From an uncultured Ilumatobacter sp. (GTDB lineage: Bacteria > Actinomycetota > Acidimicrobiia > Acidimicrobiales > Ilumatobacteraceae), in contig CAJJBX010000005.1 in NCBI GenBank assembly GCA_905182555.1, positions 62,001 through 126,000 of the forward strand: a stretch of 64,000 nt of DNA, read 5' to 3'. The first letter of the stretch is position 1. Every line of letters starts with the position of its first letter. The notes below the pieces were generated by a model. That model searched no databases. It worked only from the letters and a program-made list of their open reading frames with translations, and had not been told where the DNA came from. The position numbers and the translations under genes are program-made. Positions 1-64,000 of the stretch are shown in pieces.

Positions 1-474
1 TGGCCTGCAGGCGATCGACGACCATCTCGACGGTGCGGTAGAAGTCGGCGCCGATGCGGTCCATCTTGTTGACGAAGCACATACGCGGCACTTTGTACGT
101 GTTGGCCTGACGCCACACGGTTTCGGTCTGCGGCTCAACACCGGCGACCGAGTCAAAGACGGCGACGGCACCGTCGAGCACACGAAGCGAACGGTAAACT
201 TCAATGGTGAAGTCAACGTGGCCCGGGGTGTCAATGATGTTAATGCGGTCATCTCCCAAAAGGTGGTGGTCGCAGCTGAGGTGATCGTGATGCCACGCTC
301 TTGCTCCTGGGCCATGTGGTCCATGGTCGCAGCGCCGTCGTGGACTTCACCGATCTTGTAGCTCTTACCGGTGTAGTAGAGGATGCGCTCGGTCGTGGTC
401 GTCTTACCGGCATCAATGTGGGCCACGATCCCGATGTTTCGGGTGCGCTCCAGGGGAAATTCTCGCTTGGCCAT
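1..474 (-). CDS. fusA: Elongation factor G, N-terminal part (cut by window edge, one frameshift)
   Basis: GTPase that drives ribosome translocation. The ATG at 474 opens [13 protein letters not shown] and the P-loop AHIDAGKTT lies at about residues 18-26; the switch region [16 protein letters not shown] follows. Near position 255 one G is missing from a GGGG run: the frame breaks after TTFW and resumes as [10 protein letters not shown], followed by the NKMD guanine-binding motif. The rest of the gene lies beyond the window start. It belongs to the str group (rpsL, rpsG, fusA), but a CBS-domain gene and a terminator separate it from rpsG. The break is most likely a sequencing indel, because the gene is essential and both sides match EF-G closely. 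Confidence 0.93.
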
Positions 475-740
475 CTTCTACTTCACTTCCATCTCAAAGG
501 GCGTTGTCACGCAGGCAACCGGCAGATTCCGGGGCTGCGCATTCGGGGGGTTTGCAATCTTGTGCATGCGTGCACAAGGCCTTGCAGTGTATCGGTCGAA
601 ATCGAACCGCAACCCGCGTCGGGTCGGTTGTTCTGCTCGCCATGCTCGAACCCGAGATGAAGGTCGTTTTTTGGGGCCGACGACGCTCAGCCGTGTCGGT
701 AGTGGAACAGTCGAATAGCCAGGCGCCGAACCCGCTGTGG

Positions 741-1178
741 CTAGACGCGACCTTCGATGTAGTCGTGCAGTTGATTGTTCTCGCTCTCAAGTTCGCCGAG
801 GCGGTACTTGACGACATCGCCGATGCTGATCACGCCTGCCATCGACCCATCGGCTTCGAGCACCGGAAGGTGACGAATACGGCGATCGGTCATTGCTTTC
901 ATCAACACGTCGATCGTGTCAGCCGGTTGGCACGTGATGACGTTGCTGGACATGGCCGACCCGACCGTCAGGTGCAACGTGCCGTCGCCATGGGTAGCAA
1001 TCGAGCGGACCACGTCTCGTTCGGACAGGATGCCGGCAATCGTCTTACCGTCGTCGCAGACCACCAGGGCACCAACGCCGTGATCACGAAGCGAGCCGAC
1101 CGCATCGGACAGCGTGGCTGTCGACGCAATCGTGGCGACTGCGTTGCCCTTGACCGACAATATGGATTGCACGTTCAT
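741..1178 (-). CDS. Two-CBS-domain protein
   Basis: A 145-residue soluble protein made of two CBS domains (about residues 8-62 and 75-130) with the typical GVGALVV, GILSERDVV, RHLPVLE and GVISIGDVVK segments. Stand-alone CBS pairs usually bind adenosyl nucleotides and sense energy state; no enzyme domain is attached. It starts with ATG at 1178 and sits between the rpsG terminator and fusA on the same strand. It could be read with fusA, but 266 bases separate them. The partner or target cannot be told from sequence. Confidence 0.85.
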   Translation of the reverse strand: MNVQSILSVKGNAVATIASTATLSDAVGSLRDHGVGALVVCDDGKTIAGILSERDVVRSIATHGDGTLHLTVGSAMSSNVITCQPADTIDVLMKAMTDRRIRHLPVLEADGSMAGVISIGDVVKYRLGELESENNQLHDYIEGRV

Positions 1179-1261
1179 CGAGTTCCCCTTGGCGTCGAAT
1201 ATTCCGTAGCGGAAAACCTAGTGCACTTGTGAACACGATGCCACAGCGCCGGAAAACGACA

Positions 1262-1294
1262 AAAGCCCCGAAGCCTCAAAAGGCTTCGGGGCTT
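1262..1294 (-). terminator. Rho-independent terminator after rpsG
   Basis: Perfect stem AAGCCCCGAAGCCT / AGGCTTCGGGGCTT with a short CAAA-type loop, 15 bases past the rpsG stop. It separates rpsL-rpsG from the downstream CBS gene and fusA. The symmetry means it could also act on plus-strand transcripts. Confidence 0.85.
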
Positions 1295-1308
1295 TGACGT
1301 AATTCGAA

Positions 1309-1785
1309 TTACCAGCGGTAGTGAGCGAACGCCTTGTTCGACTCAGCCATCTTCTGGATGTCATCGCGACGCTTCATCGCTGCACCGAGACCGGTGGATG
1401 CATCCATGATCTCGTTGGCGAGGCACTCGGACATCGTCTTTTCACGACGGGCTCGAGCAAAGTCGACGAGCCAACGGATGGCCAGCGTGGTCGAACGGCG
1501 AGGCCGCACTTCGACGGGCACCTGGTACGTAGCACCACCGACACGGCGGCTGCGCACCTCGAGTGGCGGCTTCAGGTTGTCGATTGCTCGCTTGACGCTG
1601 TCGATCGCCAGCTCTTCGCCTTCGAGGCGAGACTGGACAATGATCATTGCGTCGTAGACGATCTTTTCAGCGATCGTGCGTTTGCCGTGCAACATGACCT
1701 TGTTGATCAGCTGCGTGACGACGACGCTCTTATAGATGGGATCCGCGACAAGTTCGCGGCGGGGTGCGGGACCTTTACGAGGCAT
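1309..1785 (-). CDS. rpsG: 30S ribosomal protein S7
   Basis: A 158-residue full-length S7, starting [16 protein letters not shown] and ending AHYRW, as is usual for bacterial S7 of about 156 residues. S7 binds the 3' major domain of 16S rRNA, nucleates head assembly and touches the E-site tRNA. It lies 8 bases downstream of rpsL and is co-transcribed with it; a strong hairpin follows. The frame is intact, in contrast to the nearby rpoBC genes. Confidence 0.98.
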
Positions 1786-1793
1786 CGTTCAGC

Positions 1794-2165
1794 CTACTTT
1801 TCCTTCTTGGCGCCATAACGGCTGCGCGACTGCTTGCGGTTCTTGACGCCAACGGCATCAAGCGCGCCGCGGATGATCTTGTAGCGGACACCGGGAAGGT
1901 CGCGAACACGACCGCCGCGGACGAGCACGATCGAGTGCTCCTGCAGATTGTGGCCCTCACCTGGGATGTAGGCCGTGACCTCGATACCAGAGTTCAGACG
2001 CACACGTGCGACCTTACGAAGGGCCGAGTTCGGCTTCTTCGGGGTGGTCGTGTACACGCGGGTACAAACGCCGCGACGCTGCGGGGAGCCCTTGAGCGCC
2101 GGCGTCTTCGACTTGGTGACTTTGGAAGTTCGTCCTTGACGGACGAGCTGTTGGATTGTTGGCAC
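1794..2165 (-). CDS. rpsL: 30S ribosomal protein S12
   Basis: 123 residues beginning with GTG ([12 protein letters not shown]) and ending SRYGAKKEK. The start is chosen because the family begins MPTIQQLVR; the upstream in-frame extension has no S12 character. The decoding-centre segments [17 protein letters not shown] and [11 protein letters not shown] are present. The lysines where streptomycin-resistance changes occur (in PKKPNS and in [14 protein letters not shown]) look wild type. First gene of the rpsL-rpsG unit; it is divergent from the membrane protein at 2381, so 2166-2380 should hold its promoter and leader. Confidence 0.97.
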
Positions 2166-2380
2166 GAATGAAACCTCGTTCGTCTGGACTGACCGTGCGC
2201 ACCGATGGATACGACGGCATGTGGTGGGTTGGCCGGAACCACGAACGTGGCCGACCGCCGTACACCGAATGCCTGAAGACATCCAATGAGAGGACCGTGC
2301 AATGCTAGGTGCGTTGGGTTGATCGCGCAACTCGGTGACGCCCCGTCCTTCGCGTTCAACCGGCCGCCTATCATCGCCGG

Positions 2381-4051
2381 ATGCCTGCGTCGGCGGTTGA
2401 TCCGAAATTCTTTCCTCAGCCCGCGGGCCAGACCCCCACGGCGGCGAGCAACGGTGGACGCAAACCGCGCTCACCGAAGTCCGCAGCTGCGGTCGCATCT
2501 GTCGTAGTACTCGGGCTGATGTGGGTGGTCCTGCTCTGGCGCTATCGCTTTTGGATTGCCACCAATGACCACGCTGTGTTCCAGCTTGCGATGGAACAGA
2601 TGCGCGACGGTGAGATCCCGCTCGTAGGTACCTATTCACGTTTGAACTTTAAGCATCCGGGCCCGTTCCGAGAGTGGGTGTTCTTGCTCCCCTACCTGGC
2701 AAGTGGTGGCCGCGCCGCCGCCCTCCCCGCGACGACGATCATCTTCCACACCCTGATGTTCGGGCTGTCGATCCGGGCAGGTTGGCAGTGGGCATCGACA
2801 CGCGGCGCCGTCACTGCAGCGGCCTCCGTGGGAATTATGTACATCGCGTTCGGTAAGCAACTGCACGTGCCGTGGAACCCGCTCCTCGCCGCGACGGCTC
2901 TCTTCGCCGGCGTCTGGGGGCTTTTCATGTTCATCCGCACAGGCCGGTGGGCCCAAGCCGTCTTATGTGCGAGCGCGGCAGCGCAAATGCACGTGTCTGC
3001 GGCGCCTCCTGCACTCGTGATCATCAGCGTCGTCATTGGCCTGACAGCTCTCGCGAGGACGGGCCAATGGAAGTGCGACAGCGGGGCAGGCGCTCCTCGC
3101 TGGGTTGGCCGAACCGCGATTGCGGCATTCGTTGTGATGTGGTCGGGCCCCTTAGCCGATGTGTTGAATGTTGGCCGGTCGAACATCTCGGCGCTCCGCG
3201 ACGCGAGCAGCGCGGGCGACGAACAGTTGGGATTGTCAAACGCCCTTGCGTTGTCTGGACGGATCGTGGACCCAGGCGAAATGTTGACAGGAACGTTTCT
3301 CCGGCCTGGCTCGGAGATGGTGACCGGAACCGGTGGTGCGGTTCCCCTTGCCGCGTGGGCACTGCTTGGCCTGGTCGCCGTTGGCCTGGCGTTCCGTGCG
3401 GGAACGCAACACGACCGAGCCACGATCGTGGTGCTCGTAGCGCTCTGCGGCACCGCGCTCGTCTTGATGAGCCGATTCGTCTCTCCCTTGTTCGGTTACC
3501 TGTTTGCATCGGTCAGCGCGATTGCTGTCATCGCAGTTGCCGTGACCGTCTCGATCATCGTTGCAGCAGTATTCGACGACGCGGCAGTGGTGCGTCTCCG
3601 TCGATTCGATACGAGCTCGATCGTCGCCGGCGGCGCAGCCGTCCTGTTGGTAGGGACAGCCCTCGGCGCAAGCGATCTCAACCAGATCGTTCCTGAACGA
3701 CGCGCGATTGGAATCAACGGCGCGGTCCATGCAGTCGTCGTTCCAGGCGAGACGTATGCCGTGCAGGCCGGCGGAAACGTCGGTGCGCTGGCCGAGTCGG
3801 AAGTCGCGTTGCAGATCGAGCTGAGCGGTGGCGATGCAACCTCAGACATCTCCTCACTCGATCTCCCAGAAGAAGACAACGAGGCCCCGTTGTTCGTGGT
3901 GGCAATGACTGGGGTGAGGCAATGCCTGATCGACTTCGGGGTGGGAAACCTCATCCTCGACAGCACGATTGAGGCAGTTCAACAAGACATCTCAATCTTG
4001 TTCTTGAAACCCAACCAACGGTGGCAGCTCGCTTTGTGCCCACCGTTCTAA
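2381..4051 (+). CDS. Polytopic membrane protein, unknown function (possible GT-C fold)
   Basis: 556 residues. After a basic proline/alanine-rich N-terminus there is a first membrane segment (about residues 36-52), then a hydrophilic loop with [14 protein letters not shown] and [10 protein letters not shown], then about nine more hydrophobic segments to about residue 430 and an extracytoplasmic-looking acidic C-terminus. An acidic first loop after TM1 resembles GT-C membrane glycosyltransferases, but I do not recognise the family and the DD/DE signature is not clear. It is transcribed away from rpsL. The gene ends 20 bases before an array of GGGTTCA repeats. Function left open. Confidence 0.75.
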
Positions 4052-4070
4052 CAGGGCTCACGCGCTCGCG

Positions 4071-4150
4071 GGTCAGGGTTCAGGGTTCAGGGTTCAGGGT
4101 TCAGGGTTCAGGGTTCAGGGTTCAGGGTTCAGAGTTCAGGGTTCAGAGTT
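4071..4150. repeat. Heptanucleotide tandem array (GGGTTCA)n
   Basis: About ten near-perfect copies of GGGTTCA, the last ones with a G-to-A change (AGAGTTCA). The array fills the gap between two convergent genes and runs over the stop codon of the minus-strand acyl-CoA synthetase (4143-4145). Confidence 0.95.
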
Positions 4151-5708
4151 TGGTGCGCTGGATCTTGCCGGTGGCCGTTCTGGGCAATTCGGTACAGAAA
4201 GTCACATCACGTGGGACCTTGTGACGAGCCAGCTGATCGGCGACGAGCGCACGGGCCTCAGGCTTGGTGATCTTCACCCCAGCTGCCCTGACCACGAATG
4301 CCGCCAGCCGCTGCCCGAAGTCGTCGTCAGACACGCCGACCACTGCCACATCGGCAATTCGATCGTCCGCGAGGAGAACGTCCTCGACCTCTTGGGGGAA
4401 CACGTTCTCACCGCCGCTGACAATCATCTCGTCAGCGCGTCCGGTGACGAACAGCAACCCTGTCTCGTCGACGCGACCGACGTCACCGGTCGACATCAGG
4501 CCATCAACGACCTCTTTGCCTCCGCCACCCGTGTACCCGTCGAATTGCGCGCCACTACCAACGAAGATTCGGCCGACGCTCCCAGCCGATAGCAGGGCTC
4601 CGTCGTCGTCAAGAATGCCGATCTCGGAGCCGCCGAGGGCGCGACCGGCGGTATCTGGGTGGGCCCGCAGGTCGGCGGGCGTCGCAAGGGTCGCCTGGCC
4701 GACCTCGGTCGAGCCATACAGGTTGTACAGGTTGGGGCCGCCGCGACGGAGCCAGTCGAGGACGGTCGGAACCGGCAGCGCCGAACCGCTCGACGCGACG
4801 ATCCGCAACGTTGACAGGTCCGCCTCATCGAATTCGTCGGCGTCAAGCAGACGCTGCAGCAGCAACGGAACGACGGCCAGCACGCTGACAGAATGTTTGG
4901 GGATTTGCTCAAGCACAGCTGAGGCACCGAACGTCGCCGACACGACGACCGTGCAACCGAGCGAAACCGCGATGCCGAGTTGGGCGAAGCCCCATGCGTG
5001 AAACAGCGGCGACGCAATGCAAACGACGTCGTCGGCGCGATAGGGGATGCGCTGAAGAACCGACGTTGCAGCAGACGGGTCAATGCGTCCAGATCGGCGT
5101 GCCCCCTTCGGCGTGCCAGTTGTACCGGAAGTGAGCAGTACCGGGTTGATCGGGAGCGAACCACGCAGCGGCAACCGCCACAACCGCCGCTCGCGCACAT
5201 CGGCAAGTGGGGTGCTGTGTGCGGGGGCCGCGTCTCCAATCACGATGACGCGGACAATTCCTGTTGGGTCCAGCAGGCTGGCGTACTCGGCGTCGATTGC
5301 AACTGCCGCGATCGACTCTCTCAAGACCACTTCGTTCAATTGCGGCGCAGCGAAGCCGGTGTTCAGGTAGACGACTTCGATGCCGCCCTTTGCAGCGGCA
5401 ACAGTGAGCTCGACGAACTCCCGACGGTTTCGACACATCACCCCCAGGCGAGCGCCGCGACCCACACCCATGGCGTGGAGACCCTCGGCAAGGCGCGTCG
5501 ACTGTGCATCGAGATCGCGCCAACTGATCGAGCCGCTGTCGTCAATGATTGCCTGGCCACCGGGGTTGGCAAGCGCCGATGCCGCCACCGGAGCCGCGAG
5601 CGTTGGCCCCCATCGAACCGCAGCACTCGCGAGCGCTGCAGCGCGGACAGGGCTGAACAGCCCGGAGCGGGAGGCCAGATCAGTCAAGCCTCCCATGCCG
5701 TCCGCCAT
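4143..5708 (-). CDS. AMP-dependent acyl-CoA synthetase/ligase
   Basis: About 521 residues from the ATG at 5708 (MADGMGGLTDL). It activates a carboxylic acid as acyl-adenylate and transfers it to CoA. Visible motifs: P-loop LLTSGTTGTPKGA, LYNLYGSTEVG, STGDVGRVDETG, GRADEMIVSGGENVFPQEVE and the C-terminal catalytic-lysine motif PRTATGKIQRTKL. The frame is open for a further 26 codons upstream, but that stretch is encoded by an 11-bp tandem repeat and gives a cysteine/leucine-rich sequence, so the later start is preferred (a GTG at 5717 is also possible). Substrate unknown; the N-terminal hydrophobic helix may associate with membrane lipid. It lies between rpoC and a convergent membrane protein gene. 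Confidence 0.88.
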   Translation of the reverse strand: MADGMGGLTDLASRSGLFSPVRAAALASAAVRWGPTLAAPVAASALANPGGQAIIDDSGSISWRDLDAQSTRLAEGLHAMGVGRGARLGVMCRNRREFVELTVAAAKGGIEVVYLNTGFAAPQLNEVVLRESIAAVAIDAEYASLLDPTGIVRVIVIGDAAPAHSTPLADVRERRLWRLPLRGSLPINPVLLTSGTTGTPKGARRSGRIDPSAATSVLQRIPYRADDVVCIASPLFHAWGFAQLGIAVSLGCTVVVSATFGASAVLEQIPKHSVSVLAVVPLLLQRLLDADEFDEADLSTLRIVASSGSALPVPTVLDWLRRGGPNLYNLYGSTEVGQATLATPADLRAHPDTAGRALGGSEIGILDDDGALLSAGSVGRIFVGSGAQFDGYTGGGGKEVVDGLMSTGDVGRVDETGLLFVTGRADEMIVSGGENVFPQEVEDVLLADDRIADVAVVGVSDDDFGQRLAAFVVRAAGVKITKPEARALVADQLARHKVPRDVTFCTELPRTATGKIQRTKL

Positions 5709-5733
5709 CTCGTGCACCGTACTGGCGTCTCGG

Positions 5734-5788
5734 CCCCAGCAAGACCCCAGCAAGACCCCAGCAAGAAGGCAGCAAGAAGGCAGCAAGA
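5734..5788. repeat. 11-bp tandem repeat, five copies
   Basis: Three copies of CCCCAGCAAGA followed by two of AGGCAGCAAGA, directly upstream of the acyl-CoA synthetase start and in the gap to the rpoC terminator. Confidence 0.9.
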
Positions 5789-5859
5789 AGCCGATTTTGC
5801 GATCAACGACTCACCCGCTGGCTTCGCAGCCCTTCACCGACCCGAGCCCGGAACGCGCA

Positions 5860-5898
5860 ACGGCCCGGGCGGTCCCGCAAGGAGACGACCCGGGCCGT
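5860..5898 (-). terminator. Hairpin downstream of rpoC
   Basis: Stem ACGGCCCGGG / CCCGGGCCGT with a 19-base loop, 20 bases past the rpoC stop. No clear T-tract follows, but position and strength fit the end of the rpoBC transcript. Confidence 0.7.
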
Positions 5899-5917
5899 AG
5901 TGCAATTCAGTTGGCAA

Positions 5918-9846
<3,929 letters not shown>

Positions 9847-9925
9847 GTGGTTTCCCTTTTGTACGGGCTAATGGGTGTGCGGACATCGGATCGTCCAGCG
9901 ATCAGCGGCACTCTGCCTGCACGCC

Positions 9926-13526
<3,601 letters not shown>

Positions 13527-13923
13527 GATCACTCTCCAAAGAGTTGAGGGTTGTTGCCAGGCAGCTGGGCGCGCTGAACCACACTTGGTGAAAAGTGGGT
13601 GGACAGGAGACGCACGGCAGTCGTCCAGGCTATCCACGTGGGGCGAGTAACATCAACCGCAGACAGCCTAAATTCGCGGTGCGGGCGTACTTTTTCTGGA
13701 TCGACGATGTTGAAAGTGTCACCGACGAATTGCGGGTCAACGTAAGGAACATCCGCCGAAATGTCAAGCATCTCCGCGGTATCGCCATAAAATCGCTACG
13801 TGAGCAGGTGTTTGGCTGAGGACGCCGGTTCGCGATTTACCCGCAGTGACACTCCGCAATTCGCCTGTTGGGCACTCGCTGCCGCTCGCGAGTCATGAGC
13901 TGGGTCGCCGACCCAAAACGCGA
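13527..13923. other. Gap upstream of rpoB
   Basis: About 400 bases between the rpoB start and the terminator after rplL. No convincing gene: the short minus-strand frame at 13529-13771 lacks any recognisable feature or ribosome-binding site. The stretch presumably holds the rpoBC promoter and leader, since the hairpin at 13924-13964 would end most rplJL transcripts. I could not pick a promoter with confidence. Confidence 0.5.
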
Positions 13924-13964
13924 CAGAGCCCAGATGCACACCGCAAGGTGGCATCTGGGCTCTG
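13924..13964 (-). terminator. Strong terminator hairpin after rplL
   Basis: Near-perfect 18-bp hairpin: outer arms CAGAGCCCAGATGC / GCATCTGGGCTCTG, inner CACC / GGTG, closed by a GCAA tetraloop. It is 50 bases past the rplL stop and is followed on the minus strand by TCGCGTTTTGG. Confidence 0.9.
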
Positions 13965-14013
13965 ATAGTTCTCGAAAGAACTCAGATCAGCAGCGCACTG
14001 CGCCGCTGGTCAA

Positions 14014-14385
14014 TCACTTGACTTCGACGTCAGCGCCAACTTCTTCGAGCTTGGCCTTGGCGGCGTCAGCGTCAGCCTTGCTGACCTTCTCCAGGAGGGT
14101 CTTCGGGACGCCATCGACCATGTCCTTGGCGTCCTTGAGGCCGACGCCGAGAAGGTCCTTGACGACCTTGACGACCTGGATCTTCTGGCCGCCTGCGCCA
14201 TTGAGAATGACGTCAAATTCGTCCTTCTCTTCGGCTGCTTCGCCGCCACCGGCGGGTGCTGCTGCAGCCACTGCCACGGGGGCAGCAGCGGTGACGTCAA
14301 ACTTCTCTTCGAAGGCGTCGAGGAGCTCTTTGAGCTCGATGACGGTCTTGGCGCCGATGGCGTCGAGGATTTCTTCGTTAGTCAT
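14014..14385 (-). CDS. rplL: 50S ribosomal protein L7/L12
   Basis: 123 residues of the stalk protein that recruits translation GTPases. N-terminal dimerisation domain [18 protein letters not shown], alanine/glycine hinge (about residues 36-50) and the C-terminal GTPase-contact domain [18 protein letters not shown] to [17 protein letters not shown] are all present. It is 62 bases downstream of rplJ in the usual rplJL order and is followed by a strong terminator. Confidence 0.98.
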
Positions 14386-14447
14386 GGTGTTCTCTCTTTT
14401 CGTTCAGTTTCAGTGCGGGGCCATTCGACCCCAGAAATATGGGGTGT

Positions 14448-14987
14448 TCAGGCTTCAGCTTCCTGCTTCTCAATGAGAGCAGAGAGTCCGAACGCGAACT
14501 TGTTCGGCAGTGCGTTGAGCAGCCGAGCGGTCTTGACCAGCGGTGCTTGGAGTGCGCCAGCGAGATTCGCCAACAACTCTTCGCGCGACGGCAGGCTTGC
14601 CAGTGCTTTGACATCATCGGCAGACATCGGCGCGTCGCCGAGCATGCCGCCCTTGATGACCAGCAGTGGGTTTGCCTTGGCCGCGTCAACCAGCGCCTTT
14701 GCTGCGCCAACCGAATCCTCGGTGGCGAAGGTGAGCGCTGTTGGACCGGTCAACTGATCGTTGAGGCCGTCGAGTCCGGCGTTGGCGGCGGCGAGCTTAA
14801 CCAGGGTGTTTTTATACACCTTGTGCTCTGCGCCGACAGCGCGCAGCGGGGTACGAAGGTCTGCCATTTGGCTGACCGACATGCCGCGGTACTCGGTGAC
14901 GAACACTGCGCGGGCTTCTTTGAGCTTTGCAGTGATTTCCTCGACCTTTGCGACCTTGTCGGGTCGCGGTGCGTTTGCTTCTGTCAT
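14448..14987 (-). CDS. rplJ: 50S ribosomal protein L10
   Basis: 179 residues. The start at ATG 14987 (MTEANAPRPDKVAKVEEI) is chosen because GAGGAGG lies nine bases upstream; the longer open frame to 15074 has no L10 character. L10 anchors L7/L12 dimers on 23S rRNA through its C-terminal helix, here LLNALPNKFAFGLSALIEKQ, and typically represses its own operon by binding the mRNA leader. TEYRGMSVSQMADLR and YKNTLVKLA are typical L10 segments. Confidence 0.97.
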   Translation of the reverse strand: MTEANAPRPDKVAKVEEITAKLKEARAVFVTEYRGMSVSQMADLRTPLRAVGAEHKVYKNTLVKLAAANAGLDGLNDQLTGPTALTFATEDSVGAAKALVDAAKANPLLVIKGGMLGDAPMSADDVKALASLPSREELLANLAGALQAPLVKTARLLNALPNKFAFGLSALIEKQEAEA

Positions 14988-15278
14988 ATGTGTTTTCCTC
15001 CTCTCGCTCAACTCGGGGTGCTCGCGATGTTCAGCGAACACCTCCAAGGAGCGACCAGCGAGACGATGTCTCAAGCCATTTCTTGGGGATATGCACCTCG
15101 GTTGGCGGAGCGAACTCCATTACCTGACTGCCATTGCTGACAACCAGACCAACGGTCTCTGGCGAGCGACCTGTTTTACAATGAGTGAGCCTACGACTCG
15201 CGCTCAGCCCTTCCACGCGTGCTCGTCGAGTTGGTCGATGAAATACGTAGCCGCATGGACGGCCTGCACTCGAAAACG
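14988..15278 (-). promoter_or_regulatory. Leader region of rplJL (candidate L10 autoregulation site)
   Basis: A 290-base gap between the rplA terminator and rplJ on a co-directional set of ribosomal genes. This is where the L10 leader is found in many bacteria. I did not fold it; the assignment rests on position only. Confidence 0.35.
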
Positions 15279-15310
15279 ACGAATGCCCGCACAAAAATGC
15301 GGGCATTCGT
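15279..15310 (-). terminator. Hairpin between rplA and rplJ
   Basis: 13-bp perfect stem ACGAATGCCCGCA / TGCGGGCATTCGT with a CAAAAA loop, about 50 bases past the rplA stop. It could be a terminator or an attenuator that lowers read-through into rplJL. Confidence 0.8.
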
Positions 15311-15359
15311 TCAGTTTACGTACGGTGCGCGAGGCGCCTGTCTGACTGCAAGGACTGAA

Positions 15360-16067
15360 TCAGCCTTCGCCAGGTAGAACAGGCTTGAGGCGCTGGATGT
15401 CGATCTTGACGCCGGGTCCCATCGTCGACGAGACGGTGACCTTCTGGATGTAGCGACCCTTGGCCGAAGCAGGCTTTGCCCGCTGGATCTCGTCGATCAC
15501 GGCGAAGATGTTCTCGGCGAGTGCTTCGGGGGTGAAGCTGGCCTTGCCGACGGTGAGCTGCACGTTGCCGTAGCGGTCGGTTCGGTACTCAACCTTGCCG
15601 CCCTTGAACTCAGTGACGGCCTTGGCGACGTCGGGGGTGACGGTACCTGTCTTCGGGTTTGGCATCAGGCCGCGGGGACCGAGCGTGCGGCCGAGACGGC
15701 CCACGAGCGGCATCATGTCCGGTGCTGCGATGACGAGATCGAAGTCCATCATGCCGCCCTCGATCTGTTCGAACAGGTCGTCAGCTCCCACAATGTCAGC
15801 GCCGGCTTCGCGAGCAGCGTCAGCTGCTTCGCCTGACGCAAACACGGCCACTCGGACGTCCTTGCCGGTTCCCTGCGGAAGAGCAACGGTGCCGCGCACC
15901 ATTTGCTCGGCCTTGCGAGGGTCGATGCCGAGACGGAACGAAACGTCGACGGACTCGTCGAACTTCGCCGTTGCCGTCTCTTTCGCCAAACGCACTGCGT
16001 CGGTCGGGGTGTACATCGTTTCACGATCGAACTTCTTCGACGCGTCGATAAATTTCTTGCCGGACAT
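15360..16067 (-). CDS. rplA: 50S ribosomal protein L1
   Basis: 235 residues, full length. L1 forms the mobile stalk at the ribosomal E site and represses its own mRNA in many bacteria. The signature [21 protein letters not shown] is complete, as is the N-terminal [23 protein letters not shown] at 16067 follows GAGGGAGA. Downstream of rplK, with a 212-base gap that contains a short palindromic repeat unit also found at 50.1 kb. Confidence 0.98.
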
Positions 16068-16138
16068 ATTTGTCTCCCTCAGTAGTAAGTCCGCCGGTCG
16101 AGGTGAGCCGGTCGAGACTGTGTGGTGATTCCGTACAG

Positions 16139-16174
16139 AGTTGCGAAAGGGGCCTGACCCCGTCCGTAGTTATT
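16139..16174 (+). repeat. Palindromic repeat unit, copy 1
   Basis: The 23 bases beginning AGTTGCGAAAGGGG and ending CCTGACCCC are identical to positions 50116-50138, and the following bases (CGTA..TATT) also match in part. The core GGGG-CCTGA-CCCC can form a small hairpin. It lies in the rplK-rplA gap. Confidence 0.9.
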
Positions 16175-16279
16175 GGGTTTGATGTGCCTGCATGCCCATG
16201 AGGGCATTCCGGTGTCAGCCGGAGGAAAGGATCATGCTCGACGGAGTCGAGCGAGGCGACGTCAGTCGCCCCGGCAGCG

Positions 16280-16705
16280 TCAGCTGACGGTGATCCCCAT
16301 GGAACGAGCCGTGCCGCGAACCTGGAGCTTTGCGGCCTCCATGTCGTGAGCATTGAGGTCAGGCATCTTGATCGTGGCGATCTCTTCGACGTGAGCCTCA
16401 GTGATGTTGCCGGCGATTTCGGAGCCCGGGTTGTTCGCTGCCTTGTCGAGGCCGGCCTTCTGGCGGATCAGCGTCGAGGTCGGCGGGGTCTTGAGGACGA
16501 AGGTGAACGTACGGTCGTCATAAATCGTGATCTCGGTCGGCACAACTGTGCCGGCCTGAGCCTCGGTCTGGGCGTTGTACGCCTTCACGAAGTCCATGAT
16601 CGCAATGCCGTGCGGTCCGAGCGCGGTACCGACGGGCGGGGCGGGGCTCGCCTTGCCAGCTTCGATCTGGATCTTGACAACGGTGAGGACTTTTTTCTTG
16701 GCCAT
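16280..16705 (-). CDS. rplK: 50S ribosomal protein L11
   Basis: 141 residues, the standard length. L11 binds the GTPase-associated centre of 23S rRNA and is needed for stringent-response sensing by Rel. The proline-rich N-terminal switch GKASPAPPVGTALGPHGI and the rRNA-binding C-terminal domain (AGLDKAANNPGSEIAGNIT to ARSMGITVS) are present. It lies 71 bases downstream of nusG in the usual secE-nusG-rplK-rplA order. Confidence 0.98.
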   Translation of the reverse strand: MAKKKVLTVVKIQIEAGKASPAPPVGTALGPHGIAIMDFVKAYNAQTEAQAGTVVPTEITIYDDRTFTFVLKTPPTSTLIRQKAGLDKAANNPGSEIAGNITEAHVEEIATIKMPDLNAHDMEAAKLQVRGTARSMGITVS

Positions 16706-16776
16706 GTGATTTCTTCTCTCGGGGTTTCTATTCAGTGTCAGTCAGCGAACGACGCTGATCAGAGTTTGGTGACGAG

Positions 16777-17766
16777 CTACAGCTTCGCAACTTGGCTGAA
16801 GTCCATTTCCACCAGGGTCTCGCGACCGAAGATGTTGACGAGGACCTTGAGCTTGAGGTGGTCGGCGTTGATTTCGGCGATTTCGCCGGTGAAGTCGGCA
16901 AACGGGCCTTCCTTCACACGGACGCTCTCGCCTTCTTCGTAATCGAGCTTGGCTTTGCGACGCGGTGCGTCAGCTTGAGCGTTGGTTTTCGGCGACAGGA
17001 AGGTCTTAACCTCACGACGCGACAGCGGCGTGGGCTTCTGGCCTTTGACTGCCTGGCCGACGAAGCCCGTGATACCGGGCGTGTTGCGGACGCAGTACCA
17101 CGACTCGTCGTCCATCTGGCAACGGACCAACAGGTAGCCCGGGAAGACCTTCTTCAAGACGGTTTGCTTCTTGCCGTTCTTGAACTCGTCGACTTCTTCC
17201 ATCGGAATGACGATCTCGTAGATCTTGTCTTCCATGTTCATCGACTGAATGCGAGCGTTGAGGTTCGCCGTGACCTTCTTCTCGTAGCCCGACTGCGTGT
17301 GCACGACGTACCACTGGCCCGGGCGGAGCAACGGGTCGTCGTACGGCTCCTCTTCGGCGGCGGCAACCTCGTCAGGTGCTGCCTCAGAATCACCGGCAGA
17401 AGCATCGGAGTCACCAGCGGCATCGTCGGAGTCACCAGCGGGATCGTCTTGAGGCTCTGCCGTGACATCGGTGTCACCAGTCGGAAGAACGGCGTCGGCG
17501 CTCACTGAGCTGCTGACCGATGCTTCAGTCTCTGCATCTGCGAGTACGTCAGTATCGCCCGAGGGAAGCAGATCGGCGGGGGCGTTGGTCGCCTCGGCGT
17601 CGGCGACAAGTACTTCAGCGGCACCTTCGAGGTCGGCTGCAGACGCACCGGCAGCGTCGAGGACCGAGTCGAGTTCGGCGTCGAGCGCAGCGAGCGCGTC
17701 AGTCCCGGTAGATCCGTTGTCGTCGGTGCTTTGGGGCATATTGTGGTCAGTCATTTCGTCGCTCAT
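16777..17766 (-). CDS. nusG: Transcription termination/antitermination protein NusG with long acidic N-terminal extension
   Basis: 329 residues, against about 180 in E. coli. The NGN domain begins at about residue 152 ([16 protein letters not shown]) and includes [16 protein letters not shown]; the KOW domain is near the C-terminus ([18 protein letters not shown]). The first 145 residues are acidic, alanine- and serine-rich and low in complexity, with two copies of a P(S/T)GDTDV element and GDSD repeats. Actinobacterial NusG often carries such a tail. The ATG at 17766 overlaps the secE stop (ATGA), so the two genes are translationally coupled. An ATG 18 bases upstream is less likely because of this overlap. 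Confidence 0.95.
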
Positions 17767-18065
17767 GATGGTCGGTAGAACCACTCGGACACTTGCCCGA
17801 ACAGGTAGTCGAATCCGCCGACAAGTGCCGTGTAGAACACGACGGTAATGATGACGACGATGGAATAACGAGTGACCTCGGGACGCTTCGGCCAGGCAAC
17901 CTTGCGCATTTCCTCGCGCACTTCACGCAAATACTGAAGAGCGCCTACACGCTGATCTTTCTTCAGTTGCTGGCGCGGCGCGCGCGTCGCCTTGCCATCC
18001 TCATCGAGGGCACCCATTTTGCGGAGCTGTCGCTTCTGCTCGCGGTTGAGATCATCCATTGACAC
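17763..18065 (-). CDS. secE: Preprotein translocase subunit SecE
   Basis: 100 residues with a basic cytoplasmic N-terminus and one C-terminal membrane helix ([22 protein letters not shown]). The conserved SecE amphipathic segment is [18 protein letters not shown]. It forms SecYEG with SecY and SecG. The frame starts at GTG 18065; an ATG two codons later (18059) is equally possible and no clear ribosome-binding site decides. It overlaps nusG by four bases, with tRNA-Trp upstream. Confidence 0.94.
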
Positions 18066-18128
18066 GTTGTCGCTACGTTCTCTCGTATTCGAGTTGTTTG
18101 GTCATCATCGGTTTCCCGGTGAAACTTG

Positions 18129-18201
18129 CAGGGCAGGAGGGACTTGAACCCACAACCGTCGGTTTTGGAGACCGGTGCTCTGCCAATTGAGCTACTGGCC
18201 T
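18129..18201 (-). tRNA. tRNA-Trp (CCA)
   Basis: Cloverleaf read on the minus strand: D arm GCTC..GAGC, anticodon stem CGGT/ACCG around loop CTCCAAA, T arm GTGGG TTCAAGT CCCTC. The acceptor stem AGGCCAG / CTGCCCT has a C-C mismatch at the fourth pair. No 3' CCA is encoded. tRNA-Trp before secE-nusG is a common arrangement. Confidence 0.92.
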
Positions 18202-18284
18202 TTAGTCCGATCTAATCAGGGTACCAGCGCATCCGGTGAGGTCGGGTCGGCAACGATTGCCACCGGCTCGCCCTCACTGTGTTT

Positions 18285-18449
18285 TCAGCGAGTCTCCTTG
18301 TGGAGAGTGTGCTTGCGCTCACGAGAGCAGTACTTGTTCATCTCGAGGCGCTCACGGTCATTGACCTTGCTCTTCATCGTGATGTAGTTGCGCTCTTTGC
18401 ACTCGGTGCATTCCAGGGTCACTTTGACCCGCTTATCATTCTTGGCCAT
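18285..18449 (-). CDS. rpmG: 50S ribosomal protein L33
   Basis: 54 residues beginning [17 protein letters not shown] and ending HTLHKETR. Both zinc-ribbon cysteine positions are only partly kept: CTEC is present near the N-terminus, and the second pair is replaced by a single cysteine (KYCSRERK). Such C-minus or mixed forms are known for L33 paralogs used under zinc limitation. Typical position between tuf and tRNA-Trp/secE. Start ATG 18449, stop 18285. Confidence 0.93.
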
Positions 18450-18501
18450 GTCTGGCTCGCTTTCGTATTCGTCGCCAGGGCGACGGGTGGTGACAGCACA
18501 G

Positions 18502-18530
18502 CGGTCGGCTCGGGTAAACCGAGCCGACCG
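18502..18530 (-). terminator. Terminator hairpin after tuf
   Basis: 12-bp perfect stem CGGTCGGCTCGG / CCGAGCCGACCG, loop of five bases, 18 bases past the tuf stop. No T-run. Confidence 0.75.
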
Positions 18531-18547
18531 TTGTCGTCAGAAATTGC

Positions 18548-19732
18548 TTACTTAAGGATCTTGGTGACGCGGCCGGCACCAACAGTGCGGCCACCTTCAC
18601 GGATGGCGAAGCGAAGACCTTCGTCCATAGCAATCGGCTTACCGAGCTGGACCGTCATCTCGACATTGTCACCAGGCATCACCATCTCGGTGCCATCAGG
18701 CAACTCGATCGTGCCCGTGACATCAGTCGTACGGAAGAAGAACTGCGGACGGTAATTGTTGAAGAACGGCTTATGACGGCCACCCTCATTCTTGGTCAAC
18801 ACATACACCTGACCCTCGAAATCGGTATGCGGCGTGATCGAACCGGGCTTACACAGCACCTGACCACGCTCAACATCATCCTTACCAGTACCACGCAACA
18901 GCGCACCAATGTTGTCGCCAGCCTGGCCCTCATCGAGGAGCTTGCGGAACATTTCCACACCCGTACACGTCGTCTTCTGCGTATCACGCAGACCAACAAT
19001 CTCGATCTCATCGCCAGTGTTGACAATGCCCTGCTCAACCTTGCCAGTCACAACCGTGCCACGACCAGTGATCGTAAACACGTCTTCAATCGGCATCAGG
19101 AACGGCTTATCCAACTCACGGACCGGCTGCGGAATCGACTCATCACAAGCAGCCATGAGTTCCATGACCTTTTCCTGCGCAGCAGCATCACCCTCAAGAG
19201 CCTTCAGCGCCGACACATGCACGACCGGAGCATCATCGCCCGGGAACTCGTACTCAGTCAACAACTCACGAACTTCCATCTCAACGAGCTCCAAAAGCTC
19301 CTCGTCATCAACCATGTCAGACTTATTGAGAGCCACCACGATGTACGGCACACCAACCTGGCGAGCCAACAACACGTGCTCACGCGTCTGAGGCATTGGA
19401 CCATCCGTTGCAGCCACAACCAGGATTGCTCCGTCGATCTGGGCTGCACCCGTGATCATGTTCTTGATGTAGTCAGCGTGACCCGGCATATCAATATGCG
19501 CGTAATGACGATTCTCGGTCGTGTACTCGATATGACTAATCGAGATCGTGATACCACGAGCCTTCTCCTCAGGCGCCTTATCAATGCCATCAAAGTCAGT
19601 AAACTCAGCCAACCCACGATCCGACAGGGTCTTGGAGATGGCGGCAGTCAGGGTCGTCTTGCCATGGTCAATATGACCCATGGTGCCGATGTTCACGTGC
19701 GGCTTATTCCGCTCAAACTTCACTTTGCTCAT
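18548..19732 (-). CDS. tuf: Elongation factor Tu
   Basis: 394 residues, intact. It delivers aminoacyl-tRNA to the ribosome as the GTP complex. G1 GHIDHGKTT (about residues 19-27), switch [20 protein letters not shown] and SALKALEGD are all present, with domains 2 and 3 following ([19 protein letters not shown]-terminal [12 protein letters not shown]). The codons are strongly biased towards C-ending and CGC/CGA-poor choices typical of highly expressed genes. Upstream on the same strand are tRNA-Met and tRNA-Thr. Confidence 0.99.
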
Positions 19733-19778
19733 GTGCTTCCTCTACTCCTGAGGTGGTTTTCTTTGGATGTGTTGTTGG

Positions 19779-19852
19779 TAGCGGCGCTCGGACTTGAACC
19801 GAGGACCTTCCGATTATGAGCCGGATGCTCTGACCAACTGAGCTACGCCGCC
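19779..19852 (-). tRNA. tRNA-Met (CAT), elongator type
   Basis: 74 bases. Acceptor GGCGGCG / CGCCGCT with a G-U first pair, D arm GCTCAGTTGGTCAGAGC, anticodon loop CTCATAA, T arm CTCGG TTCAAGT CCGAG. The paired first base and lack of a GGG/CCC anticodon stem argue for elongator rather than initiator. Confidence 0.92.
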
Positions 19853-19923
19853 ATGCGAACCCGATTTTCTGGGCGATCTTGATGCTTCTGGCACGCGAAC
19901 GGGTTTCCCCGACCACTTGGTCG

Positions 19924-19996
19924 AGCCCTCTGTGAGAATCGAACTCACGACAACAGCCTTACCATGGCTGTGCTCTACCAACTGAGCTAAGAGGGC
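19924..19996 (-). tRNA. tRNA-Thr (GGT)
   Basis: 73 bases. Acceptor GCCCTCT / AGAGGGC, D arm GCTCAGTTGGTAGAGC, anticodon stem CAGCC/GGCTG around loop ATGGTAA, T arm GTGAG TTCGATT CTCAC. Lies just upstream of tRNA-Met and tuf. Confidence 0.94.
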
Positions 19997-20147
19997 GTCT
20001 TTGGCGATGACCAGAATTTTCTCGTTTCTGGGCACCCTTCGGGAACGGCTTGAGCCGTAACCGACGCACGAGTGTACCGGCCTGTTTCCCATTGACACGC
20101 GAAGTTTCTGCGGTTTCGCGCGTCACACGAAGTACCTTCGGGCGGGC

Positions 20148-20717
20148 ATGTCCGAGCCCGTTGAGCAGCCTCCGGTCGCGCCTCGCCTGGGTGACCCGGC
20201 TGGCGCCCGAAAGACCGTATCGATCAGGCTTGCGACGCTCGCCGACGCCGAAGCAATTCGCACGATTTATAACGTCGAGGTCGAGAATCACACGAGCACA
20301 TTTGACCTCGTAGCGCGCTCAGTCGAAGAACAACGCAGCTGGCTGACCGAGCGATCAGGTGCTTTTGCGGCGGTTGTTGCGACCATGGCGAACCGTGACG
20401 GCGAAGAACGAGTGGTCGGTTTCGCCTCCCTGTCGCCATACAAGGAGCGGGCGGCTTACCGGCCGACCGTCGAGAATTCCGTGTACGTCTCACGAGACCA
20501 TGGCGGCCTCGGAATCGGACGAACCATGATGGAACATCTCATCGAGCTTGCACGTGACAGTGGCTTTCATTCGATGATTGCGCGCATCGAGGCCAGTTCG
20601 GAGGCCTCCAGGGCCCTGCACGTGGCATGCGGTTTTGAGCTGGTCGGTGTCGAAAAGGAAGTTGGTCGCAAGTTCAATCGATGGCTGAGCACCGCTGTCA
20701 TGCAGAAGATGCTCTGA
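20148..20717 (+). CDS. GNAT N-acetyltransferase, phosphinothricin-acetyltransferase-like
   Basis: 189 residues. The segment IRLATLADAEAIRTIYN and ENHTSTFDL, then FASLSPYKERAAYRPTVENSVYV, the acetyl-CoA loop HGGLGIGRTMMEHLI and the C-terminal ALHVACGFELVGVEKEVGRKF match the PAT/methionine-sulfoximine acetyltransferase branch of GNAT. Real substrates of these chromosomal homologs are usually small amino acids or their analogues. The first ~22 residues are poorly conserved, so translation may start later. Monocistronic and divergent from the tRNA-tuf block. Confidence 0.85.
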   Translation: MSEPVEQPPVAPRLGDPAGARKTVSIRLATLADAEAIRTIYNVEVENHTSTFDLVARSVEEQRSWLTERSGAFAAVVATMANRDGEERVVGFASLSPYKERAAYRPTVENSVYVSRDHGGLGIGRTMMEHLIELARDSGFHSMIARIEASSEASRALHVACGFELVGVEKEVGRKFNRWLSTAVMQKML

Positions 20718-21101
20718 ACCCCTTCCCAGAACTCATTCCCTGAACACATTCCCTGGACACCTGCCCTGAGCACCTCCGGGCGGCGCTGTCTTCTTGTGAC
20801 AACCGGCGCGGCAGGCTCGAAGCCGACAGCGAAGTGCTCCATGAGTCTGTGATGGATGCGTGACACAAGAAACGGTCATCTTGGACACGTGTCCACGTCT
20901 ACGTCGCAACGAATTGTTGATGATCGGAACGCTGCTCGGAGACGCACGCTGCTCGATTGACGACCGAAATATCACCACCCTTGCCTAATGGCGAGCTATT
21001 GCCACTTGTGCGGGGCGGGTCCTCAGGCCGCAGTCGAGATCCTCGTCGAGTTGGGCCTGCGCATTCGCACCAAGCACACCAACCATCAAGGCGGAAAACA
21101 A
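20718..21101. other. Gap without a confident gene
   Basis: About 380 bases after the acetyltransferase. It contains three loose copies of a 13-bp unit (ATTCCCTGAACAC and variants, 20735-20773). The frame from 20988 is only the upstream extension of the small lipoprotein frame. Nothing else is recognisable. Confidence 0.5.
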
Positions 21102-21263
21102 ATGACCAAAACAACTGCCCAGCGCACCCGTTCGTTGCGGACCATCGCCGCTCCACTGATCGCCATAGTGCTTGTCATGACGGCGTGCGGAAGTGACGGC
21201 CCGGTTGAGGAACCCAGCATCACCGACACACTCCGTGGCCGAAACCGCCACGCCGATATGTGA
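21102..21263 (+). pseudogene. Lipoprotein signal peptide remnant
   Basis: A 53-residue frame from ATG 21102 with GGCGGAA seven bases upstream. It has a basic N-terminus (MTKTTAQRTRSLR), a hydrophobic core and a lipobox VMTAC, then only about 27 residues. The next frame (+1) stays open for about 40 further codons from near 21230 and reads HSVAETATPICDGRFPPG and onward to a stop near 21345, so a one-base indel may have cut a slightly longer lipoprotein. No family recognised. Confidence 0.45.
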
Positions 21264-21363
21264 CGGTCGGTTCCCGCCCGGTTCGGTCCATCCCCACGAT
21301 GGCTTCGGTAGGGCCAACATATTTGTGGCTGAAGTCGCCAGGTGAACTCCTCCTGAAGTTGGG

Positions 21364-21777
21364 TCAGACTCGCTGAGCCACAACGAAACTGATGTCGCCA
21401 GCGAACTCGCCGTCGACTTCGACCTGAAGGTCGTACTCACCTGCTGCGGGGAAGCTGACAGCGCCGAGTGGCACCACAATCGGCACCTGCCGGCCCTCGC
21501 CGGGACGCAGCGCAGACGGAGCCGAAGACTCATGTAATGCGACGTTGACGGTGGCCGTGAGTTTGGCCGTAGCCGCCGACTTCACCTTCATGACGATTTC
21601 GTGTGCCGCCCCCGACTCGTTCGGCGGCAACCAGACCAGCGTGGCGACGTGACAGGCGAACTTTGCTGGAAAGGTCGGCGCCGCCAGCCTGGTGAGGCCG
21701 CCAGATTGCACGAAGAGCAACCCTTCTCGAATCTGCGCGAAGTCACACAGGATCAGTGACTTCAGTTCGGCGGACAT
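21364..21777 (-). CDS. Conserved hypothetical protein (DUF6941-like)
   Basis: 137 residues from ATG 21777 (MSAELKSLILCDFAQIREG). The opening CDFAQIREGLLFVQSGGL followed by beta-rich sequence and a C-terminal FPAAGEYDLQVEVDG resembles the small actinobacterial family now called DUF6941. No enzyme motif, signal peptide or membrane helix is visible. It is read in the same frame as the broken P450 upstream, but the internal ATG and the family pattern mark it as a separate gene. Confidence 0.72.
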   Translation of the reverse strand: MSAELKSLILCDFAQIREGLLFVQSGGLTRLAAPTFPAKFACHVATLVWLPPNESGAAHEIVMKVKSAATAKLTATVNVALHESSAPSALRPGEGRQVPIVVPLGAVSFPAAGEYDLQVEVDGEFAGDISFVVAQRV

Positions 21778-21801
21778 CGACAAGACGCTACTCGCTGGCG
21801 G

Positions 21802-21909
21802 CCACCAGTGACTAGGACGTCCGCGGGCGTGAGGCCCGTGAGGCCGCGCGCGAGGACTCCCGCGAAGCCGGCGGTGATCTGCGCCTCGGATGCTCCGCGG
21901 ACGCGAAGC
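21802..21909 (-). pseudogene. SufE-like fragment (C-terminal half of a cysteine desulfuration protein)
   Basis: In a frame different from the P450, 36 residues read VRGASEAQITAGFAGVLARG followed by LTGLTPADVLV. This resembles the part of SufE proteins where GDSDA-I-GL...TPEEVL is conserved. There is no start codon, no catalytic-cysteine N-terminal half and no C-terminal part. It is inserted exactly where the P450 loses its C-terminus, so it marks a recombination or mis-assembly joint. Assignment is by recollection of the family pattern. Confidence 0.5.
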
Positions 21910-23040
21910 GATCCCCTCGACCGAGCGGATCAATTCTTGACGGGCAAGCGGGGCCCCGATACAAAAATGGATACCGCCGCCGAAGCCAATATGGCCCGGG
22001 TCGTTGCGGCCGACGTCGAACGTGGTGGGGTTGTCGAAGCGGCGCGGGTCACGCTGGGCAGCGCCGAATAGCATGGCGATCTCGTCGCCAACCTGCACCG
22101 CCTGACCGGCGATCTCGGTATCGGTTTCGAGTACCCAGCGTTCGAACATTTGGAGCGGCGCATCGAAACGCAAGAGCTCCTCGACCGTCGATGCTGCAGT
22201 GACATCTTGGCGCACCACTCGGTTCCACTGGTCGCGGTGCGCCATGAGGGCCCGGAAGCCATTGCCTAACGTGTTGACCGTTGCTTCGTGGCCGGCCTCA
22301 ACGAGCACCATCGTGGTCGAGATGATCTCGTCTTCGGTCAGCGTCGCTCCCCCGTCTTCGACCTGCACCAGTTCCGAGAGGAGGAGTCCGTCTGGGCGCG
22401 CACGCTTATCAGCGATGAGTGCTCTCGTGTAGTCGATGTACTCCCCCGCAGCCTGGTCTGCTGCCTGCTTGACCTCATCCGATGCCGACAGTTCGTACAT
22501 TTTGACGATCGCGTGCGACCAGCCGAGCAGGAGTTCCGTGTCGGCACGCGGGACGCCGAGCATCGAGCAGATGACTGCCACTGAGTACGGCTGCGCGTAG
22601 TCGGCGAGCAGATCGAACGTTCCGGCCTCAGCACACTGGTCGAGCAACTCATTCGAGATCGCGGCGATCGGGTCGGCGAGCTGAGCGGTGGCGCTCGGGG
22701 TGAAAACTTTCGAGACCAGTCGACGAAGCCGGGTGTGATCCGGCGGCTCAAGGCAAAGCAGTGACCAGCGCTCATGCTCGTTGAACTTCGCCCATTTGGA
22801 ATCCGGCCCTGAGCGGCCGAGCTCTTCGTGGGTGTACCGATGCGTGTAGGCGCGCCCCAGAGTCCGGTTCTTCAGCGCTGCCGAGACATGCTCGAAGCGA
22901 GTCAACATCCATTGTCCCGTCGCGTCGTTCCAGAAAATCGGCGTGGCCTCACGCAGCGCATCGAGAGCCGGGTACGGGTCAGCAATAAACGCCGGGTCGT
23001 TGACGTCGAAGGCTGCGATGAATTGGTCGAGGTCACTCAC
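21904..23040 (-). CDS. Cytochrome P450, C-terminus missing
   Basis: About 379 residues from GTG 23040 (VSDLDQFIAAFDV) to the point where P450 similarity stops. I-helix oxygen-activation motif EAGHEATVN, K-helix EELLRFDAP, and heme-ligand loop FGGGIHFCIGAPLARQEL are present. Family members normally run a further 35-45 residues past this; here the frame continues into unrelated sequence (a SufE-like remnant, then the DUF6941-like gene). No redox partner gene is adjacent. tRNA-Tyr lies upstream on the same strand. Bacterial class I P450 of unknown substrate. Confidence 0.85.
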
Positions 23041-23157
23041 TGCATCGAGTGTACGGACGCGGCCGCGTCGCTCGAACGGACGCGGCCGCGTCGCTCGAAC
23101 GGTACCCAGCTCAGCGGATCCGGATGCGTGCTGGGCTGGAGTCGACGAAAAACGACA

Positions 23158-23187
23158 AGAGCCCGCCAGCAGAAGCTGACGGGCTCT
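23158..23187 (-). terminator. Terminator after tRNA-Tyr
   Basis: Stem AGAGCCCG.CAGC / GCTG.CGGGCTCT with one mismatch and an AGAA loop; followed on the minus strand by TTGTCGTTTTTCG. Nine bases past the tRNA 3' end. Confidence 0.85.
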
Positions 23188-23195
23188 CAAATTGG

Positions 23196-23277
23196 TGGGC
23201 CGAGAAGGATTTGAACCTTCGAAGTCTACGACGGCAGGTTTACAGCCTGCTCCCTTTGGCCGCTCGGGCACCGACCC
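23196..23277 (-). tRNA. tRNA-Tyr (GTA)
   Basis: 82-base class II tRNA. Acceptor GGGTCGG / TCGGCCC with G-U pairs, anticodon stem GCAGG/CCTGC around loop CTGTAAA, long variable arm CGTCGTAGACTTCG, T arm GAAGG TTCAAAT CCTTC. No encoded CCA. Confidence 0.93.
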
Positions 23278-23371
23278 TCAATTGGTCCCTGCACATCGGG
23301 TGAAACCGACGAACAAGGCATTTGCAGCGTACCCATCGCGTCGGGAATCCGACAACCGGTATTCTCAGGGG

Positions 23372-23860
23372 ATGGGAAGTTTTGACGTTGTGTCCGAAGT
23401 CGATGACCAAGAGGTGAAGAATGCGGTCGATCAGGCCCAGCGCGAGATCGGACAACGGTTCGATTTCAAGAACACCAACTCGTCCATCGAGCAGAACGAC
23501 ACTGCCATCACCATGGCCACTGTCTCCAACGATCGGCTCGACGCATTGCGCATCGTGCTCGAAGAAAAGCTCGTTCGACGGGGCGTCTCGCTCAAGGGCG
23601 TCGACTACGCCGACGTCCAGGAGGCCTCAGGCAGCACCGTTCGCCAGGTCATGACCATCTCGTCGGGCATCAGCTCAGACAAGGCGAAGCTGATCAACAA
23701 GGCAATCAAGGAGAAAGGTCCCAAGGGCGTCTCCAGCTCAAGCCAGGGGGATTCGATTCGCGTACAAAGCAAGAAACGCGATCACCTGCAAGAAGTGATG
23801 GCAATGCTGAAGGCCGAAGACATCGGCATTCCGCTGCAGTTCAACAACTTCCGCGACTGA
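23372..23860 (+). CDS. YajQ-family nucleotide-binding protein
   Basis: 162 residues from ATG 23372 (MGSFDVVSEVDDQEVKNAVDQ). The upstream open frame runs through the tRNA-Tyr gene and is not coding. The family signature REIGQRFDFKNT, EDKL-like EEKLVRRGVSLKGVDY, and C-terminal KRDHLQEVMAMLKAEDIGIPLQFNNFRD is complete. YajQ proteins bind RNA and, in Xanthomonas, cyclic di-GMP; the role in actinobacteria is unclear. Ends one base before the stop of the convergent gene at 23861. Confidence 0.93.
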   Translation: MGSFDVVSEVDDQEVKNAVDQAQREIGQRFDFKNTNSSIEQNDTAITMATVSNDRLDALRIVLEEKLVRRGVSLKGVDYADVQEASGSTVRQVMTISSGISSDKAKLINKAIKEKGPKGVSSSSQGDSIRVQSKKRDHLQEVMAMLKAEDIGIPLQFNNFRD

Positions 23861-25705
23861 TTACTCCCCGACCGCGCAGCCAGCGGGTTCGGCCGAGGGA
23901 ACCGCGGGCGAACCGTTCGGGGTTGACACGAGCGAACGTGCCACACGAGCGGAATCGACGTAAGGCATGTCAAAGAACTGGTCAAGCATTGGCAGCCCGA
24001 CCTGAGTCGCTCGGACCTGCTCCACGGTGAATGCTCTGTCGTCAGCCGTGCCGGTCTGCGGATCGACATTCTCTAACGCAGCGAGCTCCACGGTACGCAA
24101 GCGGGCAATCTCTCGGGCGACGCCAAAGCGGGCGCCTGACTCGAAGCCAGCACCCGGGTCGCACGATGAGAGCTGCTGGGCACCGTCTGACAGTACCGAC
24201 GTCGTGGCAGCCATCTCGGGCGGCGCGGCGCTGGCCCAGGTCTGGAGCACGTTGGTCAGTTGTGCGGTATCGGCGACATTGGTCCCGGAGAACGTTATGT
24301 ACGTGCAGTGCACTCCGGCACGGTCGACGGCGGCGAGTGATGTCTGGACGAGAGCATTGGTCGCTGCATAGGCCTCGGCTGGCGAGTTGTATGCAGCAAA
24401 GACCATGTACCAGAACGTACGGTCGCGCTGTTGCTGCGTTGTGGTCATCGTGTCAGCAGCTGCGACCTCAGGTTCGCGAGAGAGTGCGAGCAGCGCAGTC
24501 CCCGCGAGGTCGATATTGCCTGACTCGGCAAATTCGGCGAAGGCCAGCGGTGCATTGACGCGGTACTCAAGCACCGGCGGCAGGAACGCCGCAATATCGA
24601 TGCGGCGATCGGGATGTACAGCAGTCCCAAAGCTCGTCGTGCCGCTGACGCGTCGGCTCTCGGCCACAGCGCCAGCCTCAATCAACGCGCTGGCGTCGAG
24701 AGCTGCCGGGTTGAGCTGGGACACCCATCCCGTTTGCTGATCGAGGACCCCGAGCGCCATTGCCTCCGCCACGGCGCTCTCGACAGCAGCCGGGAGGAGT
24801 CCGCTGTTCGCGATGATTGAAGAGGCTTCGGGCGAGTAGTACGCCGGCGTCCAATTGGCCACGAGCTCATGCAGCCCGGGTGTGTCGATGGGACCCTTCG
24901 CCAACGCGAGCGAACGCCGTGTCGGCAGGTCGGCTGCCCAATCACCGAGGAAGTGATCGGCCATCGAGACGCCATAGGCGGCGCTGAGCTGGCGATCGAT
25001 CACGAGCGGTTCGGCGATGTCGGCGCCGCGCCCTGTCTCGGTAGCTTCGTCATTGAACTGGTTCCCTTCTTCAGGGAAGAGGTAGGGGCCGCCGTACACA
25101 GCCGCTCCTGCAACGAGGCCGACAAGCACGAGCAACATGAAGAGCAACGCAATACCGCCGCCGCCTGGTTTCTGATGCTTCTGACCCGACTCGGCAGGCT
25201 CAGGAACGTAGCTCGCTCGCGAAGCCGGTGCAGCGGTCTGCGGTGCTGTGGCCAGCATCGGCTGATGCGGGGGCAAAGTTGGGGTGGGATTCTGCGGCTC
25301 AAAGGCTCCGGGGATCACAGTCGTCGGGGCCGGCTCAGAGCTGACCGGGTCGGCCGGCAGACCGGGAATCGAGGGGGCGGCGGCAATCACCGGTTCGAGA
25401 TCGCGCTGCGGAGCCAATTGCAGCGCAAATTGCGGCGCAACCGCATGTGTCTCGACAACTTGGGCCAAAGGTACCGAAGGTGGGGCAAACGGCGCCGGTG
25501 TTGCCGGTGTTGCCGATCCAGGCACCGGGTCGATCAACCACGTTCGGCCGCTCGGCGCGAGGTCCGCCATATCGAGCGGGGCAATCTTCAGCTCGAAGCT
25601 GTCAAGCATGGACTCCTCGACAGCCGGCACCGCTGGTGTGTGCGGTTCGCTCGGCTGCGGGGCGATCGTCGTGGATGCGCCAGCGGAGGACTCCATTTCG
25701 TTCAA
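23861..25705 (-). CDS. Single-pass membrane protein with proline-rich cytoplasmic part, unknown function
   Basis: 614 residues. Residues 1-180 are proline/alanine-rich and low in complexity. One membrane helix follows a GGGG stretch (IALLFMLLVLVGLVAGAAV, about residues 186-205). The remaining ~400 residues look extracytoplasmic, with two related-looking repeats and few cysteines. No family recognised. The start is TTG at 25705, whose bases overlap the stop of the frame at 25702-26004. Upstream of that start the same frame reads KLEDFHFDLNEME without a stop for about 30 codons, which suggests both frames are one gene split by an indel near 25740-25800. Convergent with yajQ. Confidence 0.7.
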   Translation of the reverse strand: MNEMESSAGASTTIAPQPSEPHTPAVPAVEESMLDSFELKIAPLDMADLAPSGRTWLIDPVPGSATPATPAPFAPPSVPLAQVVETHAVAPQFALQLAPQRDLEPVIAAAPSIPGLPADPVSSEPAPTTVIPGAFEPQNPTPTLPPHQPMLATAPQTAAPASRASYVPEPAESGQKHQKPGGGGIALLFMLLVLVGLVAGAAVYGGPYLFPEEGNQFNDEATETGRGADIAEPLVIDRQLSAAYGVSMADHFLGDWAADLPTRRSLALAKGPIDTPGLHELVANWTPAYYSPEASSIIANSGLLPAAVESAVAEAMALGVLDQQTGWVSQLNPAALDASALIEAGAVAESRRVSGTTSFGTAVHPDRRIDIAAFLPPVLEYRVNAPLAFAEFAESGNIDLAGTALLALSREPEVAAADTMTTTQQQRDRTFWYMVFAAYNSPAEAYAATNALVQTSLAAVDRAGVHCTYITFSGTNVADTAQLTNVLQTWASAAPPEMAATTSVLSDGAQQLSSCDPGAGFESGARFGVAREIARLRTVELAALENVDPQTGTADDRAFTVEQVRATQVGLPMLDQFFDMPYVDSARVARSLVSTPNGSPAVPSAEPAGCAVGE

Positions 25706-26004
25706 GTCGAAGTGGAAATCTTCAAGTTTGGCGTGAACGGATCCGGCGCTACCTGAGAGTGCAACGTCTCTGAGTTGACCTTCGGAGAATCGAGCGATAT
25801 CGGTGCAATATCGAAGTCGATCGGGGCCATCGTCAACGACAGCGGGACCGAATCAATTACATCCTGCAGGGCCGAGTCACGATGTGATGCGATTGCGGCG
25901 TCGAATGCAGACGCTCCGAGCGCGTTCTGAGGGGAAGCAGTACGCACCACCGACTCCCATGACAGCAGCGGCGGTCCACCGTCGTGCTCAGACTCCGAAC
26001 TCAT
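25702..26004 (-). CDS. Probable N-terminal piece of the 23861-25705 membrane protein
   Basis: 100 residues from ATG 26004 (MSSESEHDGGPPLLSWESVV). It is hydrophilic, with IDFDIAPISLD resembling ELKIAPLDMADL near the start of the next frame. Either this is the true N-terminus of the 614-residue protein, separated by a one-base error, or a short translationally coupled protein (the TGA stop and TTG start overlap). I favour the first. Confidence 0.5.
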   Translation of the reverse strand: MSSESEHDGGPPLLSWESVVRTASPQNALGASAFDAAIASHRDSALQDVIDSVPLSLTMAPIDFDIAPISLDSPKVNSETLHSQVAPDPFTPNLKISTST

Positions 26005-26120
26005 ACTTGTTGTATCGGCACCTCAATCTCGGAACTTGACACTTCCTCCCACTTCTCCACTTCGCCGCTGACTCACCGGTCGCACACCCGGGGACGGGGC
26101 AGAACATCGATCGCCAAGCT

Positions 26121-28073
<1,953 letters not shown>

Positions 28074-28140
28074 GGAGCCAATTGTAGATCAGACGGGTCA
28101 GCCGCCAGAATCCAGACGAGCCGCTACTCCCCGACCGGCG

Positions 28141-28245
28141 CTGCAACCCGTTCTGCAACCCGTTCAGCAACCCGTTCAGCAACCCGTTCAGCAACCCGTT
28201 CAGCAACCCACGTTAAGCAGCCCATTCTGCAACCCACTCTGCAAC
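28141..28245. repeat. 12-bp tandem repeat array
   Basis: Five exact-length units (C(T/A)GCAACCCGTT) from 28141 to 28200, then degenerate units to about 28245. The array spans the 3' end of the MidA-type methyltransferase gene (stop at 28213-28215) and the gap to acs. In the coding frame it gives the VAEWVAEWAA tail. Confidence 0.92.
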
Positions 28246-29205
28246 AAGGAACGATCCGAGGCCCAACGGGTCGAGCAGGGCTTCGGATTCACTGACCCGA
28301 CTGCGCATCTTCATTGCTTCGAGGCCGGGCCTGGCTGCCTGCTCTTCCCAGATCCGTTTGCCCTCGTCGACAAGGTCCGTAATCCCCCACAGCTGGAGGA
28401 ATTGTGCCTGAGAGCGCAGCGCATCGGGTTCTGGGAGTTGATCGAACGGGATATCAGTCGTGATGTCCTGGCTCCCGGGCGCGCTCAGGTAGTGCCCTCC
28501 ACGCTCGTTGCCACGGTATGTCCGCAGCCAGTCGCGCCACGGCCGCTGGGCAAGCTCGCCAGTCAGCGGAACGCCATAATCAATGGCAAGGACCGTGCCG
28601 TTGCGAACGAGTTGTCGCGCAGCTTCGACCCACTCCCGTGCTTGGTCGACAAGTGGAACGCGGGCGCCAAGCGTCGCCGTCTGCAGGAGTTGCGCAGGTG
28701 GCGGATCGAACGGAGCCGAGAGCGTCTCCGTCGGTCGACCCTCGGAATCACGAACGATGTAGGCCTCACGCCAACCATTGTCAAAGACGGCCAGACGGAA
28801 CGGAAGGTTGTCGAGCAGCTCATTGGCGATGATCACACCGTCGAATGGTTCGGTCGGCATCGTCGCTGTCGATTCAATGTCGGCAGGATGACGGTCGCGC
28901 TGGCCGGCCGACAGTTCAACGGCAATAAACCGCATGGCGTGGGAGCAGCGCGGGCGTGCGGATGCAATTGAACGAGCCAGCGTGCCTGGCCCTGCGCCAA
29001 CGTCGACCACCGTGAACTCGTCCGGTTCACCAATGCGTTTCCAGACGGCGTCGAGGTAGTTGGCCACGACGGCACCGAAAAGCGGCCCGACCTCGGGCGA
29101 CGTCAGGAAATCTCCGCGCCGACCGGCATGCCCCCCGTCCGGCTTGGTATAAAACCCGGCCTCGCCGTACAGAGCTTCTCGCATGAACTCGTCGAAGGGA
29201 ACCAC
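28213..29205 (-). CDS. SAM-dependent methyltransferase, MidA/NDUFAF7 family
   Basis: About 330 residues from GTG 29205 (VVPFDEFMREALYG). Typical family blocks: EALYGEAGFYTKPDG, RRGDFLTSPEVGPLFG, the SAM-binding VVDVGAGPGTLARSI, IIANELLDNLPFR and LAIDYGVP. In eukaryotes this family methylates an arginine of the complex I 49-kDa subunit (NuoD homolog); here the complex I operon lies 0.8 kb away, which fits. The frame is open upstream to an ATG at 29355, but that would overlap the divergent lipoprotein start. The C-terminus (VAEWVAEWAA) is made by a 12-bp repeat. Confidence 0.85.
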   Translation of the reverse strand: MVPFDEFMREALYGEAGFYTKPDGGHAGRRGDFLTSPEVGPLFGAVVANYLDAVWKRIGEPDEFTVVDVGAGPGTLARSIASARPRCSHAMRFIAVELSAGQRDRHPADIESTATMPTEPFDGVIIANELLDNLPFRLAVFDNGWREAYIVRDSEGRPTETLSAPFDPPPAQLLQTATLGARVPLVDQAREWVEAARQLVRNGTVLAIDYGVPLTGELAQRPWRDWLRTYRGNERGGHYLSAPGSQDITTDIPFDQLPEPDALRSQAQFLQLWGITDLVDEGKRIWEEQAARPGLEAMKMRSRVSESEALLDPLGLGSFLVAEWVAEWAA

Positions 29206-29314
29206 CCGGCCAAGTCTTCCCGAAAACTTGTCGAGATCGTTCGCTGCGGGACGAATCTGTTCAAATTCTGTAGCGCGCCGGTCGCGCGGCGCTGCGGTGA
29301 GGCAAGCTGTCTGG

Positions 29315-29944
29315 GTGAGCTGCCTGCGAAAAGTCGGATTGTGGAGTGCGGTCATCGTGCTGCTGGGTGCCTGCGGAGTCGACCCGGCCAGTGGTGCAGC
29401 GGTTCCCGGCGCGCCACCAGGAGACGACAGGCGCCCGCCCAGCTTGACCGTCGTTAACCCAACCACGTCGGCTCCTTCGACGGCTGCAATGGCCACCGAG
29501 ACCACGGACGCTCCTGCACCCGCCGCGACCGCTGACGCTGTCGATTCGACGGTTCCAGCAACAACGACAACTGCACCCGTAACGACGGTGCCACCCTCAA
29601 CTGAGTCGGCGCCGACCACGACCGAACTCATTTACGTCGACGAGCCTGCCGAAGGTACCTTGAAGTTCGGCGTTCAAGGACCTCGTTCGAAGCAGTTGCA
29701 GGCCGACCTCATTGTGCTCGGGTACTTGCCCGCCAGCGCCGATGACGGGCTGTTCGGCCCGGGCACCGCTGGCGGCGTACGCCGATTCCAAGAAGCCAGC
29801 GAGCTCGTCGTCGACGGCGTTGCCGGGCCGCTCAGCCTCGCCGCCGTCGCGAGCGCCATTGCAGCGCTCAGCACTGTGCCACCCGAATCTGTGCCACCCG
29901 AATCTGTGCCGCCCGAATCTGTGCCGCTTACGCGTTCTATGTGA
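29315..29944 (+). CDS. Lipoprotein with peptidoglycan-binding domain
   Basis: 209 residues from GTG 29315. Signal peptide with lipobox LLGAC (VGLWSAVIVLLGACG), then a ~100-residue threonine/proline/alanine-rich linker, then a PG_binding_1 domain at about residues 125-185 (FGVQGPRSKQLQADLIVLGY, DGLFGPGTAGGVRRFQ, VDGVAGPLSL). The C-terminus is three copies of PPESV from a 15-bp repeat. Probably a cell-wall anchored lipoprotein; no catalytic domain follows. Divergent from the MidA-type methyltransferase. The longer upstream frame has no signal-like features. Confidence 0.82.
   Translation: MSCLRKVGLWSAVIVLLGACGVDPASGAAVPGAPPGDDRRPPSLTVVNPTTSAPSTAAMATETTDAPAPAATADAVDSTVPATTTTAPVTTVPPSTESAPTTTELIYVDEPAEGTLKFGVQGPRSKQLQADLIVLGYLPASADDGLFGPGTAGGVRRFQEASELVVDGVAGPLSLAAVASAIAALSTVPPESVPPESVPPESVPLTRSM
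29876..29928. repeat. 15-bp tandem repeat, three copies, in the lipoprotein 3' end
   Basis: GTGCCACCCGAATCT twice, then GTGCCGCCCGAATCT and a partial fourth copy; encodes VPPES repeats. Confidence 0.9.
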
Positions 29945-30013
29945 GCACAAGTGGGTAACGACGCCGCGACCACTCACACAAAACCGGGCTCGAAAGCTGG
30001 GATTTGTGCGGGG

Positions 30014-31555
30014 TCAGCCGCCGGCGTCGACGACGACGACCAATTCGGTGGTGCCGGTGAGGTCTTCGAGGTCGCCAAAGTTGGCAACCGACTGCGGGTA
30101 CACGCCGACGACAAGGGTGCCGACGAGGGTGAGGCCGAGGGCTGCCTTGATCGGGCTGGGTGTATTAATCGGGCTCGTGTCGCCGTCAGGAGCTTCGTCC
30201 ATCCAGACGGTCCGCAGCACCTTCATGTAGTACGCCGCCGAGATGACCGTGTTCACTGCAGCAATCGAAGCCAGCACGTACGCCCAGCTGCTCTGAGCAT
30301 CAAGCACAGCCTTGAACGCGTTGAACTTGGCGAACCAGCCACCGAGCGGCGGAATGCCTGCAAGTGATGCAAAGAACATCGTGACCAGCACCGCCATGCC
30401 AGGTGCGTAGCTGAAGAGGCCGCCGAAACTGGAGATCTCACCACTGCGAGTCTTGCGGCTCACGGCAATCACCGTGGCGAACGCACCGAGGTTCATGAAG
30501 CCATAGACCAGCAGGTAGACGACCACGGCGTTGAGGGCGGAGCCTGACGCATTTGCCTCGCCGGCGAACGCCAAAGGCATCAAGATGAAGCCGCCCTGGC
30601 TGACCGACGAGTAGGCCAGCATGCGGACAATGTTGGTCTGGCGGAGCGCAAGCACGTTGCCGACGGTCATCGTCAGTGCGGCGAGGACCCAAATGAACGG
30701 CTGGTACACATCCGAGGCGTTCGGGAAAGCCAAGTAGATGATCGTCACGAGGGCGACAAAGCCAGCAGCCTTGGAAGCAACCGACAGGAACGCAGTCACC
30801 GGAGTCGGCGCACCTTCATATGTGTCAGGCGCCCACGTATGGAACGGGACCGCTGAAATCTTGAAGGCGAAGCCGGAGATGACAAACACCACCCCAACGA
30901 CTTCGATGCCGCTGAGGTTGCCGTCAACGAGCGTGGCACCGATCTCGGTCAGCAGCGTTGAGTTGGTTGCGCCGAACAGCAGGCTCATGCCGTACAACAT
31001 GATTGCCGAAGCAAACACGCCGAGCAGGTAATACTTCATGCCCGCTTCATTCGACTTCGGATTGCGCTTATTCCAGGCAGCCAGCATGTAGGCCGGAATC
31101 GACAGCAGCTCGAGGGCCACGAAGATCGAGACGAGGTCACGCGATGAGGTCATCATCACCATGCCGAGCACCGAGCACAGCATGAGGACGTAGAACTCGC
31201 CCTGGTAGTAGCCGCCCTCTTCGAGTTCAGTCTGACTCATCAAAATCACCACATAGGCAACCAACAAGAAGAATCCCTTGAGCACAAGCGCGTACTCGTC
31301 GATCACATAGCGACCGCCGAACATCGACCGAGAATCGTCACCGATCACGAACAGCGTGACGACTGGAACGAGCGCCCCGAGCATGACGAAGCCCGAAAGT
31401 GTGGCGAGCATCCATTTCTTCGCGTCAGCCAGGCTGAGATCAAGCAGCAAAATGATGTTGATGCCGACGACGAGCACGAGTTCAGGCGCGATCGCATGCC
31501 AATCGATCGTTGGCGCGACCCAGTCGGTCGCTTGGGCGAATAAGGAAGCGAGCAT
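30014..31555 (-). CDS. nuoN: NADH-quinone oxidoreductase subunit N
   Basis: 513 residues, about 14 membrane helices; antiporter-like proton-pumping subunit of complex I. Conserved pieces include LELLSIPAYMLAAWNKRNPKSNEAGMKYY split as usual around TM4-5, FKISAVPFHTWAPDTYEGAPTP and LAYSSVSQGGF. Last gene of the operon; its ATG overlaps the nuoM stop (TGATG). No terminator hairpin is obvious between it and the convergent lipoprotein gene. Confidence 0.96.
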   Translation of the reverse strand: MLASLFAQATDWVAPTIDWHAIAPELVLVVGINIILLLDLSLADAKKWMLATLSGFVMLGALVPVVTLFVIGDDSRSMFGGRYVIDEYALVLKGFFLLVAYVVILMSQTELEEGGYYQGEFYVLMLCSVLGMVMMTSSRDLVSIFVALELLSIPAYMLAAWNKRNPKSNEAGMKYYLLGVFASAIMLYGMSLLFGATNSTLLTEIGATLVDGNLSGIEVVGVVFVISGFAFKISAVPFHTWAPDTYEGAPTPVTAFLSVASKAAGFVALVTIIYLAFPNASDVYQPFIWVLAALTMTVGNVLALRQTNIVRMLAYSSVSQGGFILMPLAFAGEANASGSALNAVVVYLLVYGFMNLGAFATVIAVSRKTRSGEISSFGGLFSYAPGMAVLVTMFFASLAGIPPLGGWFAKFNAFKAVLDAQSSWAYVLASIAAVNTVISAAYYMKVLRTVWMDEAPDGDTSPINTPSPIKAALGLTLVGTLVVGVYPQSVANFGDLEDLTGTTELVVVVDAGG

Positions 31556-33147
31556 CAGCCCAGTGACTTCCCGAGGGTTTCAACCATCTGTGTGACCGCA
31601 GGGTCCATCACCTTGAACATCAGTTGCGGGTACACACCAAAGACGACGATGGCGATGAGAAACGGTGTCCACGCCATCCATTCGGTGGGCCGGACGTCTT
31701 CGATGTCGGAGTCGTGGTCATCTCCAGCGTGCTCACCGGCACCTGCGCTCAAGCTGTGTGCTGCGCCACCTGAGAACTCGGCCGGCGGCTGGCCAAACGC
31801 AGTGCGCTGGTAGAGCCAGAGCAGATAAGCCGCAGCGAGCACAGTGCCGATGGCTGCGATGACCATGCAGACTCGGAAGAGCACTTCGTTCAGACCAAAG
31901 CCCGGCTGGTACGCCGAGAGGATGGCGGGGAATTCACCCCAGAAGCCAGCGAGGCCCGGCAGGCCCAGCGATGCCATCGATGCGAAACCAAGAATCCAGC
32001 CCATCTTCGGCATCTGAATGAGCATGCCGCCAAGACGACTAATTTCGAGCGTGTGGAAACGGTGTTTCACCGAACCGGCAATGAAGAAGAGCATGCCCGT
32101 GATCAATCCGTGAGCGACCATGCCGAACAGGGCTGCGTTGATGCCGAACTCAGTGAGCGTTGAGATGCCGAGCATCACGTAACCCATGTGAGCAACCGAC
32201 GAGAAAGCAATCAAGCGCTTCATGTCGGTCTGCGCCAAACAGCCGAGTGCGCCGTAGATGATGCCAATGACGGCGAGGATTGCAATGGCTGGCGCCCACG
32301 CCTTCGCGCCCTCGGGCAGCATCGGGATGGCGATGCGGACAAAGCCGTAGGTTCCCAACTTCAGCAAGATCGCGGCCAGAATGACCGAGCCCTGCGTCGG
32401 TGCTTGGGTGTGAGCGTCGGGCAGCCAGGTGTGAAACGGAAAGCCCGGTAGTTTGACCACAAAGGCGATAAAAAAGCCGGCAAAGATCCAGATCTGTACG
32501 TCGCGATCGACTCCGGCGCCCATCTCGATGAGGTAGGCGAATCCAAAGCTCTCGCCGCCGGTCTGGAAGAAGAGGGCCAGGAAGGCAACAAGCATGAATG
32601 CCGAGCCGAACATCGTGTAGAGGAAGAATTTCAGCGAGGCGTACTGGCGATCTTCGCCGCCCCAGACACCGATCATGAAGTACATCGGAAGCAGAACAAC
32701 TTCGAAGAAGACGAAGAACAGGATGAGGTCCTGGCTGATGAACGTGCCGGCCATTCCGGTTTGCAGCACCAGCATCAAGATGTAGAACGCCTTGGGGTTG
32801 CCCGCGTCAGGCATGTTGTCCCAGGTGTAGATCATCACGAGGAACGTGACGCACATCGACAGGAAGTACAGCGGGAGGCTGATGCCGTCAAGGCCGATCG
32901 TGTAACCGGAGCGGATCACTTCAATCCACTCGGCGTCGACGGCGAACTGCAGTTTTTCGCTCTGGGAGTAGTCGAACTGCGTGAGCGTGTAGATGCCCAC
33001 GAGCAGTGTTGCCCCCGCCGTGGCGATGCCAACGCTCTTGACGCCGGACTCGTCGTCCTTGGGCCAGAGCATCATCACCAGCACACCGACGAGCGGCAGG
33101 AAGGTGCCGAGCGTCAGCAGGAAGTTTTGATCTGTCAGTGTTTCCAT
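31555..33147 (-). CDS. nuoM: NADH-quinone oxidoreductase subunit M
   Basis: 530 residues, about 14 membrane helices, second antiporter-like subunit. The TM5 glutamate region FFEVVLLPMYFMIGVWGG, the lysine region LPGFPFHTWLPDAHTQAPT and SSVAHMGYVMLG are present. A hydrophilic acidic/histidine insert (SAGAGEHAGDDHDSDIEDV, near residue 465-485) is not in the E. coli protein. Start ATG 33147, 13 bases after nuoL. Confidence 0.96.
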   Translation of the reverse strand: METLTDQNFLLTLGTFLPLVGVLVMMLWPKDDESGVKSVGIATAGATLLVGIYTLTQFDYSQSEKLQFAVDAEWIEVIRSGYTIGLDGISLPLYFLSMCVTFLVMIYTWDNMPDAGNPKAFYILMLVLQTGMAGTFISQDLILFFVFFEVVLLPMYFMIGVWGGEDRQYASLKFFLYTMFGSAFMLVAFLALFFQTGGESFGFAYLIEMGAGVDRDVQIWIFAGFFIAFVVKLPGFPFHTWLPDAHTQAPTQGSVILAAILLKLGTYGFVRIAIPMLPEGAKAWAPAIAILAVIGIIYGALGCLAQTDMKRLIAFSSVAHMGYVMLGISTLTEFGINAALFGMVAHGLITGMLFFIAGSVKHRFHTLEISRLGGMLIQMPKMGWILGFASMASLGLPGLAGFWGEFPAILSAYQPGFGLNEVLFRVCMVIAAIGTVLAAAYLLWLYQRTAFGQPPAEFSGGAAHSLSAGAGEHAGDDHDSDIEDVRPTEWMAWTPFLIAIVVFGVYPQLMFKVMDPAVTQMVETLGKSLG

Positions 33148-33160
33148 GATTCTGTTTCTC

Positions 33161-35746
33161 TCAGCTCACGTTGAGGATGACGAGGACGATGGCGCCAACA
33201 GCGGCGGCACCAAAGAGGAGCGATGCGTAGTGGTTGACTCGGCCCGACTGGATGGGCTGGAGGCCGTGTCCGGTCTCCGAAGCAATGGTGCCCGATGCGT
33301 TCACTGCACCATCGACGAGTTTCTGGTCGATGTTCTTGTACACGAATTCGCCGGCGCGTTTGCCGCCGGCTCCGACGCCGTCGACTGCTGCGTCGAGCAC
33401 ATTCTGGTTAAACCAGTAGGTGGCCTTGGCAAGCGGTCTGGACACGAAGTAGACGAAGACGTTCTGGTACAGAGCATCGAGGTAGTACTTGTTCTTGAGG
33501 AACAGGTAGCCACCACGAGCGATGCGGGAACGCTCGGTCAAGCCAACCAGTTTCGGATGCTTGTTCTTGTAGAAGGCGATACAGAACCCGATTGCAGCGG
33601 CGTAGCCAATGGCAACGACGCCAAGTGAAAGCAGGATCTTGCTGAGCGTCGGAACGGCGTGCGACACCGCCGGGAAGTAGCAGACAGTGCCGACTTCTGG
33701 TGTCGAGCGACCACAGCCTGCCTTCTTGTCACCAGCGGCGGGCACGAAGCCGGCTGCCTCGTTCGGCACGAAGCCAGCTGCCTCGTTCGGCACGAAGCCG
33801 GGCTCAAGTAGCTGCACCGATTCGCCTGCATGGCCAGCGGCGATATCGAGAGACACAGCTTCAGCCCTGGGCTCGACGTATTCCTTGATCAGCTCGACAC
33901 CTTCACCAAGGTTAAGCCCCAGGGCGTCACCAGCGAGCGGGGTCGGGTTGGCAAAGCCTGAGGTCAGTGCCAAGACGGCAAGGATGACGATCGGTATGAG
34001 AATCAGCTTGCCGGACTCGTGCGGACCGTGATCACCGTGATCACCGTGATCACCGTGATCATCGCCGTGATCATCGCCGTGATCATCGCCGTGTGCTGCG
34101 GCTGCGCCAAGCGACTTTGGCGCTGCACCGACGGTCACGAGTTCACGGTCGATCGTGGCGGCGGTCACGAGTGTTTCGCGATGCTCCGTGGCGTAACCGT
34201 GATCGGCATCATGGTGGATGCCGGCAGCGGCGCCACGCGGGTCGCCAAAGAAGGTGAGGTAGGTCGCGCGGGTCATGTACATCGCCGTGAGTGCTGCACC
34301 GAACAGACCGACCCAGAACAAGAACGTGTAGCCAGCGTCGCCGACGTTGTCAATGATCTCGTCCTTCGACCAGAAGCCAGCGAACGGGATGACACCGGTG
34401 AGGGCGAGCGTGGACACGCACCATGCACCGAACGTGATTGGCATGAACTTGCGCAGGCCACCCATGTCCTTCTTCATGTCGAAGGAGTGGTGCGAACCAG
34501 AGTGGCTGATGGAGCCGGCAGCGAGGAAGAGGCAGCACTTGAAGAAGGCGTGCGTGAACACGTGGAACACAGCGGGCAGCCAAGCGCCGGTACCGAGACC
34601 GAGCATCATGTAGCCGAGCTGACTCACCGTCGAGTAGGCGAGGACCTTCTTGATGTCGTCCTGCACGAAGGCGAGCAGTGCCGCAATGATGATCGTGATG
34701 CCGCCGATGATGGCAATGAAACTCAACCCGCCGTTGGCGATGTTGAACCCTTCCCAAAAGACCGGGTAGATGCGAGCGACGAGGAAGACACCGGCAACGA
34801 CCATGGTCGAGGAGTGAAGCAGCGACGACACGGGGGTAGGGCCCGCCATCGCGTCAGGCAACCACGTGTGAAACGGGAACTGGCCGGACTTGCCGATTGC
34901 CGCGATGAACAGGGCGACCGACGCCATCAACAGCGTCCAACTAGACCCGTCGCCTGAAAGCGCCCAGGCCTGAATGGCTCGAATGTCGAAGCCGTTCGTA
35001 CCGAGGTTGTCGACTGCCCACTGGTTGGAACCAAAGAACAGGATCGCCGTACCGATGAGCAGACCGACGTCGCCAACGCGCACGGTAAAGAACGCTTTCA
35101 ATGCCGAGTGGCTGTTATAGGAGTCTTCCCACCAGTGCCCGATCAGCATGAACGAGCAGAGGCCCATAATCTCCCAGCCCAAGATGAGCTGGACCATGTT
35201 CGACGCCATGACCATGACAAGCATGCCACTCGAGAACAGCGTCAATGCTGCAAAGAAGTGCGTGTAGCGACGATCGCCACGGACGTAGTCGAGGCTGAAG
35301 ATCTGCACCAGGAACGAAATGAACGCAACAAGCCAGAGCAGCAGGATCGACAGGCCGTCAATGTGCGAGCCAATGCCGAATTCGAGGCCCGAGTTCTGCC
35401 ACCACACCCATTGGCTGACAACGGGGTCGATGAAGGGTTTGGCTTCAGCGCCCTCGGCTGCACGAAGTGCGCCCCGGACGCCACTGGCCATCCCCTGCGC
35501 TGCTTCACCGCCGTGGTCTGCGGAGTCGGTTCGCTGCATCCACTGGATGCCGGCGCCGGTGGCAATCACGAGTGATGCGCCGATCGATGCGAGGCCGAAT
35601 TCGGCACCCTTGAACGGCATCTTCTTTCCAAACGCGATGATCAACACGAACGCAACCGCCGGGATCAGGGCGATGAGCCAGGCGTTCTCCATGAACCAGC
35701 CGGAGCTGAGTTCGAGTGACTTGTATGTTTCTTCTGCGGCGAGCAC
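33161..35746 (-). CDS. nuoL: NADH-quinone oxidoreductase subunit L, enlarged
   Basis: 861 residues against about 610 in E. coli. The core is normal: GWEIMGLCSFMLIGHWW, AAIGKSGQFPFHTWLPDAMAGPTPVSSLLHSSTMV, FTHAFFKCCLFLAAG, and the C-terminal long lateral helix region with FVYKNIDQKLVDGAVN. Extra sequence lies between the antiporter core and the C-terminal helix: a His/Asp/Gly repeat (HGDDHGDDHGDDHGDHGDH, about residues 550-575) and three copies of GFVPNEAA-type repeats (about 648-670). Both are encoded by DNA tandem repeats (9-bp TGATCACCG units, and 24-bp units). The frame is intact. Confidence 0.95.
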   Translation of the reverse strand: MLAAEETYKSLELSSGWFMENAWLIALIPAVAFVLIIAFGKKMPFKGAEFGLASIGASLVIATGAGIQWMQRTDSADHGGEAAQGMASGVRGALRAAEGAEAKPFIDPVVSQWVWWQNSGLEFGIGSHIDGLSILLLWLVAFISFLVQIFSLDYVRGDRRYTHFFAALTLFSSGMLVMVMASNMVQLILGWEIMGLCSFMLIGHWWEDSYNSHSALKAFFTVRVGDVGLLIGTAILFFGSNQWAVDNLGTNGFDIRAIQAWALSGDGSSWTLLMASVALFIAAIGKSGQFPFHTWLPDAMAGPTPVSSLLHSSTMVVAGVFLVARIYPVFWEGFNIANGGLSFIAIIGGITIIIAALLAFVQDDIKKVLAYSTVSQLGYMMLGLGTGAWLPAVFHVFTHAFFKCCLFLAAGSISHSGSHHSFDMKKDMGGLRKFMPITFGAWCVSTLALTGVIPFAGFWSKDEIIDNVGDAGYTFLFWVGLFGAALTAMYMTRATYLTFFGDPRGAAAGIHHDADHGYATEHRETLVTAATIDRELVTVGAAPKSLGAAAAHGDDHGDDHGDDHGDHGDHGDHGPHESGKLILIPIVILAVLALTSGFANPTPLAGDALGLNLGEGVELIKEYVEPRAEAVSLDIAAGHAGESVQLLEPGFVPNEAAGFVPNEAAGFVPAAGDKKAGCGRSTPEVGTVCYFPAVSHAVPTLSKILLSLGVVAIGYAAAIGFCIAFYKNKHPKLVGLTERSRIARGGYLFLKNKYYLDALYQNVFVYFVSRPLAKATYWFNQNVLDAAVDGVGAGGKRAGEFVYKNIDQKLVDGAVNASGTIASETGHGLQPIQSGRVNHYASLLFGAAAVGAIVLVILNVS
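34029..34093. repeat. In-frame 9/12-bp repeats in nuoL
   Basis: Units of GTGATCACC and GTGATCATCGCC in tandem, coding for the HGD/HGDD repeat of NuoL on the minus strand. Confidence 0.9.
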
Positions 35747-35747
35747 T

Positions 35748-36047
35748 TCAGCCCTTCATTTCCGAAAGTTCGTCGAGGGCAATCGACTTTCGGTTGCGGT
35801 AAATCATCAACACCATTGCGAGGCCGACGCCGACTTCGGCAGCGGCGATCGCGATGACGTAGAGGGCAAACACTTGGCCCTCCTGGTTGTTGTTCATCAG
35901 TGCGAACGCAACGAGGTTCAAGTTGACGGCGTTGAGGATCAACTCGATCGACATCAGCACCATCACCGCGTTGCGGCGAGCAATGACGCCGAACACGCCA
36001 ATGCAGAACAGTACGGCGGCGAGCAGCAGGAAGTTGACAGCAAGCAT
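35748..36047 (-). CDS. nuoK: NADH-quinone oxidoreductase subunit K
   Basis: 99 residues, three membrane helices, with the conserved glutamates in VLMSIELILNAVNLN and AAAEVGVGLAMV. ATG 36047 is chosen because it gives the standard length; the frame stays open further upstream through nuoJ. It is 7 bases after nuoJ and directly before nuoL. Confidence 0.96.
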   Translation of the reverse strand: MLAVNFLLLAAVLFCIGVFGVIARRNAVMVLMSIELILNAVNLNLVAFALMNNNQEGQVFALYVIAIAAAEVGVGLAMVLMIYRNRKSIALDELSEMKG

Positions 36048-36054
36048 GCGGCCC

Positions 36055-36591
36055 TCAGTCTTTCCGGGCCAGAACGATGGCCCCGATGGCAGCAGCGAGC
36101 AGGACGAACGAGATGGCCAGGAACGGCACCAAGAAAGGCGCGAGCACCTGATCAGAAATGCCCTCGGTGGCGAACGGCGTCCGTTCGCCAATGACGGTGT
36201 CTTCGTACGTGTCGACAATGACGTAGGCCATGAGGCCGAACAACAAGAGTGCGACGGGGATGCCCAACTGCCAACCGCTGTTATTGAGGCCCTCTTCCTT
36301 GCCGATTTGGGCACGGGTGAGCATGATGCCGAACAGGAACAAGACCATCACGGCGCCGATATAGACCATCACCTGGGAGACGGCGACGAACTCGGCGGCT
36401 GCCAAGATGTACTGCGCTGCAACGCCGGCGAGTACGACCACGAGATACAGCGCGGCGTGCACGACGTTCTTCGTGGTGACGACGCTGAACGCGGCGAAGA
36501 TCATGACCGTGGCGATGATGCCAAAGGCAATGTTCATCGCAACGTTGACCGAACCATTCATCTCGGCCTGAGCGAGCAGGGACTCAACCAT
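36055..36591 (-). CDS. nuoJ: NADH-quinone oxidoreductase subunit J
   Basis: 178 residues, five membrane helices, including the conserved VSQVMVYIGAVMVLFLFGIML segment on TM3. Its ATG overlaps the nuoI stop (TAATG), indicating coupled translation. Confidence 0.96.
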   Translation of the reverse strand: MVESLLAQAEMNGSVNVAMNIAFGIIATVMIFAAFSVVTTKNVVHAALYLVVVLAGVAAQYILAAAEFVAVSQVMVYIGAVMVLFLFGIMLTRAQIGKEEGLNNSGWQLGIPVALLLFGLMAYVIVDTYEDTVIGERTPFATEGISDQVLAPFLVPFLAISFVLLAAAIGAIVLARKD

Positions 36592-37070
36592 TACTTACCG
36601 GCTCCAACTTCGAGCTCCGGTGCCTCGGGGACGGTTTCCATCCACTCGCCGAGCTTTTGCTTGTCGTGCAGGAGGTCGGCGATCTTCGGCTCGGAGTACT
36701 CGTACTCAGGGCTCCAGAACAGTGCGTCGAACGGGCACACTTCGACGCAGATGCCGCAGTACATGCAGAGGGCGTAGTCGATGTCGAAACGGTCGATGTG
36801 GTTGACCTGGCGCGGCTTACCACCGGCGCGGCGCGGCGGGGCGAGTTGCTTGTGCCCTTCGATGTAGATGCACCAGTCGGGGCAGCTGCGCGAGCACAAC
36901 ATGCACGCGGTGCAGTTGTCTTCGTGCAATGCAATGACGCCGCGCGCACGAACGGGCGGAGCTTCCTTCTCATGCGGATACTGAACGGTGTCGGCACCGT
37001 TCTTCAATGTCTTACCGAGGATCCCGGCAGTAACGCCGAGCCCCTTGAGCAGTCCAGGAACCTTGGGCAT
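36591..37070 (-). CDS. nuoI: NADH-quinone oxidoreductase subunit I
   Basis: 159 residues with two [4Fe-4S] motifs: C53, C56, C59, C63 (CTACMLCSRSCP) and C102, C105, C108, C112 (CMYCGICVEVCP). It carries clusters N6a and N6b that pass electrons to NuoB. Overlaps nuoH and nuoJ at its ends. Confidence 0.97.
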   Translation of the reverse strand: MPKVPGLLKGLGVTAGILGKTLKNGADTVQYPHEKEAPPVRARGVIALHEDNCTACMLCSRSCPDWCIYIEGHKQLAPPRRAGGKPRQVNHIDRFDIDYALCMYCGICVEVCPFDALFWSPEYEYSEPKIADLLHDKQKLGEWMETVPEAPELEVGAGK

Positions 37071-38152
37071 CAGAAGACAACCTTCAGGATTGCGGTCGCA
37101 GCGGTGTTAGCCAGTGCGAGCGGGATAAGGACTTTCCAGGCAAATGTCTGGAGTTGGTCCTCACGGAAACGGGGATAGCTGAAGCGCACCCACATGATGA
37201 CGCCAACAAGGGCGAACATCTTGGTGAACATAATCAGCGGGCCGACGAAGTTCATCCACCAGGCGACATCGGAGATGCCTTCCCAGCCGAACCACGTGAA
37301 CGGGACGCCCCAGCCGCCCAAGAAGAGCACCGAGGCAATGAAACCAAACACGCCGGCGGTGGCGAACTCGGCGATGAAGAAGATCAGGAAGCGGAAGCCC
37401 GAGTACTCGGTCATGTAGCCAGACACGAGTTCTGACTCGGCGATCGGCATGTCGAATGGGCTCTGGGTCAGTTCGGCCTGTACCGCAATCATGAAGATCA
37501 AGAAGCCGATGAACTGCGTGATGACAAATGGGTTGCCAATCCAGCCGATGCCGAAGATCTCGCCGGTGTTCTGCACTTCGATGATTCGGTTGAGGTTCAT
37601 CGAGCCGGCCTGAATGACCACACCAAGGGTGGCGAGCACCATCGGAAGTTCATAGGCAATGAGCTGCCCGCCTGCTCGGAGGCCACCGAGGAGCGAGTAC
37701 TTGTTGGCCGACGACCAACCGGCGATGAGGATGCCGAGCACGCTGACTGAGGCAACAGCCAGCGCATAGAAGATGCCGGTCTCAAAGTTCGTGAAGTACG
37801 CCTGCGGGCCAAACGGCACCACGACCACCAAGAGGAAGGTCGACAAGAGCACGATGAGCGGCGCCATCTTGTAGATGCGCACGTCGGCGTTGTCGGGAGC
37901 GAGGTCTTCCTTCTGCATCCACTTGCCAACTTCGGCCAGCAGTTGCATCGAGCCATACGGCCCAGCTTCCATCGGGCCGAGACGGCTTTGCATGAACGAC
38001 ATCATCTTGAAGAGGAAGATGTACACGATGCCACCAGCTGGCAGCAGCACGGCAACGAGGCCACCAACGACGCGCAAAATCGACATGAGCCAGTACGGGA
38101 TGTTCCACTCCGGATACCAGTCCGGAAATTCAGCAGCGAGTTGGGCGAGCAT
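37070..38152 (-). CDS. nuoH: NADH-quinone oxidoreductase subunit H
   Basis: 360 residues, about eight membrane helices; forms the quinone chamber with NuoB and NuoD. Conserved MQSRLGPMEAGPYGSMQLLAE, the acidic quinone-pocket loop AESELVSGYMTEYSGFRF and PRFREDQLQTFAWK are present. It follows nuoD directly (one-base overlap at 38152), where E, F and G would sit in a 14-gene operon. Confidence 0.97.
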   Translation of the reverse strand: MLAQLAAEFPDWYPEWNIPYWLMSILRVVGGLVAVLLPAGGIVYIFLFKMMSFMQSRLGPMEAGPYGSMQLLAEVGKWMQKEDLAPDNADVRIYKMAPLIVLLSTFLLVVVVPFGPQAYFTNFETGIFYALAVASVSVLGILIAGWSSANKYSLLGGLRAGGQLIAYELPMVLATLGVVIQAGSMNLNRIIEVQNTGEIFGIGWIGNPFVITQFIGFLIFMIAVQAELTQSPFDMPIAESELVSGYMTEYSGFRFLIFFIAEFATAGVFGFIASVLFLGGWGVPFTWFGWEGISDVAWWMNFVGPLIMFTKMFALVGVIMWVRFSYPRFREDQLQTFAWKVLIPLALANTAATAILKVVF

Positions 38153-39321
38153 CAGCGATCGATGTCTCCGAGAATGAAGTACAGCGAGGCGAGGATCGTG
38201 ATGATGTCAGGGACGTACACGCCCTTGAGCGCCCACGGCACGATCGAGATGTTATTGAAACTCGCCGAGCGGATCTTGACGCGGAACGGGCCGAGGTCGC
38301 CTTTCGAGACGACGTAGTAGCCCATCTCGCCAAGCGGATTTTCGGTGGCTACCCAGGCTTCGCCTTCTGGCACCTTGATGATCCGCGGCACCTTGGTCAT
38401 GACCGGGCCTGCCGGGATCTGATCGAGTAACTGGCCAACGATCTTGCAGGACTCGCGCGTCTCTTGGAGGCGAATCCAGCAGCGTGCCCACGAGTCGCCG
38501 TCGGGATGGGTCCAAACCTTCCAGTCGGCGAGGTCGTAGCTGAGTGGCAGGTCTTGGTCGCGGCGGAGGTCCCAGTCGATCCCCGACGCACGAGCGTTGG
38601 CACCGGACAAGCCGTAGTCCTTCGCGATGTCGGCCGGGATCACGCCGATGCCACGCATGCGGCTTTGGAAGATCTCGTTGCCGAACAGCAGGTCGTCGAT
38701 CGTGTCGCAGAACTCTTCGAGCTTCTTGACCGCACCCTTGGTCTCTTGGATCCAACCCTTGGGCAGGTCGTCCTTGAGGCCCCCGATACGGTCGAAGTTC
38801 GGGTGGAAGCGACCGCCGGTGGCGCCTTCGATCAGGTTAAGGATGTACTCGCGGTCACGGAACGCCAGAAACACTGGCGTGATGGCGCCCATTTGCACAC
38901 CGAGGTCGCCGAGAAATAGCGACACGTTCGCGATGCGCGACAGTTCGAAAAGAATCGTGCGGATGACCTGGGCGCGTGGCGGCGCCTCGACCTCCATCAG
39001 CTTCTCGGCAGCCAGGATGAACGGCACCTCGTTGGCAAAGCTCCCCAACCAGTCGATGCGGTTGACGAGCGACGTGACCTGCGGGAACGTGCGAACTTCG
39101 GTGAGCTTCTCGTAGCCGCGGTGCATGTATCCCGCAACCGGCTCGGCCCAAACGACCTGCTCGCCATCGAGGCGGGCGATGATGCGCAGCGTGCCATGGG
39201 TGGCCGGGTGCTGCGGGCCGATGTTGAGGGTCATGCCCTCGGTCTCGAGCTCGACGTTCAAACGGGCATCGGCTGCCTGCGAGGCGATGTAGCTCAACTG
39301 CTGGCGATCAGTGAGGGTCAT
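38152..39321 (-). CDS. nuoD: NADH-quinone oxidoreductase subunit D
   Basis: 389 residues from ATG 39321, which overlaps the nuoC stop (ATGA). Homolog of the 49-kDa subunit; lines the quinone site. NIGPQHPATHGTLR, YMHRGYEKL and the C-terminal FNNISIVPWALKGVYVPDIITILASLYFILGDIDR in part are typical. The upstream frame extension is arginine-rich shadow sequence. Not fused to nuoC. Confidence 0.97.
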   Translation of the reverse strand: MTLTDRQQLSYIASQAADARLNVELETEGMTLNIGPQHPATHGTLRIIARLDGEQVVWAEPVAGYMHRGYEKLTEVRTFPQVTSLVNRIDWLGSFANEVPFILAAEKLMEVEAPPRAQVIRTILFELSRIANVSLFLGDLGVQMGAITPVFLAFRDREYILNLIEGATGGRFHPNFDRIGGLKDDLPKGWIQETKGAVKKLEEFCDTIDDLLFGNEIFQSRMRGIGVIPADIAKDYGLSGANARASGIDWDLRRDQDLPLSYDLADWKVWTHPDGDSWARCWIRLQETRESCKIVGQLLDQIPAGPVMTKVPRIIKVPEGEAWVATENPLGEMGYYVVSKGDLGPFRVKIRSASFNNISIVPWALKGVYVPDIITILASLYFILGDIDR

Positions 39322-40025
39322 GACTCGGCTCCTTCGATGGCGCTCGCAGGCGCTTCTGCTGCTGGAGCGTCGGCTGCTTCTTCGAAGTCGGGCATTGGCT
39401 CGACGTCGACGATGCCAGGCCATGGCTTAACCATGCGGGCGAGCAACGGAAAATCTTTCTTGAGCGGGTAGCCCTCGAAATCGCCGGGCAGGTACATGTT
39501 GCGGAGGTCAGGATGGTTGTTGAAACCAATGCCGAACATCTCGTGGCATTCGCGTTCATGCCAGTTGGCACCGGCGAAGAGCTGGCTCCAGGAATCGACC
39601 ACCTGGTTGTCATCGGCGACGTCGGCCTTGATGGTCAAGCCCACGTGGCGATCGATGTCGGTCAGACGAGCGAACACCTGCATGCGGGTCTCGCCGCCGG
39701 TGTAGCCCTGCTTGATCGTCATGTCGATCTTTTTTGGCTCATCGTCAGGATCATCCTGACTGTTACCGAACGGGGACGGCATCCAGTCGATTGCGGACAA
39801 GAAGCAAAAGTATGTGAACCCGGCAGCCTTGAGCGCCTGGCCCGTAGCGAGCCAGCTCTCGGCGCTGACCCGGACCCAGAGATCGTCATTCGGCTTGAGC
39901 AGCGTGTCGATCAACGCTTCACCGATGTCGTTGCGCAGCGTGTCGACAATGCCTTCGCGGAGACCGTCGCCCGGCAGTGCGGCGGGCGCCGTGTCTCCTT
40001 GCGGGGTTTGGGTGTCGTCACTCAA
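39318..40025 (-). CDS. nuoC: NADH-quinone oxidoreductase subunit C
   Basis: 235 residues from TTG 40025 ([10 protein letters not shown]), which overlaps the nuoB stop; a GTG at 40034 is an alternative. The 30-kDa subunit signature [14 protein letters not shown] and [18 protein letters not shown]-like end are present. About 35 extra alanine/acidic residues extend the C-terminus past the core. Confidence 0.94.
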
Positions 40026-40662
40026 TTGGGCCACCGCCAACCACGATTGGTTCTGGGTGCGCAGACGCAATCTCAGCCATGGGCTCGTCGGAGATGCTGT
40101 GCGTGTCGCTGATCAGCTCGCCGTCACGGTCGACTTCACCAGCTTCCATCGCACGGGTGCGCTGGAGCGTGGTGAACTCGTCGCCGCGCCACTTGGCAGC
40201 CATGTCTTCGTTCTTGATGCGTTGCTGAAGAAGCACAATGCCCTCGAGCAGCGCTTCTGGTCGCGGCGGGCAGCCGGGAACATACACATCAATCGGGATG
40301 ATCTGATCGACACCCTTGGTCACGGAATAGCTGTCCCAGTACGGACCGCCACAGTTGGCGCACGAACCCATCGAAATCGCGTACTTCGGCTCGGGCATCT
40401 GCTCCCAGAGGCGCTTGACAGCTGGGGCCATCTTGTCGGTCACGGTGCCCGACACGCAGACAAAATCGGCCTGTCGAGGTGATGCGGGCAGCGGGATGAC
40501 GCCGAGACGCATGACGTCATAACGCGGCGACCCGAAGGCCGCACCCATTTCGATGGCGCAGCAGGCAAGCCCCCACTGGTACACCCAGAGCGAATACGAG
40601 CGGCTCAGGTTGAAAAGCTTAGTAAGTGGTGCCGGGAGACGGCCCTTGTCAACGAGACCCAT
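40018..40662 (-). CDS. nuoB: NADH-quinone oxidoreductase subunit B
   Basis: 214 residues. Ligands of the terminal N2 [4Fe-4S] cluster are visible as C34-C35 ([10 protein letters not shown]), C101 ([10 protein letters not shown]) and C131 (VPGCPPRPE). The C-terminal 50 residues are longer than in E. coli and acidic. Confidence 0.97.
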
Positions 40663-40713
40663 GTCAGATCGTCTTTCTCTGCGTGTTCGGGCGAGTGTGG
40701 CAGTTCGTGAGGA

Positions 40714-41079
40714 TCAAACCCATCGAAGGAGTCCTCGCTTCCAGGCATAGACGAGCCCGTCGAGCAGGAGCACGATGAACACGAGCATGGCAATGAGCCC
40801 GAACGTGCCGTACCGCTCGCTCGATGCAGCCCACGGGAACAGGAAAACGGCTTCAACATCGAAGATCACGAAGAGCAGTGCGAACACGTAGTAGCGAATC
40901 TGGCTCTGCGACCAGCCCATACCAACCGGATCGACACCCGATTCGTAGGCAATGCCCTTGTCGTAGTTGGGCTTGGACGGGCGAATGGCCGCGGCGAGGC
41001 CAAGCAGCAACCCGCCAATGGCGAGCGCTGCGATTCCGAACCAGACAACGTTGAGGTAATCGCGAAGAAAGTGCGACAT
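40714..41079 (-). CDS. nuoA: NADH-quinone oxidoreductase subunit A
   Basis: 121 residues, three membrane helices, with KGIAYESGVDP and the conserved FDVEAVFLFPWA. First gene of the operon; the 237 bases upstream (41080-41316) hold a 12-bp repeat and presumably the promoter. Confidence 0.96.
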   Translation of the reverse strand: MSHFLRDYLNVVWFGIAALAIGGLLLGLAAAIRPSKPNYDKGIAYESGVDPVGMGWSQSQIRYYVFALLFVIFDVEAVFLFPWAASSERYGTFGLIAMLVFIVLLLDGLVYAWKRGLLRWV

Positions 41080-41213
41080 GCGGGCCCGAAGATATCAGGG
41101 CATGTGAATCCCTTCCCAACCTCAGCGCCAGGTATTCCCGCCATTCGTCACGTTGTTTTTTGTTGAGGTCTCTGAAGCAGGCCGAAAAGTCGCCCCTACG
41201 GCCGGCTCACGAA

Positions 41214-41256
41214 GTCGTCGACGAGGTCGTTGACGAGGTGGTTGACGAGGTCGTTG
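41214..41256. repeat. 12-bp tandem repeat upstream of nuoA
   Basis: Three to four copies of GTCGTTGACGAG with single changes, in the gap between nuoA and nth. Confidence 0.85.
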
Positions 41257-41316
41257 CGGTCCATCAGAATTTTTTTCGGGAGTGATCAGGCGGTGAAGTC
41301 AGGGGCGACTCAAGGG

Positions 41317-41961
41317 CTACTGCGACTCCAGGGCGATGCGTTTCTTGCTGGCAGCCCACGAACAGATTGGACAGGCGGTGAGATCGTGGCGTTTCGCCGG
41401 GCAGTGTTCGCGGCCAAAGTAGATGATCTGGAGGTGACGACGATCCCAAGTGTCTTCGGCGAAAACGGCCTTCAGGTCCCGCTCGGTCTTTTCGACATTC
41501 TTCCCGTTGCTCAGCCCCCACCGATCAGCCAGGCGATGGATATGCGTGTCGACGGGGAACGCCGGAAAACCGAATGCACCCGCCATGACGACGCCGGCTG
41601 TCTTGTGGCCGACGCCAGCGAGCCCTTCCAAGAAATCCCATTCGGGGATCAATTCGCCACCGGCATCCAGGATCTGGTGCGCCATCGTTGACAAGTTTCG
41701 CGACTTGGTCGGCGCGAGCCCAACCTGCTTGATGAACTCGAAAATCTCATCGGGCGAAAGTCGTGCCATTTTTTCTGGCGTGTCGGCCACGTCGAACAGT
41801 GCTGGGGTGACCTCGTTGACCTTCTTATCCGTGGTCTGTGCGGAGAGCGCGACCGCGACGAGCATGGTGTACGGATTCCGGTGATCGAGTGGCACCGGTG
41901 GGTTGGGATACAGATCGTCGAGCATGTCGCCGATTCGGTCTGCCTTGTCCTGACGCTTCAT
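41317..41961 (-). CDS. nth: Endonuclease III
   Basis: 214 residues. DNA glycosylase/AP lyase for oxidised pyrimidines. The helix-hairpin-helix with catalytic lysine (GLAGVGHKTAGVV) and the catalytic aspartate (FPVDTHIHRLADRWG) are present, as is LSAQTTDKKVNEVTPALF. The C-terminal metal region reads EHCPAKRHDLTACPICSWA: three cysteines with C-x9-C-x2-C spacing rather than the classical four (C-x6-C-x2-C-x5-C). Some Nth sub-families show this; whether it holds an iron-sulfur cluster is open. Confidence 0.93.
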   Translation of the reverse strand: MKRQDKADRIGDMLDDLYPNPPVPLDHRNPYTMLVAVALSAQTTDKKVNEVTPALFDVADTPEKMARLSPDEIFEFIKQVGLAPTKSRNLSTMAHQILDAGGELIPEWDFLEGLAGVGHKTAGVVMAGAFGFPAFPVDTHIHRLADRWGLSNGKNVEKTERDLKAVFAEDTWDRRHLQIIYFGREHCPAKRHDLTACPICSWAASKKRIALESQ

Positions 41962-42011
41962 CGTCTCGAACCTACTGGGCCGCTCCGTTGGGAAGGGCCC
42001 AAGTCTTGCGC

Positions 42012-42764
42012 TCAGTGCACCTGGAAGCGGCCCGAGAGTCGTTCTGCTGCGTCGAAAACCAACTGCTGGATTCGCTCGTCGTCACCTTCGGCAGGGAATC
42101 GGTAGCTCGGGGCGTTGACGAACAGTGCGCCTTCGTATTGCCCGGATGCGCCACGAAACGGGACGTCGATCGCGGTGATTCCCTCATCAAGATCATCAAA
42201 CGACCAGAGCCCGCCGTCGACCAGGATCTGGGCAATGCGACAGCGAAGCTCGTCGACATCGGTCGGGGTCCGGTCATCCACTCGTTCGAGCGGCTGGGCG
42301 AGATAGCTCTCGATTTCGCTAGCAGGCAGATGCGCGAGCAGCGTGACGCCCGCAGGCACCGAGTGCATGGGGGCGTAGAAACCGGTGCGATCGATCACCT
42401 GCACCGCCTCGTCGGATTGCTCGACGTTGTCGGCCCAGTAGACATTACGGCCAGATCGCACGACGAAGCCGGTTGCTTCGCCGGTTGCTTCGGCGAGTTC
42501 GAGAAGGAACGGCCGGACAACGGCAGCCATGTTCGCGTCGTTGTTCGCTGCATCACCGAGCGCTGCCAGGCCTGCTCCGAGTTCGTATTCTGTGCTGTGC
42601 GGCCGCTGTTGAACTGCGCCTTCAGCTTCGAGCGCCGACAGCAGCCGCGACACCGTCGACTTGGGAAGGTCGACCCGGTCGGCAATGTCAGTGACCCCTG
42701 CCGGGCCCAGCGAAAGTTCGCGTAGTACCGCGAACGCCCGCTCAATTGATTGCACGCCTGCCAT
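42012..42764 (-). CDS. IclR-family transcriptional regulator
   Basis: 250 residues. N-terminal winged helix (MAGVQSIERAFAVLRELS, then DLPKSTVSRLLSALEAEGAV) and C-terminal IclR effector domain (about residues 75-245, with SVPAGVTLLAHLP and SFDDLDEGITAIDVPF). It is divergent from the corrinoid-methyltransferase cluster; two 17-bp palindromes lie in the shared 220-base gap and a third before the MttB gene. It therefore most likely controls this cluster. IclR proteins can repress or activate; the operator just after a -10-like box at 48 kb favours repression. The effector is unknown, presumably the methylated substrate or a product. Confidence 0.9.
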   Translation of the reverse strand: MAGVQSIERAFAVLRELSLGPAGVTDIADRVDLPKSTVSRLLSALEAEGAVQQRPHSTEYELGAGLAALGDAANNDANMAAVVRPFLLELAEATGEATGFVVRSGRNVYWADNVEQSDEAVQVIDRTGFYAPMHSVPAGVTLLAHLPASEIESYLAQPLERVDDRTPTDVDELRCRIAQILVDGGLWSFDDLDEGITAIDVPFRGASGQYEGALFVNAPSYRFPAEGDDERIQQLVFDAAERLSGRFQVH

Positions 42765-42902
42765 GTCATTCCTCCGAGGACAGGTGTAGCACCATAAATA
42801 GCCGTCTCAAACACTGCGCAGCTTCCTGTCGCCATCATTGCAGTGCGGCGCCGACGTCAGTACCATCACGCGCACGCCTGTCCCAGAGGGGTCTGGCGTA
42901 GC

Positions 42903-42937
42903 GTTCCACAATGCGGTACAGTTCCACATTGCGGAAT
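42903..42937. promoter_or_regulatory. Two candidate IclR operator half-tandem palindromes
   Basis: GTTCCACAATGCGGTAC (42903-42919) and GTTCCACATTGCGGAAT (42921-42937), 18 bases centre to centre, in the divergent IclR/corrinoid-protein promoter region. Each differs by one base from the palindrome GTTCCRCAWTGYGGAAC. Confidence 0.8.
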
Positions 42938-42984
42938 ACCGGTAACGGGGTCCTCCCGTTCCGCCCACCCTCTGGAGATTGACA

Positions 42985-43725
42985 ATGAGCGATGACATCG
43001 GCGCAACAAGTGATGATGAAGCGATTGACCTCGCGCTGCTGAGCGATGAAGACCTCACGCTGCAAATGCATGACGATCTCTACGACGGCATGAAAGAAGA
43101 AATCCACGAAGGGACGATGATCCTGCTTGACCGCGGGTGGGCGCCTGACCGTGTGCTGAACGAGGCGCTCGTCGAAGGCATGCGCATCGTCGGCATCGAT
43201 TTCCGCGATGGCATCCTCTTTGTTCCCGAGGTCCTGCTTGCCGCCAATGCGATGAAGGCCGGCATGGCAATTCTGCGGCCGCTCCTCGCCGAGACCGGGG
43301 CCGAATCAGTCGGCAAGGTCGTGATAGGCACCGTCAAAGGCGACATCCACGACATCGGCAAGAACCTCGTCGCGATGATGCTCGAAGGTGCCGGCTTTGA
43401 AGTGATCGACCTCGGGATAAACACCGACGTCGACGAGTTCATTGCTGCGCTCGACGAGCACAAGCCCGACATTTTGGGCATGTCAGCGCTCCTCACCACC
43501 ACCATGCCGTACATGAAGGTCGTCATCGACACGCTCATTGAGAAGGGCCGCCGCCATGACCAGATCATCCTTGTCGGCGGCGCACCGCTGAACGAGGAGT
43601 TCGGCGACGCAATCGGCGCCGACGCCTACTGCCGTGACGCAGCGGTGGCGTCCGAGCAGGCAAAAACACTCGTGACCGAGCGACGTGGCAATCCCGAGCC
43701 TGCTGGCCCGTCGGTCCGCGTCTGA
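42985..43725 (+). CDS. Corrinoid (B12-binding) methyltransferase protein, MtbC/MttC type
   Basis: 246 residues from ATG 42985 with GGAG eight bases upstream. N-terminal helical cap domain (about residues 25-105), then the Rossmann B12 domain with D120-x-H122-x-x-G125 (VKGDIHDIGKN), whose histidine is the lower cobalt ligand, followed by GMSALLTTTMPYMK and VGGAPLNEEFGDAIGADAY. Such proteins shuttle a methyl group between a substrate:corrinoid and a corrinoid:pterin methyltransferase. First gene of the cluster, two bases before the DUF1638 gene. Confidence 0.95.
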   Translation: MSDDIGATSDDEAIDLALLSDEDLTLQMHDDLYDGMKEEIHEGTMILLDRGWAPDRVLNEALVEGMRIVGIDFRDGILFVPEVLLAANAMKAGMAILRPLLAETGAESVGKVVIGTVKGDIHDIGKNLVAMMLEGAGFEVIDLGINTDVDEFIAALDEHKPDILGMSALLTTTMPYMKVVIDTLIEKGRRHDQIILVGGAPLNEEFGDAIGADAYCRDAAVASEQAKTLVTERRGNPEPAGPSVRV

Positions 43726-43726
43726 C

Positions 43727-44437
43727 ATGCAGCCCCGCGTGCTGGTCATCGCCTGCGGGGCGTTGGCCCGCGAGTTGCTGGCCATCACCGAGCTCAATGG
43801 TTTGACCAACGTGACCGTCGAGTGTCTTCCGGCGTCGCTGCACAACCACCCGAAAGAAATCCCCGAACTCGTTCGCGCCCGCATCCGCCGAGCAAGGGAC
43901 CAGGTTGGTCACACTGTGTCTGGCACAGTGTGTCCAACAGCGCCGAGCACCGTGGGTTTTAACGACAACGCCCTGCTCGACAACGGCACGCGACATGCCT
44001 CGGGCCAATTCGACGAGATCCTCATCGGGTACGCCGATTGCGGCACCGGCGGCCTGCTGGAAAAAGTGTGTCTCGAAGAGGGTGTCGAGATGCTGGCCGG
44101 CGCTCACTGCTACCAATTTTTTGCCACCCATGACCGTTTCGAACAACTGCAGGATCATGCTCTCGGCAGCTTTTACCTCACCGATTTCCTTGCTCGGAAC
44201 TGGGAGCGGTTGATCTGGGAGGGCATGGGAATTGCCAAGCATCCGGAGCTGCGCGACATGTACTTCGGCAACTACACACGGTGCGTGTACCTCGAACAGA
44301 GCAGCGATCCGAAGGCGTTGGCAGCTGCACACGAGTGTGCCGACCGGCTCGGCCTCGAGCTTTTCATTGAACCAACGGGCTACGGCGAGCTTGAAACCGC
44401 CGTCGTCGAGTTCACAACGAAAGTGACGCCGACATGA
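43727..44437 (+). CDS. DUF1638 family protein with a 30-35 residue insert
   Basis: 236 residues. Family marks: RVLVIACGALARE, CLPASLHNHPKEIPELVRARI, GYADCGTGGLLEKVC, GAHCYQFFA and YTRCVYLEQ. DUF1638 proteins accompany corrinoid methyltransferases in methanogens and marine alphaproteobacteria; the biochemical role is not established. Between RIRRARD and QFDEILIGYADCG (about residues 59-93) there is extra sequence whose DNA contains a 15-bp inverted repeat (43904-43938), suggesting an in-frame insertion. Coupled closely to the corrinoid gene. Confidence 0.85.
   Translation: MQPRVLVIACGALARELLAITELNGLTNVTVECLPASLHNHPKEIPELVRARIRRARDQVGHTVSGTVCPTAPSTVGFNDNALLDNGTRHASGQFDEILIGYADCGTGGLLEKVCLEEGVEMLAGAHCYQFFATHDRFEQLQDHALGSFYLTDFLARNWERLIWEGMGIAKHPELRDMYFGNYTRCVYLEQSSDPKALAAAHECADRLGLELFIEPTGYGELETAVVEFTTKVTPT
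43904..43938. repeat. Inverted repeat inside the DUF1638 gene
   Basis: Arms GTTGGTCACACTGTG and CACAGTGTGTCCAAC (one mismatch) around a TCTGG loop. A hairpin this strong inside a coding region is unusual. Confidence 0.88.
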
Positions 44438-44450
44438 GGAGAACACCGGC

Positions 44451-44882
44451 ATGACTCCTGAACCCGACGACACAGAACCCAGCAGCGCTGCAACCGGCGA
44501 CCATCTAGACCAAGGCGAAATGCGTGAGCGGCAGACCGCCCGACGATCGAGCCGCCGACGATCTGGCGCACCATCGGTCAACACGATCTACTGGCGCGAC
44601 ATCCCTGCGCAGCTCACCGCCCGCAGCGGCGATGAATCCAGCAAAGTGTTAATGCACGCCCGGTTTCAGCATGCCATCGACCGGGCAGCAGCCGTTGCCG
44701 ATCTGACCGAGACCGATGACTACGTCGCGGAATGGCGGACCGAATCGACACCGCTGACCGGCGGCGATATCAACGCCCAGCTCGACCAACTCTGTGCCGA
44801 CATCGAAGGCCAATACTCACGAGATCGCCTCGAGGCCATCGTTGCCAACGGCGGCCTCGACGTCCCAATCACATCCGACTAG
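44451..44882 (+). CDS. 'Virulence factor' family protein (PF13769-like)
   Basis: 143 residues. The segment NTIYWRDIPAQLTAR, then RFQHAIDRAAAVADL and DDYVAEWR, matches a small domain annotated 'virulence factor' that is regularly found beside MttB-type methyltransferases in marine bacteria. The first ~40 residues are disordered and basic. Despite the name, the context points to the corrinoid pathway rather than virulence. Role unknown. Overlaps none of its neighbours; 13 bases after DUF1638. Confidence 0.78.
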   Translation: MTPEPDDTEPSSAATGDHLDQGEMRERQTARRSSRRRSGAPSVNTIYWRDIPAQLTARSGDESSKVLMHARFQHAIDRAAAVADLTETDDYVAEWRTESTPLTGGDINAQLDQLCADIEGQYSRDRLEAIVANGGLDVPITSD

Positions 44883-44888
44883 CCCTGC

Positions 44889-44921
44889 CACGCCACCATC
44901 ACGCCACCATCACGCCACCAG
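44889..44921. repeat. 11-bp tandem repeat, three copies
   Basis: CACGCCACCAT three times (last copy CACGCCACCAG) directly after the stop at 44882. Confidence 0.85.
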
Positions 44922-44979
44922 TCTGACCTTGGCGTGACATGAACCCGATGCACCAGCAACGAACAGAATCGACAGCACC

Positions 44980-45895
44980 ATGACCGAGACCATCATCAGC
45001 TCCGCTACGAGGGAAGTCGTCATCGGCTTCAATCGTCCGTTCGTCATGATCGGCGAGCGCATCAACCCGACGGGCCGCAAGCTGCTCGCCGCCGAGATGA
45101 AAGTGGGCAACTTCGATCGGGTGGCCTCCGATGCCCTCGCGCAGGTCGCTGCTGGCGCACAGATGCTCGACATCAATGCTGGCATCCCACTGGCCGACGA
45201 GCCTGCGCTCCTCGCCCAGGCCATTCAGTTGGTCCAGTCGATCACCGACGTGCCGCTGTCGATCGACTCCTCGATTGTCGCTTCGCTGAGCGGCGCGCCA
45301 TCAACAAAGGCAAGCCGCTCATCAACAAGTCCCCGGCGAAGACGAGCAGATGGAACGAGTGCTTCCACTGGTCAAAAAATACGGCGCGGCAGTCGTCGCG
45401 ATCTCCAACGACGAGACCGGAATTTCCGAAGACCCCGATGTCCGCTTTGAAGTCGCACGCAAGATCGTTCGCCGCGCCGCCGACTACGGGATTCCCTCGT
45501 CCGACGTCATCGTCGATCCTCTGGTGATGCCGATCGGCGCCCTGGGTCAGGCTGGCCAGCAAGTATTCAAGCTGCTCCGCCGCCTCCAGACCGAGCTCAA
45601 AGTGAACACCACATGCGGCGCGTCGAACGTGAGCTTCGGGCTTCCTGAGCGCAACGCGATCACCGGCACGTTCCTCGCCATGGCGATCTCCAACGGTATG
45701 ACGTCGGCAATCATGAGCCCGCTGCACGACGAAGTGAAGAAGGCCGTCAAAGCCGCCGACGTGCTCGCTGGCCATGACCAAGACTGCGGCGCATGGATCG
45801 CCACATACCGCGAGGGTGGAGGCCAGGCCGCCGGCGACGCAGCCGGTGGCGCCCCGAAGCGTCGTGGTGGCCGTAGCGCCCGCGTGGCAGGCTGA
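44980..45895 (+). CDS. Pterin-binding corrinoid methyltransferase (methylcorrinoid:tetrahydrofolate), two frameshifts
   Basis: About 304 residues. N-terminal ERINPTGRKLLAAEMK and AQMLDINAGIPLADE mark the dihydropteroate-synthase-like TIM barrel; the later frame gives EDEQMERVLPLVKKYGAAVVAISNDETG, DVIVDPLVMPIGA and NTTCGASNVSFGLPERNAI. Two single-base indels at about 45290 and 45330 interrupt the frame: an intermediate frame reads INKGKPLIN and then VPGEDEQM. The family moves methyl between the corrinoid protein and tetrahydrofolate, so this is the acceptor step of the cluster. The basic/glycine-rich C-terminus is extra. The indels are probably sequencing errors since both halves look functional. 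Confidence 0.88.
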
Positions 45896-45908
45896 CGGAG
45901 GAATTCGT

Positions 45909-47915
45909 GTGGCTGGCAACATGACGTACAAGGTCGAATTCGCACCGTCAGGGTTGTCAGTGACGGTCAGTGAAGGCATCACCGTGCTCGATGCTGCACG
46001 TCTTGCCGGGGCCGACCTCGATTCGACATGCGGTGGACGCGGACTCTGTGGCCGTTGCCAGATCGTGCCCACGAACACCGACGCGCTGACCGGTTGGGCC
46101 TCGACCGAAGAGGAATACAAGGGCCGCCGGCCAATCCCCGATGGTCAGCGTCTCGGATGCGCGGCACAAGTTTGCGGCAACCTCAAAGTTGAGATCCCCG
46201 CAGCGAGCCAGGTCCACAAACAGGTCGTCCGGAAGTCCGTCGACGTGGGCAGCATCGAGATCGACCCGCTCATCCGCCTGCACTACATCGAGTTGGAGAA
46301 GGCCGAACTCGGCTCTGATCTGCGCGGGCTGACCGAACAGATCGCCGAACGGCTGTCGATGACCTATGGCGTGACGATGTCGCGCCTCGCAACTCACGTC
46401 CTTGCGCTGATTGCACCGGCAGCCAAACGTGGCAACAACACGATCACCGTCGCTGTCCGGCATGGTCACGAGGTCTGCGCCATTTATCCGGGCTACGTCG
46501 ACCTGGCATTCGGCATCGCCGTCGACGTCGGCTCGACCACCATTGCTGGCCACCTCGTTGATCTGTCGACCGGCGAGATCCGCGCGACCAACGGTGTGAT
46601 GAACCCGCAGATTCGGTTCGGCGACGACCTGATGTCGCGCGTGTCGTACGTGATGATGAACCCAGGCGGCGAGGTTGAGCTCACTCGGTCAGTGCGGACT
46701 GCACTCGACGAAATGGTCGGCGCGCTCGTCGCTGAGGCCGGAATTGACCGCGACGTGGTGCTCGACATGACGATCGTTGGCAACCCGATCATGCACCACG
46801 TCATCCTCGGCATCGATCCGACGCCGCTTGGCCAAGCCCCGTTCCTTCTGGCAACCGACAGCGCCGTGGTCACATTGGCCGTCGACCTCGACATCGACGC
46901 CCGGTTCTGCGAGGTCTACTTCCTCCCCTGCATCGCCGGCCATGTCGGCGCCGATACCGCTGGCGCAATTCTCGCCGAAGGCCCACACCGCAGCGACGCC
47001 CTCCAACTTTTGGTCGACGTCGGCACAAACGCTGAGATCGTGTTCGGCAACTCGGCTCATGTACTGGCTGCTTCGTCCCCCACCGGCCCGGCCTTCGAAG
47101 GCGCCCAGATCTCTGCCGGAATGCGCGCCACGGCAGGCGCCATCGAACGGGTCCGCATCGACCGCGACACGCTCGAACCGAAAGTTAAGGTGATCGGCTC
47201 CGACCTCTGGTCAGATGACCCTGGCTTCGAAGCCGAGACCCGGTCGCTCGACATCTCCGGCATCTGCGGATCCGGAATCATTGAAGTGATGGGCGAGTTG
47301 TATCTTTCGGGACTCATCGACGTCGACGGCACCGTACGTTCCGACGGGCCGGCCAAGACGTCGCGCATCTTCGCCCACGGACGCACGTTCTCGTATCGGC
47401 TGTTCGGTGTTGCCGATGAACCGGCTGCAAACATCAACGTCACCCAAGACGACGTGCGAGCCATTCAGCTCGCGAAAGCCGCATTGCGCGCTGGTATCGA
47501 TCTGCTGTGCGAACACGCTGGCAAAATCGATCCGAACGGCATCGGCTCGGTTCGGCTCGCCGGAGCCTTCGGTGCCCATATCGATCCGCTGTACGCCAAG
47601 GTGATTGGCCTCGTCCCTGACGTGCCGGTCGCGAAGGTTGCATCCGTTGGCAACGCTGCCGGAGCCGGCGCTGTTCGAGCCTTGGTATCGGCCAGCCAAC
47701 GCGCCGAGATCGAAGAGACAGTGCGACGAGTGCACAAGATCGAGACCGCGACCGAGCCCCGGTTCCAGGATCTGTTCGTCAACGCCATGGGATTCCCCCA
47801 CACGACCGAGCCAACGCCGAACCTCGCAACCGAAACCATGCTCCCAGTTGCCCAGCTAAAGCCCGAAGGGGCTGGCGCCAGACAGCGCACTGGCAGACGG
47901 CGTCGACCCGCCTGA
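45909..47915 (+). CDS. Corrinoid activation protein: 2Fe-2S ferredoxin plus ASKHA (RamA/DUF4445-like)
   Basis: 668 residues from GTG 45909, with GGAGG seven bases upstream (ATG at 45921 is an alternative). N-terminal [2Fe-2S] ferredoxin domain with C41, C47, C50 and C84 (STCGGRGLCGRC, LGCAAQVCG), a linker domain, then the actin-like ATPase domain (FGIAVDVGSTTIAGHLVDL, LLVDVGTNAEIVFG, RLAGAFGAHIDP, VGNAAGAGAVRALVS). These proteins use ATP and an electron to rescue Co(II) corrinoid to active Co(I). It completes the demethylation machinery. Follows the methyltransferase by 13 bases. Confidence 0.93.
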   Translation: MAGNMTYKVEFAPSGLSVTVSEGITVLDAARLAGADLDSTCGGRGLCGRCQIVPTNTDALTGWASTEEEYKGRRPIPDGQRLGCAAQVCGNLKVEIPAASQVHKQVVRKSVDVGSIEIDPLIRLHYIELEKAELGSDLRGLTEQIAERLSMTYGVTMSRLATHVLALIAPAAKRGNNTITVAVRHGHEVCAIYPGYVDLAFGIAVDVGSTTIAGHLVDLSTGEIRATNGVMNPQIRFGDDLMSRVSYVMMNPGGEVELTRSVRTALDEMVGALVAEAGIDRDVVLDMTIVGNPIMHHVILGIDPTPLGQAPFLLATDSAVVTLAVDLDIDARFCEVYFLPCIAGHVGADTAGAILAEGPHRSDALQLLVDVGTNAEIVFGNSAHVLAASSPTGPAFEGAQISAGMRATAGAIERVRIDRDTLEPKVKVIGSDLWSDDPGFEAETRSLDISGICGSGIIEVMGELYLSGLIDVDGTVRSDGPAKTSRIFAHGRTFSYRLFGVADEPAANINVTQDDVRAIQLAKAALRAGIDLLCEHAGKIDPNGIGSVRLAGAFGAHIDPLYAKVIGLVPDVPVAKVASVGNAAGAGAVRALVSASQRAEIEETVRRVHKIETATEPRFQDLFVNAMGFPHTTEPTPNLATETMLPVAQLKPEGAGARQRTGRRRRPA

Positions 47916-48020
47916 AATCGTGGCGGCGGCTGATCAGGTTGCTAACTCGAGGCGTTGCCGATGGCTTCTCGCCAAGACTGATTCGGTCCGCTTATTCTCA
48001 CCCACCCCTCGTGCGTTCTG

Positions 48021-48049
48021 TATGATGGAACCGTTCCGCATTGTGGAAC
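48021..48049 (+). promoter_or_regulatory. Promoter -10 and IclR operator before the MttB gene
   Basis: TATGAT (48021-48026) is a good -10 box; seven bases later begins the perfect palindrome GTTCCGCATTGTGGAAC (48033-48049). Its reverse complement differs from the site at 42903 by one base. The position just after -10 suits repression by the IclR protein. Confidence 0.8.
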
Positions 48050-48085
48050 CCCCTCATTGGGGACGGGCGACGAACGGGGTGAGTA

Positions 48086-49624
48086 ATGAGTGACGAACGA
48101 CGTGGGCGTCGGACGGGTGGCCGCGCTGGGCGTGCGGCCAGCCGGGCATCGACCGCAGCCCCAATCCCGTCATATCTGAAACGTCAGATCAGGCCGTACG
48201 AGTTGGTCACCGACGAACAGTTGGAGATCATCGAGCACAACGCCGACACCATCCTTGAAACCGTCGGAATCGAATTCCGCAACTACCCGAGCGCCCTCGA
48301 AATGTGGCGCGCGGTAGGCGCCGATGTCGAAGGCGAACGAGTTCGCTTTCCGCGCGGGCTGTGCCGCAAGCTTGTGCAAGATAGCGCTCCGCGCCAGTAC
48401 ACGCAGCACGCACGCAATCCGGAACGCAACGTCGAAATCGGCGGCAACAACACGGTCTTCGCACCGAACTACGGCTCGCCTTTCGTCTATGACCAGGACG
48501 ACGGCCGTCGGTACGCAACGATCGCCGATTTCCAGAACATCGTGAAGCTCACGTACATGTCGCCGAACCTGCATCACTCGGGCGGCACGGTGTGCGAGCC
48601 CGTTGACGTACCCGTCAACAAGCGTCACCTCGACATGGTGTACGCCCACCTCAAGTACAGCGACAAAGCCTTCATGGGCTCGGTCACCGCTGGCGAGCGG
48701 GCGGCCGACTCGGTCGAGATGGCACGCATCGCATTCGGCGGCGACCTGCAAGATCGCACCGTCATGTCGTCGCTCATCAACGCATCGTCCCCACTCGTCT
48801 GGGACGACACAATGCTGGCTGCGGCCGAGACCTATGCGGCTGCCAACCAGGCGTGCATCATCTCTCCGTTCATCCTCGCTGGCGCAATGGCACCGACCAC
48901 CTCGGCCGGCGTCGCCGCACAAACACTCGCCGAAGCATTGGCCGGCATGGCTTTCTGCCAGCTCGTACGCCCAGGCGCCCCGGTGATCTTCGGGTCGTTC
49001 GCATCGTCGATGTCGATGGCCACTGGCGCACCGACGTTCGGCACGCCCGAACCGGCGATCGTCCTCTACACCGTTGCTGCACTTGCTCGCCGACTTGGCG
49101 TCCCGTTCCGCTCGGGCGGCTCACTGACCGCCTCCAAGCTGCCTGATGCTCAAGCCGCGTACGAGTCGGCTTCGACGATCATTCCGACCGTGATGGCGGG
49201 CGTCAACTTCGTTCTCCACGCGGCTGGCTGGATGGAAGGCGGCCTTGCCGTCGGCTACGAGAAGTTCATGATGGATGCCGACCAACTCGGCATGATGATG
49301 ACGCTCGCCAAGGGCCTTGATATGAGCGAGAATGGCCAAGCCATGGAACAGCTCACCGTGCACACGCCCGGCGACCACTTTCTCGGAACAGCACACACTT
49401 TCGCCAACTTCGAAACCGCGTTCTATCGATCGACAATGGCCGACAACTCGAGCTACGAGCAGTGGCTCGAAGACGGTTCGACGACCACTGCCGACCGTGC
49501 CAACACCGCGTGGAAAGAGTCGCTGGCCTCTTACGAAGCACCGCCGCTCGACGATGCGATCGACGCTGAGCTGCTCGACTTCATCGGCCGCCGCAAGTCT
49601 GAAATGCCCGACGGCATCGGCTGA
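48086..49624 (+). CDS. MttB-family corrinoid methyltransferase, non-pyrrolysine type
   Basis: 512 residues. A TIM-barrel protein of the trimethylamine methyltransferase superfamily (COG5598). Recognisable parts: YELVTDEQLEIIEHNADTIL, VGIEFRNYPSAL, NNTVFAPNYGSPFVYD, GTVCEPVDVP, FGGDLQDRTVMSSLINASSP and FGSFASSMSMATGAPTFGTPE. There is no in-frame amber codon, so pyrrolysine is not used; such members demethylate glycine betaine, proline betaine, carnitine or related quaternary amines. Which substrate is used here cannot be told. A basic arginine/glycine-rich tail of about 25 residues precedes the domain. It has its own operator/promoter, 170 bases after the activator gene. Confidence 0.92.
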   Translation: MSDERRGRRTGGRAGRAASRASTAAPIPSYLKRQIRPYELVTDEQLEIIEHNADTILETVGIEFRNYPSALEMWRAVGADVEGERVRFPRGLCRKLVQDSAPRQYTQHARNPERNVEIGGNNTVFAPNYGSPFVYDQDDGRRYATIADFQNIVKLTYMSPNLHHSGGTVCEPVDVPVNKRHLDMVYAHLKYSDKAFMGSVTAGERAADSVEMARIAFGGDLQDRTVMSSLINASSPLVWDDTMLAAAETYAAANQACIISPFILAGAMAPTTSAGVAAQTLAEALAGMAFCQLVRPGAPVIFGSFASSMSMATGAPTFGTPEPAIVLYTVAALARRLGVPFRSGGSLTASKLPDAQAAYESASTIIPTVMAGVNFVLHAAGWMEGGLAVGYEKFMMDADQLGMMMTLAKGLDMSENGQAMEQLTVHTPGDHFLGTAHTFANFETAFYRSTMADNSSYEQWLEDGSTTTADRANTAWKESLASYEAPPLDDAIDAELLDFIGRRKSEMPDGIG

Positions 49625-49661
49625 CTTCGGCCCGCTGAGCCGCGTGGGCCACACTGGCGCG

Positions 49662-50117
49662 ATGAGTGCAGCAACAGAGGGTTCCGCAACCGTCGATGTG
49701 AACGGGTCGGCCAGTGACGTTTTCGCCTACCTGACTGATCTCGACCGCCTTCCCGGCCTCAGCCCGGAGAACGTCCGCTGCGAGTTCCTCGAGGGTTCAA
49801 CCGAGGTCGCCGTCGGCTCAACCTTCCGTGGCCACAACAAGGCCCGCGACTACGAATGGCACGCCGATTGCCTCGTCACCGAGTTCGAACCGGCCAAGGC
49901 ATTTGCCTACTCGGTGCCGCCGAAGTTCGAACATGCCACCGTCTGGCGCTACGACATCACGCCGACCGGCGATGCCACGTGCACCGTGACCGAGTCGTTC
50001 GAAGCACCATTGCTCGAACTCCCCAAGATCTATCCGGGAAAGATCGAAGGTCGCCGGGACAACCTTGAAGAGGCATGCCAGACCACCATGAACAACCTGC
50101 GCAGAGCCTTCGAATAG
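49662..50117 (+). CDS. SRPBCC (START-like) superfamily protein
   Basis: 151 residues from ATG 49662. The polyketide-cyclase/START fold is indicated by ATVDVNGSASDVFAYLTDLDRLPGL, GSTFRGHN, YDITPTGDATCTVTESFEAP and the C-terminal helix. Hydrophobic ligand binding is likely; ligand unknown. It is 37 bases after the MttB gene and may be in the same transcript. Its stop codon overlaps the first bases of the palindromic repeat shared with 16.1 kb. Confidence 0.85.
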   Translation: MSAATEGSATVDVNGSASDVFAYLTDLDRLPGLSPENVRCEFLEGSTEVAVGSTFRGHNKARDYEWHADCLVTEFEPAKAFAYSVPPKFEHATVWRYDITPTGDATCTVTESFEAPLLELPKIYPGKIEGRRDNLEEACQTTMNNLRRAFE

Positions 50118-50151
50118 TTGCGAAAGGGGCCTGACCCCAAACGTAACTATT
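50116..50151 (+). repeat. Palindromic repeat unit, copy 2
   Basis: Same 23 bases as copy 1 at 16139, with outer arms TAGTTGCG and CGTAACTA forming a near-perfect inverted repeat around GGGG-CCTGA-CCCC. It exactly fills the gap between two convergent genes and includes both stop codons, so it may serve as a bidirectional terminator. Confidence 0.9.
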
Positions 50152-51338
50152 TTGGCTTGAGCGCGATCGTCAGACAGCCCAAGCCGAGTGCGCCATAGAG
50201 CAGCGCCCCGAACACCATTGGCGTCACCGTGGTATCGATCTGGGCGTCGACGATGGCGGCAAGCGCCGCACCGACACCGAGTTGCGCGACCCCGAGAATC
50301 GCGGCTGCTGTACCGGCCTTGTCAGCTGCTCAGCGCCGACACGCTCATCGGCGCCATGGTGCCTGCCCTCGCGTTGGCAATCAATGCCCAGCCGAACCAG
50401 AACCAGACCGACGGAACTCCGTCTGCAAGCAGCGTGCCGACCAGCCCGACGACGCTCACCACGACGAACACCGTGGCTGCGCTGATGACCATCTTCTCGG
50501 CGCCATATTTCAGAATGAGTCGACGGTTAAAAAGCAACGCCAGCGCCATGCCGATGCCTGATGCTCCGAAGAACAACGTGAACTGCGAGTCGCGGTCGTA
50601 AACGTTGTCGAGCACCACCTGCGCGCTTCCAAGCCACACGAAGAATGCGCCACCGAAGAATGCCTGGGCGATGAGAATCCACAACGTCACGCGAGTGGCC
50701 ATGACTGCACCGAAGGCCTCGCTGATCCGCGCCAGTTTGATTGGACGCCGCAGTTCGGGCGCCAAGGTTTCACCGAACCTGATGGCCCAAACGAGCGCTA
50801 TTCCTGCAAGCACGAGGCCAGCCGAGAAAACCATCCGCCAGTCACCGACGAGCAAAATCGCTTCACCGACGAACGGCATGAAGATCGGTCCAAGCAAGAA
50901 GATGGCGCTGAAGGTGCTCACGACGCGGGCCATCTGATCTCCAGCGAACAGGTCGCGAGCGATCGCCATGCGCATCACGGTCGGCGACGATGCGCCGAGG
51001 CCCCACACGAATCGAGCAGCCAGGAGTAGTTCGAAGTTGGGTGACAGGGCGCTGCAGATCGCACCGACCGCGTACACCGCGACACCCGTAATAAGCACGG
51101 GTCGCCGACCGAACCGATCGGCCAGGATGCCGTAGAACAGCTGCCCGACCGCCATGCCAGCGAAATAAACGGTGCCAGTTACCGCCGGGCTCATTCCCCG
51201 CTCGTCGAGGTCGAATGCTTCAGCGAGCTGGTCGAATGCAGGCAGCGCTGCGTCGATCCCAAAGGCCATCAAGACGCCGATGAACGCGAGGAACGCGATG
51301 GCCGATCGTTCCGTTCTCTGGCGCCCGACATCGTTCAC
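50147..51338 (-). CDS. MFS transporter, Bcr/CflA (DHA1) type, one frameshift
   Basis: About 397 residues and 12 membrane helices from GTG 51338 (NDVGRQRTERSAIAFLAF). MFS motif A is GILADRFGRRPVL; the helix-5 region is RFVWGLGASSPTVMRMAIARD. Near 50327 one base is missing after SVSALSS; the next frame continues DKAGTAAAILGVAQLG and ends in LTIALKPK at the stop 50147-50149. Bcr/CflA members export drugs or amino-acid-like compounds. The stop lies within the repeat unit at 50116-50151. Convergent with the SRPBCC gene. Confidence 0.85.
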
Positions 51339-51421
51339 TGCCGCACCATAGCGACGCAGCGGTCGTTTGACCGGCGGGGTTCGGGAGGGAGAATTTGCCG
51401 GCGCACGACTACGGTGCGGCA

Positions 51422-52420
51422 ATGGCAAACAACGACATCGTGATGTTGGAAGGTGGGCCGTTGATCGACCCGGCAGCCCTCGAAAATGCACTCGGCTGGG
51501 CTCTGAAGCCCGAAGGCCTCTGCAAGGACGACACCTGCGTCATCGTTCACGATCGCGCTGCGTTGATGAGCGGGGACCGCGTTGACGTCACCGCCGTGGC
51601 GTCTCTGATCGACCGACCTGCGGCGCACGACGCCACATCCGACCTCGTGGCCATCGGCGCCCCACGCGATTTACGTCGCGCCGCTATCAACGACATGCGG
51701 GCTCCCGACTTCACGTTGCCCGACCTCGACGGCCTGCCGATGAACTTCTCCGACCATCGCTCCAAAAAGCGACTGCTCGTTGCGTTCTCGTCGTGGTGAG
51801 GCTGTCTCCTCGATCTGCCAGGTTGGCAGGCACTCCAAGAAGAACTCGCTGATCACAACTTCCAAGTGATCGCTGTCGCCGTCGATGAAGACGTCGAGAC
51901 CATCCGTGGTGCCGCTGACGGCATCACCTATCCCATCCTGATCGACGCCGATCATGTGGTCACAGAGCTCTACGCGATCTCGAACGTGCCGACGGTGCTG
52001 ATGATCGACGAGGACGACAACATCGTCCAGCCGAACTGGAGCGCCTACGCAAGCGACACGTTCCGCGAGCTCACCGGCATCAACTCCGAGACTCAGATGG
52101 ACCACATCCGCGCATGGGCCAAGGTCGGCACACTCCGGATGTCGCCCGAGGACGCAAAAGGTGCGGTCCACGACCTGAGCTCAGAGGAAGAACAGGCGCG
52201 ATTGTTCTTCCGCATCGCCACCCGCCTCCGCAACGACGGCGATGCCGAGGGTGCCGAACGGAACTTTGTCACGGCAATCGATCTCGCGCCTCACGACTGG
52301 ACTGTGCAGCGTGCGGCCCAGCCGTTACGTGGCATCAACCCGTTCGGCGACGCATTCATGGAGCTGTACACCGCCTTCAACGAAGCCGGACGGCCGTTCC
52401 ATGGGGTCACCGGCCACTGA
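51422..52420 (+). CDS. Thioredoxin-fold redoxin with in-frame TGA, candidate selenoprotein
   Basis: 332 residues if the TGA at 51797-51799 is read through as residue 126. The frame is open and coherent on both sides. Residues 1-95 are an unrecognised N-terminal domain; the redoxin domain starts at about 98 (RAPDFTLPDLDGLPMNF) and the active site reads LLVAFSSW-[TGA]-GCLLDLPGWQALQEEL, where homologs carry cysteine (W-C-G-C). FQVIAVAVDED, YPILIDADHVV and NVPTVLMIDEDD complete the fold. A C-terminal TPR-like stretch follows (LFFRIATRLRNDGDAEGAERNF). A hairpin CTGCCA-GGT-TGGCAG starts 16 bases after the TGA. Alternatively it is a Cys codon changed to TGA by mutation or error. Start ATG 51422. Confidence 0.82.
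51814..51830 (+). promoter_or_regulatory. Candidate bSECIS hairpin
   Basis: CTGCCA (51815-51820), loop GGT, TGGCAG (51824-51829), with a flanking U-G pair. The apical loop is 21 bases after the TGA and begins with G, which fits the known bacterial SECIS rules (loop 16-37 nt downstream, G in the first two loop bases, stem of 4 or more pairs). Confidence 0.6.
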
Positions 52421-52473
52421 ACTCCGTTCGGGTTTCACCTCGGGGATAGCGAGATAGTCGCTACGGTGAGCTC

Positions 52474-53232
52474 ATGGCCGAGACGTTCCACCTGGGGCTC
52501 AATGCCTCCGACATCAATGGTGCAACTCTGGCGATAGTGCCGGGCGACCCCAATCGGGTCGAGCGCATCGCTCAACTCCTTGATGATTCGCGGCCACTGG
52601 CAGCCCATCGCGAGTTCACATCGTGGATTGGAAAGCTCGACGGTAATTCAGTCGTGGTCTGCTCGACCGGCATTGGCGGACCGTCGACGTCGATCGCTGT
52701 CGAAGAACTCGCACAGCTTGGGGTGACCACCTTTCTGCGGGTCGGCACCACCGGCGGAATCCAGCCAAACGTCAACCCAGGCGACGTGATCATCACCACC
52801 GGAGCCGTTCGGCTGGATGGGGCAAGTTTGCACTTCGCACCGATGGAGTTCCCTGCCGTTGCCGACTTTGAGTGCACGACAGCCCTCGTCACTGCTGCGC
52901 GCGACGCCGGATCTCAGACCCACGTGGGCATCACGGCATCGAGCGACACGTTTTATCCAGGCCAAGAACGCTACGACACAACAACTGGCCGTGTGGTCGA
53001 ACGATTCCGTGGGTCGCTCGACGAGTGGCAGTCGATGGGCGTACTCAACTACGAGATGGAATCGGCAACCCTGTTGACGATGTGCGCATCGTCAGGCTGG
53101 CGCGCCGGCTGCGTTGCGGGTGTACTCGTCAACCGCACACAACAGGAAACTCCGGACGCCGCAACAATCGCTGCGACAGAGTCGAATGCAGTTGCCATCG
53201 TGGTGGCGGCGGCCCGCCAGCTCGCAGGCTGA
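52474..53232 (+). CDS. udp: Uridine phosphorylase
   Basis: 252 residues. It splits uridine with phosphate into uracil and ribose 1-phosphate. The protein matches enterobacterial Udp almost block for block: [94 protein letters not shown] and VNRTQQE. This is far closer than expected for an actinobacterial nucleoside phosphorylase, suggesting transfer from gammaproteobacteria. Ends one base before the convergent XRE gene. Confidence 0.95.
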
Positions 53233-53607
53233 TCAGAGATCGTTCGCGGCGATGAAGGCTCGGTAGACCCCGAGTAGCGACTGCTTTTGCACGTCCGTCA
53301 ACGCCTCATCGGTCTGGATTGCCGACTCGGTCGAAACCGCACCGCCCTCGTGACGGTCACGGCCAAGGAAACGCAGCAGCTTGTCAGCCGGCACGTTCAA
53401 CGCCGACGACAGGCCGTTGACGACTCGGACCGACGGTTCGTGGAGCCCTCGCTCGAGCTGGCTGAGATACGCATCAGAGAGGTCTGCAAGTTTGGCGAGC
53501 TCACGTTGGCTCAACTCCGCGAGTCGACGTTGACTGCGGATGAAGTCGCCGAGCGCTCCGGCGCCCCATTTCTGGTCGTCAGCTGCGTCGTTCGACTTCG
53601 AACTCAT
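53233..53607 (-). CDS. XRE-family HTH regulator
   Basis: 124 residues. HTH at about residues 18-80: LGDFIRSQRRLAELSQRELA, KLADLSDAYLSQLERG, LHEPSVRVVNGLSSALNV. It resembles the small regulator next to hbhA in mycobacteria (the Rv0474 type), and here too the next gene encodes a protein with a lysine/alanine-rich tail. It likely regulates that neighbour. The C-terminus (TDVQKQSLLGVYRAFI) is helical. Confidence 0.88.
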   Translation of the reverse strand: MSSKSNDAADDQKWGAGALGDFIRSQRRLAELSQRELAKLADLSDAYLSQLERGLHEPSVRVVNGLSSALNVPADKLLRFLGRDRHEGGAVSTESAIQTDEALTDVQKQSLLGVYRAFIAANDL

Positions 53608-53743
53608 TCAGTGATCCTGCCTGACATGGGTTGAAAAGTGACGACGCCCCGCCGAATATTCGGCGGGGCGGCGGTCGTGTTCGTACAGCGCTACTGCACC
53701 ATCACCCCTGGGGGATGGAGTGCTGTGCGGGGCGCTGAGCGGA

Positions 53744-54187
53744 TCACTTCGTGGCGTCAGCTGCCGGCTTCTTGGCTGCCGGCTTCTTGGCTGCCGGCTT
53801 CTTGGCTGCCGGCTTCTTGGCTGCCGGCTTCTTGGCTGCTGGCTTCTTGGCTGCTGGCTTGGCCTCTTCGATCTTGAGCATCTCGATGACGCGCCCGTGT
53901 AGGTCACGGTTCATGTCAGCGGCACGTTCAACGAAGGAGATGTAACGCTTGCCGGCCTCGGCAGCGGTCGGGAACTCGGCGAGCTCGAAGCGGCCTGCAA
54001 ACGGCAGCTCCACCATGGCGGGAACTTCGACGACCTTGGTGATGGCGTCGACAGTCTTCACTGCGAAGTCGACAGCCCTACGGTTGGCATCGATGACGGC
54101 ATCAAGGACCTTGTCGTTGGTGCTTGTGTAGTTGGCGGTTGCCGTTTCGAGCTGACCGTTGATCTTGGTGATGATTTGGTTGCGCAT
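53744..54187 (-). CDS. Phasin-like / histone-H1-tail protein
   Basis: 147 residues from ATG 54187 with GGAG eight bases upstream; the longer frame upstream is not coding. Residues 1-110 are helical (ITKINGQLETATANYTSTND, AVIDANRRAVDFAVKTVDAITK) with a phasin-like look. The tail is seven PAAKK repeats from 15-bp DNA repeats. Lysine/alanine tails of this kind bind DNA, polyhydroxyalkanoate granule surfaces or, in HBHA, heparan sulfate. With the neighbouring XRE gene it recalls the mycobacterial Rv0474-hbhA pair, but the N-terminal domain is not clearly HBHA. Function open. Confidence 0.75.
   Translation of the reverse strand: MRNQIITKINGQLETATANYTSTNDKVLDAVIDANRRAVDFAVKTVDAITKVVEVPAMVELPFAGRFELAEFPTAAEAGKRYISFVERAADMNRDLHGRVIEMLKIEEAKPAAKKPAAKKPAAKKPAAKKPAAKKPAAKKPAADATK
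53757..53858. repeat. 15-bp tandem repeat encoding PAAKK units
   Basis: About six to seven copies of GGCTGCCGGCTTCTT in tandem (last copies GGCTGCTGGCTTCTT), coding for the lysine/alanine tail on the minus strand. Confidence 0.95.
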
Positions 54188-54369
54188 TAAATGCTCCAGT
54201 GTGTTGAGAGTTTTGGCGGGGTCGTGATCTCGGAGCCGGCTGGCGTGCCTGCTCTGCTGTTGTATTGCGTAGTTTATCACGCATTTCGTAAAATGCTGGA
54301 GATTTGCAAGAACTACTTCGCCTGACCCGCAGAGTAGATTCACACGCTGTGCCGACTGCTCCGACCGCG

Positions 54370-55272
54370 ATGAGCAACATCACCATTCTCGACGGCGGGA
54401 TGGGCAAGTTCCTGCGACGGATCGGCGCACCGTTCCGACAGCCCGAGTGGTCTGCTTTGGCGCTGATCGAGAGCCCCGACCACGTGGTCGATGCCCACAC
54501 GCAGTTCATCGATGCCGGAGCGCAGGTGATCATCACCAACAACTACGCCGTCGTTCCGTACCACCTTGGCGATGACCGCTTCGCTGCTAATGGCGCCGAC
54601 CTCATCGAGCTGTCAGGACGGCTTGCACGCCAAGCCGCCGACACCGCCGGGGTGGTGCTCGTCGGCGGTTCGATGCCGCCGCTATTCGGCTCGTACGAAC
54701 CGGACTTGTTCGACGCCGACCGGGCCCCCGAGATCTATGCACTTATCGTCCGGCAGCTCGATCGGTACGTCGATGTCTGGATCGCAGAAACGCTCAGCCT
54801 GGTCGCCGAACTCGACGTGATCGTCGCAGCGATCCGCGAGCACGGGTCGGGGCAGCCAATCTGGGCATCGTTCTCGCTGCCCGACGCCTACGACGGGCCG
54901 ATCGCGCTTCGCTCGGGCGACACCATCGACGACATCATCGATGTCGTCACCGAGCACGCCGATGTGGTCGATGCCGTGATGTTCAATTGCGCACTGCCGG
55001 AGCAGATGACACCAGCCATCATCGAGCTTGCGGAGAAGGCCGCCGCGTCCGAACTCGACGTCCGGATCGGCGGCTACGCCAACGGCTTCCCTGATGCCCG
55101 CCATCCCGAATACGCCGCCAACAACACGATCTTCGATCGTCGACCAGATCTTGACGCCGCTAGCTACGCAGAGATCGTGGCAACCTGGGTCGATGCCGGA
55201 GTAACGATCATCGGTGGGTGCTGCGACATGTACCCCGAAGACATCGCGGAGCTATCAGCCCGATTTGGCTGA
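54370..55272 (+). CDS. Homocysteine S-methyltransferase family protein
   Basis: 300 residues from ATG 54370 (MSNITILDGGMGKFLRR). TIM barrel with zinc-binding cysteines: MFNCALPEQM and GGCCDMYPEDI. LDGGMG, IDAGAQVIITNNYAV and GSMPPLFGSYEPD are typical. It transfers a methyl group from S-methylmethionine, betaine or a related donor to homocysteine. Given the methylated-amine cluster 5 kb away, betaine is an attractive donor, but this is inference. The 180-base AT-rich gap upstream is shared with the phasin-like gene and should hold both promoters. Confidence 0.88.
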   Translation: MSNITILDGGMGKFLRRIGAPFRQPEWSALALIESPDHVVDAHTQFIDAGAQVIITNNYAVVPYHLGDDRFAANGADLIELSGRLARQAADTAGVVLVGGSMPPLFGSYEPDLFDADRAPEIYALIVRQLDRYVDVWIAETLSLVAELDVIVAAIREHGSGQPIWASFSLPDAYDGPIALRSGDTIDDIIDVVTEHADVVDAVMFNCALPEQMTPAIIELAEKAAASELDVRIGGYANGFPDARHPEYAANNTIFDRRPDLDAASYAEIVATWVDAGVTIIGGCCDMYPEDIAELSARFG

Positions 55273-55284
55273 CCCTGTTCGGAG

Positions 55285-56259
55285 CTACTTGATGAGCGCG
55301 ACGACCTTGCCGTAGGTCTTGCGGTCAGCGAGGTCCTGCAGGGCCTGCGCCGCCTGGTCGAATGCATACGGCGGGTAGAGCGGCGGATCGATCGTGCCCT
55401 CTGAAGCCATCGCAAGCAGCTTGGTCATCTGTTGCTCAAGCGCCTCGGGGAAGCGCGCCAACGCTGCCCCCCAGTGGACTCCGACCACGGAGTAACTCTT
55501 GAGGAGCGCGTGGTTCGTTTTAAACTCGGGGATGCCGGCGACGAACCCGATCACCAGAAGTCGACCATCCCAGCCCATGCATCGGCGGACCTGCTGGAAG
55601 GTGTCGCCACCAACCGGGTCGTAAGCCACATCGACACCGCCGCCGCTCGCCTCACGAACGGCGTCGACCCAGTCGGGGTTTTCCTGGTGGTCGATCACCA
55701 CGTCGGCACCGACGTCTTTGAGTACCTGCACCTTGGTTGCGCCACCGGCGATTGCGATGGTCTTGGCACCCATGGCCTTGGCCAACTGGATTGCCGCCGT
55801 ACCGGTGCCCCCGGCTGCGCCCGTAATCAACACGGACTCGCCAGCTTGCAGCTTGGCTCGATCCTCGAGTGCATAGAGCGTGGTGCAGTAGTTGATCGGA
55901 ATCGCTGCTGCCGTTGCTGCCGATACGCCATCGGGCACCGGGAACAACCCGGCTGCCGGATGCACGGTCTGTTCCGCAAGGCCACCGCCTCCGAGGTACG
56001 CGACACGCTGGCCGACTTCGACGCTCGTGACGCCTTGGCCGAGCGCTGCGACGGTGCCACACGACTCGCCACCCGGGACATGACCGGGGTGCGACTTCAC
56101 CTGGTACATCCCCCGACACGACAAGACGTCGGGGAAAGCGAGGCCGACAGCCTCTTGATTGATGAGTACCTGGCCAGGGCCAGGTACGGATGCGGCCTCA
56201 TCGAGAAGTTCGAGTTGGTCGAGTGGGTCACCGTGGGCTTTGAGTCGCCAAATCTTCAT
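55285..56259 (-). CDS. NADPH:quinone oxidoreductase family protein (zinc-free MDR)
   Basis: 324 residues from ATG 56259 (MKIWRLKAHGDPLDQLEL). Medium-chain dehydrogenase/reductase fold: N-terminal GroES-like domain with PGHVPGGESCGTV and a Rossmann domain with ITGAAGGTGTAAIQLAKAMG. The catalytic zinc ligands are missing, as in quinone oxidoreductases. DVAYDPVGGDTF and LLVIGFVAGIPEF are typical. Probably NADPH-dependent reduction of an enone or quinone. It is 67 bases downstream of an acyl-CoA ligase on the same strand and may share its transcript. Confidence 0.88.
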   Translation of the reverse strand: MKIWRLKAHGDPLDQLELLDEAASVPGPGQVLINQEAVGLAFPDVLSCRGMYQVKSHPGHVPGGESCGTVAALGQGVTSVEVGQRVAYLGGGGLAEQTVHPAAGLFPVPDGVSAATAAAIPINYCTTLYALEDRAKLQAGESVLITGAAGGTGTAAIQLAKAMGAKTIAIAGGATKVQVLKDVGADVVIDHQENPDWVDAVREASGGGVDVAYDPVGGDTFQQVRRCMGWDGRLLVIGFVAGIPEFKTNHALLKSYSVVGVHWGAALARFPEALEQQMTKLLAMASEGTIDPPLYPPYAFDQAAQALQDLADRKTYGKVVALIK

Positions 56260-56326
56260 GTTGGTGACAGTACGCGATCGCTCCGCCGAGCATTCAGCCG
56301 CGGCGAAAGGAAAACCGATGCGCTGC

Positions 56327-57892
56327 TCAGTTGCCGGCAACCCGGCGGTCGTGACCGGCCCAATGCGGTTCGCGGAGCACCTTGCGCTGGATCTTGCCGA
56401 CCGGGCTCTTCGGCAACGGTTCGGCCCGCAGCTCGATGTGCGTTGGCTTCTTGTACGAGCCGAGTCGATCGACGCAGAGCGATCGGATCTCGTCGATGAT
56501 CCTGGGGTCATCGACCGCGATTCCGGCCGCCACTGCGCACACCGCCATCGGCGTCTCGCCCCACTTGTCGTCAGGCACCGAGAACACCGCCACTTCGACG
56601 ACGTCGGGATGGTCGGCAATGGCGTTCTCAAGTTCGGCTGGCCAGATGTTGAAGCCGCCCGAGATGATCATGTCGTCCTTGCGGTCGAGCACGTAGAGGT
56701 AACCGTTCGCATCGAGTCGCCCGATATCGCCAGTCAGCACGAACCCGTCAGGGGTGATGCGTTCAGCGGTCGCCTCGGCATTATCCCAGAACTCCAGCAT
56801 CTGGCCATCACATTTCACGGCGATCTCCCCTTCGGCACCGATCGGCAACTGCCGCATGTTGTCGTCGGGATCGCGAATCTGTAAGTAGGCGAACGGCAAT
56901 GCCCGACCGGTCGAGCGGAGCGGCTCAGAACCCTCGACCTCAGAAAACCACTCTTCGGGGCCCATCATGCAGACCGGAACCGCCTCGGTCTGGCCGAAGC
57001 CTTGGTACAGCACCATGCCGAATACGTCGCGCGCAAGTAACGCTGTCTCGTCGGCGATCGGTGCGCCCCCAATCTGAATCACTTTGAGTGCGGACCAGTC
57101 GCGCCTGCGCGCTGTCTCGTCGCGGGCGAGTGCGTTCAGCATTGCGGGCACGGCAAACATGTAGCCGACCCGCTCACGCTCCATCACCTCGATCGTCTCC
57201 GACGGATCGAAGTGATCAAGCAGCACGTTTGCGCCTCCGCTCAGCCATGTCGGCGTGTACAGATAGCCCGAGCCGTGAGAGATCGGCCCGACGTGGAGGC
57301 ACCGTTCGCCAGCGATCATCGGCGGGAAGTTGTAGAACCAGTCGCGCCCGGTAGCGAGCCACGAACGATGGGTGTAGGCAACGCCTTTCGGATTGCCTGT
57401 GGTACCGCCCGTGTGGCGGATGATGTACCAGTCATTCGGGTCAATCGGCACGTTCGGGTCGACATCGTCGTGCCCGCCAAGCCACTGCTCGTAGCCCGAA
57501 TCGCGGACGATGACGTGTTCGACGTCGGGAAGGTCGGCACGGATTGCATCGATCTCGTGCGCGTAGTGCTCAGCAACGATGACCGCACGACAGCCCGTGT
57601 GATCGAGCATGTGGATGTGTGCCTCAGCTGAGTTGCGGGCGTAGAGCGGCACACGTACGAGGCCAGCAATGGTCGCGCCGGCGAAGAGATCTTGCGCCTC
57701 AATGCTGTTGTCTTCGAGGACACCAATTCGGTCGCCGGGAACGAGGCCGAGGGCGAGCAATGCGTTCGCAAGCCTCGTGCCGCGGGTCCACGCCTCGGCA
57801 AATGTCAACTGGCGATCACCATGGATCACCGCTATCCGGTTCGCGTTCAGTGTTGCAGCTTGTGCCATGAGTCCCCGGACGTCCATCCCCAC
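56327..57892 (-). CDS. AMP-dependent acyl-CoA synthetase
   Basis: 521 residues. Motifs: YIIRHTGGTTGNPKGVAYTH (P-loop with GG for the usual SG), HVGPISHGSGYL, YQGFGQTEAVP, TGDIGRLDANGYLYVLDRKDDMI and the C-terminal lysine PKSPVGKIQRKVLRE. It activates a fatty, aromatic or steroid-derived acid; substrate unknown. It heads a two-gene minus-strand unit with the quinone oxidoreductase and is divergent from the DUF35-thiolase-P450 operon. Confidence 0.92.
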   Translation of the reverse strand: MGMDVRGLMAQAATLNANRIAVIHGDRQLTFAEAWTRGTRLANALLALGLVPGDRIGVLEDNSIEAQDLFAGATIAGLVRVPLYARNSAEAHIHMLDHTGCRAVIVAEHYAHEIDAIRADLPDVEHVIVRDSGYEQWLGGHDDVDPNVPIDPNDWYIIRHTGGTTGNPKGVAYTHRSWLATGRDWFYNFPPMIAGERCLHVGPISHGSGYLYTPTWLSGGANVLLDHFDPSETIEVMERERVGYMFAVPAMLNALARDETARRRDWSALKVIQIGGAPIADETALLARDVFGMVLYQGFGQTEAVPVCMMGPEEWFSEVEGSEPLRSTGRALPFAYLQIRDPDDNMRQLPIGAEGEIAVKCDGQMLEFWDNAEATAERITPDGFVLTGDIGRLDANGYLYVLDRKDDMIISGGFNIWPAELENAIADHPDVVEVAVFSVPDDKWGETPMAVCAVAAGIAVDDPRIIDEIRSLCVDRLGSYKKPTHIELRAEPLPKSPVGKIQRKVLREPHWAGHDRRVAGN

Positions 57893-57986
57893 AGTCTGAT
57901 CTGTCGACCAACGCGACGACGACCTGGCCGGTCAGTATCGGCGGTGCGGATCGTCCCACGCACCTGCGGCGTGCTTGCATGGGGCC

Positions 57987-58349
57987 ATGGCGAGCGCACC
58001 ACCGACACCGGCTGACCCGAGACCCCACCTGGTCGACTATTGCATCGACGGATCAGCGTGCACCGCTTGCGGCCACGTTGCCGCTCGGAGGCACGATCGC
58101 TGCGAGCGATGCCTCGGTTCGACCACGCCGAAGTCGTTCGGGCCCAGCGGCACAGTCTGGTCATCGACCACCGTGCACCTTCGCATCGGCGACATCGCTC
58201 CCCCATTCGTTCTCGCCTACGTCGACATCGACTGCGGGCCACGCGTGCTGGCACGTATTGTTGACGCGATCGAAGTCCCCGCAGGGGGCGTCGTGCGAAT
58301 CGTTGGGAATGACCACGGCGATCTACTCGTCGAAGCGGTGGCATCATGA
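57987..58349 (+). CDS. DUF35 OB-fold protein with zinc ribbon
   Basis: 120 residues from ATG 57987. Rubredoxin-like zinc ribbon C25, C28, C39, C42 (CTACGHVAARRHDRCERC) followed by the OB-fold (SGTVWSSTTVHL, PFVLAYVDID, GPRVLARI). These proteins are obligate partners of SCP2-type thiolases or aldolases, handling acyl-CoA (as ChsH2/Ltp2 in steroid side-chain removal). Its stop overlaps the thiolase start (ATGA), so the pair very probably forms a complex. Confidence 0.9.
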   Translation: MASAPPTPADPRPHLVDYCIDGSACTACGHVAARRHDRCERCLGSTTPKSFGPSGTVWSSTTVHLRIGDIAPPFVLAYVDIDCGPRVLARIVDAIEVPAGGVVRIVGNDHGDLLVEAVAS

Positions 58350-59509
58350 CCGACCGCCGAGTAGGCATCGCCGGCGTTGGCACCTCACAGTTCGGGCGCT
58401 TCGCCGATCGACGCGTCGAGGAACTGGCGTGGGAAGCAATTATTGAGGCGATCGACGACAGCGGTTTCGCACCGTCTGAGATTGACGCTGCGTTTGTTGG
58501 CTCGGTCTTCGGCCCTCCTGGCCTCGCCAACCGGGTGCTGGCCGGCGCAGGGCTCGGTGGAATTCCGACGTTCAAAATCGAGGCGGCCTGCGCAAGCGGA
58601 ACAGTGGCGCTGCACGAAGCACAGCAGGCGGTTGCCTCGGGGCGCTACGAGCGGGTCATCGCCGTCGGCGTCGAACAGTTGTCGACCCAGTTCGCGGGGC
58701 CCATCGTGCCCGAACTGAGCGACCCCGAGGGCCGAGCAGGCTTGGCGATGCCCGCGCTCTACGCGCTACAAGCAAGTCGCTACCTGCAGGAGTTCAACGT
58801 CGATCCGGCACTTCTCGCCGAGGTCGCCGTCAAGAACAAGGCGCACGGTGCGCTCAACCCGCGGGCCCACCTCTCAGGAACTCCGCCGACCACCGCCGAG
58901 GTGTTGGAGAGCCGACCAATCGCTGGGCCGTTAACCCTTCTGCAGTGTTGCCCAATGTCTGATGGAGCGGGCGCTGCGGTGATCACAGCGTTCAATCCGG
59001 ATTCCGAGCTCCATGCGAGCCGGCACGTCGAGATCCTGACCAGCCAGTTCTCGTCCGGCCCGCTCTGGACGTCGAGCGACACCGAGCCATGGGGCTTCCA
59101 AACGGTGGCCCGAACTGCAGCTCGGGCATTCGCCGAGGCAGGGTTAGCGGTCGAGGACGTCGACGTGTTCGAGGTGCACGACGCGTTCACCATCGGCGAG
59201 ATCCTCACACTCGAAGCAATCGGTGTCGCGCCTCGGGGCGAAGGCGCTGCACTCGCTCCGTCGGGCCACACGCGCTTGGGTGGGCCGCAACCGGTCAATC
59301 CCAGCGGCGGGCTGTTGTCGCGCGGGCACCCGCTCGGCTCGACCGGGTTGGCGCAAACCGCCGAATTGGTGTGGCAATTGCGTAGCGAGGCTGGCGAACG
59401 CCAAGTCAACGGCGCACGGATCGCGCTGCTCGAAACAATGGGCGGTGGTGCTGCCGGTGTCGATGCCAACGCATGCGTCATCGCGTTACTGCGCGGACCC
59501 GGCTCGTGA
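58346..59509 (+). CDS. Thiolase / SCP2-type lipid-transfer protein family
   Basis: 387 residues. Nucleophile region EAACASGTVALHEAQQAV with C82, then HDAFTIGEIL and GLLSRGHPLGSTGLAQ. The Cys and His of active thiolases are kept, so condensation/thiolysis or a retro-aldol reaction is possible. Coupled by ATGA to the DUF35 gene upstream and by GTGA to the P450 downstream: a three-gene translationally coupled unit for lipid or sterol-type acyl-CoA processing. Confidence 0.9.
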   Translation: MTDRRVGIAGVGTSQFGRFADRRVEELAWEAIIEAIDDSGFAPSEIDAAFVGSVFGPPGLANRVLAGAGLGGIPTFKIEAACASGTVALHEAQQAVASGRYERVIAVGVEQLSTQFAGPIVPELSDPEGRAGLAMPALYALQASRYLQEFNVDPALLAEVAVKNKAHGALNPRAHLSGTPPTTAEVLESRPIAGPLTLLQCCPMSDGAGAAVITAFNPDSELHASRHVEILTSQFSSGPLWTSSDTEPWGFQTVARTAARAFAEAGLAVEDVDVFEVHDAFTIGEILTLEAIGVAPRGEGAALAPSGHTRLGGPQPVNPSGGLLSRGHPLGSTGLAQTAELVWQLRSEAGERQVNGARIALLETMGGGAAGVDANACVIALLRGPGS

Positions 59510-60755
59510 ACGCGCCAACCAGCGACGTCGATCTCCTCGCACCGGACGCAATCGCTGATCCGCACGCCATTTTCGCTGCACTGCGCGAGATGGGCCCGAT
59601 CGTGTGGCTCACTCGACATCGTGCGTGGATGTTCACCACCCACGAGGCGGTCAGGCTCGGTTTCCACGACCAACGGCTCTCGAGTGATCGGCTGACACCA
59701 CTTGAGGGCCGGCTCGACGACGCCTCACGCGCCGCAATGGGCCAGACCTTCGACCTGCTGCGCGGCTGGATGGTGTTCCACGACGAACCCGAACACGCCC
59801 GATTGCGGGAGCCGCTCCGTCGAACATTCACGCCGTCCCGTGTCACCGACCTCCGGCCACGTATCGAAGAGATCGTCGACGAGCTACTCGATGACCTCGC
59901 AGACATCGACGAACCCGACCTCGTCCGCGACTTCGCGTTTCCTCTACCGGCAATCGTGATTGCCGAGCTCCTCGGCGTACCCGCAGAGGACCGCGATGAC
60001 TTCAAGCACTGGAGCGACCAACTCGCCGCCATCGTGTTTGGCTCGGCCAACCGAACAGCTGGCATCGAGCGGGCTGCGGCAGGCAGTGCCAAGTTCGTCG
60101 ACTACTTCACCGGCCTGGTCGATCGATATACCAGCGAGCCCACCAACAACCTGATCTCGGCGCTCATTGCGGTCACGAGCGACGACCCCGATGCCGGCCT
60201 GGCCCCGACCGAGTTGGTCGGGGCGCTCACGTTATTGTTGTTCGGCGGCCACGAAACGACCACCAACCTGATCTCGAACTCGATGCACTCACTGCTCCAG
60301 CACCCTGCCCAACAGCGGCTGTTGCGATCACGGCCAGAGCAACTCAGCGGAGCGCTCGAAGAACTGCACCGCTTCGACGGCTCGACAATGTGGTGCTGCG
60401 CAAGGCCCACGAGCGCGACGGCATCGCGCTGGAAGCAGGCCAGACCGTGTTTCTGGGCGTGCTCGGCGCCAACCGCGATCCGGTCGTGTTTGAGGACCCC
60501 AACGATCTGCACCTCGACCGCTCGAACGCCCGATCACATCTGGGCTACGGATACGGCGGCCACTTCTGCCTCGGCGCGGCGATCGCTCGGCTGGAAACCG
60601 AGGTTGCAGTCGGCCGCCTGATCGATCGATTCCCCAAGCTGGCGCTCCTCGACGACGCACCGGTCAGGTGGGGCGAGGTCCTCCTCGGCCGTGGCCCAAC
60701 TGCGCTCGCCGTCAGCACCTCACCCTGGCGTCCGGCCAGCAAGGTCAGTAACTAG
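59506..60755 (+). CDS. Cytochrome P450, one frameshift
   Basis: About 416 residues from GTG 59506, which overlaps the thiolase stop. I-helix FGGHETTTNLIS, ExxR region ALEELHRFDGST, then a one-base shift near 60390; the next frame carries VLRKAHERDGIALEAGQ, and the heme-ligand loop GYGYGGHFCLGAAIARLE. Before the break the C-helix HDEPEHARLREPLRRTFTP is intact. Together the two frames give a complete P450, so the indel is likely an error. Overlaps the convergent DUF169 gene by 11 bases. Confidence 0.88.
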
Positions 60756-61551
60756 CGCCGAGGCCGGCGCGTGCGTCGGTCTGGATGCCGTAGGGTGGGA
60801 TCGGATAGCGAAGACCGTTACGTGACAGCGCCTCCATCCCGTCAATCGCCTGCACGAGTTGATGCGGCTGCAGCGCCATCAACATCTCATCGTCCTGCAC
60901 GCCTCCGTACCGACGTTCGGCGTAGCACGGGATCGACAGGCTCGGCTCGCCTGTCGACAAGGCGCGACCCCACGAGTCAGCGCACGACGACTCGCCCACG
61001 CACCCCCATTCGAGTTTCTTGTACCCCGACCACTGGAGGCCGTTAATGAGCAGAATCATCTGGCCAGGCGTCGCATAGATCATGCAGATGTCTGGCGGAT
61101 CGAGACGGCCCGTGCTCAGAGGCGACACCGCCATGGCCTCGTACTGGCCAATGGGAACAACATGCATCGCAGCCTGGTGCGCTGCAGAATCTTCGATTGT
61201 CTCGAACCACACGCCGGCCATGTGCTTGCCCGAGTACCACTCGTCATCCTGAGCGCCAAGCCCGAGGACGGCCTGGCACTGAGCACCCACCAAGTCGGCA
61301 CCAGTAATGCCGACAGTCCAGTTGAGACGCGATGCCATCGACACGATTTGGTCGGCGGTGTGGATGTCTTTCGGTCGTCGAATCTTCGGGACCGCTTCCA
61401 TCTCGAATGCGGTCTCGAACATCTTCATGCCGATCGGCGTCGTGCGGATACGCAGCACCTTGTCGAGCCGGGCCAACGTGGTCGGCCAGTCGAGATCACC
61501 AGGCACTCCCTTGCGGATATGGACAGCTTGCTCGCTACTGGTGTCGGTCAT
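60745..61551 (-). CDS. DUF169 family protein
   Basis: 268 residues from ATG 61551, which overlaps the MalY stop (ATGA). Family marks: IRTTPIGMKMFE, ADQIVSMASRLNWTVGITGADL, and cysteine-containing ECGVCES-like WGCVGESSCADS. DUF169 proteins are uncharacterised; conserved cysteines suggest a metal or cofactor site. Co-translated with a C-S lyase. Confidence 0.83.
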   Translation of the reverse strand: MTDTSSEQAVHIRKGVPGDLDWPTTLARLDKVLRIRTTPIGMKMFETAFEMEAVPKIRRPKDIHTADQIVSMASRLNWTVGITGADLVGAQCQAVLGLGAQDDEWYSGKHMAGVWFETIEDSAAHQAAMHVVPIGQYEAMAVSPLSTGRLDPPDICMIYATPGQMILLINGLQWSGYKKLEWGCVGESSCADSWGRALSTGEPSLSIPCYAERRYGGVQDDEMLMALQPHQLVQAIDGMEALSRNGLRYPIPPYGIQTDARAGLGASY

Positions 61552-62729
61552 TCGGTACTCCCAAAGTGGTCGGGTCGGTGTGTGGACAATGTGCTGGCGA
61601 TCCGGTCGATCACCCCGTCGAGAATCTCTGACGACGTCGCCACGTTGATCCGTGCGTGTCCCCGGCCGCCCGTTCCGAACTTCGCTCCACTCGACAGCGC
61701 CACCTGCGCGTGTTTGAGCAGCCATTCAGACGGGTCGTCGCCGATGTCGTAAGCGGAGAAGTCAAGCCATCCGAGGTACGTCGCTTGCGGAATCTGGAAA
61801 CCGACATCTGCAAGGTCGGCAGCAAGTCGGGTAGCGAGCTGGTTGCGGCGCACTTCGATGGTGCGGCGCGCCGCCCACAGCCAGTCGTCGCAGGCCGTCC
61901 ATGCAGCGATCGTCCCGGTGATCCCGAGCGTGCTCGGCGACCCGTGGAGGTGTCCCGGCATCGTTTCCAGGGTTGCCGTGAGTGGCGCGTGGTCGATGTG
62001 GGCAACGGCGGTGCGTAGGCCAGCGAGATTAAAGGTCTTGCTCGCTGAGCCGAGGGTGACCAGGCGACCGACGAACCGCTCGTCGGTGGCGCCCAACGGA
62101 ATGAATCCTGGCTGATGGGTCAGATCGCCCCAGATCTCGTCGGTGATCACGAGCAGGTCGTGTCGCTCGGCAACATCGGCTACGGCTGCAATTTCATCGT
62201 CATCGAAGATGCGGCCCGTCGGGTTGTGCGGGTTGCAAAACAGGATGATCTTCGTCGTGTCGTCGATTGCTGCTTCGAATCGTTCGACGTCAAGCTTCCA
62301 GCCGTCGGTGATCAGCGGCACCTCGATCCGTCGGCGGCCGCTGTTCGCAATCGCATCGAGGAACGGGTAATAGATCGGCGTGAACACGACAACACCGTCA
62401 CCAGGATCGGTCGTGTTCCAGAGTGCGGTTTCCAAGGCGTGCAAGGCGCTCGTGAATGGGTGGATCTGTTCGATGTTGGGAGCCCACCCGTGTCGACGTT
62501 CCTGCCAATCGGCGTACGCCGGAGCGAGGTCGACAGCAAACGGCCCATACCCGAGGTCGCCACGTTCGGTGTGGGCACGGATGGCCGTGATGACCGGTGC
62601 CGGCGGGTCGAAGTCCATGTCGGCGACCCACGCCGCGAGCACATCAGGACCGTGCTTCGACCACTTGACTCCGACTCGCCCGCGTGCCCGTTCCTCGCTC
62701 ACCGTGAGCAGCTCGTCGGGTGTGCCCAT
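61548..62729 (-). CDS. MalY/PatB-type aminotransferase (cystathionine beta-lyase-like)
   Basis: 393 residues. PLP fold-type I enzyme; the Schiff-base lysine lies in LVTLGSASKTFNLAGLRTA, with HNPTGRIFDDDEIAAVADVA and DEIWGDLTHQP typical of PatB/MalY. Likely splits C-S bonds in cystathionine or cysteine conjugates to thiol, pyruvate and ammonia. First of a two-gene unit with DUF169. Confidence 0.92.
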   Translation of the reverse strand: MGTPDELLTVSEERARGRVGVKWSKHGPDVLAAWVADMDFDPPAPVITAIRAHTERGDLGYGPFAVDLAPAYADWQERRHGWAPNIEQIHPFTSALHALETALWNTTDPGDGVVVFTPIYYPFLDAIANSGRRRIEVPLITDGWKLDVERFEAAIDDTTKIILFCNPHNPTGRIFDDDEIAAVADVAERHDLLVITDEIWGDLTHQPGFIPLGATDERFVGRLVTLGSASKTFNLAGLRTAVAHIDHAPLTATLETMPGHLHGSPSTLGITGTIAAWTACDDWLWAARRTIEVRRNQLATRLAADLADVGFQIPQATYLGWLDFSAYDIGDDPSEWLLKHAQVALSSGAKFGTGGRGHARINVATSSEILDGVIDRIASTLSTHRPDHFGSTE

Positions 62730-62881
62730 GTTCGAACGGTAGTCAGTCGAACCCGACGCCCGATCAGCGAGGCGTCGCGACAGTCACACGCTCCACGACG
62801 AACTCGGAACGAAACGGAGCCGATTTCACCGCATACCGTCCCGAGAATCTGGTGGCCGGGTCCAGCCAAGCGGTACGAGGG

Positions 62882-63541
62882 TCAGGCCGGGCGAATCGGG
62901 TTCTTGTACGTGTCGAGGTACACGATCTCGGCCACATCGTCGCGCTTGGCCGGCTTGAAATCGGTGCCCTTCGTATAGGCAACGGGTAGCAGCCCGGCCT
63001 GCGTCATGTGGTCGGGGATCCCGAGGATCTCGGCGGCTTCCTGTTCCTTGCCGAGGTGCAACGTGGTGAGGCAACTGCCGAGGCCACGACTGCGCAGTGC
63101 AAGCTGGAAGCTCCACATGGCCGGCATGATCGAACCCATCAGACCAGCAGCGGCGTTGGCGCTGTTGTCGGTCAGGCGACCGATGATCAGCGGGATCACG
63201 AGCACCGGCACTTCGCCGAGCTTCTGTGCCAGGAAGTTCGCCGAATCGATCACTCGACCCTGCTGAGTGCCCGTGTCAGCCTGATCGGCCGCCGCTGCGA
63301 GGTACTCGCCGCCGGCGTCGCGGTACAGCTTCGCGAGTGCTTCCTTTTTCTCAGCATCGCGGATGACCATCCAGCGCCAGCCCTGCTGGTTGGAACCAGT
63401 TGGGGCCTGCACCGCAAGCTGGAGGCACTCGAGAAGCACATCGTCGGGCACTTCCCGATCGAAGTCGAGGCGTTTACGCACTGCACGCGTTGTCGAAAGG
63501 AGTGCATCAGTTTGATCAAGATCGAAGTCCATACCGCCCAT
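62882..63541 (-). CDS. Nitroreductase family FMN protein
   Basis: 219 residues. N-terminal [34 protein letters not shown] and C-terminal [21 protein letters not shown] with [10 protein letters not shown] mark the nitroreductase fold that binds FMN. It reduces nitro, quinone or enone groups with NAD(P)H; physiological substrate unknown. Start ATG 63541 ([15 protein letters not shown]); the second ATG four codons on is also possible. Divergent from the flavin monooxygenase-like gene. Confidence 0.88.
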
Positions 63542-63647
63542 GTTCGCCGAAGTCGGTGGAGTCAGATGTCATCGGCGGCGCAGCACTGGATCGTGGTGGG
63601 CGTCGCTCCACCGTGTCTCGCCGAAGCGAACCGGGCATGCTGGTGAC

Positions 63648-64000
63648 GTGACGACTCCGATCTCGATCCTTGACCTTGCGTTCATCGGTGCTGACGAAAC
63701 GGCTGCCGACGCGTTCCGGACGAGCGTGTCGATCGCGCAGCGCGCCGAACAGCGTGGATACGAGCGCATCTGGTACGCCGAGCATCACAACATGGCGTCG
63801 ATTGCGTCATCAGCGACCAGCGTGCTCATCGCCCACGTTGCTGCGCACACGTCGTCGATCCGTCTCGGTTCGGGTGGCATTATGTTGCCCAACCATTCGC
63901 CACTTGCGATCGCCGAGCAGTTCGGCACACTCGCCACGTTGCACCCCGAGCGAATCGACCTTGGGCTCGGTCGGGCGCCCGGCAGCGATCAGAACACAAT
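63648..64000 (+). CDS. LLM-class (luciferase-like) oxidoreductase, N-terminal part (cut by window edge)
   Basis: First 117 codons from GTG 63648: [20 protein letters not shown], then [54 protein letters not shown] and [14 protein letters not shown]. This pattern is the MsnO8/luxAB-like flavin-dependent family using FMN or F420. The C-terminus lies outside the window. Confidence 0.9.

Follow-up and report, generated by a model that had tools for sequence, protein, structure and literature searches.

The thiol-disulfide oxidoreductases ResA, TlpA and StoA carry a Cys-x-x-Cys active site, a motif also given in the titles of the structure variants matched in this work, and the active site of classic thioredoxins is W-C-x-x-C. 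An engineered C-G-C motif acts as a mimic of disulfide isomerase. Selenocysteine (Sec) occurs in a related setting in the predicted family "Prx-like (UGC-containing)", assigned to pfam00578 and represented by 46 sequences in the Global Ocean Sampling data, where it was commoner in non-marine samples (Zhang and Gladyshev 2008, PMC2398784). A UGC-containing Prx-like family is also included in a table of PMC9312934, and a 2026 review (PMC13188914) names a "UGC-containing TlpA disulfide reductase family protein" (cd02966); MDE0950781.1 and MBL6689828.1 are family proteins named in the tables of these two papers. The term "UGC" is absent from the main-text passages of PMC5029168 and, by term search, from the abstract and part of the Results of PMC12013277. 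In the literature searched, no paper contained the term "WAxxUGC", none joining "Ilumatobacter" with "selenoprotein", and none joining "selenocysteine", "Actinobacteria", "selenoproteome" and "UGC". Term searches likewise listed no paper on Sec in Acidimicrobiia or Ilumatobacter; three papers contain both "selenocysteine" and "Acidimicrobi".

The window analysed here, a stretch of 64,000 nucleotides from an uncultured Ilumatobacter sp., contains on its forward strand a frame that runs from ATG 51422 to a terminal TGA at 52418-52420 and specifies 332 residues. The frame is interrupted by one in-frame TGA only, at 51797-51799 (codon 126), which is preceded by 125 residues and followed by 206 residues and the stop. 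A reading of the DNA made from the sequence alone (the sequence-only reading) had pointed to this single TGA without a frame shift, and the frame is indeed open from ATG to stop otherwise, with homologs aligning over nearly its full length (51422-52420). When read through, the active site becomes SSW-U-GC, in full F-S-S-W-U-G-C, in which the putative resolving Cys128 is encoded by TGT at 51803-51805. We put at about 95% the probability that this is a functional selenoprotein gene whose UGA codon 126 is decoded as Sec to yield a redoxin, a gene that routine annotation would split in two at the UGA. The kind is already known, since UGC-containing Prx-like or TlpA proteins appear in the published material of PMC2398784, PMC9312934 and PMC13188914. 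Both the pfam00578 domain and the U-G-C motif of those selenoproteins are present in the window protein, a likeness drawn from their published descriptions, and the gene appears either to join this family of predicted selenoproteins as a new member or to represent a sister clade of it. What is fresh is an N-terminal Cys-x4-Cys pair whose constancy equals that of the active site, and the repeated exchange of Sec and Cys within one order.

Judging from sequence and model, the product is laid out as an N-terminal domain with Cys-x4-Cys, a TlpA/ResA-like domain with W-Sec-Gly-Cys, and a TPR-like C-terminus. The central domain (residues 92-203; 51695-52030, forward strand) was recognised in the read-through protein by Pfam as AhpC-TSA (7e-14) and Redoxin (2e-13), and both sequence and fold place it with the TlpA/ResA-like thioredoxin fold; the structure model (pLDDT 94.6, pTM 0.91) had ResA structures as its best fold matches, and these were among the best by sequence as well. 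The window protein thus has the thioredoxin fold in common with ResA, TlpA and StoA, but its redox residues stand one residue closer (U-x-C), one of them would be Sec, and extra parts lie on both sides of the fold. The C-terminal TPR-like helical part (about residues 244-291; 52151-52294, forward strand) has its positions from the profile of A1; Pfam TPR_2 was matched in 12 of 44 members, but the window protein had no such match. Searching plasmids with the protein returned 207 records, all below 60% identity and none spanning 80% of the query.

The N-terminal domain (about residues 1-92; 51422-51697, forward strand) gave no Pfam match, and Foldseek with this domain alone returned no match at E 0.001 (best 0.49), so that it is without a significant solved structural relative. 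Its Cys34-x4-Cys39 segment (51521-51538, forward strand) is conserved in an alignment of 92 rows, with Cys39 in all 92 and Cys34 in 91, the one gap falling in a row that is incomplete there (L056); the sister clade described below behaves likewise. In the model, the two cysteines lie on neighbouring strands. Matches to the N-terminal domain as query were found in 34 of 60 related genomes, and among the matches listed, 40 of 49 rows had an open frame no longer than 220 residues, which would be expected if many of them run into the UGA.

Relatives were searched in 397 genomes of the order, and 159 of these had a match at E 1e-15. We examined 78 loci, made up of 30 retained by the search (among them the window's own locus), 40 retrieved by their position and eight named records; together they cover 70 of the 159 genomes with a relative. 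The eight named records are drafts labelled Ilumatobacter (four), Ilumatobacteraceae (one), Acidimicrobiales (two) and Actinomycetota (one), labels that would place the window's organism in the same group. At the column of codon 126, the codon was TGA in 59 loci (Sec forms), including all eight named records, and Cys in 19 (TGC in 14, TGT in five), with no other codon, and residue 128 was Cys in all 78. Because the loci were chosen as the best scorers plus, deliberately, all 19 full-length stop-free rows among the matches listed, the ratio of 59 to 19 is no estimate of frequency; three further stop-free rows among the matches listed were fragments ending short of the active site and were left out. 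Ten extra loci from the genus all had TGA; by identity, six belong to the window-clade type and four to the sister type. Of the six, four are contigs already counted and two are new. The Cys/Sec exchange sought among homologs is therefore present. The earlier statement that relatives have W-C-G-C holds for the Cys relatives (19/19) and fails for classic thioredoxins with their W-C-x-x-C.

A tree of 92 rows, comprising the 78 loci and 14 sister-type loci, split into 15 rows of a WAxxUGC type and 77 rows including the window (support 100/99); one of the 59 TGA loci (L077) falls in the former, the sister clade. The Sec/Cys label changes six times on this tree, with at least four changes forced by well-supported branches, although the direction of each is not shown because the root is a midpoint. 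Sec and Cys thus appear to have been exchanged repeatedly within the order. The sister type corresponds to NCBIfam NF041054 (WAxxUGC_long; "ResA-like WAxxUGC motif-containing protein"), against which the window protein scored 188.2 bits, below the 300-bit cut-off. In a scan of ten relatives, five exceeded that cut-off, L101 reached 273 bits, and four window-clade members scored 200.7-240 bits. NF041054 was matched in 24 of 396 genomes of the phylum at E 1e-20, in 12 above the cut-off, and one genome of the same genus (G134) bears both types. The layout, U-G-C and the N-terminal Cys-x4-Cys are common to both, whereas the NF041054 name has W-A-x-x before U where the window protein has F-S-S-W, and most NF041054-type rows carry, following the redoxin domain, an insert absent from the window protein. 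The F is no rule of the window clade, since its 77 loci have F in 64, W in 12 and Y in one. Copy number also varies: G004 has five UGC-type matches and G768 two sister-type genes, and several UGC-type genes are carried by some relatives (G004, L118-L121).

A lack of Sec machinery would have refuted the sequence-only reading, and all four components were found in the same assembly, a 2.56 Mb draft in 26 contigs, each above its curated cut-off. These are tRNA-Sec (64.2 bits, cut-off 47; ARAGORN anticodon TCA), selA (411 bits, cut-off 268), selB (278 bits, cut-off 242; positions 2-340 of the 581-position profile, frame of 588 residues) and selD (360.9 bits), which has its own in-frame TGA giving GAG-U-GCK; selA adjoins selB on contig 11. 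Across the order, selA was matched in 237 of 397 genomes (E 1e-40). Its presence followed the form of the redoxin, for, among the genomes of the examined loci (lists transcribed by hand), 49 of 51 with the TGA form had a match versus four of 19 with the Cys form (Fisher p 6e-10, its significance overstated because the homologs are related). The exceptions are two TGA-form genomes without a selA match (G299 and G311) and the four Cys-form genomes with one. In a tree-aware test of four independent pairs on well-supported branches, selA followed Sec in 3.5 of four on average and never went the opposite way; the median p was 0.125, and four pairs cannot reach significance. All eight further genomes of the genus had selA, and one of them (G766) had no match to the redoxin N-terminal domain.

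A hairpin had been proposed just downstream of the TGA, and one is found at 51815-51829 on the forward strand, 15 bases past the codon. This bSECIS-like element, CTGCC-AGGTT-GGCAG, can be read as five base pairs with loop AGGTT after 20 nt, or as six base pairs, in which case the loop GGT follows after 21 nt. Every one of the 59 Sec forms has five pairs (G-U allowed) with a loop N-G-[G/U], as do six of the 19 Cys forms (Fisher p 1e-10, its significance again overstated by the relatedness of the homologs); each gene's own synonymous usage would lead to 22.8 of 59 and 4.3 of 19, respectively. The peptide accounts for part of the hairpin: among loci with LPGWQ, it occurs in 54 of 54 Sec forms versus six of nine Cys forms. 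Within these 54 Sec forms, Pro is encoded by CCC or CCA, with CCG absent (0/54, against 38% elsewhere), and the Gly codon is GGG in 39, GGT in 14 and GGC in one. GGG or GGT is thus used in 53 of 54, compared with 34% elsewhere, where GGC makes up half of the Gly codons. Two Sec forms (L079 and L095) have CTTGCC/GGCAAG, a two-sided change that preserves a pair, and 13 of 14 sister-clade rows have the hairpin, the outermost pair being broken in L101. These patterns suggest that the hairpin is maintained in Sec forms by synonymous codon choice.

On its own the hairpin is stable, at a calculated -7.1 kcal/mol (15 nt), or -8.6 kcal/mol once it is extended by one base at either end (17 nt); the bSECIS consensus in the Fig. 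2 legend of PMC13188914 has a minimum free energy no higher than -7.5 kcal/mol. When the 42 bases following the codon were folded to minimum energy, neither Sec forms (n=59, mean z -0.27) nor Cys forms (n=19, mean z -0.40) showed stability beyond that of controls with synonymous codons, so that this test, unlike the stem-and-loop count, did not tell the two forms apart; the window's own 42 bases had a z of +1.72 and a minimum-energy fold different from the hairpin. An Rfam search over 51300-52500 found nothing convincing, its sole match scoring 21.2 bits where the gathering score is 50. We weighed the codon evidence above minimum-energy folding because the codon count addresses the specific structure. 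Being compact (five pairs and a five-base loop) and apparently kept by codon choice, the hairpin would serve well as an example of a minimal bSECIS.

Could the TGA be an accident? A Cys codon changed to a stop, whether in a pseudogene with a decaying downstream frame or through a sequencing error, might be suspected in a draft that is 72.7% complete, the more so as TGC and TGT are each one base from TGA. The same column, however, holds TGA in 59 of 78 loci, every named record among them, and the frame downstream is open and conserved, which makes this explanation exceedingly improbable. The UGA might instead be a true stop, with a short N-terminal protein and a second protein produced by reinitiation, for example at GTG 51866, and the corresponding open reading frames (51395-51799 and 51866-52420) do exist mechanically. 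Such an arrangement would sever the thioredoxin fold at its active site; the 19 Cys forms are one continuous protein, and the codon bias at the hairpin is strong where TGA is present (59 versus 22.8 expected) and slight in Cys forms (six versus 4.3). We regard this reading as very unlikely.

A third possibility involves no selenium: a tRNA, near-cognate or altered, would insert one of the standard amino acids, Cys or Trp. The Cys found at column 126 in relatives without TGA would suit this account. Against it, the window gene itself terminates in TGA and the next stop is likewise TGA in 34 of the 59 Sec-form genes, so that UGA is a stop in these genomes, and the TGA form tracks the presence of selA; we give it very little credence. 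Decoding of UGA as selenocysteine, as the sequence-only reading had proposed, gains support instead from the Cys/Sec exchange, from the Sec machinery in the assembly and from synonymous codon choice at the hairpin.

With selenocysteine at position 126, a plausible course of events can be outlined. SelB and tRNA-Sec would decode the UGA, and, as its conservation suggests, the short hairpin starting 15 bases downstream would guide this step. The product is most likely a thiol/disulfide oxidoreductase or a peroxide-reducing redoxin, in which Sec126 would attack the substrate and Cys128 would resolve the intermediate as a selenenylsulfide, with reduction by a thioredoxin-type donor or by the Cys34/Cys39 pair. 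The redoxin is probably cytosolic because no signal peptide was evident by eye in the window protein. Somewhat more speculatively, and at a little less than even odds in our judgement, Cys34-x4-Cys39 may be a built-in second dithiol that trades electrons with Sec126-Gly-Cys128, forming a self-contained, two-centre selenium redox relay common to both clades and kept in the Cys forms; alternatively, the pair may be a metal site. The related genomes hold a natural Sec/Cys series of one enzyme that tracks selA, which makes the benefit of selenium testable.

The neighbourhood was examined in 38 loci (L020-L057), with flanks of 1.5-3 kb at most. MttB was found near the redoxin in three relatives (L051-L053), a nucleoside phosphorylase in five (L050-L053 and L055), an HTH regulator in three and a divergent MFS transporter in five (L021, L050, L051, L053 and L055). 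Since these recurring neighbours all occur in the Ilumatobacter group (by name or handle), no operon partner is inferred for the family. In the window itself, a RACo-type corrinoid-activation protein (45774-47915, forward strand) lies beside an MttB-family methyltransferase (48086-49624, forward strand), which is apparently of the non-pyrrolysine type because its full 512-residue frame has no in-frame TAG. On the reverse strand, 53744-54343 encodes a protein whose C-terminal tail repeats a KKPAA unit and for which Pfam gave no match at E 1e-5. Outside the window, a formate dehydrogenase alpha-like stretch (G000:C6:53524-55389, L122) has three TGA and one TAA inside the match and is perhaps a decayed or misassembled gene.
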